This document shows positions 1-42,153 of a stretch of DNA of 42,153 bases, piece after piece. The notes under the pieces are model-generated. The model did not search any database. It worked only from the letters and a program-made list of their open reading frames with translations, and was not told the origin of the DNA. Position numbers and translations under genes: made by a program. The stretch spans positions 1 to 42,153 of the forward strand of contig DAHXLG010000005.1 of NCBI GenBank assembly GCA_027371775.1, in the 5' to 3' direction. How positions within the stretch are numbered: position 1 is the stretch's first letter; every line of letters starts with the position of its first letter. The DNA comes from a bacterium. Lineage in GTDB: Bacteria > Pseudomonadota > Alphaproteobacteria > CAJXXZ01 > DAHXLG01.

Positions 1-137
1 TCTAGGTTCAGATGATGAAAGACAAGAAAAGCAATTTCTTACGGCAGCTAACCCTGCTTCTCTAGGTTCAGATGATGAAAGACAAGAAAAGCAATTTCTT
101 ACGGCAGCTAACCCTGCTTCTCTAGGTTCAGATGATG
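1..137 (+). repeat. 60-bp direct tandem repeat, 2.3 copies
   Basis: Positions 1-60 and 61-120 are identical base for base, and 121-137 repeats the first 17 bases before the sequence diverges. Perfect identity implies recent expansion or ongoing homogenisation. The array lies in frame in the partial gene at 2-256 and reaches the window edge, so true copy number is unknown. Confidence 0.95.
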
Positions 138-256
138 CAATAGCAGTACATTGCATTCAATATGGAGTTTTTTTAATTAAAAATTTAAACTATGCTGGAG
201 TGATAATGGTGGATCCTTTACATTATTTTCTCGAAGATGTTTCTTTATTTAAATGA
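2..256 (+). CDS. C-terminal end of a tandem-repeat protein (5' end outside window)
   Basis: An open frame runs from the window edge to a TGA at 254-256. It encodes two perfect copies of a 20-residue unit beginning LGSDDERQEK and ending TAANPAS, the first five residues of a third copy (LGSDD), and a unique 39-residue tail with hydrophobic stretches (YGVFLIKN, YAGVIMVDP). The repeat is 60 bp, a multiple of three, so copy number can change without breaking the frame. The unit is charged and polar, as in repeat-bearing surface or secreted proteins of intracellular bacteria, but I recognise no family. There is no start codon in view; the array probably continues to the left. That it is coding is inferred from frame conservation over 85 codons and repeat length; function is unknown. 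Confidence 0.6.
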   Translation, partial: LGSDDERQEKQFLTAANPASLGSDDERQEKQFLTAANPASLGSDDAIAVHCIQYGVFLIKNLNYAGVIMVDPLHYFLEDVSLFK

Positions 257-579
257 TCACAGTAATTAAAGCCCTTTGGTTGTATTCTAATTAATTGGAA
301 ACCTGGTCATTATTGAGTTGTTACTCTTGTGGATTATCTTTTGCTGAGTCAGGTAATTTTCACAGTAATAGATTCTTTAGTATATTATTCATTGGAAACC
401 TAATCATTATTCAATAAGGAAAGAAATTACTTTTAATTTTCTATATTATTATTGATTACTTAGGTACTGGCTTTACTTGGGATGTTGGCACAATGCATTT
501 ATAAACACTTGATTTCGATGATGATAGCGAAAGTCCCTTTAGTAGTTTGTATTCTTGAAACCTGGTCATTATTGAGTTG
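257..579. other. spacer with echoes of the neighbouring transporter's 3' end
   Basis: No intact gene. It holds a diverged copy of the 3' end of the adjacent minus-strand permease (280-360) and a shorter, more eroded copy of the same post-stop sequence around 391-413. Nothing else recognisable. Confidence 0.7.
280..360 (-). pseudogene. duplicated 3' end of the AmpG-like transporter
   Basis: Read on the minus strand, the segment ends KLPDSAKDNPQE then stop. The intact transporter at 580-1833 ends KLPDSPKDIPQE then stop. From GAAACCTGG onward about 58 of 63 bases match 557-619, including the 14 bases after the stop codon. Nothing upstream of this tail survives, so it is either the relic of a second paralogue or a partial duplication. 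It lies directly downstream of the intact gene in the same orientation. Confidence 0.75.
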
Positions 580-1833
580 TTATTCTTGTGGAATATCTTT
601 TGGTGAATCAGGTAATTTGCGCAAAAACCACAAAGATGGAGCTGTTCCAAAGAATGAAAAAATGAAGAATATGTTCCAGCCGTATGCATCTATGATATAT
701 CCGCTTATTGAGCTGATTATGGTGCCAGACAATCTATCGAGTGCAATGAGTATTGAATATTGCGAGGCTACAAAATATTTGCTGCAAAAAATCATTTGAT
801 ATGTGAAGAAAATTGTAGCTTCAAATCCACGTGTGAATTTTTCACAAAACATTATTGTATAAAAAAGTATGTACGAAGTTGGAAATAATATTGATTGTGC
901 TAGTAGTAATAATGATGATAGGATATGTCCTATCATGCCTATTACAAGAGCTTTTTTGTATCCATATTTTTTTACGCAAAAACTGCCTAGTAAGCCTCCA
1001 ATAATTGCTGCGATTATTCCCAATGTTTTGCCGAACAAGAAATGGTCTTTAAATCCTAAATCGATGAAAAAATAGTTTGTTACGCCAATTAGCAGTCTAT
1101 CTTGCATGCGGTATAATGTCATGAATATAACTAGCGGTAATATGAGTGTTTTATTGCGTTTGATTAAGTCTTTGTATGGTTGGATAAATGTTTCTTTTAA
1201 TGATGATGTTTTTTTGATATGAGTTATTGAATCTTGAATGAATAGATTGAATAGTAATCCGATAAGTAATAAAACCGATATTCCGCAAAACAAATATCTC
1301 CATGATATATGACTTGATAGACTGAACAGAAAAATACCACCTATCCAGAAGCCAGTTTGGTATGCGGCATTTATTTTTCCTTCTGTTTTCCCCCAGTTTT
1401 CTGCTTTTATTGTTTCCATTTGATAGGCTATTGCAATTGATTCTTTTGTCGCTGTAAGGCAGCAGTAGATTGCAGCATATAACATGATATAAAATATATT
1501 TTCTTCTGTTGGAGTTATGTAGATGAACATTGCTGTCATTATTACGATTATTGATTCTAGAAGTATTGTCCAACTTTTTCTGTGTCCGAATTTTTTTTTG
1601 TGATATCGCTTGAATAGTTTTTCTAGTTTTGTCTTTTCTACAAATGGCAGCCAGAGCATTTTTAATGAATATGGTAAGAAAATTAGATTGAATAACGCTA
1701 AGTGTATTATGTGTATGTTGAATGATTTAAGCCATAATGTGAATGCAAATCGGATAAATCCGCTGTGTGTGCCTGAAACTGCACTCAATAAAAGCAATGA
1801 ATTGAATCTGCTGAGCAAAAACGAAGAACTCAT
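580..1833 (-). CDS. AmpG-like major facilitator permease
   Basis: This 417-residue protein is almost entirely hydrophobic segments, about 12 predicted membrane spans. It has a FGHRKSW cytoplasmic loop at 82-88 after the second or third span, as in AmpG-type carriers, and a second-half segment with YRMQDRL followed by FIDLGF and GLLGSF near residues 262-305, the arrangement of the AmpG repeat half. AmpG family members import anhydro-muropeptides, and rickettsial relatives carry several paralogues of uncertain substrate. Length fits the family. The ATG at 1831-1833 is chosen because the first span follows at once; no strong ribosome site is visible. It is transcribed divergently from prfB across about 60 bp. 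A truncated copy of its 3' end lies just downstream. Family assignment is good; substrate is unknown. Confidence 0.75.
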   Translation of the reverse strand: MSSSFLLSRFNSLLLLSAVSGTHSGFIRFAFTLWLKSFNIHIIHLALFNLIFLPYSLKMLWLPFVEKTKLEKLFKRYHKKKFGHRKSWTILLESIIVIMTAMFIYITPTEENIFYIMLYAAIYCCLTATKESIAIAYQMETIKAENWGKTEGKINAAYQTGFWIGGIFLFSLSSHISWRYLFCGISVLLLIGLLFNLFIQDSITHIKKTSSLKETFIQPYKDLIKRNKTLILPLVIFMTLYRMQDRLLIGVTNYFFIDLGFKDHFLFGKTLGIIAAIIGGLLGSFCVKKYGYKKALVIGMIGHILSSLLLLAQSILFPTSYILFYTIMFCEKFTRGFEATIFFTYQMIFCSKYFVASQYSILIALDRLSGTIISSISGYIIDAYGWNIFFIFSFFGTAPSLWFLRKLPDSPKDIPQE

Positions 1834-1894
1834 TATGCTGTTATTGTATCAAAATTGACTGGTGCAGACCATGCCTTTCTGGTAATATGCTTTC

Positions 1895-2992
1895 ATGATA
1901 GAAGTCGCTCAAATAAGGGATATTATGCAAGAGATCGCACAGCAAATGCTAGTGTGGAAAAGACATTTTGATTCAAGAAATGTCTTGCAAAAGCTAGAAG
2001 AATTGAAGCCAAAAATTGAAGACCCAAATTTGTGGGAAAAGGCAGATGCGCGCGAGCTTATAATTGAGTATAACGAGTTGAAAAACGAAGCAGATGAATT
2101 AACCAAAATTACTAATCAGATTGATGGAATACAAGATTTGATTGAACACGATTTAGATTACGATATGCTAGAGCTTGCTTATGATGAGGCAACCGATTTG
2201 CGCCAAAAAATGCAGGTGATCTATATGAACATGTTGTTTAATGATCCTGATGATGTTTCTAATTGCTTCATTACTGTGCACTCTGGCTCTGGTGGACAAG
2301 AATCAGAAGATTGGGCGCGCATGCTTTGGGAAATGTATTTGAAATATGCTCGCAACTATTACGATGTTGTGATTTTAGATGAAAACTATACAGATGATGG
2401 CAATATTAAATCTGCTACTATGAAAGTTTCGTCTGGCAAAAGAAAATATCCATATGGCTGGTTTAAAAGTGAAGTTGGAGTGCATCGTTTAGTACGTATT
2501 TCTCCTTATGACAAGAAAAAACAGCGTCATACGAGCTTTGCTTCAGTTGCAGTTACTCTTGAAGTTTCGGATAAAATTGATGTGGAAATTGATGAGAAAG
2601 ATATTAAAATAGATACTTACAGAGCTTCAGGTGCAGGCGGACAGCATGTTAACAAAACAGACAGTGCAATTAGAATAACGCATATACCTACTGGTATCGT
2701 TGTACAGTGTCAGAATGATCGCAGTCAGCATAGAAATAAAGAAGAAGCATTTAAAATGTTGAGGTCGCGCATATTTGAAAGACGCACTCAGGAAATGCGC
2801 AAAGAAATGGAAGCAAAGGCTGGAGAGAAAAAGGAGGTTACTTGGGGATCACAGATTCGTTCATATGTACAACATCCGTATCAGATGGTAAAAGATCATC
2901 GTACAGACTTTGAAATACCTAACTTTGGAAAGGTTGTGCTTGAAGCAGAAATCGAAGGGTTCCTAGTGGCATACTTGAAATTTATTATTTAA
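1895..2992 (+). CDS. prfB: peptide chain release factor 2 (RF2)
   Basis: RF2 releases the finished chain at UGA and UAA codons in the ribosomal A site. The 365-residue product has the usual coiled-coil N-terminal domain, the GGQ catalytic motif at 248-250 within RASGAGGQHVNKTDSA, and the codon-reading tripeptide at 203-205 in RISPYDKKKQRHTSF. The tripeptide is SPY where RF2 normally has SPF. The reading frame is continuous from the ATG at 1895, so there is no programmed +1 frameshift near codon 26 of the kind many bacteria use for autoregulation. An in-frame ATG at 1925 follows AAGGGA, but starting there would cut the conserved first helix. It is divergent from the permease. Presence of RF2 agrees with TGA serving as stop in this window. 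Confidence 0.96.
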   Translation: MIEVAQIRDIMQEIAQQMLVWKRHFDSRNVLQKLEELKPKIEDPNLWEKADARELIIEYNELKNEADELTKITNQIDGIQDLIEHDLDYDMLELAYDEATDLRQKMQVIYMNMLFNDPDDVSNCFITVHSGSGGQESEDWARMLWEMYLKYARNYYDVVILDENYTDDGNIKSATMKVSSGKRKYPYGWFKSEVGVHRLVRISPYDKKKQRHTSFASVAVTLEVSDKIDVEIDEKDIKIDTYRASGAGGQHVNKTDSAIRITHIPTGIVVQCQNDRSQHRNKEEAFKMLRSRIFERRTQEMRKEMEAKAGEKKEVTWGSQIRSYVQHPYQMVKDHRTDFEIPNFGKVVLEAEIEGFLVAYLKFII

Positions 2993-3032
2993 TAAAATAT
3001 TGCTTTAGTGATGAGATTATGAAATGGATCAC

Positions 3033-3134
3033 TTTTGTATTGATCTGTTAGAGCTTTAAATTGAAGATTTTTTGTGTTGTTTTTAATGATTATTGCGTAT
3101 CTGATAGAATATAGTTGTTTTTGAAATACCTTTG
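3033..3134 (+). repeat. 102-bp dispersed repeat, copy A
   Basis: Aligns without gaps to 3267-3368 with only a few substitutions. About 60 bases of its core match, in inverted orientation, the segment at 14594-14655. On the minus strand the core reads LYSIRYAIIIK followed by NLQF, so it may be a gene-family relic. Confidence 0.85.
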
Positions 3135-3266
3135 ATCTGCTTTTTTAGTTTGAAATTGAAGATTTATTAATTGTTGTCAGAAATTATTTTGATCCATTTA
3201 GTTTGAAGGATATTTTTGTTTCGCAAAATATTAGCAGTTTATTTGATATTAGGAATGAAATGTATT

Positions 3267-3368
3267 TTTTGTATTGATCTGTTAGAGCTTTAAATTGAAG
3301 ATTTTTTGTGTTGTTTTTAATGATTATTGCGTATTTGATAGAATATAGTTGTTTTTGAAATACTTTTG
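3267..3368 (+). repeat. 102-bp dispersed repeat, copy B
   Basis: Near-identical direct copy of 3033-3134, 234 bp away. On the minus strand it lies in a 66-codon open frame (3184-3384) with QLYSIKYAIIIKNNTKNLQF, clearly related to the peptide of the open frame at 14586-14741. Confidence 0.85.
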
Positions 3369-3442
3369 CAGTGTCTGTTTTCAAGTTTTAGAACGTTTTT
3401 GGCTAATAGTGTTTAACATATATAATATGAGTTACTCATAGG

Positions 3443-3547
3443 CATTATAAATGCTTCAAGAGAGACATATTTGATTTTTCAATAATTTTAAATGGCTATG
3501 TGCTTTTTGCCTAATCCAGTTTGGATTATATATTATAATATTGATGC
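3443..3547 (-). pseudogene. degenerate internal fragment of ligA
   Basis: Positions 3443-3547 align end to end with 6356-6475 inside ligA. Shared blocks include TATAAATGC, TCAAGAGAGA, TTTTTCAATA, GTGCTTTTTG and ATATTGATGC, in the same order and orientation. The source encodes part of the helix-hairpin-helix region. Several indels break the frame, so this is non-functional. It lies 2.8 kb from ligA, beyond the tRNA and another gene. Confidence 0.75.
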
Positions 3548-3569
3548 CTAATTATGCGGTTTGAAATCT

Positions 3570-3788
3570 TTATTTTGGTAAGGTTTTACTTGAGACTAAA
3601 CATAAATGGTTACTAATCGTGCTCTTGATGTTCTTACTTACAATATTTTCTAGTACACAAAAAAATAAATGTGCTTGCGAAACGTGAAAGATTTCATATA
3701 AGTTTATGATATCTTTGAAGTGGTATTCTAAAGAGCAAAATGCTTGAGTAAAAATCAAAAATGAGTATGCATAAGCAATGAGAAACAT
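3570..3788 (-). CDS. possible small exported protein, unrecognised
   Basis: An open frame of 72 codons starts with a signal-peptide-like stretch (MFLIAYAYSFLIFTQAFCS) followed by a polar tail with mixed charged residues. I recognise no family and see no strong ribosome site. In DNA this AT-rich an open frame of this length is not rare by chance, so it is listed only because the hydrophobic start followed by a polar tail is protein-like. Confidence 0.3.
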   Translation of the reverse strand: MFLIAYAYSFLIFTQAFCSLEYHFKDIINLYEIFHVSQAHLFFCVLENIVSKNIKSTISNHLCLVSSKTLPK

Positions 3789-4114
3789 TGTGATTTCAAT
3801 AAATTATTTCATTTTTGGTGATAGCAAATATTTTTTTGAGAAAAATATATACTGGAATATGTTTTTTTATAAATCTTGCAAGCATTCTAGTATGGTTTTG
3901 TACTTATATTGTTCATTAGTGTGATTCTTTTTAGTTAGTTTTATTATTATAGTCACTTTTCTGAGCGTTTTATCATAAAAGTTGAATAGGTTTGTGTTTT
4001 TTTAATCAAATCATAGTGGCTATTTTAAAATCATAAGCGTGTTTTCTTTTCTCAGATGGAGGGTCCATTTCTAAAAAAGCAAGGCAAAATTGAATGATGT
4101 TATGATCTCTAAAC

Positions 4115-4189
4115 TGGAGCGGGCGAAGGGATTCGAACCCTCGACCCCAACCTTGGCAAGGTTGTGCTCTACCCCTGAGCCACGCCCGC
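4115..4189 (-). tRNA. tRNA-Gly (anticodon GCC)
   Basis: The minus strand folds as a complete cloverleaf. The acceptor stem GCGGGCG pairs with CGCCCGC, the D arm is GCTC/GAGC, the anticodon stem AACCT pairs with AGGTT around a loop whose anticodon is GCC, and the T arm is GAGGG/CCCTT with loop TTCGAAT. The 3' CCA is encoded (TGG at 4115-4117 on plus), unlike the tRNA-Arg later in the window. It would read GGC and GGU codons. Confidence 0.97.
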
Positions 4190-5127
4190 ACTCCATCACA
4201 ATTTTAATATATTTCTTTTGTTTTATCAAGTGGATAAGAGATTATATATTTTGGATTGTTTTTAAATATAATTTATTAAAAGTTATTTGTAACATTATAT
4301 TTATGCAAGAATAGATCACACTAAGTGCTTATTTACAACTTCTTCTACTCTAAAGATATAGAAAACATTCTCTAAGTACTTTTTTATCTTCTGATATTCT
4401 TAAAATCTATATAATAGATATATTCACTAAGTGCTTTTTACATTCTTGCACTAAAAAGCTATGTTAAATTATTCATTATAATAGTAAGAGATGATAGGAT
4501 AGACAATGAAAAAACAAGTATCATCACTTTGTAAAGTTTTTCAACTTTTTTTGCTCAGCGTGTATTTAATGTAAATCATTTTTCATGTCCGCATTTTAGA
4601 AGAAAAACATAGTAAGGTTACATAATTGTTTTGTTGGATAATTTTTATGATGTATTGTTTTTTTTCATATTATTCCCATTGTTTAGCACACTTTGAAATA
4701 GCATATAGTTAGATCTCTATTATACTCTTCTCCTAGCATTAGTTTCAGGAAAATGCTTGGTAGGAGTCATAGCTGGTATTGTATTAACTTTTGAAAAATA
4801 GATCTGATTTTTTTCTGAAAAATAGATCTGATTTTGATATAAGAAAAAATCAATTCTGGTAAATATCAAAATTAGCTTAGATCAAACTCTATTTCTTGTT
4901 TTGCTCAGATAGAACTAGTTTAAGCTTCCATTCTGATGCTATTTATAAGAGATATGTGACGTTTAAAAATATGGCTATGTTGCTTAATGGGGGGGGTGTG
5001 ATTTTTATTATGTCAATTATTAGGTAAATTAGATGCATTAATAAGAATGGTTGGAAAATATATTTCATAAAATAAATCTGTTTAAGTTAGTTTAAGCTTT
5101 TGAATATCACTAAATTATTATCTTTTG
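4190..5127. other. long spacer, no convincing gene
   Basis: About 940 bases. Seen here are a 22-codon ORF at 4506-4574 starting MKKQ with a hydrophobic run (possible signal-peptide relic), a 24-bp tandem duplication at 4792-4839, and an uninterrupted run of eight G at 4989-4996, striking in such AT-rich DNA. No RNA gene or intact ORF recognised. Confidence 0.65.
4792..4839 (+). repeat. 24-bp tandem duplication
   Basis: The unit beginning TGAAAAATAGATCTGATTTT occurs at 4792-4815 and again at 4816-4839 with minor differences in the last bases. No associated gene. Confidence 0.85.
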
Positions 5128-5961
5128 TTAAACACGTGCGACAAATGATTTATAGCCCAAGAAAGCTCTTACCTTAGAGTATGCTTTTGATAATGGACTT
5201 TGTGCTGAACGTTGTGCGATGTGTCCACACAATATCATTGCGTTTATTGTTTCTTTGCTTGCAAGTTTCAATCCATCAAAGCCTATATTTATACCTTGTT
5301 GTGCAAATGTGCTTCCTGCAGCCCCAATTTTTGTACCATATTCTTTTGCTTTTTCAACTGCTATTTCACCTGCAGCTATTGTTCCAGCTTTTCCTTTTTC
5401 TAGTACAAATTTTCCTGCCATTGGACCGTAATGTGCTGCATTTTCAGCTATTATAGTTCCTAATGAGGTTCCTAATGAGCATGCTCCAGTTTTTACCAGC
5501 TCCCAAGTATATGCTACTGCTATTGTGCTATATTCTTTAGTTGTGTCTAATAAAACTCTAGAATATTTAATTTCTGCAAGATACAAGGATCTGCCTTCGT
5601 TTTGTATTGAAATTATACCTTCTTTTTGCAATTCACCCAATATGTTTTTTAATGCTTCTGGCAAATTATAGCTTTCTGCTTCCGACATTTTAAAAGTTAC
5701 TTTGCATTTAGATGCCAGAGCTTTTAGCAATGTATATAGATCAGATTTTGCTATTAATGCATCACGAAATTTTGAGGATACAAAATTGCTTTCGTATAGT
5801 AATCTCATTGATTTGTTAAGCATTTCATATACAGCCCTACTATTTTTGAATTCAGGCGCAGAAAATTCTATAGTTTTTGAGTAAGAACCAGAGTTACAAT
5901 CAAAAGTTAATGCGTTTGTTTTAGCAAAAGCAAAAAGTGATGTTAATAAAATATATTTCAT
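5128..5961 (-). CDS. exported protein of unknown function
   Basis: 277 residues. A classical signal peptide (MKYILLTSLFAFAKTNA) is followed by a soluble region to about residue 145 and then a Gly/Ala-rich stretch with amphipathic segments (residues about 150-240, such as SLGTSLGTII and KAGTIAAGEI) and a basic C-terminus ending FLGYKSFVARV. Two Cys in the mature N-terminal half (C22 and C86) could form a periplasmic disulfide. I recognise no domain. The Gly/Ala-rich segment could be membrane-active or a helical hairpin; that is inference. It stands alone between tRNA-Gly and ligA, all on the minus strand. The ATG at 5959-5961 is fixed by the signal peptide. Confidence 0.7.
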   Translation of the reverse strand: MKYILLTSLFAFAKTNALTFDCNSGSYSKTIEFSAPEFKNSRAVYEMLNKSMRLLYESNFVSSKFRDALIAKSDLYTLLKALASKCKVTFKMSEAESYNLPEALKNILGELQKEGIISIQNEGRSLYLAEIKYSRVLLDTTKEYSTIAVAYTWELVKTGACSLGTSLGTIIAENAAHYGPMAGKFVLEKGKAGTIAAGEIAVEKAKEYGTKIGAAGSTFAQQGINIGFDGLKLASKETINAMILCGHIAQRSAQSPLSKAYSKVRAFLGYKSFVARV

Positions 5962-6127
5962 GTCTATATGTTAATACAATATTAATAATATGTCAATCTT
6001 TTTTTTAACAAATGGCAATTTATTATTTGGATTTAAAATAAAGACCTGAAAATTGAAGAGTTAAAATGTTAGATTAAAATCAAGGTTGCTACGTATATTT
6101 TTACTGATTATTTGTTTGATTACATGA

Positions 6128-8185
6128 TTAAAAAAGGGAAACTATATCTTCATTTTTATATTCTTGGCCTATTTTCATGTAGGCAAATGTTTTGGTTATC
6201 CATTGTTGTTGCTTATATATATATACATCTTTAGCGATTTCTGGCCCTAAAAATTGAAGATCTTCAACACTGGAAATCAAAAAATTGTTGAAATCAGGAA
6301 ACTTGTGTGCAATTGCAGTAGCTTTTGCTCTGCCTATATGAAGCATTCCAAGGCTGACTATAAATGCCTCAAGAGAGATATGTTTGCTTTTTTCAATAGC
6401 TTCAAGTAAATTGCTAAGTGCTTTTTGACCAAGCCAGCTTGGGTTGCATGTTATCATATTGATGCGATTTTTTATTTCAAAAAAATCATATGGGTATTCG
6501 ATTATGCCCATTTGCATAAAAAATTCGATTTGTTTTTCTCCCATGCTAGTAATATCTAATCCGTGTTTGCCTGCAAAATAGGCTAATCTTTGTTTGCGCT
6601 GTGCTTGGCAGTTCCAATCGTTTATACAAGTATCATCATTTAAGTAGCTTGCGCATGATGGACAAGTTGTTGGTAGCTCAAGTTCTTTATCCCCTTTTTG
6701 TATTATATCCGAAATCATTGGAATTACCTCACCTGCCATTTCAATTTTTACGATATCTCCAATTGTGTAGTTTTTTTCTTTTAATGCGTTGAAATTATTT
6801 AATGTTGCACGCTTGATTTTCCTGCCTTTGATTTTTGTTTCTTCAATTTCTGCTACTGGAGTTAGACGTCCGAAACGTCCAACTTGAAATGTAATATCTT
6901 GAATTGTTGAAATTGCGAATGTGTTTTCAAATTTTACGGCAAAAGCGTAGCGTGGAGCAGTTGCAGTTTCTCCCAATGCATTATAGAGTGAGTGATTATT
7001 TATTTTGAATACTACTCCATCTATTTCAAATGGCAGCTTATCTTTAATTGCATCGATTTCATCAAAAAATTGCTCCATATCTTTTTTTGTATGACATAGT
7101 TTGTAATATGGTAGTATATCCAAGTGCATTTTTTCAAATATTGCTCGTAGGTCCATGTATGTTGGCCAGATATCTGTTTCTGGATGCTTGAGAGCAGAGT
7201 TTGCTTGTGTTTGGTAAGAGGCATATTGCCCAGAGATTTGCCAAGCAGATTCATCTTTTACAACCTCATTGTCCTCAAGTTTCGCTTCTGATATGTTTTT
7301 TATACTAATTATCTGGTTATCATTTATACCGTTTGATGGTTCAATGTGTTTGGAATCGGTCTGCTGTTGGTCTTCTTGGTAAGTTGTTGTTATAGTTTCC
7401 GATTCTTTACCTTCTTTCGTTTGATTTGCAGTTTGATGTTTATGTGCATTCTGTATTATTTTTTCGTTTGTGTTGTTAATTTGAGTGTATAAATTATGTG
7501 GCATGAAATTTATGTATTTTAAGTTTTCATCTGGTTCTTTTTTAAGAAGCATGCCAGCGACTGCGTTTCGTGGGTTTTTTATTTTGTCTTTATGTATATA
7601 AGCTTCAAACCTTATTTCAACTAGTTGTTTGATATATATATTATTTGGTAAGTTTAAAAACTTGGCTAAATGTGTTATGTCTTCACCATAAACTCCGTCG
7701 CCTCGAGTAGCGATACGTTGTAACTGACCATTTTCGTAACGTACTACCACACTTACTCCATCAACTTTTAGTTCTGCTACTAGTGGATATGGCAGATTGT
7801 GTTGTTGGTTTGATTCACAAGTTTTTGGTTGTGAACAAGATTGTAAATCGTTTTTTGCGCGATTACTTCCATCTTCCATTTTTGCATTTTTTTCTATTTT
7901 TTCATGTGTGTGCAATTTTTTTTCAATGCGTGTTAAAAAATTATCAAATGAGCTTTTTCCAAAGTCATGAGATAGTGAAAGGATGCGATGCAAATGTTTT
8001 GCTTTTTCTCCAATTGGTCTTGTTCCTATTACATCGGAAATTTTGTACTGCAAATCAGCTTCTAAAATTGCAAGCTTTTTTTTATAAAAATCATATATAT
8101 AGTCTTCGACTAGTGGGGTGCCTGCTTCGTATTGTCTGTTGAATTCTAGAATTTGTGCTCGTAGTTTTTCAATTTCCATTTGCAT
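6128..8185 (-). CDS. ligA: NAD-dependent DNA ligase, BRCT domain missing
   Basis: LigA seals nicks using NAD+, joining Okazaki fragments and completing repair. The 685-residue protein has the N-terminal Ia region, the adenylated lysine in ELKVDG (K140), the nucleotidyltransferase motifs RGDGVYGED and FEIDGVVFKI, the OB fold, a four-cysteine zinc finger (C508, C511, C520, C526) and the helix-hairpin-helix region to the C-terminus. It stops right after the HhH region, so the usual C-terminal BRCT domain of about 80 residues is absent. Normal total length is restored by two low-complexity inserts: about 30 residues before the active-site lysine, and about 100 Gln/Thr/Asn/Glu-rich residues at roughly 237-340 inside the nucleotidyltransferase domain. 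A fragment resembling residues about 570-610 lies at 3443-3547. Start: ATG at 8185; an in-frame ATG two codons later is possible. Confidence 0.95.
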   Translation of the reverse strand: MQMEIEKLRAQILEFNRQYEAGTPLVEDYIYDFYKKKLAILEADLQYKISDVIGTRPIGEKAKHLHRILSLSHDFGKSSFDNFLTRIEKKLHTHEKIEKNAKMEDGSNRAKNDLQSCSQPKTCESNQQHNLPYPLVAELKVDGVSVVVRYENGQLQRIATRGDGVYGEDITHLAKFLNLPNNIYIKQLVEIRFEAYIHKDKIKNPRNAVAGMLLKKEPDENLKYINFMPHNLYTQINNTNEKIIQNAHKHQTANQTKEGKESETITTTYQEDQQQTDSKHIEPSNGINDNQIISIKNISEAKLEDNEVVKDESAWQISGQYASYQTQANSALKHPETDIWPTYMDLRAIFEKMHLDILPYYKLCHTKKDMEQFFDEIDAIKDKLPFEIDGVVFKINNHSLYNALGETATAPRYAFAVKFENTFAISTIQDITFQVGRFGRLTPVAEIEETKIKGRKIKRATLNNFNALKEKNYTIGDIVKIEMAGEVIPMISDIIQKGDKELELPTTCPSCASYLNDDTCINDWNCQAQRKQRLAYFAGKHGLDITSMGEKQIEFFMQMGIIEYPYDFFEIKNRINMITCNPSWLGQKALSNLLEAIEKSKHISLEAFIVSLGMLHIGRAKATAIAHKFPDFNNFLISSVEDLQFLGPEIAKDVYIYKQQQWITKTFAYMKIGQEYKNEDIVSLF

Positions 8186-8611
8186 GTTATTAGCTTATCA
8201 GAATGTTCATATGTGTTATAGAGATAGTTTTAGATTTAGTTATTTAAAATACTATTTGCAATTTTAATAACTCATTTTATGTTGAATACCGTAACAGAAA
8301 TTGAAGAAACAGAAAAATTCAGAGTCTTGGATAATTTTAATCCAAAGAAAAATCTATAAAGTTGAGAAAGTGTAAAAATTGCAATGATATTAGTAATTAA
8401 CATTGATTTTTGATATAACTTAGCAATGCTTTGTATCGTTCAAATTTTTTATGCCGATAGTATTACAGTTTTGCGTACTATTTTCTTATATTTTTTTATG
8501 AAAACTGCAAAATCTTCTGGGAAATGCTTCTAGCTGAATTCCTCCTATAGCTGTATTTAATAGGCAATCGAATGGATCTTTTAGTAACTTATATATTATA
8601 TATGTACATGC
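8186..8611. other. spacer between ligA and lpdA, with lpdA echo
   Basis: Contains a diverged copy of the 3' end of lpdA (8496-8590). A 26-codon plus-strand ORF at 8279-8359 starting MLNTVTEIEE is rich in charged residues and may be a coding relic; I do not claim it as a gene. Confidence 0.6.
8496..8590 (-). pseudogene. duplicated 3' end of lpdA
   Basis: Aligns with 8656-8745 in lpdA. GAAAACTG, GCAAAATCTTCTGG, CTCTAGCTG/TTCTAGCTG, GGCAATCGAATG and GTAACTT occur in the same order and orientation. The copy has acquired about 17 extra bases in the middle (near 8544-8562) and several substitutions. It sits immediately downstream of the lpdA stop and codes for nothing intact. Confidence 0.8.
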
Positions 8612-9970
8612 TTATGACTCAAACATCGTTTCGCATATTATTTCTGATAGCGTTGGATGAGGGAAAACTGTGTTTGCAAAATCTTCTGGCAATGCCTCTA
8701 GCTGCATTCCCAGGGCAATCGAATGAATCATTTCTGTAACTTCTGGTCCAATCATATGCACACCAAGAATTTCCTCAGTTTTTGCACATATCAGAATTTT
8801 TATCATGCCAAGTGAATCTTGAATTGCATTAGCTTTGCCATTTGCCATGAAGCTTGAGCGTTGTACTTTTACATTTGAGCTATAATTGGCTCCATGTTTT
8901 TCTTTTAGTTGATCTTCTGTCATGCCAATTGATGCTATTTGTGGAGACGTATAAATACATAATGGAATTGCTCCAAGTGCTCCAACTTGCTTGCCTAAAA
9001 TTATCTTGATAGCGCGTAGTCCCTCAGCCGTAGCTTTGTGTGCTAACCATGGGCCCTTTGTGCAATCGCCAATTGCGAAAATGTTTGTAACTGTTTTTCC
9101 GCTTATGCTTACCTGATGCTTTTCGTTTGTCTTAAAATAGTTTTTTTCTAAATCTAGTTGATTGAAATCTGCTGTGTTTGGAGTTACTCCAATTGCTACG
9201 ATTACTTTGTCAAAACTTTGCTCTTGAGTTGTTTGTATTGTAATTTTGCCATCTTTTTCTTCTATTTTGCTAATGGATCTGCTAAGATTGAACTTAACTC
9301 CGTCTTTTTCCATTTGCTTTTGCATTGTTTTTGCAATTTCGCTATCTATGCCTGCAAGAATTGCTGGTGCCATTTCGAATACTGTAACATTTGTACCTAG
9401 GGCTGAGTAAAAACCTGCAAACTCTATTCCGATTGCTCCTGCTCCAATTATTGCTATGTTTTTTGGTAGTGCGCTTGGTGTCATGGCTTCTCTAATGCCC
9501 CAGATATGTTCTGATTCTGGTGCTTCTGGTAATGTACGTGCTTTTGAGCCGGTAGCAATGATTAAGTTTTTTGTTTTCAATTCTTTATTATTACATAATA
9601 ATGTTATTTCTTGCCCTCCTACCTTGCTGATTTTTGCAGTTGCGGTGATTAATTCGATTTTGTTGTTTTTGAATAAAGATGCTATGCCATTGCTTAGTTT
9701 TTGTACGGTTGCGCGAGATTGTGCTACCATCTTTTCTATTTCAATACCCTTTAATTCAACATTAATACCCCAGTTTGCAGCATCTTTGATGTGCGCAACA
9801 TGTTCGCTGGCTTTTAATAAGGATTTTGTTGGAATGCATCCCCAGTTTAAACATACTCCTCCAAGGTGCTCTTTTTCTACGATTGCTACCTTGAGACCAG
9901 CTTGTGCTGCTGCTACGGCTGCTGGATATCCTCCTGGGCCTGCTCCAATTACTACTAAATCATATATCAT
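8612..9970 (-). CDS. lpdA: dihydrolipoamide dehydrogenase (E3)
   Basis: E3 reoxidises dihydrolipoamide of the pyruvate and 2-oxoglutarate dehydrogenase complexes, passing electrons to NAD+ through FAD. The 452-residue protein starts with the FAD-binding GAGPGG at 10-15. It has the redox disulfide C40/C45 in GGVCLNWGCIPTK, the NAD-binding GAGAIGIEF near 175-185, the second FAD motif AIGDCTKGPWLAHKA, and the dimer-interface catalytic HPTLSE (H438). Length and motifs are normal for the family. The start ATG at 9968-9970 is preceded by AGGAG about seven bases upstream, a strong ribosome site. It is a lone gene; no other dehydrogenase-complex subunit is in the window. A degenerate copy of its 3' end follows it. 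Confidence 0.95.
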   Translation of the reverse strand: MIYDLVVIGAGPGGYPAAVAAAQAGLKVAIVEKEHLGGVCLNWGCIPTKSLLKASEHVAHIKDAANWGINVELKGIEIEKMVAQSRATVQKLSNGIASLFKNNKIELITATAKISKVGGQEITLLCNNKELKTKNLIIATGSKARTLPEAPESEHIWGIREAMTPSALPKNIAIIGAGAIGIEFAGFYSALGTNVTVFEMAPAILAGIDSEIAKTMQKQMEKDGVKFNLSRSISKIEEKDGKITIQTTQEQSFDKVIVAIGVTPNTADFNQLDLEKNYFKTNEKHQVSISGKTVTNIFAIGDCTKGPWLAHKATAEGLRAIKIILGKQVGALGAIPLCIYTSPQIASIGMTEDQLKEKHGANYSSNVKVQRSSFMANGKANAIQDSLGMIKILICAKTEEILGVHMIGPEVTEMIHSIALGMQLEALPEDFANTVFPHPTLSEIICETMFES

Positions 9971-10418
9971 ATGTGATCTCCTGATAATATTGTTTTTTTA
10001 TTATACCATTAGTGTAATATCTGCAATAGAGCGAATATTTTCAAGCATTAATACAAAAATAATATGATTAGATAAATTTGTTTTATTAACAATGTTCGTT
10101 AGTCGATTGTATTTGATTGATAGCTTTTTATTTTGCGAATCACAAAAGAATTTTTATATAACAAAAGTCAAACAGATTGCTTTTTGCATGTCATTGGACT
10201 AGTATTTGCAGTTTTATAGTTTTTTTTCTTTCAATGCATTAAAGTTTCCTGCAACTGTGCTTGAGAAACAACACGATTATATAAAGTTAGATAAATTTAT
10301 ACTGTTTTTATTAAGGTTTCCTTAAGCATCTGGTCTGATATATGATAAACTAAAAATATATGACTACTATAAATAAATCTGGAAAAAAGAAAACGGTATC
10401 AGTTATCAATTAATGAAA
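9971..10418. other. spacer between rpsA and lpdA
   Basis: Carries the lpdA ribosome site at its left edge. A stretch at 10219-10265 faintly resembles a ligA segment near 6770-6815, but too weakly to call. Otherwise AT-rich, nothing recognised; no clear terminator for rpsA. Confidence 0.55.
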
Positions 10419-11714
10419 TTATGGCTTTTTAATGCCCAAAACGATGTGTCCGTTTTCAATTGCGATGTTCCAGATATACGCCTTTAATTGTGCTCCAATT
10501 TTTAATGTGCCAGAAACATATGCATCCGTTTTTGGAATAATTCCATCTAATTGATCGCCAATTTTTGCTACATATCCAAGATCAGAAATTTGTACTATTT
10601 CGCAATCGATTTCATCACCAATATTATGATTTTTTGCGAATTCTTCAACTGAATTCTTTGTAGCATGTTTCATGCTTACGAAAATTCTGTTGCGCTTGCT
10701 ATCAATTTCAATAACTTTTACAAGAACTTTTTGTCCTTTTTTTAAACCATCGAATGTTTGGTAACGCTTCATCCAAGCAACTTCGCTAGCTTTTAGTTTT
10801 GCTTCGATGCCAGGTGTTAGCTCAACAAATGCGCTTTTTTCTTCAATTGCTTTGATTTCTGCATCATATACGTTGCCAATTTCAATGTTTGCTTTTTTGA
10901 TATTGTTAGCCCAAGGGTTTTCCAATAATTCTTTCTTGCTTAATGAAATTCTGTTTGCTTGTGGCATTGCTATTATTTTCACTTCGATTGTTTGTCCAAT
11001 TTTCAACAAGTCTGCTGGCTCTTTTATTTTTTCCCAAGTAATTTCACTAACGTGTAAGCGACCAGTGATTCCACCAAGATCTACGAACGCAACTGATTCT
11101 GTAAGTGATTTAACTGTGCCTTGTACGATTTGTCCTTCAGCAAAACCAACTGTTCCTTCTGAATCATTTGAGTTCTTCAATGAGACTACAATGTTGCTCT
11201 TTGCTCTATCCATTTTGATTATAAAGCATTGATGTTGCTTGCCAAATAGCTCCTTAACATCTTTGACGCCTGCTGGAAAATGACTCTTTGGTAAGAACGC
11301 GCTAACCCCTGATAGGTTTACTATGCATCCACCTTGTACTTTCCGAATTACTGTTCCAGGGACTGTTTCGCGCTTGTGGAATAATTCTTCAAGTTGTCCC
11401 CAACCTGCTTCTCTAAGCGCTTTTGTATAGCTTAATGCTACGTCGCCGTTTTTATCTTCTAATGCTTCAAGTAAAACTGTCACAGAATCACCAATTTGTG
11501 GTAATGCTGCTCCGTCACCAGAAATGTTGAACTCTTCTTTGGGTATGCGTCCTTCGGATTTTAGACCAACGTCTACAAATACATAGTGTTCGTCTATTCT
11601 GCTAACAAGCGCTGACATTAATACCCCGCGCTTAATATTTCCGCTTTGTTCAAGTAGCTTTGAAAACTCGTCTTTTTGTTCTTGCGTAACATCAAAATCA
11701 AATATGCTTCTCAT
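10419..11714 (-). CDS. rpsA: 30S ribosomal protein S1
   Basis: S1 binds mRNA on the 30S subunit and helps initiate translation, especially where Shine-Dalgarno sites are weak. The product is a series of S1/OB-fold repeats; I can distinguish about five, with repeat hallmarks such as FVDVGLKSEGRIP, CIVNLSGVSAFLP, FVDLGGITGRLHVSE and YVAKIGDQLDGIIP. At 431 residues it is shorter than the six-repeat enterobacterial protein. An upstream in-frame TTG at 11747 would add 11 residues, but the ATG at 11712-11714 is preceded by AAGGA ten bases upstream and gives the normal N-terminus MRSIFDFD, so I prefer it. It is separated by about 800 bases from divergently transcribed radA. Confidence 0.94.
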   Translation of the reverse strand: MRSIFDFDVTQEQKDEFSKLLEQSGNIKRGVLMSALVSRIDEHYVFVDVGLKSEGRIPKEEFNISGDGAALPQIGDSVTVLLEALEDKNGDVALSYTKALREAGWGQLEELFHKRETVPGTVIRKVQGGCIVNLSGVSAFLPKSHFPAGVKDVKELFGKQHQCFIIKMDRAKSNIVVSLKNSNDSEGTVGFAEGQIVQGTVKSLTESVAFVDLGGITGRLHVSEITWEKIKEPADLLKIGQTIEVKIIAMPQANRISLSKKELLENPWANNIKKANIEIGNVYDAEIKAIEEKSAFVELTPGIEAKLKASEVAWMKRYQTFDGLKKGQKVLVKVIEIDSKRNRIFVSMKHATKNSVEEFAKNHNIGDEIDCEIVQISDLGYVAKIGDQLDGIIPKTDAYVSGTLKIGAQLKAYIWNIAIENGHIVLGIKKP

Positions 11715-12515
11715 TAATAATTTTTCCTTGCTTAAATAGTAGTTCAATGACGTGCAAAAGGCAAGCTGTTTGGCTTTTGTTATATAAAAATTCTTTTATG
11801 ATTTGCAGAAAATTAAATTAAGCTAGTGCGCTAGAACCTAAATAATATCTTGAGCAATTGATTTTCGTTTTGAGTTATTACTTTTTTTTATGACATATTG
11901 TATGTATGATTTTTAAGTTATAAATGAAATTAATAAAAGGGCGATATAGGTTTTGTAAATGTTTTGCAAATTGTGTGCTGTAAACGCTAGGTTTTTGTAA
12001 TTATTGCTTTATTTTAGCACTCGCTACAAAACTAACTCAGTTGCAACGTATGCTTTATATATTGTTGATAGGGTGAAGATATATGTTTGTGTTGAAAATT
12101 TATTGCAGCTTAATGGATTTTTCAAAAAAATGATATGAGTTAGGTTAACTATCAGCAATTATATTCTAATAAATATGAGCATACTTGCGCTTTTGTATAA
12201 CTTAAAAATTTTTATATACATATTATTGATTATGCAAACAGTTTTTCCATGCAATATTCTTCTTGAGGGAAAAATCTAGTTTTCGAAAAGATACTTTGTT
12301 ATTATGTATAAATTTAGATGTTTTGAATGCTTATAAAACTCTCTTTATTTTGCTAATCTTGTTAGTAAGTTGTCTGGTTTGCAAAAAACGTTTGGCAATT
12401 TGAGTAAACGAAGATATCAAGACTTCTTTTTATACTATTGTTTGAAATTTTGTAAGAAAACATGCTCTTTTTATCCTAATGGACGCATATTATATTATGA
12501 TTATATAATCAAAAC
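11715..12515. other. long divergent spacer between rpsA and radA
   Basis: About 800 bases holding the promoters for both flanking genes, though no clear -35/-10 pair stands out. An open frame without an ATG (TTG at 12370) ends at 12519, overlapping the radA start as ATGA. It codes a basic, aromatic peptide and is more likely chance or relic than gene. Confidence 0.55.
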
Positions 12516-14090
12516 ATGAAATTTGTTTGTGAATCATGTGGGGTGCAACATCTTAAGTGGATTGGACGTTGTAGTTGCGGAGAATGGAATAGTCTTGTCG
12601 AAACTTCTGATGCTAAGGGTAGCGTGCGTGCTTTTGCAGCTAATGCTCTTAATCTTGTCAGTTTGAATACTGATGAAATTGATTTTCCAAAACGTATTAG
12701 CACTAAAATAAGTGAATTTGATAGGACAATCGGCGGTGGATTAGTTCCAGGCGGCGTTATATTGCTTTCTGGCGATCCTGGTGTTGGTAAATCTACTTTG
12801 TTGCTTCAGATTGCTAGCTCGCATTTTAATATTATAGATAATGGAGTCTATACAACGCATCGAAAGGCTTTGTGTGGCACGAAGGAAGAATCGGAAGAAC
12901 CATATGGTATAAATAAAGAAAATCATATAAAAGATGCTGCGAAAATTGCAATTACTGATATTTCTAGTTCTAATATATCCAACGAGGGTTGTAAAACAAA
13001 TGGAATCTATTCTCAGGATGAAAATATCTGCCTCTCAAGCCTAACAGATGTGGCTTATAAACAAATGAATGCAAAAAATGCTATCTACATATCAGGTGAA
13101 GAATCTGTTTCGCAAATTAAGCTGCGTGCAAAACGTCTTGGAGTGACTGAAGAAAGCGGAATGAAACTTAGTGCTTCCAACAACCTAGAGGAAATTTTAG
13201 CCACATTAGAAGCTTACAAAAAAGAAACAGCCCTTGTGATTATTGATTCAATTCAAACAATTGCAAGCGATAATCTTGATGGAGCTGCCGGTAGCGTTGG
13301 GCAAATTCGCTATTGTGCGCAAAAGCTAATCGAGTTTGCTAAGCTTGAGCATATTCCTTTAATTATTGTAGGGCATGTTACAAAAGAAGGTACAATTGCA
13401 GGACCAAAGATTCTTGAACATAGTGTTGATACGGTCTTGCATTTTGAGGGTGAGCGAAATTATTCTTTTCGTATTTTGCGAGCTATTAAAAACAGGTTTG
13501 GTCCAACTGATGAAATGGGTATTTTTGAAATTCTTGAAACTGGGTTGCAGCAAGTTGAAAATCCATCAATGCTTTTTTTGAATCAGCAGCAGGTCGGCGC
13601 TACTGGGTCTATTATTTTCCCTAGCATGGAAGGTAGCAGGCTTTTGATGGTAGAAATTCAGGCACTTGTTGCTCAGTCATTTCTACAAATGCCCCGTCGT
13701 GCTGTGATTGGATGGGATAACACTCGTTTGCCAATGATTTGTGCAGTACTTGAAAAACATTGCAAAATTTCGTTTGCAAATAAAGATGTTTACCTAAATG
13801 TTATGGGCGGTTTGCGTATTAATGAACCGGCTGCGGATTTGGCTGTGTTGCTTGCTATTATCTCGTCTCATTTGAATATAGCCATTCCAAATAATTATAT
13901 CGCTTTTGGAGAAATTGGACTTTCTGGTGAAATAAGAAGTGTTCAACATACAGTAAAGCGTATAGCAGAGGCAAACAAGTTAGCTTGTAAGGGTATTGTA
14001 AGCGCTGTGATTAAAGAACAGTATGATAATATGATTCAGTGCAAAAATATCCAACAAGTGCTTGACTGGGTTAAAAGGCTCCAAAAATAA
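12516..14090 (+). CDS. radA: RadA/Sms recombination ATPase with in-frame insert
   Basis: RadA is a RecA-related, Lon-related ATPase that extends heteroduplex DNA by branch migration during recombination repair. The 524-residue protein has an N-terminal zinc finger (C5, C8, C19, C21), Walker A GDPGVGKST at 86-94, the RadA-specific KNRFG motif at 325-329 and the C-terminal Lon-like domain (residues about 350-524). Two oddities: the second cysteine pair is CSC, one residue shorter than the usual CxxC; and about 80 extra residues (roughly 105-187, rich in Asn, Ser, Lys, Ile) separate Walker A from the conserved AIYISGEES, where the two are normally close. The ATG at 12516 gives the standard start. 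A diverged copy of its 3' end lies at 14313-14380. Confidence 0.94.
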   Translation: MKFVCESCGVQHLKWIGRCSCGEWNSLVETSDAKGSVRAFAANALNLVSLNTDEIDFPKRISTKISEFDRTIGGGLVPGGVILLSGDPGVGKSTLLLQIASSHFNIIDNGVYTTHRKALCGTKEESEEPYGINKENHIKDAAKIAITDISSSNISNEGCKTNGIYSQDENICLSSLTDVAYKQMNAKNAIYISGEESVSQIKLRAKRLGVTEESGMKLSASNNLEEILATLEAYKKETALVIIDSIQTIASDNLDGAAGSVGQIRYCAQKLIEFAKLEHIPLIIVGHVTKEGTIAGPKILEHSVDTVLHFEGERNYSFRILRAIKNRFGPTDEMGIFEILETGLQQVENPSMLFLNQQQVGATGSIIFPSMEGSRLLMVEIQALVAQSFLQMPRRAVIGWDNTRLPMICAVLEKHCKISFANKDVYLNVMGGLRINEPAADLAVLLAIISSHLNIAIPNNYIAFGEIGLSGEIRSVQHTVKRIAEANKLACKGIVSAVIKEQYDNMIQCKNIQQVLDWVKRLQK

Positions 14091-14312
14091 ACTTAAATAA
14101 ACATATTTTGGGTTTGTGTTTTCTTATGTATGTATTACTATCAATTTGCTAGTAATTATATGATTTTGGGATATGATTTTGGATATAGACTCAAATGCGC
14201 AAAATCAACAGATTAACAATCAATACAATGGTAAAGGAATTCATAAAAATTCAACCAAAATTAAACTAAATCAGGTTTTTTTCTAAATGAACTTTTTATT
14301 ATTGTTTATATC

Positions 14313-14380
14313 CTGTGATTAAAGAACTGTATGATGAAGCAACGCAAAAGTATCCAACAAGTTGCTTGAGTTAAAAAACA
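14313..14380 (+). pseudogene. duplicated 3' end of radA
   Basis: Aligns with 14005-14079 near the end of radA. CTGTGATTAAAGAAC, GTATGAT, GCAAAA, TATCCAACAAG, GCTTGA and GTTAAAA appear in the same order. An internal deletion of about seven bases shifts the frame. It lies about 220 bp beyond the radA stop, same strand. Confidence 0.85.
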
Positions 14381-14585
14381 CTCTACTATTAATCATTTTG
14401 AAATCCTTTTTTCAGTTAATCTGAAATAAAAGTATATTGTTTTTAGATTTGTTTGAGTGCTCATGCATTTGTTGTGCAAAGAATGAGATCTAGTATTGCA
14501 AAATAAATCTGCTTATAAGAATATTTATGCGCTCAGGAATTATGAATTATTTGCTTTAGGTCTTAGTTAGATTATAGCTAAGCAA

Positions 14586-14741
14586 ATGTTGTTCCAATAT
14601 TCTATCAGATACGCAATAATCATTAAACAAAACGCCAAAAATCTTCAATTTTTAGTATTGGCTAATGTGAGTTTAGAGAAATTGAGAGTTTTAGTATTGG
14701 TTAATGAAGATGAGTTTACTCTAGAAATTGATAGATTATAA
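14586..14741 (+). pseudogene. 51-codon relic containing the inverted dispersed repeat
   Basis: The frame starts MLFQYSIRYAIIIKQNAKNL and continues with a Leu/Val-rich stretch (KLRVLVLVNED) to TAA at 14739. Its first third is the inverted homologue of the repeat at 3033-3134 and 3267-3368, whose minus-strand frame encodes the related peptide LYSIKYAIIIKNNTKNLQF. Peptide-level similarity between separate copies suggests they descend from one protein-coding family. No family recognised and no ribosome site seen. Confidence 0.45.
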
Positions 14742-15022
14742 TTTTATTGCTATTTTTGTAAAGCATGTAAGAAAGAAATATCTATTGCGATAAAACAAAT
14801 TGCAAATCTTATTAGATTATTTATGTTGCTACTTGACTAGGTGTATCTTTTATTTTGCTCCTAGAGTATTTAGATCCTCTATTTATGATATTCTTAACTA
14901 TAAGCAGATTTTTTTATATAAAATCACAGATCAGAATACTCACATGATCAAAATAATTTCTTATTAAACATGGTTGAGACTTGCTTTTTGATATTGTGAC
15001 TGTCTTAGTTTTGGCAATCATT

Positions 15023-15820
15023 CTATATTAAATCTCTAGGACAGAATTTTAAAATTATATTGTTGAAACGTTTGTGTTTGCCAATAGGAAGTGGAACAAC
15101 GCGTGGATCGTTTAATACGCGCAAAACACTGGCTGCAATTGCTCTGTATTCATCTGTGGGTTTTGGATTGATTAGTTGGTACGATATGATGTTTCCATTA
15201 TTATCAAGATGTATTTCTACTTCAATTGTGATATCTTTACGTGCTGCAAACTCTTCTGGAGGAAACCAAAAGTGCATGATCTTGTTTTGAATTTCATATA
15301 TTGTTGATGCAATTTCTGCATCATCACTCGCCTTTCCTTCTCCAAACCCTTTGCCTTTGTTTGTTCCATTGCCATGTCCCTCTCCGTTGCCTGTGTAGTT
15401 TTTGTTTTTTGTTCCTTCTTTGCTTGTTCTTTTAATATCTTGTTTTTCTGTATTTTTTTTTGTTTCTGTTTTGCTTGATTCTAGAGCTAATTCTTTTTTC
15501 TTTTGCTCTTTTTTTTCTTTCAAGTTTAATTGTTTTTTTTCTTCTTTTTTTTGCTTTTCTAGATTATCTTTTTTATCTTGTTTTTTGTTTGGATCTTCAA
15601 GATTTATAGATTCAAGCGCAGGTTTTTCTTGGAATAGTTTTTCTTGTATAGTCTGCTCTTGTTCTTGAATATCCTGTTTTTCAAATTCAATAATAAATCC
15701 GCTTTCGCCTTCTCCAGCAGGACCAGAGCCTCCAGCAATTTTGATGTTATTATCTAAGCCCACTAAAAAAAGTAACAATAAACAAGTGTGCATTGCAAAT
15801 GAGATTAGAAAGTAACGCAT
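15023..15820 (-). CDS. tolA: TolA/TonB-like energy-transducing envelope protein
   Basis: TolA spans the periplasm and links the TolQR proton channel in the inner membrane to Pal and TolB at the outer membrane, keeping the envelope intact at division. The 265-residue protein has one N-terminal membrane anchor (about 3-20), a long Lys/Glu/Gln-rich region (about 50-135) expected to be an extended helix, a Gly-rich linker (GNGEGHGNGTNKGKGFGEG, about 143-161) and a C-terminal globular domain from about 170. That domain has IQNKIMHFWFPP and PRVVPLPIGKHKRF, typical of TolA/TonB C-terminal folds. No tolQ, tolR or tolB lies alongside, so TonB cannot be fully excluded. The ATG at 15818-15820 precedes the anchor directly. 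Confidence 0.75.
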   Translation of the reverse strand: MRYFLISFAMHTCLLLLFLVGLDNNIKIAGGSGPAGEGESGFIIEFEKQDIQEQEQTIQEKLFQEKPALESINLEDPNKKQDKKDNLEKQKKEEKKQLNLKEKKEQKKKELALESSKTETKKNTEKQDIKRTSKEGTKNKNYTGNGEGHGNGTNKGKGFGEGKASDDAEIASTIYEIQNKIMHFWFPPEEFAARKDITIEVEIHLDNNGNIISYQLINPKPTDEYRAIAASVLRVLNDPRVVPLPIGKHKRFNNIILKFCPRDLI

Positions 15821-15979
15821 GCCTTGATTATATATTGCATTATCCTGATTGCAAATATATCAATTGTTTTGAGCAATAAAGACGTGTTACATCAATTAGT
15901 TATAAGACAAAGTTGATAAATTATATTTTATCTCATAAAATTTTTATAAAATTCTAAATTTTGTTCTCATAAATAATAC

Positions 15980-16309
15980 GTGCTAATCATTTTTTGTTTT
16001 GATTCAAAAAATAATCAATATTCATATATCTTGAGTTCGTTTTGCCAATCTGCTTTTTGTTTCTTTCATGATTGTATATTTGCTTTGTTGTTTACAATAT
16101 GTTTATTGCTATTAATGATGCTACATTTTTCTGCTACTATTTATTTTTTCATGCGTAATTGCTTAAGTGATCGAATAGATTTGAAATTTTATGCATCTAT
16201 GCTTTTCTTTGCTTATATATATTCACAAATTGAATGGCATTCGTGAGAAAATATTGTTCATGAAATTCAGCCTAGCTTGGTTGAAGAATTTGATTTGAAT
16301 AGCTTATAA
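15980..16309 (+). pseudogene. possible TGA-interrupted membrane-protein gene
   Basis: An 88-codon frame with hydrophobic segments ends at TGA 16244-16246. Directly after it the same frame continues for 20 more sense codons reading ENIVHEIQPSLVEEFDLNSL before TAA. The tail is acidic and protein-like, which suggests one ancestral gene with a nonsense mutation. Open frames of this size are expected by chance in AT-rich DNA, so this stays tentative. Confidence 0.3.
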
Positions 16310-16503
16310 CTTTATTAATTTGCCAACATTGGTATTTTCTACTACCAATTTGTAAACGCTGGTTTTCAAAAAATAAGTAAATATATTTTTTTATAGTCCA
16401 CATTTTTGATGTTTGTACTAATAATATAGGCGTAAGGTTTTCTGCTAATACATTAGCCGTAAGTTTCAGCTATAAAAAGAATTGCGCATTCAGAATAAGC
16501 AAA

Positions 16504-16779
16504 GTGCTAAAGAACGTGATCTACTCAATCTATGTTAAGATAAATATTATGTTTGTTCCTATGTATTGTATTTTTGAAAAGCAATTTGCACATGGTTTAG
16601 ATATGCTAAAGATTATTATAATGAATCATGTTTTTCTTCGCGCATTCGAATCTAAAAATATTTTGGATAGATTTTTTTTAAAGATCCCGTTTATCTATTA
16701 TTCTTGGTTTATTAAATTTTTAAACACTTTACAAACATGTAATGTGCCAACAGTTAAGAACATTTTCATGCATTATTAA
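16504..16779 (+). CDS. unassigned 91-codon open frame
   Basis: The frame from 16504 (TTG or later ATG such as 16549) reads a hydrophobic, basic peptide with FEKQFAHGLDMLK and NILDRFFLKIPF. Base use resembles the coding genes, but there is no ribosome site or recognisable domain. It could be a small gene or a relic. Confidence 0.22.
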   Translation: MLKNVIYSIYVKINIMFVPMYCIFEKQFAHGLDMLKIIIMNHVFLRAFESKNILDRFFLKIPFIYYSWFIKFLNTLQTCNVPTVKNIFMHY

Positions 16780-16833
16780 CCAGAAATGCCCAAAAAACAA
16801 GAAAAGTTGAGCATAGACTAACTAATTAAATAG

Positions 16834-16920
16834 AACATCATACAAAAATTGATTTGTACCTACCAGATGACACAGTAATTGAAAAAGTATCTTATTCGTG
16901 CTTGATATTAAAAATCTCAT
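16834..16920 (+). pseudogene. fragment of a paralogue of the 35.5-kb membrane protein
   Basis: The frame reads LPDDTVIEKVSYSCLILK. The protein encoded at 35508-36188 reads LPDGTIIEKVSSSCVILK at its C-terminal domain. At DNA level about 47 of 54 bases match across 16860-16913. Upstream, KIDLY matches GKLYD only after deletions, and downstream the similarity ends. This is the truncated relic of a related gene 19 kb away on the opposite strand. Confidence 0.8.
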
Positions 16921-17164
16921 CAAATAAGCATTTTGCTAGCAACAGCACGGAACAAGCAATGTATTGTCAGTTTAAAATTAATTTAAACGAAATTGTTTGT
17001 ATATGTTGATTAATTTCACAACTAATCTAATTGACTTAATAAAACTTGTAAAATCTATAATTAAGCATTAGATAGCTTAAAAAAACGTCTAGTTCTATTT
17101 TTATAAAATACAGAAGTTTCATAAGTTCGTTTTGGTACATAGAGTTCAATTAATATGGCAAGTT

Positions 17165-17596
17165 TCAGTTTTTTGGCTCTTTGTTTTTTCGGAATGTGTC
17201 TAGGCTGATTATATTATCGTCTGAATTATCTTGCGATTCTGTTGTTTCTGGAGCTGTTTCTACTAAGAAATCAAGTGCTATAGGTTCGTTTGGGTCTTCA
17301 AAACGGTAAATTGCGTTGAACGGTATTTGAAGGTTCTCAAGCGTGCTGTTGAAAAGTAATGAGACGCTGAAATATGTATCCTCAACTCGTAAATCCCAGA
17401 ACTCATGCTGAAGCACAATTGTCATTTTATCTGGATATTTATCAATTAGGTATTTTGGTATGATTGCTCCAGGAAATGTTGGCTTGAATGTGATATAGAA
17501 ATAACTTAATCCGTAAAGACCGTTCTCTTCTACATATTTCAAGGCTTCTTTTACCACTAATCTTAATCCCTTTTGCATCAAATGCAAATAATTCAT
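17165..17596 (-). CDS. sspB: ClpXP adaptor SspB
   Basis: SspB binds ssrA-tagged polypeptides released from stalled ribosomes and delivers them to ClpXP. The 143-residue protein shows the alphaproteobacterial form: an N-terminal helix, then PTFPGAIIPKYLIDKYPDKMTIVLQ, a pattern I associate with this family, an all-beta core to about residue 110, a flexible acidic linker and a short basic tail (SLDTFRKNKEPKN) like the ClpX-docking peptide. The ATG at 17594-17596 has AAGGGG five bases upstream, so the start is secure. The stop is TGA. It lies downstream of rpmE on the same strand, with about 150 bases between. Confidence 0.88.
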   Translation of the reverse strand: MNYLHLMQKGLRLVVKEALKYVEENGLYGLSYFYITFKPTFPGAIIPKYLIDKYPDKMTIVLQHEFWDLRVEDTYFSVSLLFNSTLENLQIPFNAIYRFEDPNEPIALDFLVETAPETTESQDNSDDNIISLDTFRKNKEPKN

Positions 17597-17749
17597 TCAA
17601 ACCCCTTTTTTAGATCAATCTTATTTCTAAAATGTTAAAAAATTGCAAGCAAGTGCGCGATATAATCGACGTGCGTGTCGAGTTCCTTAGTACACATCCG
17701 TTATCTGAATTTGCTTTGTTTACCTTGAAATCTAGCCCACTTTTAGCAA

Positions 17750-17974
17750 TTATTTTAATTCTAGACCAGGGTACTGCTTTTCAAATTTGCGCATGTTGCC
17801 AATTGATGGGCCTGTGAAACGATCTTTTTTGCTCCATGCTGGGTGAGATTCTGGATCGATTTCTTGATGGTATTCTTTATATTTTGATCCTAGACATGAC
17901 TGTGTTTCAAATTTTGTACCGTCTGTCTTGATTACAGTTATTGTGCTATATGTTGGATGAATGTCCTTTTTCAT
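17750..17974 (-). CDS. rpmE: 50S ribosomal protein L31
   Basis: L31 sits at the central protuberance and bridges the ribosomal subunits. The 74-residue product begins KKDIHPTYSTITV, continues with the basic/aromatic segment HPAWSKKDRFTGPSIGNM and ends normally. The four-cysteine zinc site of C+ L31 is absent: only one Cys is present (C28), so this is a zinc-free form. The ATG is preceded by AGGAGAGCAAT, a strong ribosome site. It is divergent from tsaE with under 40 bp between the starts. Confidence 0.92.
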   Translation of the reverse strand: MKKDIHPTYSTITVIKTDGTKFETQSCLGSKYKEYHQEIDPESHPAWSKKDRFTGPSIGNMRKFEKQYPGLELK

Positions 17975-18011
17975 ATTGCTCTCCTTGTATTTATAAATTA
18001 TCCTAAATTTG

Positions 18012-18677
18012 ATGTATAAACAAGAGGTTGCCCATATTACGCTTGAAAATATAGCTCAAATTGGCAAAAAAATACGTGAGAAATTAATTCCAGGAGTTGT
18101 TCTTTCTATTTCAGGTCCACTAGGTGCTGGAAAAACTACTTTGATTAAGCATATTTTACCAGAATGCAATGTTGCAAGTCCATCGTTTTTGCATATGTTA
18201 ACTTATGTCGTTTCTGATAACTTGCAAAAATTTGATGCTAACAGTGATTTAGAAAATGTCAGCTTGGAAAACGTTAGTGGGCCTAATAACAAGCTAGAAC
18301 TCACATCGATGATGATTGATGATGCTACTAAGTCAGAACTTGCCTCGATGAGGCTTGATCCTAAGACCAAGCTGGAACTCGCCTGCGGCTCGATGAGGCT
18401 TGATCCTAAGACCAAGCTGGAACTCGCCTGCGGCTCGATGAGGCTTGATCCTAAGACCAAGCTAGAACTCGCCTGCGGCTCGTTTGCTCATATAGATGCA
18501 TATACATTTAAGTCGCGCGAGGCGTTTTTGGCTCTTGGCGTTGAAGAGTTGCTAGAAACTCATTGCGTTATTATAGAATGGGGTCAGTTGGTAGAAGATA
18601 TAATTGATATGCTTGATTGTACAGTTATGAAAATTGAAATAGTTGTTGAAAATAATGTCAGATTTATAAGGTATTGA
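18012..18677 (+). CDS. tsaE: tRNA t6A synthesis ATPase TsaE with tandem-repeat insert
   Basis: TsaE is the ATPase partner of TsaB and TsaD in making N6-threonylcarbamoyl-adenosine at position 37 of ANN-decoding tRNAs. Walker A GPLGAGKTT is at 35-43, followed by the family pattern PSFLHMLTYV, then FAHIDAYTFKSREAFLALGVEELLE and VIIEWGQLVEDI. Between strand PSFLHMLTYV and FAHIDAY the family normally has a short loop. Here about 88 residues are inserted (roughly 69-157), including three copies of a 15-residue unit (SMRLDPKTKLELACG) and two eroded ones upstream. The insert is richer in G+C than the surroundings. The frame stays open, and core motifs on both sides are intact, so the protein is probably functional. 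Start ATG at 18012; a TTG at 18009 is the only alternative. The stop is TGA. Confidence 0.9.
   Translation: MYKQEVAHITLENIAQIGKKIREKLIPGVVLSISGPLGAGKTTLIKHILPECNVASPSFLHMLTYVVSDNLQKFDANSDLENVSLENVSGPNNKLELTSMMIDDATKSELASMRLDPKTKLELACGSMRLDPKTKLELACGSMRLDPKTKLELACGSFAHIDAYTFKSREAFLALGVEELLETHCVIIEWGQLVEDIIDMLDCTVMKIEIVVENNVRFIRY
18346..18480 (+). repeat. 45-bp tandem repeat, three copies, inside tsaE
   Basis: Units at 18346-18390, 18391-18435 and 18436-18480 are almost identical; the third has one visible substitution (CTAGAA for CTGGAA). A shorter diverged unit occupies about 18307-18345. The unit length is a multiple of three, and the minus strand is also open throughout. The repeat is distinctly GC-richer than its surroundings. 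Confidence 0.95.
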
Positions 18678-19386
18678 ATCTGTGTTCATTATAAACTGGC
18701 TTTTTTAATTAAATTTGTGGTTTATACTTTAGTTTTCTTGAATTAATTGAAAGTTTTTTTCAGTTTCAGTAATCATAAAAACAAGGTGCTATTTTTCTTG
18801 AGCTAATTATATTCTTAATTGGCAGTTATATTCTTTCTGAAAAGATTCTTAGCTCTATAAGCCCAAATATAGCATCTATATTTACTGCAATTAGAATAAA
18901 CCTTGAGTTGGCTATCTAAATTTTTTTTAAAATTTAAATAATGCAGATTCTAGTCTTCTATGAGTTCTATTGCTAGTAAAACAGTGCTTTTTTCTTTTTC
19001 TATAAATTTGTGATCTATTTCTTGAGTTTTTGATTCGATTGCTAAATTTTGTGCTTTTTCGTCTAAAGATCATAAGTTTTTGCGTAATTCTATAATTGTT
19101 GCATTTGTAAAAATACTTGTTGCAGAATTTGTAATGTGTGAAGCAGGTTCCATCTGCTTTTGTTACCTCAAAAACATTGCATGAGCCTTTATACAAAAGA
19201 TCAAGATTTATGTTTCGTTTTTTATTTTAATGTTTTTATTCATTTTCAATAATTACTGCGTTTTACTTCCATCTGAAATTGGTCTGTGTGAATTTGTCTG
19301 TTATAGTCCGTTATATTATTGTTTACTACCACACAACAAGAACTAAAGTTATTTGCGTGCATTCTATATTATAATGTGCGTTATTT
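18678..19386. other. spacer between convergent tsaE and radC
   Basis: About 700 bases. The one structured element is a TGA-interrupted coding relic on the minus strand (18950-19153). No terminator hairpin recognised. Confidence 0.6.
18950..19153 (-). pseudogene. small gene relic with internal TGA
   Basis: On the minus strand ATG at 19151-19153 (preceded by AGGTAA) opens a frame MEPASHITNSATSIF...ELRKNL that hits TGA at 19070-19072. The same frame then continues SLDEKAQNLAIESKTQEID and on to ...LLAIELIED before TAG at 18950-18952. The post-TGA part is a charged, heptad-like helical sequence and clearly protein-like. The longest open frame here (18927-19196, another frame) is a shadow. No family recognised. 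Confidence 0.5.
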
Positions 19387-20442
19387 CTATATTATTTTGT
19401 TTGAGCGCATTGAGTAATGTGTGTTGCGTCCGATTATTATATGATCGTATAAATATATCTCCATTAAGTTGGCTGCTTTTTGTACGTTGATTGTAGATTC
19501 TATATCTGCTTTTGATGGTGTTGGATCGCCTGATGGATGGTTGTGTACTAAGATAATTGCTCCTGCTCCTACTTCAATTGCTCTTTTTACTAGTTCGCGT
19601 GGGAATATGGCCGCTTTATCAATTGTACCGCTTTGTAAGGTTTCGTCAGAAATTAGCTTGTTTTTCCGGTTTAGGAATAATACACGAAATTGTTCATAGC
19701 TAAGACCTGCCATTCTTAATCGACAATAGTTGATTACTTTTTCAGGGCTGTTTAACAACACTTCATTTGCAATTTCTTCACGAGCTATGCGACAACAAAT
19801 TTCGTGGATTACAGAGAAAAAGCATAGTGTGCTCTCCCCTATTCCTTTGACTTTTGAAAGTTTTTGCCTATCAGCAAGAAACATGGTCTGCAATGTTTTG
19901 AAATGCTCTAAAAGATTTTTGGCAAGCGGTTTTGTATCTGCGCGGGGAATCGAATATGTTAATAAAAGCTCTAGTAATTCATAGTCTTTTAACGCAGTTG
20001 GTCCGTGTTCTGTTATTTTTTGACGCAATCGAGATCGGTGCCCAAGATAATGCTCTCCTTCGTTTTTTGATTTCTCTTCTATTGTGTTTTCTTTTGTTTT
20101 TTTTGGTGATAAGATTTCTTGATTCTCTGCAATTTCAAAAATCAGAGCATCGTTATCAAAAGTATCTACCTCTTCCTTTTTCTTTTTTTTGCGTGAAAGT
20201 TTCATGATTTCATAAGTTGAGTTGTTTATGCTTGATAATTCTTGTGTTCGCTCATTTATATTTTGTATTTGTGTGCTTTCTATTTGATTACTCTCTTTAT
20301 TGCTATTCTCTTGATTCGTGATTCCAAATGCAATTTCTTTGATCCTTGATTCATCTTGTAAGGCTTTTGGAGAATCCTCTTCGTTTAGCTCTTTTATCGC
20401 TTCTTTTGCAAAAATTTTACTTAAAATTGTTGGTACTTTCAC
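19387..20442 (-). CDS. radC: RadC-family (JAMM) protein with long N-terminal extension
   Basis: RadC proteins have a helix-hairpin-helix region followed by an MPN+/JAMM metalloprotease-like domain; their in vivo role is unsettled. Residues 131-351 are a normal RadC: GHRSRLRQKI at 134-143, LLTYSIPRADTKPLA, and the metal motif HNHPSGDPTPSKAD with H300, H302 and D313. The first 130 residues are an additional low-complexity segment rich in Glu, Asn, Ser, Lys and Gln, including KLSRKKKKKEE. The start is GTG at 20440-20442, with AGGAAG seven bases upstream, so the extension is translated unless a downstream start is used. It is convergent with tsaE. Confidence 0.9.
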   Translation of the reverse strand: MKVPTILSKIFAKEAIKELNEEDSPKALQDESRIKEIAFGITNQENSNKESNQIESTQIQNINERTQELSSINNSTYEIMKLSRKKKKKEEVDTFDNDALIFEIAENQEILSPKKTKENTIEEKSKNEGEHYLGHRSRLRQKITEHGPTALKDYELLELLLTYSIPRADTKPLAKNLLEHFKTLQTMFLADRQKLSKVKGIGESTLCFFSVIHEICCRIAREEIANEVLLNSPEKVINYCRLRMAGLSYEQFRVLFLNRKNKLISDETLQSGTIDKAAIFPRELVKRAIEVGAGAIILVHNHPSGDPTPSKADIESTINVQKAANLMEIYLYDHIIIGRNTHYSMRSNKII

Positions 20443-21212
20443 GCGATAGCTTCCTGTTTGCTTATTTTATATTATTCTAATTTCTATTGCGATAGTTAAT
20501 GTGTTTTTAGCTTCGTTTAAGAAACTTTTGTAGTCAATGAATAAAAAATTGACAAAGATAATAATATCGAAATTTTAAATAAGTTACCTTTTTTGTGTGT
20601 ATCAAAAAAACTCAAAGTTGTTTGGTTTAAAAATTGATGATTATATGATTAGTTTTGGATTTATATTGCAATAAAGTTACCAAGATCGATTAAAATATAG
20701 TTGCAATGCCATAGATTCGATGCTGTAAGAGAAAAATACGTTGTGCAAAAATCAGATACTAATTATTTTCCATACCTATATAATATTTCTTTTCACTCAG
20801 TTGGGTAACCCTAGTTTGTATTACATTAGAGCTAAGATGCAACATAAATTTGGATCTTATCTTATTTGTGCCTGGGTGATTAAATTTTGTTGATTAATAA
20901 TACATTGTGTGGCATTGTTCAGGATTTGAGAAATAGTTTTTTTGCATAATTGATTAGTTAATTTCTGTTTTTTTATTGTTATTTAGATTTTGCATAAAAA
21001 CTGCTAGGTTTTGATATTTTACTGCAATTTGAGTTGAGTATAAGATAAATATCTAGTTTTTAAATTATTCTTGAAAATTTCATTTTGAACACACTTTGGA
21101 TTTTAATTAATAGATTATTATTCAAAAGAATTATATAAGAATCATAATGCATGTTTTGAGTTTTTGAAGTATTGCTTTAATCGTATACAAAATAATCCTT
21201 TACTAGCAAAAC

Positions 21213-21218
21213 TATAAT
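21213..21218 (+). promoter_or_regulatory. possible -10 element of ftsH
   Basis: A consensus TATAAT lies 32 bases before the preferred ftsH start. The corresponding -35 position has no good TTGACA match. If used, transcription would begin just after the upstream ATG at 21217, which supports the downstream TTG as the real start. Confidence 0.35.
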
Positions 21219-21235
21219 GTGCCATAATTTTATCA

Positions 21236-21241
21236 GAAAGG
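21236..21241 (+). promoter_or_regulatory. ribosome binding site deciding the ftsH start
   Basis: GAAAGG is eight bases before TTG at 21250. The in-frame ATG at 21217 has no such site and overlaps the TATAAT. Confidence 0.55.
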
Positions 21242-21249
21242 TATCTATT

Positions 21250-23136
21250 TTGCGTAAAATCTCAAAAAAATTTATAGTGTTGGTTGTTTCTGCTGTGCTT
21301 ATTATCGTTGGTGCGATGAATTTCAATAACTCTGTTTCTAATTATAACTCGATTCAAATGGATTTTTCTGATTTTGTTCAGGAAACCGAAAATAATAATG
21401 TTCATGACGTGATGATTCGCGGCACGAAGGTGGTCGGACATCTTAATAACGGTACACTGTTTTCGACAATTGTTCCATTTCAAGACCGCGATCTTGTACA
21501 AAGGCTCATGCAGCACAAGGTCAAAATTAAAGTTACTGGTCCAGAAGAAAATTCTTCATTTACAAGCATCTTTATTTCTCTTTTGCCTATGCTGTTCATG
21601 ATCGGTCTGTGGGTTCTATTGTTTAAACAAATGAATCAGGGCGCTTCTAGGGCGATGTCTCTTGGCGATATGAAAACTAATAAAAATGATAAAGAAAAAA
21701 CTACATTTAATGATGTTGCCGGGGCGCAGGAAGCTAAGGAAGATCTGCAGGAAATTGTTGATCTTTTGCGTGACCCTGCTAAATATGAAAAGCTTGGAGC
21801 TAAAATGCCTAAGGGTGCGTTGTTAGTTGGCCCTCCAGGTACTGGTAAAACGTTGCTAGCTCGTGCGGTTGCTGGTGAGGCAAAGTGTTCGTTCTTGGCT
21901 GTTTCTGGTTCTGAATTTGTAGAAATGTTTGTTGGTGTTGGCGCTTTACGTGTTCGTAAATTGTTTGAAAAAGCAAAACAGATTTCTCCATGTGTTGTGT
22001 TTATTGATGAAATTGATAGCCTTGGACGTCATCGTGGTGTTGGTCTTGGTGGTGGTAATGATGAACGCGAGCAGACTCTTAATGAATTGCTCGTGCAACT
22101 TGATGGTTTTGAGAAAAAACATCGTGTGTTTGTTTTGGCTGCTACTAACAGACCTGATATTTTAGATAAAGCTTTAACTCGCTCTGGTCGGTTTGATCGT
22201 CAGATTATGGTTGGTTTGCCTGATTTGAATCAGCGTCTTGCAATTCTTTCTGTACATACTAAGAAAATCAAATTGGCTGAAGGCGTTAATTTGAAAGCTA
22301 TTGCTCGTGGCACACCTGGTTTTTCTGGTGCTGATTTAGCAAACTTGTCAAATGAGGCTGCTTTAATTGCTGCTCGTGCGAACAAAAAAAGCATTGATTT
22401 GAAAGATTTGGAAGCTGCTAAGGATAAAATATTGATGGGCCCTGAAAAGAAGACGTTGTTGATGAGTGAAAATGAGCGCAAGCTTACAGCGTATCATGAA
22501 GCTGGTCATGCACTTGTTGCATTTCATTGTAAAAACTCTGATCCTATTCACAAGGCGACGATTATGCCGCGTGGTAATGCGCTTGGTATGGTTGTTCAGC
22601 TTCCTGAAAATGATAGGGTGTCTGTTTCAAGAGCTTATTTGGAAGAGCGTATTCGTATTCTTATGGGCGGTCGTGTTGCTGAAGAGCAGATATTTGGCGA
22701 AGAGTACATTACAACAGGTGCTTCCAATGATATTAAGGTTGCAACAGATATTGCCAAAAAAATGGTTCTTGAATATGGCATGAGCAAACTTGGTGGAATG
22801 ATGAATTACCTAGATTCAAACGAAATTCATTTTGGACAAGTTACTCATACAAGTCATCACTCACAAGAAGTGGCAAGAATGCTTGATGCTGAAATTAAGA
22901 AAATATTAGATTCAGCATATGTTTTTGCAAAAAGGTTGCTTGATGATAATAGCAGAAAGTTGCATAATTTAGCTAACGAATTACTTGAAAAAGAAACGCT
23001 TACAGGCGACGAAGTTCGAGCAATTTTAAGTGGAAAAAAATTAAGCGGCGAAGAAAACAAGCTGCAGAAAGATAACGATGTTAGAAAGAAAGTGGCTATT
23101 ACAAAATCAAGAAAAACACCAACAAAGCGCAAATAA
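21250..23136 (+). CDS. ftsH: ATP-dependent membrane protease FtsH
   Basis: FtsH is a hexameric inner-membrane AAA+ zinc protease that degrades misassembled membrane proteins and regulatory targets. Numbered from TTG at 21250 (628 residues): first membrane span about 7-22, periplasmic domain to about 105, second span about 107-126, Walker A GPPGTGKT at 194-201, Walker B FIDEID near 252, arginine-finger region SGRFDRQ near 312, and zinc-site HEAGH at 416-420. Small departures from the norm: GALRVR in place of GASRVR after the pore loop, and RSGRFD for RPGRFD. The 3' end overlaps serS by 59 bp in another frame. The C-terminal tail is Lys-rich. An ATG at 21217 would add 11 residues. Confidence 0.96.
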   Translation: MRKISKKFIVLVVSAVLIIVGAMNFNNSVSNYNSIQMDFSDFVQETENNNVHDVMIRGTKVVGHLNNGTLFSTIVPFQDRDLVQRLMQHKVKIKVTGPEENSSFTSIFISLLPMLFMIGLWVLLFKQMNQGASRAMSLGDMKTNKNDKEKTTFNDVAGAQEAKEDLQEIVDLLRDPAKYEKLGAKMPKGALLVGPPGTGKTLLARAVAGEAKCSFLAVSGSEFVEMFVGVGALRVRKLFEKAKQISPCVVFIDEIDSLGRHRGVGLGGGNDEREQTLNELLVQLDGFEKKHRVFVLAATNRPDILDKALTRSGRFDRQIMVGLPDLNQRLAILSVHTKKIKLAEGVNLKAIARGTPGFSGADLANLSNEAALIAARANKKSIDLKDLEAAKDKILMGPEKKTLLMSENERKLTAYHEAGHALVAFHCKNSDPIHKATIMPRGNALGMVVQLPENDRVSVSRAYLEERIRILMGGRVAEEQIFGEEYITTGASNDIKVATDIAKKMVLEYGMSKLGGMMNYLDSNEIHFGQVTHTSHHSQEVARMLDAEIKKILDSAYVFAKRLLDDNSRKLHNLANELLEKETLTGDEVRAILSGKKLSGEENKLQKDNDVRKKVAITKSRKTPTKRK

Positions 23137-24310
23137 ACGCAACATTGCGCAAGAAACTTACACAAACGATTTTACTAAATTCATAGAACTAGATTCGAAA
23201 ATGCGAGATATAATTACGCAACAAGAATCAACTCGCGCTAAGCAAAATCAAATACATGGGTTTAATGATGAGGCACGTGCGCTTAAAGATGACTTTCTAC
23301 GTTTAACTCAAGAACGCTGCGCTCTTGAAGCTCAAATGCATGAGTTTCTTATCAATCAGCCAAATATATTATTAGATGAAGTGCCAGCTGGTTCTAGCGA
23401 AGATGATAACGTTGTTATATTTGAAACGACTAAGCCAACTCATATCACTACACCGCATTTTGATTTAATTGACAATCTAATTATGAAAGATGAATCTGCT
23501 AATATCAGTGGATCGCGTTTTGTTATATTAAAATCTACCTTGTCCGAGCTTAAGCGTGCACTTACAAACTTCATGATAGAAAGCAATAAAGAAGATGGAT
23601 ATCAAGAATATACAATTCCATACATTGTCAATGAATCAGCTTTGTTTGGAACTGGTCAGCTACCTAAGTTTTCAGAAGATGCTTATAAGCTAACTCATGG
23701 GCAGTGGCTTATTTCTACGGGGGAAATTGGTCTGGTAAATATGTTCGGTGGTAAAGTATTTTTGCAAGATGAGCTTCCAAAATTATGTATGACGTTTTCT
23801 CCATGTTTTCGCTCTGAAGCTGGAGCAGCAAGCCGTGATACTAGAGGAATGATTCGTTTACACCAGTTTCATAAGCTTGAGCTTGTTACAATTTGTACAA
23901 AAGAAAAAGCTCACGATTTACATGAAAAAAAATTAAATGCCGCGCGTAAAATTTTGGATGCTTTAGGCATACCATATCGAGTCCTTTTATTATGTGGTGC
24001 TGATACAGGTTTTACAGCTTCTAAACAATACGATATTGAAGTTTGGCTTCCTGGCATGCAGCGTTATTTAGAAATTGCAAGCTGCTCTCAGTGTGGTACA
24101 TTTCAAGCTGTACGTGCAAATATACGCTACAAAAACGAAGATGGCAAAATGGAGTTTGCACATACACTAAATGGATCATCTCTTCCAATTGAACGTCTGC
24201 TTGTTGCTATTATTGAGAATTACGCAACTGATGGTGGCATAGTTATTCCAGAAGCCTTGAAACGATATATTAATTACAGTGTGATAAAACATGATGGTTC
24301 TGTTGAATAG
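23078..24310 (+). CDS. serS: seryl-tRNA synthetase
   Basis: SerRS charges tRNA-Ser; it is a class II synthetase with a long N-terminal coiled-coil arm that grips the tRNA. The 410-residue protein starts MLERKWLLQNQEKHQQSANKR, which aligns well with the usual MLD-KxIRxNPE start. That homologous beginning lies inside the end of ftsH in another frame, so the 59-bp overlap is coding twice. The coiled-coil arm covers about 25-95, motif 2 is CFRSEAGAASRDTRGMIRLHQF, and motif 3 is GSSLPIERLLVAIIENY near the C-terminus. Weak purine stretch AGAAAGATAAC precedes the ATG; translation is probably coupled to ftsH. Ends with TAG. Confidence 0.95.
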   Translation: MLERKWLLQNQEKHQQSANKRNIAQETYTNDFTKFIELDSKMRDIITQQESTRAKQNQIHGFNDEARALKDDFLRLTQERCALEAQMHEFLINQPNILLDEVPAGSSEDDNVVIFETTKPTHITTPHFDLIDNLIMKDESANISGSRFVILKSTLSELKRALTNFMIESNKEDGYQEYTIPYIVNESALFGTGQLPKFSEDAYKLTHGQWLISTGEIGLVNMFGGKVFLQDELPKLCMTFSPCFRSEAGAASRDTRGMIRLHQFHKLELVTICTKEKAHDLHEKKLNAARKILDALGIPYRVLLLCGADTGFTASKQYDIEVWLPGMQRYLEIASCSQCGTFQAVRANIRYKNEDGKMEFAHTLNGSSLPIERLLVAIIENYATDGGIVIPEALKRYINYSVIKHDGSVE

Positions 24311-25340
24311 TTTGAAATGTTTTGCAGTAATCAATATTTTTTGCAGTTTTTTATATTGTTGCGTAATTTTATAAAAGCATGGATTCTACTATGTTTTATT
24401 TTGGTACATTTTATCAATTATTTTTTTTGAATTTTTTTGAAATACATAGTCAACGTATAAATTTTGCAAATGAAACTTACAAAAAAATAAAAATATATTG
24501 CGCATTGCGTTAACAGGATTTTGCATTTCTAACCAATCACTCGCAGATGAAAAAATAGCAGTACACAAAATTGTATTCACTTTTGCAAACACAGAAAAAT
24601 CAGATTGCAATGCAAAAGAATTGAATGTATTTTACAAGCAATACATTAAAAGAAATTTGTACAAATAAAAACTATTAGAGAAATGTTTTCAATTATAAGG
24701 CAAAATCTAACAATTTAAACAATCTAAAATGAAGCTGAAAAGAATTATTATAGATGCAACAGTATACTATAAGCACTATATTTGAGATTACTATGTGACC
24801 AAATGCGATCTATATATACTGATTTGAGATTACCATATGTTATACATCACAAATGCTAGCAAAAAAAGCTTCTCAAGATGAAGCTTTCAAATAGTATTAG
24901 TACGAAACAATGTTTGAAAAACAAATGCATCAGACTTAGGTGTATCTTGAAAGATACATTTTGAATAAATTATGGAGTATCTATAGCTTTTTATCGTTCG
25001 TTGTTTAAATCAAATTACTATATTTCATTACAAGAAAATTTTTTGCATAGCTAGAATAAAATATGCTCTATAACTTGCCAAAACTTGTAAATTCTTTTCA
25101 AGCTTAACACTTCTCTTGATTAATCACACATTCCTTGAAAACAATATTGAAATTAGATTTTGTTATTATTATAATTTGATAACTTTTTGCGTACTATAAT
25201 TTTAAGCTCAAAATAATTGTTATTATTTTATAAAAAATAGAAACATAAATTTTTTTGAAATTTATTAATGAAAAAAATAAATTGATTATATTATTTATTT
25301 AATAGGTTGCTCAATTGAGATTTCATGATATACTCAAAGC
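24311..25340. other. 1-kb spacer with one frameshifted small gene
   Basis: Apart from the exported-protein relic at 24470-24668 the stretch is AT-rich and structureless by eye. No RNA gene or terminator recognised. Confidence 0.6.
24470..24668 (+). pseudogene. small exported-protein gene with one-base frameshift in an A-run
   Basis: ATG at 24470 starts MKLTKK and meets TAA after the A-run at 24480-24487. Removing one A from that run gives MKLTKNKNILRIALTGF, then CISNQSLA followed by DEKIAVHKIVFTFANTEK and a basic tail ending KRNLYK before TAA at 24666-24668. The product would be 65 residues with a textbook signal peptide and a likely cleavage site after SLA. The codons downstream look strongly coding. 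So this is a recent pseudogene, a slippage-switched gene or a sequencing error. A minus-strand frame over the same region is a shadow. Confidence 0.5.
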
Positions 25341-25613
25341 ATGATGAAAGAAACTATAGTAGCGCTTTTTTTAGCACTCATTTTATTTAAATCTATTGTT
25401 AAAACTGTATTAAGGTTTGATAAACGTCCTACAATAAAATTTTTTAAGGAAAATGGTTTTTTTAACGTGCTTTGCTCTAAAGATGTTGTGGATGATCAGG
25501 ATAAGCATGCATATGGCTGCGGATGTTCGAAAGGCCAATATGTTTATAAAATGATTATTGGGGTTTGTCTTTTTGTATTCTTTTTTAAAGTTATTTTGCT
25601 TGCTATAAAATAG
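25341..25613 (+). CDS. small membrane protein, unrecognised
   Basis: 90 residues with a hydrophobic segment at about 5-20 and a second at about 70-88, giving a hairpin with a polar loop. The loop has DKRPTIKFFKENG and a compact cysteine cluster YGCGCSKG (with a further Cys at about 49), which might bind metal or form disulfides. Two adjacent ATGs (25341, 25344); no strong ribosome site. The 3' end, including the stop region, is duplicated in tandem just downstream. No homologue recognised. Confidence 0.55.
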   Translation: MMKETIVALFLALILFKSIVKTVLRFDKRPTIKFFKENGFFNVLCSKDVVDDQDKHAYGCGCSKGQYVYKMIIGVCLFVFFFKVILLAIK

Positions 25614-25731
25614 TGCGCTCGGTTTCTTGTATTATAAAATTGCATTGTTTAAATCTTCAGCAAGTTATTTTGCTTGCTATAAAATAAAACACTCGGTTTG
25701 TTATATTATACGATGCTATTGTTTAAAGCTT
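25588..25731 (+). repeat. 74-bp tandem duplication of a gene's 3' end
   Basis: The segment 25588-25657, covering the last codons and stop of the small membrane protein plus 44 bases beyond, recurs at 25662-25731. The first 25 bases are identical, and TCGGTTT, TATTATA and ATTGTTTAAA are also shared. In the second copy the stop TAG is replaced by TAA. Confidence 0.9.
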
Positions 25732-26214
25732 AGGTTAGTCTTGCTTGGTTTTGTACATTTTTTCAGGCCATTTTATAATTTATGTTGCTTCAATATTTTT
25801 TGTGCTCTTTTTATGAGAGAGCGTGCATTCATTTTTATCCATTTCATTGTTCTATCATAAGGTTTCTGAGTTCTTTTTAATTCTATGATATGTGGTTATT
25901 AATATGGCAATTTTATTAGTTTATATAATATTTGCAATTGCACTTTAAGAATATTTTTTTGTCAATGATTTTTACAAAGAATAAGTGTTTCAATAACGAA
26001 TTTGTACGGTTGTTGGTCATACTACTTGCTTTTAAAAATATTTATTATATGAAATATATTTTATTTTAAATGCATTGCAACTGCACTTTAAGTAATAGCC
26101 TCATTCATTTACTTGACGGCTTTATTTACTCTGCAATTTCAAGTATTTTTAATGCAAATATTAATATTAATTGTTTTATATTTACATGATTTTCTTCTTT
26201 TTTGTTGGATGTTT
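25614..26214. other. spacer between convergent genes
   Basis: Begins with the duplicated tail above. A short element ATTGCAATTGCACTTTAAG near 25933 recurs almost exactly near 26074. No gene accepted; a 77-codon frame at 25627-25860 runs through the repeat and looks like chance. Confidence 0.55.
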
Positions 26215-27867
26215 TTAATTATATTTTTTTCTTTGGTCTATAAAGTTTTTGGTGTACGCTTTGTTTGCATTTTTCTTTGCCCATCTGTGTACTTCATCTC
26301 TCAATTTCTCTAGCATTAATTTTAGTTTTGGATTGATCACAACTTCTTGCGATTTATTGCTCACCATTTTATACAATGTTCCACCTTTTCTGTTCTCACC
26401 TTTCGCAAATGCAAAAATATTAGTTTGCTCATTTCCAAGAATTCTATGTGCTACTCCAAGTTGCGTAATTCCTCCATCTAAAAGAATCATGGATGGAAGG
26501 TTGCCTTGCTTTAATCTTCTTTTCAAGCTTGATTCTAAAATTTCCAGATCGTTTTGTGAGTTTTTATCAAGTTTCCATATGCGATATTTGCTTTTAACAA
26601 ACTGTTTTCCGTCATAAAAAACCATGCCACATAGTGCATGTTTGCCATTATAATGCGATGAATCATATGCTTCGATTGAGTCTAAATTATCAATACCCAG
26701 CTCTTTTGCCCAGCTCATTTCCTGATTTTCTTGTTCTATTAAACTATGCATACGTTTTTGGGCATTTTCAAAAATTTGCTTTTCTAATTTTGTTAGTTTG
26801 GAAGAATAGTTTTTTTTTGCGTTTGTAATTTTGGGTCCAATAATTTTATATGTTGGCCACTGAATATAGAATTCCCACAAAAATTCTTCGAGTGTGATCT
26901 TTTTTTCATATTTTCGATATTCGATATTTGTAACCGCTCCGTTACGAATTTCTTCGATATAAAAATAATTTTTATAAGTGGTTACAACGTCAAGTTTTTT
27001 GATATCTTGGAAATGAATATTTTGCTTCCAATTAAGTTTTTCCACAGCTTGGATTTTGCTGTTGATTTTTGCTGCTTTTTCAAATTCTTCAAGTTTAATT
27101 GCGTTCTTTAAATCAAGTTTCCATTGCTTAACTACGTTAACACTTTTTCCTTTAAAAAATTCAATTAGCGCTTTTTGATTTTTTGCATATTCAAGTTGGT
27201 TAATTAGACCAACGCATGGCGCGCTGCATCTATTAGCATGATACTCTAAACATGGACGCTTACGGTGAACGAAAACATAGTCTGAGCATGTCCTTAACTT
27301 GAAGATTTTCAATATATCTGAAAGAAGGTTTTTTATGTATTCAATTGATAGAAATGGACCAACTGCACCAGCAACCCATTCATTTATAATTTCTACCCTA
27401 GCAATTGGATGCTTTGAGCAATTGATGTAATAAAGTGAACGTCCGTGCTTATACATAATGTTATAAAGTGGTTGTTTTTCTTTTATAAACTGGGCTTCAA
27501 GCAATAGCGCATCTTGCTCTGTTTGAGTTATAAAGTATTGTAAGTTTGTAGCAGTTGAAACCATGCGTAGTAATCGTTTTGGCAGCTGATCAAGTTTAAA
27601 ATAATACGCTACTCTTTTTTTTAGATTTTTTGCTTTGCCAACATAAATTGCTCCATTTTCATCTGAAAATATATAAACACCAGGTTGATTTGGAAAATTA
27701 GATGCCTTTAATTTGTTTTGCAAAAAATAATAAGATTGATTTGATCTAGTACTTTTTGAAGTACTTTTTAGAACCTTATCTTTTTTGTTTTTATTTGATT
27801 CAAGCTCATTTTGAGTGCTTTTAGCTTTCTGAGATTTTTTAATTAAATTTTTCAGCTTGCTATTCAT
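26215..27867 (-). CDS. uvrC: excinuclease ABC subunit C, HhH domain missing
   Basis: UvrC makes both incisions in nucleotide excision repair. The 550-residue protein has a Lys/Ser/Asn-rich extension (about 1-45), the GIY-YIG nuclease (GVY 63-65, YVG 75-77, R85) for the 3' cut, a Cys-rich region (CSDYVFVHRKRPC...RCSAPC), a UVR motif near 255-270 and the RNase H-like nuclease for the 5' cut (DSSH, LLDGG, DEVHRW). It ends about 20 residues after DEVHRW. The C-terminal tandem helix-hairpin-helix DNA-binding domain normally follows and is absent. Minus-strand sequence past the stop has only faint resemblance to it in another frame. It is the last gene of the secG-pyrG-pgsA-uvrC run, 17 bp after pgsA. 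Confidence 0.94.
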   Translation of the reverse strand: MNSKLKNLIKKSQKAKSTQNELESNKNKKDKVLKSTSKSTRSNQSYYFLQNKLKASNFPNQPGVYIFSDENGAIYVGKAKNLKKRVAYYFKLDQLPKRLLRMVSTATNLQYFITQTEQDALLLEAQFIKEKQPLYNIMYKHGRSLYYINCSKHPIARVEIINEWVAGAVGPFLSIEYIKNLLSDILKIFKLRTCSDYVFVHRKRPCLEYHANRCSAPCVGLINQLEYAKNQKALIEFFKGKSVNVVKQWKLDLKNAIKLEEFEKAAKINSKIQAVEKLNWKQNIHFQDIKKLDVVTTYKNYFYIEEIRNGAVTNIEYRKYEKKITLEEFLWEFYIQWPTYKIIGPKITNAKKNYSSKLTKLEKQIFENAQKRMHSLIEQENQEMSWAKELGIDNLDSIEAYDSSHYNGKHALCGMVFYDGKQFVKSKYRIWKLDKNSQNDLEILESSLKRRLKQGNLPSMILLDGGITQLGVAHRILGNEQTNIFAFAKGENRKGGTLYKMVSNKSQEVVINPKLKLMLEKLRDEVHRWAKKNANKAYTKNFIDQRKKYN

Positions 27868-27884
27868 CTATAACAATATTTAAC

Positions 27885-28409
27885 TTATTGTTTCTTTTTT
27901 GCAAGCATGGCTTTGAAATATGCGCTTGTACTTGTTATTCCAAGCACTATAAATACTGCTAACATTGCTTGAGAAAAATTCCTGATCCTAAAATCAAATA
28001 TTACACAGATGATTGCAACGAATAAAAAGAAAAATTGCAATGCAGTGTAAACTTTGCCTAGATACAGCGATGAAAAAGATTGTCTTGCTAATAACCACAC
28101 GATTGTTAATATAAGATCACGCGCGAACCATATTGATAAAATGATTAATAACGATAACTCATCAGGCTTGATGAACAAACAAAATGGTAAAGCTATTGAG
28201 TTTATTAAAATTTTATCTGCTAAAGCATCCGAGATTGCACCAATATTAGATGTTTTATTATGTTTTCTTGCAAAATAGCCATCTAAGTAGTCAGAGATTA
28301 TTCCGTATATAATTATAAATCCAACGTGCTGCAGCTGTGCTTTATAAGTTAAGTAAAATGCAAGTGGGGCTAAGATAATTCTGCTAATGGTAAAAAACCA
28401 ATGTGTCAT
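27885..28409 (-). CDS. pgsA: CDP-alcohol phosphatidyltransferase, PgsA type
   Basis: The family joins CDP-diacylglycerol to a small alcohol; PgsA uses glycerol-3-phosphate to make phosphatidylglycerol phosphate. The 174-residue membrane protein has the complete signature with D40, D43, G44, A47, R48, G57, D61 and D65, and about five hydrophobic spans. Size and the position directly before uvrC match alphaproteobacterial pgsA, where this pair often occurs. Phosphatidylserine synthase or cardiolipin synthase of the same family are alternatives. Start: ATG at 28407-28409 with GAGG of the pyrG end just upstream; the two genes are separated by two bases, so translation is likely coupled. Confidence 0.82.
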   Translation of the reverse strand: MTHWFFTISRIILAPLAFYLTYKAQLQHVGFIIIYGIISDYLDGYFARKHNKTSNIGAISDALADKILINSIALPFCLFIKPDELSLLIILSIWFARDLILTIVWLLARQSFSSLYLGKVYTALQFFFLFVAIICVIFDFRIRNFSQAMLAVFIVLGITSTSAYFKAMLAKKKQ

Positions 28410-28411
28410 TT

Positions 28412-30178
28412 TTACCTCAATGTTTTTCCTTTTCTAGATGAGCTTTTTTGTTCTTTAGATGATTCTTTTTTGTATTTTTCTTTTATGTTTTGCTTGTGAC
28501 GATATTCGTAAGCTGCTTTAGCAAATGCTACAAAAAGCGGATGCGGTTTTGCAATCGAAGATTTCAATTCTGGATGAAATTGCACTGCAATAAAAAAATT
28601 GCAATCATCTCGCTCTATTATTTCAACTAAACCACTGCATCTACCAGATACCTTTAAGTGTGCTTCTTTAAAATATTCTAGATAGTGGTTGTTTACTTCA
28701 TACCTATGTCTGTGTCTTTCTTCAATCTTGCTTTGTCCATAGATTTTTTGTGCTAGACTGCCTTTTTCTAGCTCGCATGGGTAAGCTCCAAGCCGCATAG
28801 TGCCCCCCATTCCAGAGCGTACCTTCACAATCATATCGTCTTGCGCCCATTCTTCCATTTTTGCAATTACAGGGTGTTTACATTCACCAAACTCAGAAGA
28901 TGAGGCTCCTTTTAACGTTTTCCCAAGAGCTTCTATAATGGCAAGTTGCATGCCAAAACATATTCCAAAAAACGGTATATTGTTTTCATGTGCAAACTTA
29001 ATTGCTTTTATTTTTCCTTCGATAGCTCTTTGACCAAATCCGCCGGGTACTAAAATACCATCGTATTTGTCTAGTTTTTTAATATCTAACGTTTCTGCAT
29101 CAATCCAATCTATATCTATGTGATAATTGTTTTCAATTGCTCCATGTACTAGTGATTCTTCGAGTGATTTGTAAGCATCTTTGCATGAAGTATATTTGCC
29201 AACTACAGCAATCTTAATTGTATCAAGTTTTTGATTATCAAGTTTTGCTACAAATTTTTCGATATAAGCCAAATGATTTGAAGCCTTCTTGTTTGGTAAA
29301 TCTAGCAGTTTACAAATTCTATCTGCAACGCCATCGTGTTCATAGTTTATCATTGCATGATAAATTGAATCTGCATCTAGTGCTGGTAATATACTTTCTT
29401 GTTTCATGTTACATAACAAGGCTAGTTTTTGCTGCCAATTTTCTTCGTTTTCACGCTCCATACGGCATAGTAATAAATCAGGCTGTATTCCATAGCTTAA
29501 CAGCGTACGCATAGAATGCTGAATTGGTTTTGTTTTCCATTCTTGTGCTTTTTTCAAAAATGGCAAAAGGGCTACGTGTACAAAAATTATGTTTTCTTCA
29601 AACTTTTGCTTCATTTGTCTTGCTGTTTCTAAAATAGGTAAGCTTTCTATATCGCCCACTGTGCCGCCTACTTCGCAAATTAATACATCACAATTTTCAG
29701 CTCCTGCTAATATAGCTTCTTCAAATTCTTTAATAACGTGTGGTACAACCATTACCGTTTGTCCTAAATAGTCTCCACGACGCTCTTTTTGAATAATTGT
29801 ATTGTATATTAGACCTGATGTTATGTAATCATTTTTTTCTGTCTTTACTCCTCCAAGACGCTCATAATGGCCTAAATCCAAATCAGTTTCAGCTCCATCA
29901 TCAGTCACAAACACTTCTCCATGCTCTATAGGGCTCAAAGTGCCCGGATCAACGTTTAAATAAGGATCAATCTTTTTGATTTTAACATTTAATCCACGAG
30001 TTTTAAGCAATCCGCCAGCAATCGAAGCAACGATTCCCTTTCCAAGAGAAGAAACAACTCCACCTGTAACAAATACGATTTTTAATGGTCCTTTTCTTTC
30101 TATATCATCTTTAGCTTTTCCACTAATTGCTTTTTTTATTTTATTAACAAAATTATCTTTTAAATTATTATTTTTCAT
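28412..30178 (-). CDS. pyrG: CTP synthase
   Basis: PyrG aminates UTP to CTP using ATP and glutamine. The 588-residue protein has a 30-residue basic N-terminal extension, then the amidoligase domain (FVTGGVVSSLGKGI at 35-48; KIDPYLNVDPGTLSP; ICEVGGTVGDIES) and the class I glutaminase domain with the nucleophile in FFGICFGMQLA and the His-Glu pair in QFHPEL. The usual GICLG is GICFG. A basic, Ser/Lys-rich tail (about 565-588) is appended. The ATG at 30176-30178 has AAGGGG five bases upstream, overlapping the secG stop, so the extension is real. Second gene of the operon. Confidence 0.96.
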   Translation of the reverse strand: MKNNNLKDNFVNKIKKAISGKAKDDIERKGPLKIVFVTGGVVSSLGKGIVASIAGGLLKTRGLNVKIKKIDPYLNVDPGTLSPIEHGEVFVTDDGAETDLDLGHYERLGGVKTEKNDYITSGLIYNTIIQKERRGDYLGQTVMVVPHVIKEFEEAILAGAENCDVLICEVGGTVGDIESLPILETARQMKQKFEENIIFVHVALLPFLKKAQEWKTKPIQHSMRTLLSYGIQPDLLLCRMERENEENWQQKLALLCNMKQESILPALDADSIYHAMINYEHDGVADRICKLLDLPNKKASNHLAYIEKFVAKLDNQKLDTIKIAVVGKYTSCKDAYKSLEESLVHGAIENNYHIDIDWIDAETLDIKKLDKYDGILVPGGFGQRAIEGKIKAIKFAHENNIPFFGICFGMQLAIIEALGKTLKGASSSEFGECKHPVIAKMEEWAQDDMIVKVRSGMGGTMRLGAYPCELEKGSLAQKIYGQSKIEERHRHRYEVNNHYLEYFKEAHLKVSGRCSGLVEIIERDDCNFFIAVQFHPELKSSIAKPHPLFVAFAKAAYEYRHKQNIKEKYKKESSKEQKSSSRKGKTLR

Positions 30179-30187
30179 ATAAACCCC

Positions 30188-30598
30188 TTACTGTTTTGCT
30201 CGTTTTTTTTGTGGGGCTTGATCTTTTTGCTCTTTTGATTTTGTACTTTGCTCTTTCGATTTTTCTTTTGGATCAGAGTTTTTAGTATTTGCAACCTGAT
30301 CTACCTTTGTTTTTGCAGAGGACTTAATTGAATTTGAAGAATCCAATATTATATCTTTTGCACAAGTCTTAATCATCTGTGCTTGATGCGCTTTTTTATA
30401 CATAATACCTAAAAAAACGTTATTTATTAAAAACAGAGCGCCCAATATATAAGTTATTCTAATAACCGTGCTAGAGCGGCCTCTGATACCAAAAATTTTG
30501 CTAGACGAGAAAATGCCATCTCCAGCTTTTTGCAACATAATTATTCCAATTGCTGCCAAGGCTACTAAAACTTGAAATGAGTAAATTAACCAAATCAT
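30188..30598 (-). CDS. secG: protein-export translocase subunit SecG
   Basis: SecG is the small accessory subunit of the SecYEG channel. Of the 136 residues, 1-70 are a normal SecG: a first span IYSFQVLVALAAIGIIML, the conserved QKAGDG, the loop with FGIRGRSSTV and a second span YILGALFLINNVFLGIM. The rest is a low-complexity Lys/Ser/Gln/Glu tail. It heads the operon secG-pyrG-pgsA-uvrC. The secG-pyrG order is common in alphaproteobacteria. Confidence 0.93.
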   Translation of the reverse strand: MIWLIYSFQVLVALAAIGIIMLQKAGDGIFSSSKIFGIRGRSSTVIRITYILGALFLINNVFLGIMYKKAHQAQMIKTCAKDIILDSSNSIKSSAKTKVDQVANTKNSDPKEKSKEQSTKSKEQKDQAPQKKRAKQ

Positions 30599-30686
30599 GC
30601 TTTAATTAAAGCATAATGATGTGATTTTTGCAATGTAGTTATAATAACATGATATATTTTAATTTATTTTGCAAATATTTTTCTTC

Positions 30687-31538
30687 TTATTTTATTTTAA
30701 ACTCAATAACGCAGTTTTTGATATGATTCACTGATAGCGCATTAATCGAATCAATTTTTTCGATAAGTTTTTTATCCAGTATCACGCATATTTTGTTTTT
30801 TGTGCCAGTGAATAAAAATAACAAATTTTCTTTTTCTATGTTTACTCCGTTTTTATTTAAATAAGCACATATATCACTGCTTTTTTCTTTATTGCCCATA
30901 TCTAGTAATGATGCTAGAGATGTTTTGCATAGAGAATATACTGCAGTAAGAAGGTAAGCTCCAGATAGCATTCCAACAAGCGGGTCTAGCCAGTAAACGC
31001 CGAGTTTTTCAACGCATATTAGACCAACTAAAATTGCAAAGTTTGTGAAAAAATCAGTCTTGTAATGGAGCATATCTGCTTTGATGACAAGTGATCCGGT
31101 TTTTTTTATTACCATGCTTTGATATATAACAAGCAAAGTGTTTAAGAACAAAGCAAAACATATTATTGCCACGCCGTATCCAAAATCGTGTATTGTATTG
31201 TTACCTTGCAGTTTTTCAAAACATTCTTTTAGCAGGTATATTGCAAGAAAGCCAACTAGAATTACTTGCAAAAATGCTATTAGTGCTGCCAGCTTATCAT
31301 ATCCATATGGAAAACGTGAGTTTGGTTTTTTTTGTGTCATTTTAATTGCTGCAAAATTGGCTAGTGATACTGCCATATCAAGCAATGAATCTAGTGCGCT
31401 TGCTTGAATTGCTACTGACCCTGTCAAAAAATAGTTTAAAAATTTTGAAATTGATAGCACAATTGAAACTGCTAAGGCAAAATATGTGGCTTTTAATACA
31501 ATTTTGTTGTTGTATTGTTCGAAAGCTTGTCTTTCCAT
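30687..31538 (-). CDS. cation diffusion facilitator (FieF/YiiP-like)
   Basis: CDF transporters export divalent metals (zinc, iron, manganese) in exchange for protons. The protein has about six membrane spans. The intramembrane site is intact: DSLLD on span 2 (two Asp four apart) and HYKTD on span 5 (His and Asp four apart). The RFPYGYDKLAAL loop after span 2 is the family hallmark. The C-terminal cytosolic domain is short and ends without the usual second metal site that I can see, so regulation may differ. Start: ATG at 31538; a TTG two codons earlier is possible; no ribosome site is clear. Divergent from the xseB-psd pair. Metal specificity cannot be told. Confidence 0.85.
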   Translation of the reverse strand: MERQAFEQYNNKIVLKATYFALAVSIVLSISKFLNYFLTGSVAIQASALDSLLDMAVSLANFAAIKMTQKKPNSRFPYGYDKLAALIAFLQVILVGFLAIYLLKECFEKLQGNNTIHDFGYGVAIICFALFLNTLLVIYQSMVIKKTGSLVIKADMLHYKTDFFTNFAILVGLICVEKLGVYWLDPLVGMLSGAYLLTAVYSLCKTSLASLLDMGNKEKSSDICAYLNKNGVNIEKENLLFLFTGTKNKICVILDKKLIEKIDSINALSVNHIKNCVIEFKIK

Positions 31539-31690
31539 TATCAAAGTATATACAAAAACAAAAGCAAACTGCTAGATCTTATTTCTAAAATTTCAATCGG
31601 CTTAAAAAGATATGACTTTGTTTTCTGACAATCTGTTAAAGCTAGCTAAAAAGTATGTAGATATATATAATTGCCATGAGGTTCAAACAT

Positions 31691-32059
31691 ATGCAAGAAA
31701 ATTTTGAAGCAATGATAGAGTCGCTGAAAGAAAACAGACAAAAGCTCAATCAATCAAATTCATTTGATGAAATTAGTGTTTTGTGGCATCAAATTAAAGA
31801 GACTTATTCACAGTGCACTAAGGTTGTTGATAATATTGCTCAGGAGCTAAGTTTGTTAGAAGGTCAGCAGTTTGAGGCAGATGGTCTTGATGAGTTAAAG
31901 TTTTCAGACGCCCTAAAAAAAATGCAAGAGCTATCTGAAAAAGTAAAAGCTGTTTCTATAACAGAAGTGCCAGGCTTAATCAAGCAGATGCAGACGCTGA
32001 AAATGTTTTGTTTGAACAAATTAGAAGAGGAGAAAGTAAAAATGGAGGAAGTGCAATGA
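31691..32059 (+). CDS. xseB: XseB-like protein with two tandem hairpin units
   Basis: The C-terminal part (about 70-121: FSDALKKMQELSEKVK ... FCLNKLEEEKVKMEE) fits exodeoxyribonuclease VII small subunit, which binds XseA as antiparallel helical hairpins. The N-terminal part (about 5-57: FEAMIESLKENRQKLN ... QCTKVVDNIAQELSLLE) matches the same pattern, with the conserved aromatic-Glu start and a Cys in the second helix. So the 122-residue protein looks like two XseB units in tandem, where the family normally has one of 60-80 residues. Start ATG at 31691 with GAGG nine bases upstream (31678-31681); an ATG at 31676 lacks a site. It overlaps psd by four bases (ATGA). xseA is not in the window. 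Confidence 0.55.
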   Translation: MQENFEAMIESLKENRQKLNQSNSFDEISVLWHQIKETYSQCTKVVDNIAQELSLLEGQQFEADGLDELKFSDALKKMQELSEKVKAVSITEVPGLIKQMQTLKMFCLNKLEEEKVKMEEVQ

Positions 32060-32664
32060 TGTTTCATCAAGAAGGTATGCCATTTATCGTAGGGTCTGCG
32101 ATTTTGGCTATTTTAGCGCATATTATTAATACGAGTTTTGGCATATTGGCAACAGCGTTGGCTTTAGGAGTTTTGTACTTTTTCCGTGACCCTGAACGTG
32201 TCTTGCCTAATACCGAAAACATAGTGTTGAGCCCATGTGATGGGAAGGTGATAGATGTTTCTCAAGATACTCATCAAGGCGGAACATATAAGCGTGTTAG
32301 TATTTTTTTGAACGTTTATGATGTGCACGTAAACCGCATTCCTATTTCTGGGAAAGTGACTCAAAAGGTTTATAAGAGAGGCACATTTGCTCATGCTGGG
32401 TCTGATAAAGCTTTGCATAGCAACGAAAGTTTGACGTTAAAAATTGAAGGCAAAATTACAATGTTTGTAAGACAAGTTGCTGGAATGATAGCTCGTAGAA
32501 TTGTATGTTATACAGAAAATGGAGATGAGGTGAAAATCGGAGAACGTTACGGTATAATTAAGTTTGGTAGCCGTGTTGATATGTTTTTACCTACTAATGT
32601 TGAAGTGATAGTTAAAAAAGGTCAAACTACAATTGGCGGCGAAACAATTATTGCAAAAATATAA
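32056..32664 (+). CDS. psd: phosphatidylserine decarboxylase proenzyme
   Basis: Psd makes phosphatidylethanolamine at the inner membrane and cleaves itself to create a pyruvoyl cofactor. The 202-residue protein is the short proteobacterial type: one N-terminal hydrophobic region (about 9-40), YFFRDPER at 41-48, SPCDGKV, a VYDVHVNR motif carrying the conserved His near 91, and the self-cleavage site Gly171-Ser172 in IKFGSRVD. GGAGGAA at 32044-32050 precedes two consecutive ATGs (32056, 32059). The first overlaps the xseB-like stop as ATGA, so translation is coupled. The usual neighbour pssA is not adjacent. Confidence 0.93.
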   Translation: MMFHQEGMPFIVGSAILAILAHIINTSFGILATALALGVLYFFRDPERVLPNTENIVLSPCDGKVIDVSQDTHQGGTYKRVSIFLNVYDVHVNRIPISGKVTQKVYKRGTFAHAGSDKALHSNESLTLKIEGKITMFVRQVAGMIARRIVCYTENGDEVKIGERYGIIKFGSRVDMFLPTNVEVIVKKGQTTIGGETIIAKI

Positions 32665-33143
32665 TTTTTCATAATAATCCTTCATAGGAAATATAATTGA
32701 AAGATGCTTGAGCAAACAAAAAAAATTGACTCAATATTTAATTATGATGTGCGTATTGGATCATTCTTGGCAAGAATACGAAACTACATCAAGAAATTAA
32801 AAGGATTACATTTTCCGAACGATACAAATGAGCAAATCTGGTTTTGTTTTATGAAGCATTTTTAGAACGCAAATACTATACGTTATTTTTTTTCGAAGAA
32901 TACCTATTCAAACTATTATTTAGTAACAGTTTTGATTGTAAATTTTATAGGGTTATTTTTTTTCTTAACTAACTTTTTTGTTGACTATAAGTAATTATGC
33001 ATTAAAGTGTTTCATTTATAAAAAATATGAGAGAAATTATTTTAATAAAAATGTAGAAAAAATGACCTGATATAAGAACTTTGTTTATAAAAAACCTGGC
33101 GTATGCTGGTATATTTCAATACAATAATGAAGAGAAAGAAAAT
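32665..33143. other. spacer between psd and dcd
   Basis: Mostly taken up by a frameshifted small gene (32704-32972). After it comes a short AT-rich stretch with the dcd ribosome region. No terminator seen. Confidence 0.6.
32704..32972 (+). pseudogene. small gene broken by a one-base loss in a T-run
   Basis: ATG at 32704 opens 53 codons (MLEQTKKIDSIFNYDVRIGS ... HFPNDTNEQIWF) to TAG at 32863. One added T in the run at 32842-32845 lets the frame continue as IWFLFYEAFLERKYYTLFFF and then EEYLFKLLFSNSFDCKF to TAA at 32970-32972, about 89 residues in all. Both halves look like one charged/aromatic protein. No family recognised. It follows psd on the same strand and may once have been in its operon. 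Sequencing error in the homopolymer is an alternative. Confidence 0.45.
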
Positions 33144-33695
33144 ATGTCAGTTTTATCAGATAAGGAAATTAGAGAACGCAAAGGGATGATTACCCCTTTT
33201 TCAAAAGCATCAAAAGGTATTTCATCAGGTGTATCAGCATATGGGTACGATGCTCGCTTGGGCAATAAACTATTTTTGTTTGCTAAAAATGAGCAAAATA
33301 GTGAAGTTATAATTGATCCAAAATCGTTTGATGAAAGAGCTTATACTGTTATGGAATCAGAGGATTATTTTGTTATACCTGCGTATGGCTTTGCTCTTGG
33401 CAAAACTGTTGAGCTATTCAAAATCCCACGTGATATTATTGTAATTTGTTTGGGTAAATCTACATACGCACGTTGTGGGTTAATAGTGAACGTTACACCA
33501 TTAGAGCCAGGCTGGGAAGGCTATGTAACTCTTGAGTTTTCTAATACAACACCCTACCCTGTAAAAATTTATGTCAACGAAGGTATTTGTCAGTTTATCT
33601 TTTTCAAGGCTGATAATGAGTGCGAAATTGCATATAATGAAAAATTAGGCAAATATATGCATCAAAAAGATATCGTTTTACCAAAAAAGGATTAG
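33144..33695 (+). CDS. dcd: dCTP deaminase
   Basis: Dcd deaminates dCTP to dUTP, feeding thymidylate synthesis. The 183-residue protein has [12 protein letters not shown] near 26-37, the family core [28 protein letters not shown] (about 92-119, containing the catalytic Glu and the Arg/Ser ligands) and NEGICQFIF. Length is normal. The frame is open from 33081, but the ATG at 33144 gives the standard MSVLSDKEI start and follows a purine stretch AGAGAAAG, so I choose it. Confidence 0.95.
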
Positions 33696-34532
33696 AAAAT
33701 TATTCAGATTTTTCATATTTTTTGATTTAGCAAGTGTTTTTATCAGATTAAAGATTGTTTTAGCAGAAAAATATTTAAATTTTAGTTCGTATTGATAGAT
33801 ATCCAATTTTTCATAGTATTTATTCTTTTTTTGCGTTCATTTTTGATAAACGGTCTGCTTTTGAGAAAGTTTATGAAACATAAATTTAATATTTTTATAC
33901 TTTATTCCAGTTCGTATATCTATTGGAGAAGAAAAGTGCAATAAATTTTTTAATGTGAAATTGAAAACATAAACTATTATATATTTGTAGTGAAATTGCA
34001 AGAATAAGTAATAGAAATCGCAGATATAATGCATATATCTGATTTGTAATATTTCATGTATTTGCAAAGTTGAACTTGTTCATCCATGATGCATTGGCAG
34101 AGTTTTCAGATATTACTTTTATTGTTTGTATGGAATTTACTTTTTTTTCATAAGCGACCACAAAATAGCTCATTAAATTTACTAGATAGCTTTGAAATTC
34201 TAGATTTCATGAATTATATACAGCAGCTAACTTCCGTGCGTAGCGATTTATGAGAAACAATTAAATGTAATAACTAGATTATTGAAAGAAAAATTTGAGC
34301 AGAGAGTATAATGTGATAATCAATAGGTAAATGTAATAGCAACTTAAAAATGAAGAGTTTGCTTCTTTGATTCATTAACTGACAAAAAAGATAATTAGCT
34401 AACAAATAAAAACAACGTTTTTTTATAAAGTAGTTTCAAACAAATTAATTTAAGCTGTTTTAAGCTCACTTGGATTGTTTTTATGTACAATTTTAGTATA
34501 TTTTTTTTATTATGCCTAGAAAAAAACAGATA
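33696..34532. other. spacer between convergent dcd and lgt
   Basis: About 840 bases. A 55-codon hydrophobic-start ORF (34086-34253) is the only candidate. A fragment around 33908-33972 reads IPVRISIGEEKCNKFF in one frame and may be a relic. No terminator recognised. Confidence 0.55.
34086..34253 (+). CDS. possible 55-residue membrane-anchored peptide
   Basis: Tandem ATGs at 34086 and 34089 start MMHWQSFQILLLLFVWNLLF, an uncleaved signal-anchor type segment, followed by a polar tail with SSLNLLDSFEILDFMNYIQ ending at TGA. The hydrophobic-then-amphipathic pattern is protein-like, but no ribosome site is seen, and frames of this length are frequent by chance here. Confidence 0.28.
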   Translation: MMHWQSFQILLLLFVWNLLFFHKRPQNSSLNLLDSFEILDFMNYIQQLTSVRSDL

Positions 34533-35237
34533 TTAATGCTTATATCTCAAAATAGATCCGAAAATAATCATTCCAATTGATAGCCATTGCGCTATACTTA
34601 AAATTCCAAGCGATCCATCTGAAACTCTCACAAATTCTGTGCAAAATCTGAATAAACCGTAGAATATGAAAAATTCTGATGTTATGCGACCTGTAATTGC
34701 TAGTTTTTTGCGTCTGAACAAGATTAGAAACAAAACTATGCCTTCTAAAAATGCTTCGTAAAACACAACTGGATGCTCTGATAGATATGGTTCAAATATT
34801 GTTGTACTTTTTCCTAGAATTTCTTGATTTATGTAATTTCCTATTCTTCCTAAGAACGATCCAATTGGAACACACATCGTAATTAAGTCTCCAAGCTGTA
34901 GCAAATTCTTTTTGTGTAGTTTTGCAAAGATAAGAGATGCAATAATTACTCCACAGACACCTCCATGAAACGACATCCCTCCTTTTGTGATATAGAAAAT
35001 TTCCATTGTAAACAGCTTGTGTTTGTAAAATACAAACTCACCTATCCTACCGCCTAAAATGACACCTGCAATAACATAGTTCAAACAGCTATCAATATCA
35101 GAGCTTTTAAATGCTATCGGTTTTTGAAATTTAATTGTATTCTTTACTAGTTTCATACTAATTATAAATGTGGCTAAGTATGCCAAGCCATACCAACGTA
35201 CGTTAAAACAACCAATACTAAATGCAACAGGATTCAT
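34533..35237 (-). CDS. lgt: prolipoprotein diacylglyceryl transferase
   Basis: Lgt moves diacylglycerol from phosphatidylglycerol to the lipobox Cys of prolipoproteins, the first step of lipoprotein maturation. The 234-residue multi-span protein has the start MNPVAFSIGCFNVRWYGLAY, the GGMSFHGG motif with its essential His, the Lgt signature GRIGNYINQEILGK and VFYEAFLEG. The frame is open 36 codons further upstream, but that segment is non-homologous and the ATG at 35235-35237 gives the conserved N-terminus. No clear ribosome site. A diverged copy of its first codons lies upstream at 35326-35356. Confidence 0.94.
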   Translation of the reverse strand: MNPVAFSIGCFNVRWYGLAYLATFIISMKLVKNTIKFQKPIAFKSSDIDSCLNYVIAGVILGGRIGEFVFYKHKLFTMEIFYITKGGMSFHGGVCGVIIASLIFAKLHKKNLLQLGDLITMCVPIGSFLGRIGNYINQEILGKSTTIFEPYLSEHPVVFYEAFLEGIVLFLILFRRKKLAITGRITSEFFIFYGLFRFCTEFVRVSDGSLGILSIAQWLSIGMIIFGSILRYKH

Positions 35238-35325
35238 ATATATAATATATTGTTCATATATTGTATTAATCAAGTCTTCGAGTTTTTTTTGTACATGAAA
35301 TAAAATGAAACGGATTTCATATTTC

Positions 35326-35356
35326 AAAACAATCAATAAATGCAACAGGATTCATA
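35326..35356 (-). repeat. diverged copy of the lgt start
   Basis: AAATGCAACAGGATTCATAT occurs at 35219-35238 (lgt start) and again, one A at its left edge included, at about 35337-35356. The flanks AAAACAACCAATA and AAAACAATCAAT also correspond. The copy would read MNPVAF then diverge and stop after 12 codons. It duplicates the first codons about 115 bp upstream of the true start. Confidence 0.75.
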
Positions 35357-35507
35357 TTCTTAAAAGTATTGCCTGTGATTTAACTTAGATGTCTGAAGCT
35401 TAAGGTTTTTCTTTTAATAACTATCAATATTTTTCTTTTAATAATTCAACCTTGCAATCGACCAAAAAACTTACAGTTGAATGATTTTTCATAGTTAATT
35501 ACATAAC

Positions 35508-36188
35508 TCATTTTATAGTTTGTTTTCGTATTTGTTGGTAGTTTTTGTATAACTCAATTTTTCTTGTTTTTGATCCAGTTTTTAATATCACGCATGAAGA
35601 AGATACTTTTTCAATTATTGTGCCATCTGGCAATATTTTGTTATGAGAATCGTACAATTTGCCATCAATCCATACTTGCCAAGATGCATCATCAAAATAG
35701 CAAATTGCGCTTACGGCAAAAGAAGCATTTTCTCTACCTTCTGTATTTGAAATTGCTACTTCATATTTCTTTTTGTTAAAAAACCAACGTACTTCTAAAG
35801 AATCGCGATTCTCTATGTATTGTACTCCATCTAGTATTTCATGCAGTCTTGCACGAGCCGATGCATTGTTAACTACAACTGCGCTTATATGATTTAGCTT
35901 ATGTTCAATTTTCAATATCTTAAATCCAGCATCTGCAAGAGCAGCTTCGAAACACTCTCTGCAGCTTTTATCTTCTTCTTCATTTATTTTTTGCTCAATT
36001 ACCCTATTTTGTCTTGCTTCCATAAGTAGTAATTTTGATTTGGCTTGTACCAAAAATTCTGCATTTTGCTTGTTACCGTAAATACCGTAGCAAAAATAAC
36101 CAAATGCTAGTGCAAAAAATGTCGCACATACTATTTCAATGTAATAAGTCTTTAATTTGCTTACCATTTCGCTTGGATTTAAGTCCAT
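35508..36188 (-). CDS. bitopic inner-membrane protein, possible GspC/PilP-like tail
   Basis: 226 residues. A short cytoplasmic N-terminus is followed by one membrane span at about 17-36 (IEIVCATFFALAFGYFCYGI), a charged helical stretch (about 37-75), a CRECFEAAL pair of cysteines at about 77-80, and a periplasmic beta-rich C-terminal half with SWQVWIDGKLYD and LPDGTIIEKVSSSCVILKTG. That tail resembles the small beta domains of GspC/GspB/PilP-type secretion or pilus proteins. This is a weak impression, not an assignment. AGGAG eleven to seven bases before the ATG overlaps the stop of the 52-residue ORF upstream, so the two are co-translated. A degenerate paralogue fragment exists at 16834-16920. 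Confidence 0.7.
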   Translation of the reverse strand: MDLNPSEMVSKLKTYYIEIVCATFFALAFGYFCYGIYGNKQNAEFLVQAKSKLLLMEARQNRVIEQKINEEEDKSCRECFEAALADAGFKILKIEHKLNHISAVVVNNASARARLHEILDGVQYIENRDSLEVRWFFNKKKYEVAISNTEGRENASFAVSAICYFDDASWQVWIDGKLYDSHNKILPDGTIIEKVSSSCVILKTGSKTRKIELYKNYQQIRKQTIK

Positions 36189-36202
36189 ACTGTAACTACT
36201 CC

Positions 36203-36361
36203 TTAAACAACTTCAAATGCGTTTACGATTAAACTATCATACGAAATTTTAGTATCTTGCAGCTGCTTGAACGTTAAACATTTTTCAAACGAAACAGTAA
36301 GTTCATTTTTGTACAACTGCTGATCCTGTTTGTGCTTCCAATTTAATTTATTTTGCTTCAT
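36203..36361 (-). CDS. 52-residue protein co-translated with the bitopic membrane protein
   Basis: ATG at 36359-36361 follows GGGGAGATCAAA, one of the strongest ribosome sites in the window. The product is hydrophilic (MKQNKLNWKHKQDQQLYKNE, then LTVSFEKCLTFKQLQD and a C-terminus ending NAFEVV), with no signal or span. Its TAA at 36203-36205 overlaps the AGGAG of the next gene, a tight coupling. It starts about 50 bp after nth on the same strand, so nth, this gene and the 226-residue gene probably form an operon. No family recognised; likely a cytoplasmic partner of the membrane protein. Confidence 0.7.
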   Translation of the reverse strand: MKQNKLNWKHKQDQQLYKNELTVSFEKCLTFKQLQDTKISYDSLIVNAFEVV

Positions 36362-36411
36362 TTTGATCTCCCCATAACATGCTCAGATAATCTGCGCTAG
36401 CTGAAACTATT

Positions 36412-37116
36412 TTACCATTTTTTAACATAATTGCAATACTTTTTTAACTTACAGTCTCCACATTTGGGCTTTTTAGCATCACAAACTCTTCTGCCATGCC
36501 ACACTAGCCAATGACAAATTACTTTAGAATACTCAAAGGGTACACTTTCAATCATCATTTGCTCCATTTCGAAAGGATTATTGCCAGAAACTATTCCAAG
36601 ACGCTTTCCAACTCTTTGGACATGAGTATCAACTGGAAACACAGGCGCATTATATATGACATTTAAAAACACATTAGCACTTTTGCGTCCGATTCCAGCA
36701 AGCTGCAGCAGACCAATTCGAAATCCTGGGATACCTTCAGATGAAATAATTGGACCATACAAATGCGTATCATCTCCATTAGATGGATACTGCTGGCACA
36801 AATTATCATACCAAGTTCTTTGATCTTTAATCTGTTGAAATTCTATTATTTTAGCAGAAAGTTTGTGTATGTTTTGCGCTTTGTTGCGCCACAAGCCTAT
36901 ACGATGGATATAATGAGCTATTTTTTCAACTCCAAGATCATACATTGCATTAGCATTTGGTGCAATTTTGAAAAAATCAGGTGTTTGTGTGTTTATAAAT
37001 GCATCCTGAGCTTGAGCCGAAAGCAAAATTGCAACTAGAAACGTGAATTCATTTATATAATCTAATCCGCTTTTGTTTGGATAATCATAGCTAGCGAGAG
37101 CTTCCCATATGTTCAT
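36412..37116 (-). CDS. nth: endonuclease III
   Basis: Nth is a bifunctional DNA glycosylase/AP lyase removing oxidised pyrimidines. The 234-residue protein has LLSAQAQDAFINTQTP (usual LSAQATD), the HhH motif LAGIGRKSANVFL with catalytic Lys145, VDTHVQRVGKRLG with catalytic Asp163, and the 4Fe-4S loop C212, C219, C222, C228 with the standard 6-2-5 spacing. About 25 extra residues (roughly 97-125, QRTWYDNLCQQYPSNGDD) lie before the HhH motif, another in-frame insert. All catalytic residues are kept. First gene of a probable operon with the two genes downstream. Confidence 0.94.
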   Translation of the reverse strand: MNIWEALASYDYPNKSGLDYINEFTFLVAILLSAQAQDAFINTQTPDFFKIAPNANAMYDLGVEKIAHYIHRIGLWRNKAQNIHKLSAKIIEFQQIKDQRTWYDNLCQQYPSNGDDTHLYGPIISSEGIPGFRIGLLQLAGIGRKSANVFLNVIYNAPVFPVDTHVQRVGKRLGIVSGNNPFEMEQMMIESVPFEYSKVICHWLVWHGRRVCDAKKPKCGDCKLKKYCNYVKKW

Positions 37117-37229
37117 ATGTATTTATGTTTGATTAAAATATGAATTATTGCAACTGGGTCTTATTTTTTAACATTTTTTTGTATTTTTACTATCGTTAAG
37201 ATATAACTTTTTTAATATTGTGTTGAGTG

Positions 37230-38051
37230 TTAGAGCAACTTAGCTGTAATACCAATTGCAACTTGTGTCAACCACACAAAAACTTTGTTATCTGGGAAAG
37301 CAACTTTATAATGCTGGATTTGTGCATCTTCTGTGTTTAGTTCAAATGAAGCTGGAGTTAATCTTATAAGGCAAGTTACTGCTAAACGCTCTGAGAATGA
37401 ATATGAACCCAATAGTACGAAGCTTGCCTGAAACGAATAATCACTAGTTGCTAAAAATGTCTTGTCATCAAGAGATTTCAAATTATTCTTAAAGTTTTCT
37501 GCATGAGTATCACTGAGATTATCTAAAATATCTTTAGTACCATTCATTGAAATTGAGTACTGTGCTTTCATTATAGAAAAACCAATTCCCCCGCCAAGAT
37601 TGAATTTAGAGTTTACGTTGTATCCAATATACGCTCCAACGATTGAATCAACTGATTTATTTTCCAATTTTATTGTAGCATTCTTTAGTTCCTTGCTATT
37701 GCTAAAATTTGCTAAGCCTCCTCCTAGTAATATGCCACCGTTAAAAATATCTAAATCGAAAACTTGAACTTGAGCTAACAATCCAGCTGCAATAGATACC
37801 GATGTATCTAATGATTCATCTCTTATATAATCATTTGCTTTAATCAAATTCTTATTTGCTGGGTTTTCTGCATCTTCTGCATTTTCTTTTGCACGCGAAA
37901 CGTTGTACGCTTTGAAAACTGTTAACGCACTTGTTTTTGTTCCATCTGTTGCTTTGGCAATCTGAGTTCCTAAAAAACCAGTAACTTTAATATCGAAGTG
38001 AGAGGCGCTTGCAAACTGCGATAATGCTAGTAATAATGTAATCTTTTTCAT
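37230..38051 (-). CDS. probable outer-membrane beta-barrel protein
   Basis: A signal peptide (MKKITLLLALSQFASA) is followed by alternating hydrophobic/polar stretches typical of beta strands: FDIKVTGFLGTQ, AGLLAQVQVFDLD, SVDSIVGAYIGYN, FNLGGGIGFSIM, YSFQASFVLLGSYSFSERLAVTCLI and a last strand VWLTQVAIGITAKLL. Charged loops (KENAEDAENPANK; TKDILDNLSDTHAEN) alternate with them. At 273 residues it would suit an eight- to ten-strand barrel like the surface proteins of rickettsial relatives, but I see no specific family motif. It ends in Leu where many barrel proteins end in Phe or Trp. Convergent/divergent neighbours suggest its own promoter. Confidence 0.65.
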   Translation of the reverse strand: MKKITLLLALSQFASASHFDIKVTGFLGTQIAKATDGTKTSALTVFKAYNVSRAKENAEDAENPANKNLIKANDYIRDESLDTSVSIAAGLLAQVQVFDLDIFNGGILLGGGLANFSNSKELKNATIKLENKSVDSIVGAYIGYNVNSKFNLGGGIGFSIMKAQYSISMNGTKDILDNLSDTHAENFKNNLKSLDDKTFLATSDYSFQASFVLLGSYSFSERLAVTCLIRLTPASFELNTEDAQIQHYKVAFPDNKVFVWLTQVAIGITAKLL

Positions 38052-38165
38052 AGATTAATTATCTTCTAAAAGCATTTAACAATGAGTTAATGCAGTCAAT
38101 ACGTTTTGCTATTTCAGGATTAACGTAGTCAAAAGTAATCGTGTGCTAAGTGAGTATGAAAGCTA

Positions 38166-38327
38166 ATGCAAAGTAGTAAAAGACTTATTAAAGGGTTTTG
38201 CAGTAATTTGGGTCTATCTTCTTGCTTGGCTAGAATATTGCTACCATTTCTCATGCATGATTTGTTCAATTTCCTTAAAACTCCCTCTTACCTTATTATG
38301 CTATCATTTGATATATTCATTTTATGA
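38166..38327 (+). CDS. possible 53-residue hydrophobic peptide overlapping lepA
   Basis: ATG at 38166 opens MQSSKRLIKGFCSNLGLSSC and continues with LARILLPFLMHDLFNFL, ending in the ATGA that also starts lepA at 38324. A four-base overlap is typical of translational coupling, which would fit a leader or small membrane gene. There is no clear ribosome site, and chance frames of this length are common, so this is tentative. Confidence 0.3.
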   Translation: MQSSKRLIKGFCSNLGLSSCLARILLPFLMHDLFNFLKTPSYLIMLSFDIFIL

Positions 38328-40129
38328 AAAAAATCAATTTTGCAATTATTGCGCATATTGATCACGGCAAATCTACTTTAGCTGACCGTTTTTTAGAAGT
38401 TTGTAATGCTATTTCTAAGCGAGAAATGCAACAGCAGATGCTTGATACGCTTGAAGTAGAACGTGAACGCGGTATTACAGTTAAATCTCAAACAGCTAGA
38501 CTCAAATATTTATACAAAGGGCAAAAAGGCGATGAGTGGACTTTAAATTTAATTGATACCCCAGGACATGTAGATTTTAGTTTTGAAGTACGTCGAGCAC
38601 TAGCAGCATGCGAAGGTGCGATTGTGCTTGTAGATGCATCTCAAGGCATAGAGGCACAAACAATTGCAAACGTTTATCGTGCAATGGAAGAAAATGTCAA
38701 ATTAGTTCCAGTTATTAATAAAATTGATTTACCAAGTGCACAAGTTGAATCAGTTAAAATACAGATTAAAGAAATTTTGGGTATTGATGATGAGCCTGCC
38801 CTAATTTCTGCAAAAACTGGCATTGGAATCGAAAATCTTCTTGATATGCTAATTGAAAGAATTCCTGTACCTTCTGGCAAGATTGAAAACGAATTCCAGG
38901 CTTTGTTAATCGATTCTTGGTTTGATACTTATCTTGGCGTAGTTCTACTTGTCTGCGTTAAAGAAGGCAAAATTACAACCGGACAGCAGTTTAAGTTTTC
39001 AACAGCACAGGTAACTTATAAAATTGAAAAATTAGGTTTTCTAACACCCAAACTTATCACTGCAAATGAGCTGAGTGCTGGTGATGTGGGTATTATTATT
39101 GCAAATATCAGAAATGTACGTGATTGCATTATCGGCGATACTTTATTATTGCCAAACTCTAAATTAACCGCTCTAAAAAGCTTCACTGTACAGCGTGCAG
39201 TTGTTTTTTGCGGTTTGTTTCCACCTGATACTTCATTATATCAAGATCTTAAAGATGCTATCGAAAAACTGTCACTTAACGATGCTAGCTTGCAAATTGA
39301 ACCAACGCACTCACCTGCTCTAGGAGTCGGTTTTAGATGCGGATTTTTAGGGCTACTTCATCTTGAAGTGATACAACAACGTCTTGAACAAGAGTTTGAT
39401 ATTTCTGTTATTATTACAGCTCCAAATGTGGAATACGAAATCGTGCAAACAAATGGCGATAGATTCAAAATACATGATGCAACTCACATGCCTTCGGTTA
39501 ACAAAATTGATAAGGTCTATGAGCCATGGGTTAAAGTTACTATATTTGCACCAGAAGATTATTTGGGTGATATCATTAAGCTTTGTTTGGAACGTCGAGC
39601 TAAAGATCAAGAAATAAAGTATGTAAATCAGATAGGCAATACACAAAATATAGCATGTACTTATAAAATGCCGTTATCGGAAATTATTTTTGATTTCCAT
39701 GATAAGTTGAAATCACTTTCACGTGGATACGCTAGCTTTGATTATGAAGAAGCTGGAATGGAAGAATCTGAAGTTGTAGTTGTAAACATTCTTGTAAATG
39801 GAACCAACGTTGATGGACTTTCCACAATTATGCACGAATCAAATGCAGTTTCCCAAGGTAGATGGATGTGCGAAAAATTAAAAGATGAAATACCACGTCA
39901 GTTGTTTGCAATTGCAATTCAAGCTGCAATTGGCGGCAAAATTATTGCTCGTGAAACTGTGTCTGCCCTACGTAAGGATGTTACTGCCAAGTGTTATGGT
40001 GGGGATGTATCTCGTAAACGCAAGCTATTAGATAAACAAAAAGCTGGTAAAAAACGTATGAAAGAATTCTCGATTGGCAATGTTACAATTCCAACAAGTG
40101 CAATGCTTAAGGTTTTACGTAGATCATAA
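38324..40129 (+). CDS. lepA: elongation factor 4 (LepA)
   Basis: LepA is a ribosome-associated GTPase related to EF-G, implicated in 30S biogenesis and in rescuing stalled or mistranslocated ribosomes. The 601-residue protein is full length: G1 AHIDHGKST at 10-18, effector region ERGITVKSQT, G3 DTPGHVDF, G4 NKID, then the domain II and III/V folds and the LepA-specific C-terminal domain ending with GNVTIPTSAMLKVLRR. The motif DVTAKCYGGDVSRKRKLLDKQKAGKKRMK is normal for the family. The start ATG lies within the ATGA overlap with a small ORF; no clear ribosome site. Confidence 0.97.
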   Translation: MKKINFAIIAHIDHGKSTLADRFLEVCNAISKREMQQQMLDTLEVERERGITVKSQTARLKYLYKGQKGDEWTLNLIDTPGHVDFSFEVRRALAACEGAIVLVDASQGIEAQTIANVYRAMEENVKLVPVINKIDLPSAQVESVKIQIKEILGIDDEPALISAKTGIGIENLLDMLIERIPVPSGKIENEFQALLIDSWFDTYLGVVLLVCVKEGKITTGQQFKFSTAQVTYKIEKLGFLTPKLITANELSAGDVGIIIANIRNVRDCIIGDTLLLPNSKLTALKSFTVQRAVVFCGLFPPDTSLYQDLKDAIEKLSLNDASLQIEPTHSPALGVGFRCGFLGLLHLEVIQQRLEQEFDISVIITAPNVEYEIVQTNGDRFKIHDATHMPSVNKIDKVYEPWVKVTIFAPEDYLGDIIKLCLERRAKDQEIKYVNQIGNTQNIACTYKMPLSEIIFDFHDKLKSLSRGYASFDYEEAGMEESEVVVVNILVNGTNVDGLSTIMHESNAVSQGRWMCEKLKDEIPRQLFAIAIQAAIGGKIIARETVSALRKDVTAKCYGGDVSRKRKLLDKQKAGKKRMKEFSIGNVTIPTSAMLKVLRRS

Positions 40130-40230
40130 TTGCAAGCAATATTTCATAAAACAACACTTTTTATAAAACTACATTTAAAAGATGATTTTCAGCTATCTAA
40201 CGAACAATAATAGCAAAAAATAAGCAGAAA

Positions 40231-41340
40231 TTAAGGGCTCTTTTTTTTAATATACCTCCATTTATAGAATTGTTTTTTTACTACATCAACAAAGGTCAAT
40301 TTTTCTTCTGCTAGTTGGTTGTATGTTTTATCTAAGTTGAACTTGTCTTTTATCCACCATCCATTTGTGAAAATTGAATATACTATTTGCATCGCAATTA
40401 TGTGTTGCAATAAAAACAAGACAGACGGAGCAATACTATTGCGATACAATGCATCAAACATGAATAATCCAAAGGTAGCAAGAGTTGTTTTGTTGAACAT
40501 TTTTGGCAAAGTATGAGTTCTGTAATTGTTTACTAATGCAAATAAAGTTGCATAACATAGAGTTTCAAAGAAAAACCAACTGAAAGAAATAGCTATCTGG
40601 CGTCTGCATCCTTCTATGAAATATCCTAGCATCTCATTATTGCAGTTCGTGTTTGAGTAGTACATCAAATATCTGTTTTTACTATTATTTATTTGCTCAT
40701 TTAATAACATATTTGGCGTGAATGAATAATAAAAAGTCGTTTGTATTGCACTAGTCAAAAACATCTTGATAGCACTTGCAAATGGATACTGTTCATTTGT
40801 AACTTGTGAAATGCTTACAAATTTCAATCCACTATCTTGAAGTAGGTTAGAGAACTGAGTCATGAAATTTTTCATATTTTTTATTCCATTTTTTTTCATC
40901 TTCGAAGTAGAAGCTTCTTCTTTTTCTACTAAAAAGCATTTATTGCCTTTGAAATGAGCAGTATAAAACTCTACTAATTTTCTCTTTGTTTCTTCTTCCA
41001 CATTTAGTGGACTAAGCTGAAATATAGGCATAGGCTTTTGAATAAACTGATAATACTTGGCTATAAAATAACGAAGCACTTCTGGAGGCAAATCATACCG
41101 TACCTTATTAGTCGTCATGATATACAAAAATGAGTGAACTAAATCAACTTGCTCTTTTGCTTGCAAAGAGAAATTATTTTCTGAATCAAAAGATAGCATA
41201 CGTGCCGATGAGTACCCAGATTTCACTCGACAAACATAATATTGATCACCACGCTCAAGTGTAATATCATACCAGGTTGAATTAATTGTAGTTGTATAAA
41301 AAGTACAACATGTGATTAAAGATTTAATAAAAAAATTCAT
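40231..41340 (-). CDS. exported/multi-span membrane protein, unrecognised
   Basis: 369 residues. A signal-like start (MNFFIKSLITCCTFYTTTINS) precedes a soluble, probably periplasmic region to about 230 (with YDITLERGDQYYVCRVKSG and a basic cluster SKMKKNGIKNMKN), then several hydrophobic spans between about 240 and 330 (AISFSWFFFETLCYATLFALV; LATFGLFMFDALY; APSVLFLLQHIIAMQIVYSIF) and a basic C-terminal tail ending YKWRYIKKKSP. Conserved families were not recognised. The layout (soluble front, membrane back) is unusual for a transporter. Alone on its strand between lepA and tRNA-Arg. Confidence 0.65.
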   Translation of the reverse strand: MNFFIKSLITCCTFYTTTINSTWYDITLERGDQYYVCRVKSGYSSARMLSFDSENNFSLQAKEQVDLVHSFLYIMTTNKVRYDLPPEVLRYFIAKYYQFIQKPMPIFQLSPLNVEEETKRKLVEFYTAHFKGNKCFLVEKEEASTSKMKKNGIKNMKNFMTQFSNLLQDSGLKFVSISQVTNEQYPFASAIKMFLTSAIQTTFYYSFTPNMLLNEQINNSKNRYLMYYSNTNCNNEMLGYFIEGCRRQIAISFSWFFFETLCYATLFALVNNYRTHTLPKMFNKTTLATFGLFMFDALYRNSIAPSVLFLLQHIIAMQIVYSIFTNGWWIKDKFNLDKTYNQLAEEKLTFVDVVKKQFYKWRYIKKKSP

Positions 41341-41772
41341 ATAATGAATACTACGTATTTTTCAAAATAGCGCAAGTAAAAAATTAACTTCGAAGTTTAA
41401 TGATTCTTCAATCTTTTTTATTCAGCAAGATATTGATTTCAAATTTCATAGTATAGTGTTTTTCTCAAATTTTAAATCAATAACGATGATAAAATTAACA
41501 AAATACAAAACATTTTTCCCAAAAAATATTAATTTTGATTCAATATAACAATTGCACTTTTGAACTTAATCATAAAATCTAACCAGATGCTTAAATAGGA
41601 CTTAATGCAGACTTCATTAAATGCAATGCTTGCAATAAATAGTATGCATTTTATTATTTATTTGTTCTATTTCCACAAACTTGTATAAAACAATTACTAT
41701 ATTCGAAAAATAGAAAATGAAAAACAAATATAATTGATAATTTTTAATAGATGCTATACCCTATTTGTATGC
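41341..41772. other. spacer before tRNA-Arg
   Basis: No coding or RNA feature recognised. Its right end has a promoter-like pair for the tRNA. Confidence 0.55.
41734..41760 (+). promoter_or_regulatory. possible promoter of tRNA-Arg
   Basis: TTGATA at 41734-41739 and TATACC at 41755-41760 are 15 bp apart, a little short of the 17-bp optimum, and end 12 bases before the mature tRNA. Confidence 0.35.
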
Positions 41773-41846
41773 GCGCTTATAGCTTAGTTGGATAAAGCGT
41801 TACTTTCCGAAGGTAAAGATTAAAGGTTCGAATCCTTTTAAGCGCG
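41773..41846 (+). tRNA. tRNA-Arg (anticodon CCG)
   Basis: Acceptor GCGCTTA pairs with TAAGCGC. The D arm is GCTT/AAGC, and the anticodon stem TTACT/GGTAA carries loop TTCCGAA with anticodon CCG. The T arm AAAGG/CCTTT has loop TTCGAAT, and the discriminator base is G. CCA is not encoded, so a CCA-adding enzyme is required. It reads CGG, a rare codon in AT-rich genomes. Confidence 0.96.
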
Positions 41847-42153
41847 CAAATTAAACTTGCTCCCTATTACAAAATTTTTTTAAACTGCTATCAGAAACTA
41901 CTATCTATTGTGTAGTCTGTTCACTTGACTTTGTTTCGTCTAACAAAAGTACTCGATAAATATTCAAGTTTAACTAATCTTTGTGTTTTTCAAAAATTTC
42001 TTTTTCAGAATAAAAACACTTGGCTAGAAAATATAAATACCAAAATTAAAAAGTATTCATAAGAAATATAGCAAAAACTTTAACTAGTTTATTTCTATAG
42101 GAATAACTATAAATTTTTGGCATCAAAGAAAAAAAGACTTAAAAGAATCTTCA
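41847..42153. other. spacer to window end
   Basis: AT-rich with only short broken frames; nothing recognised. Confidence 0.55.

Follow-up and report, generated by a model that had tools for sequence, protein, structure and literature searches.

The nearest described kinds of element to the one reported here are the palindromic coding elements of Rickettsia and Wolbachia, which insert in frame into housekeeping genes (PMC2996958, citing Ogata et al. 2000 and 2005), and the PARCELs, palindromic elements with a 25-aa unit that reside in membrane proteins of unknown function and whose spread is thought to be horizontal (PMC2996958). The gene that concerns us encodes TsaE, a protein that is needed together with TsaB and TsaD for the t6A modification of tRNA and that works by docking on TsaD-TsaB (PMC11648230).

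Here, we describe a tandem array of 45-bp units within the tsaE gene of an alphaproteobacterium (assembly GCA_027371775.1, contig DAHXLG010000005.1), analyzed as a stretch of 42,153 nucleotides that we refer to as the window. Like the Rickettsia and Wolbachia elements, the array is coding DNA that sits in frame in a loop of a housekeeping protein, and the alphaproteobacterial genome that carries it is reduced; unlike them, its unit is non-palindromic, tandem rather than single, and without dispersed copies. With PARCELs it shares tandem, in-frame, coding repeats in a small genome, but the unit is 15 aa long, non-palindromic, and located within an ATPase. It also resembles bacterial intragenic tandem repeats (minisatellite or VNTR) in its multiple-of-three unit, its near-identical fresh copies and eroded older ones, and its single locus. 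Overall, the array fits a plain intragenic tandem repeat, and two points set it apart from the usual VNTR-type cases: it is hosted by the conserved gene of a tRNA-modification ATPase, present as a single copy, and the unit is far richer in GC than the genome. Relative to the TsaE (YjeE) proteins of Thermotoga maritima (6N9A), Haemophilus influenzae (1HTW), and Bacillus subtilis (5NP9), fold and motifs are shared but one hairpin turn is larger by about 86 residues.

We propose, with a probability of roughly 0.7, that the array arose when a segment of a permissive TsaE loop was tandemly duplicated, locally and in frame, as a passive, essentially neutral change with little or no constraint on the encoded peptide, and that the same process operates in other genes of this genome. 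Passive loop expansion, rather than a mobile element, is most likely what the array represents.

The tsaE gene and its repeat array

The tsaE ORF (221 aa; 18012-18677, plus strand) is single-copy in its genome and was identified from the reading frame, a Pfam match, and structural matches to 6n9a, 6nak, 1htw, and 5np9. Its product scores 67.7 bits against PF02367 (TsaE; cut-off 26.6), and the match is split in two, at profile positions 5-74 and 68-119, on either side of the repeat. The score against TIGR00150 (43.1 bits) falls under the cut-off of 60.1, as expected for a protein that is both split and diverged. The N-terminal half of the core (residues 1-65; 18012-18206, plus strand), delimited by alignment and by the first Pfam segment, contains the Walker A motif GPLGAGKTT and the SPSF motif; the C-terminal half (18489-18677, plus strand), placed by the Pfam match and alignment, contains HIDAY and VIIEWG. 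Aligned with the TsaE of four relatives from the same order, the protein has intact Walker A, H-x-D-x-Y, and EW motifs and keeps all of the invariant residues G38, K41, T43, S56, P57, H160, D162, E189, and W190. A profile search of the draft genome (840 kb, 168 contigs, 84% complete) found no second TsaE.

Structure was predicted with AlphaFold2 from an alignment of five TsaE sequences. Most blocks of the core have a pLDDT of 84-91, and the top nine Foldseek matches to the model are all TsaE (E 1.6e-7 to 1.1e-5, with 6n9a the best), which points to a TsaE fold in the modelled protein. Judged from its sequence, the ORF is the genome's ordinary TsaE ATPase, its predicted ATPase and t6A roles being those of the family. 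Beside tsaE, in divergent orientation, lies an rpmE-like gene (bL31, judged by its sequence; 17750-17974, minus strand). The same arrangement occurs in a relative from the same order, G007 (L082: bL31 at 8946-8746, minus strand, and tsaE at 9138-9398, plus strand), which supports orthology of the two tsaE genes.

The repeat interrupts the hairpin that joins SPSF...TY to HIDAY, lying between its strands 62-66 and 157-162 in the model. The expanded turn, from Y65 to H160, spans 94 residues (18207-18488, plus strand; placed by alignment and by pLDDT below 50 over residues 70-155), compared with 8 in the relatives G001 and G004, a net gain of about 86 aa. Within it, Tandem Repeats Finder (TRF) reports a period of 45, 3.1 copies, 98% match, and a score of 271 at 18344-18482. 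All units are on the plus strand: U1 (SMRLDPKTKLELACG, 45 bp) occupies 18345-18389; U2 (18390-18434) repeats it exactly; and U3 (18435-18479) differs by one synonymous change, CTG to CTA. Upstream are U0 (SMMIDDATKSELA, 18306-18344), an eroded 39-bp unit that is 70-73% identical to the full units, and the faint, eroded U-1 (NVSGPNNKLELT, 18270-18305), in which a 21-bp core at 18282-18302 is 86-90% identical. The units are thus head-to-tail and near-identical, with a 45-bp period that is divisible by three, and the reading frame stays open across the whole array with zero stop codons. The oldest units, upstream, have decayed, and the newest hardly differ from one another.

These results confirm what the preliminary description observed and support its interpretation in part. 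It had identified the gene as tsaE, placed three 45-bp units plus eroded ones after the Walker A half and ahead of the remaining protein, and stated that frame and motifs survive; the structural model that it called for returned a confident TsaE core with a low-confidence excursion for the insert; and a second intact tsaE, which it named as evidence that would count against it, was not found in the 84% complete genome. Its remark that the unit's GC content departs from that of its surroundings is likewise confirmed, and that content does look foreign: GC is 0.58 in the unit, 0.34 in the remainder of the ORF, and 0.32 in the window. Only 19 of 5,856 15-codon windows in the window's genes match the unit's GC richness, its GC3 is 0.73 versus 0.27 in those genes, and it makes use of rare codons.

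A hairpin of variable length in a genome with several in-frame arrays

Relatives show that the length of this hairpin varies. Within the order, an alphaproteobacterial group with genomes of 0.4-0.8 Mb, the extra residues number 0 in G001 and G004, about 33 in G007, and about 86 in the window. The G007 insert sits at the same hairpin with a different sequence, which suggests that the site tolerates insertions; it contains no repeats comparable to those of the window, and its similarity to the window insert is marginal (shuffle p = 0.03). Across the class, TsaE was matched in 280 of 289 genomes. The roughly 155 matches listed have net inserts of at most about 8 aa, as read off the listed spans, in keeping with the earlier remark that such an expansion is unusual for TsaE; the listed proteins are the best-scoring ones, so those that bear inserts may be under-represented.

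Tandem arrays (period of at least 24, score of at least 80) were counted in 329 kb of the genome, sampled as stretches. There are 20 here, versus 1 in G007 and 11 in G004 (320 kb each), and three shuffled versions of the 329-kb sample gave 0, 1, and 0. Every array within a long ORF (at least 150 aa) has a period divisible by three. Among the in-frame examples, trigger factor has a period of 30 bp, HemW one of 51 bp, transketolase one of 87 bp, and an outer-membrane-like protein one of 147 bp; there are others. Apart from tsaE, the genes were named by reading their sequences, with profile tests covering only part of them. The TsaE array is therefore one of several in this genome. GC richness does not characterize the set: the idea that its arrays are generally GC-rich was tested and rejected, with the median array at the 51st percentile, and only 4 of the 20 (TsaE, L053, L064, and one on L067) rank within the highest 1% of GC once length is taken into account.

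Taken together, we envisage the following sequence of events. The tip of one surface beta-hairpin of TsaE would have become an insertion-tolerant site, and a 45-bp segment there may have been duplicated head-to-tail, through slippage during replication or through unequal recombination. Changes in length other than multiples of three would have been lost, since the downstream half of TsaE has to remain in frame. The resulting peptide, under little or no constraint, would act as a flexible, passive loop, and the same duplication process is probably active in other genes of the genome. U0 and U1 bear on the question of constraint: 12 of 39 bases differ, spread 4/4/4 over codon positions 1, 2, and 3, and the codon changes comprise five non-synonymous and two synonymous ones, so purifying selection on the repeat is not visible in this small sample. 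The even spread, although drawn from one decayed unit, would argue against selection on the peptide. Against the proposal, slippage alone leaves a GC of 0.58 and rare codons in a genome of 0.32 GC unaccounted for, and the marginal similarity of the G007 insert to that of the window also counts against it.

The case shows that an ATPase of tRNA modification, normally compact and encoded by one gene copy, can bear an 86-residue loop of fresh repeats with no damage to be seen in its motifs, and that this reduced genome enlarges several conserved proteins by the same in-frame route. This makes the lineage useful for studying the gain of protein segments in shrinking genomes, as well as for tracing the origin of GC-rich repeat seeds.

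Alternative origins of the array

The strong contrast in GC and codon usage with the host genome speaks for a foreign or selfish coding element that, like the palindromic elements of Rickettsia, entered tsaE and then multiplied in tandem; its position, in frame inside a housekeeping gene and in an alphaproteobacterial genome that is reduced, also agrees with such an origin. Nevertheless, we consider it unlikely. The preliminary description had suggested a palindrome-like, foreign or selfish unit, but an inverted-repeat search of the gene found no dyad symmetry in the unit, and the sole inverted repeat in tsaE is a weak, 72% pair with both arms outside the array. The RNA fold of the array is no better than that of shuffled sequence (z-score 0.20), and the array has no Rfam match; on these grounds we rejected both a palindrome and an RNA structure for the array. 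Dispersal fares no better. Of the two traits of Rickettsia-type elements besides the reading frame, which the unit does respect, neither a palindromic unit nor dispersed copies were found in this 84% complete genome. A DNA search (27-mer, up to 3 mismatches) revealed no second locus in the draft, and in a protein search at E up to 10 the remaining matches all lay within the tsaE locus, so this search for the peptide in other genes, which the preliminary description had suggested, found none. The unit was also absent from the sampled genomes of the order, from 385 class and 398 phylum genomes, from the plasmids searched, and from viral contigs in two DNA-pattern scans; phages yielded no copy, with one weak, insignificant match (40%, E 0.7). 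Within what could be searched, the unit is unique to the tsaE locus. With no palindrome and no occurrence elsewhere in the genome or the sampled sets, a mobile or selfish element is unsupported, and the unit was set aside as a dispersed element. The preliminary description had also allowed that a unit confined to this locus and invariant in size would speak against it; the first half of that pair was found, the unit occurring only here.

An alternative that we likewise regard as improbable is that the repeat serves TsaE as a functional arm whose length or sequence is under selection, for example to tune docking on TsaB-TsaD or to bind a host- or lineage-specific partner. Since docking on TsaD-TsaB is how TsaE acts (PMC11648230), a large excursion could influence that contact; the hairpin is also enlarged in G007, and a few helices are predicted within the insert at low confidence. 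However, the insert's pLDDT is below 50, synonymous changes are not in excess between units, the unit sequence is absent from every other sampled genome, and the TsaE proteins of G001 and G004 manage without an insert. It appears very unlikely that an essential tRNA-modification ATPase took up a GC-rich 45-bp coding unit from outside and amplified it into a new functional arm, within a lineage that enlarges conserved proteins by in-frame repeats. Finally, although the source is a draft metagenome-assembled genome in 168 contigs and 84% complete, decay of tsaE or an assembly artefact is highly improbable, as the array is short (139 bp), U3 is marked by its own base, older diverged units are present, and frame and motifs are intact on both sides with zero stop codons.

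Additional repeats and parS-like sites

Several other repeats and inserts were observed. The contig begins inside a perfect, in-frame 60-bp repeat (window 1-257; 2.3 copies of LGSDDERQEKQFLTAANPAS) near the C-terminus of a protein, and this repeat may have broken the assembly. LigA (window 6128-8185, minus strand) has a long hydrophilic insert of roughly 110 aa, and RadA (window 12516-14090, plus strand) has one of 65-80 aa that is missing in G004. An intergenic 74-bp tandem duplication, 84% identical, lies at 25588-25731 of the window. Beyond the window, a transketolase-like ORF (L059, 7318-7497) contains an in-frame 87-bp duplication (TFI.E.DLI.HPDEIN) inside a long insert, and the outer-membrane-like protein at L064 (6349-6645) contains an in-frame 147-bp duplication that is GC-rich (0.48). 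The GC-rich array at L053 (16068-16308; GC 0.51) comprises 5.3 copies of a 45-bp unit unrelated to that of TsaE and may adjoin a tRNA-like region.

At L067 (G000:C84), 51-bp repeats occur in frame within hemW (NVPRETLRNEKYCGEYA, 1715-1861) and again in the trxB-hemW spacer (1077-1175). Most of these units contain AGTTTCACGTGGAACA, which agrees at 15 of 16 bases with the bacterial parS consensus and is parS-like. Across the whole draft genome, GTTTCACGTGGAAC with up to one mismatch occurs at four sites only, all in the 51-bp unit; hemW itself contains three of them, and the adjoining spacer array has the fourth. A ParB-family protein is encoded in the same genome, on C11. The pattern suggests that a predicted centromere site may have multiplied inside the coding gene hemW. 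In G007 (L078), two perfect TGTTCCACGTGGAACA palindromes at 18182 and 18705, about 520 bp apart and beside a TsaB-like gene, are candidate parS sites.
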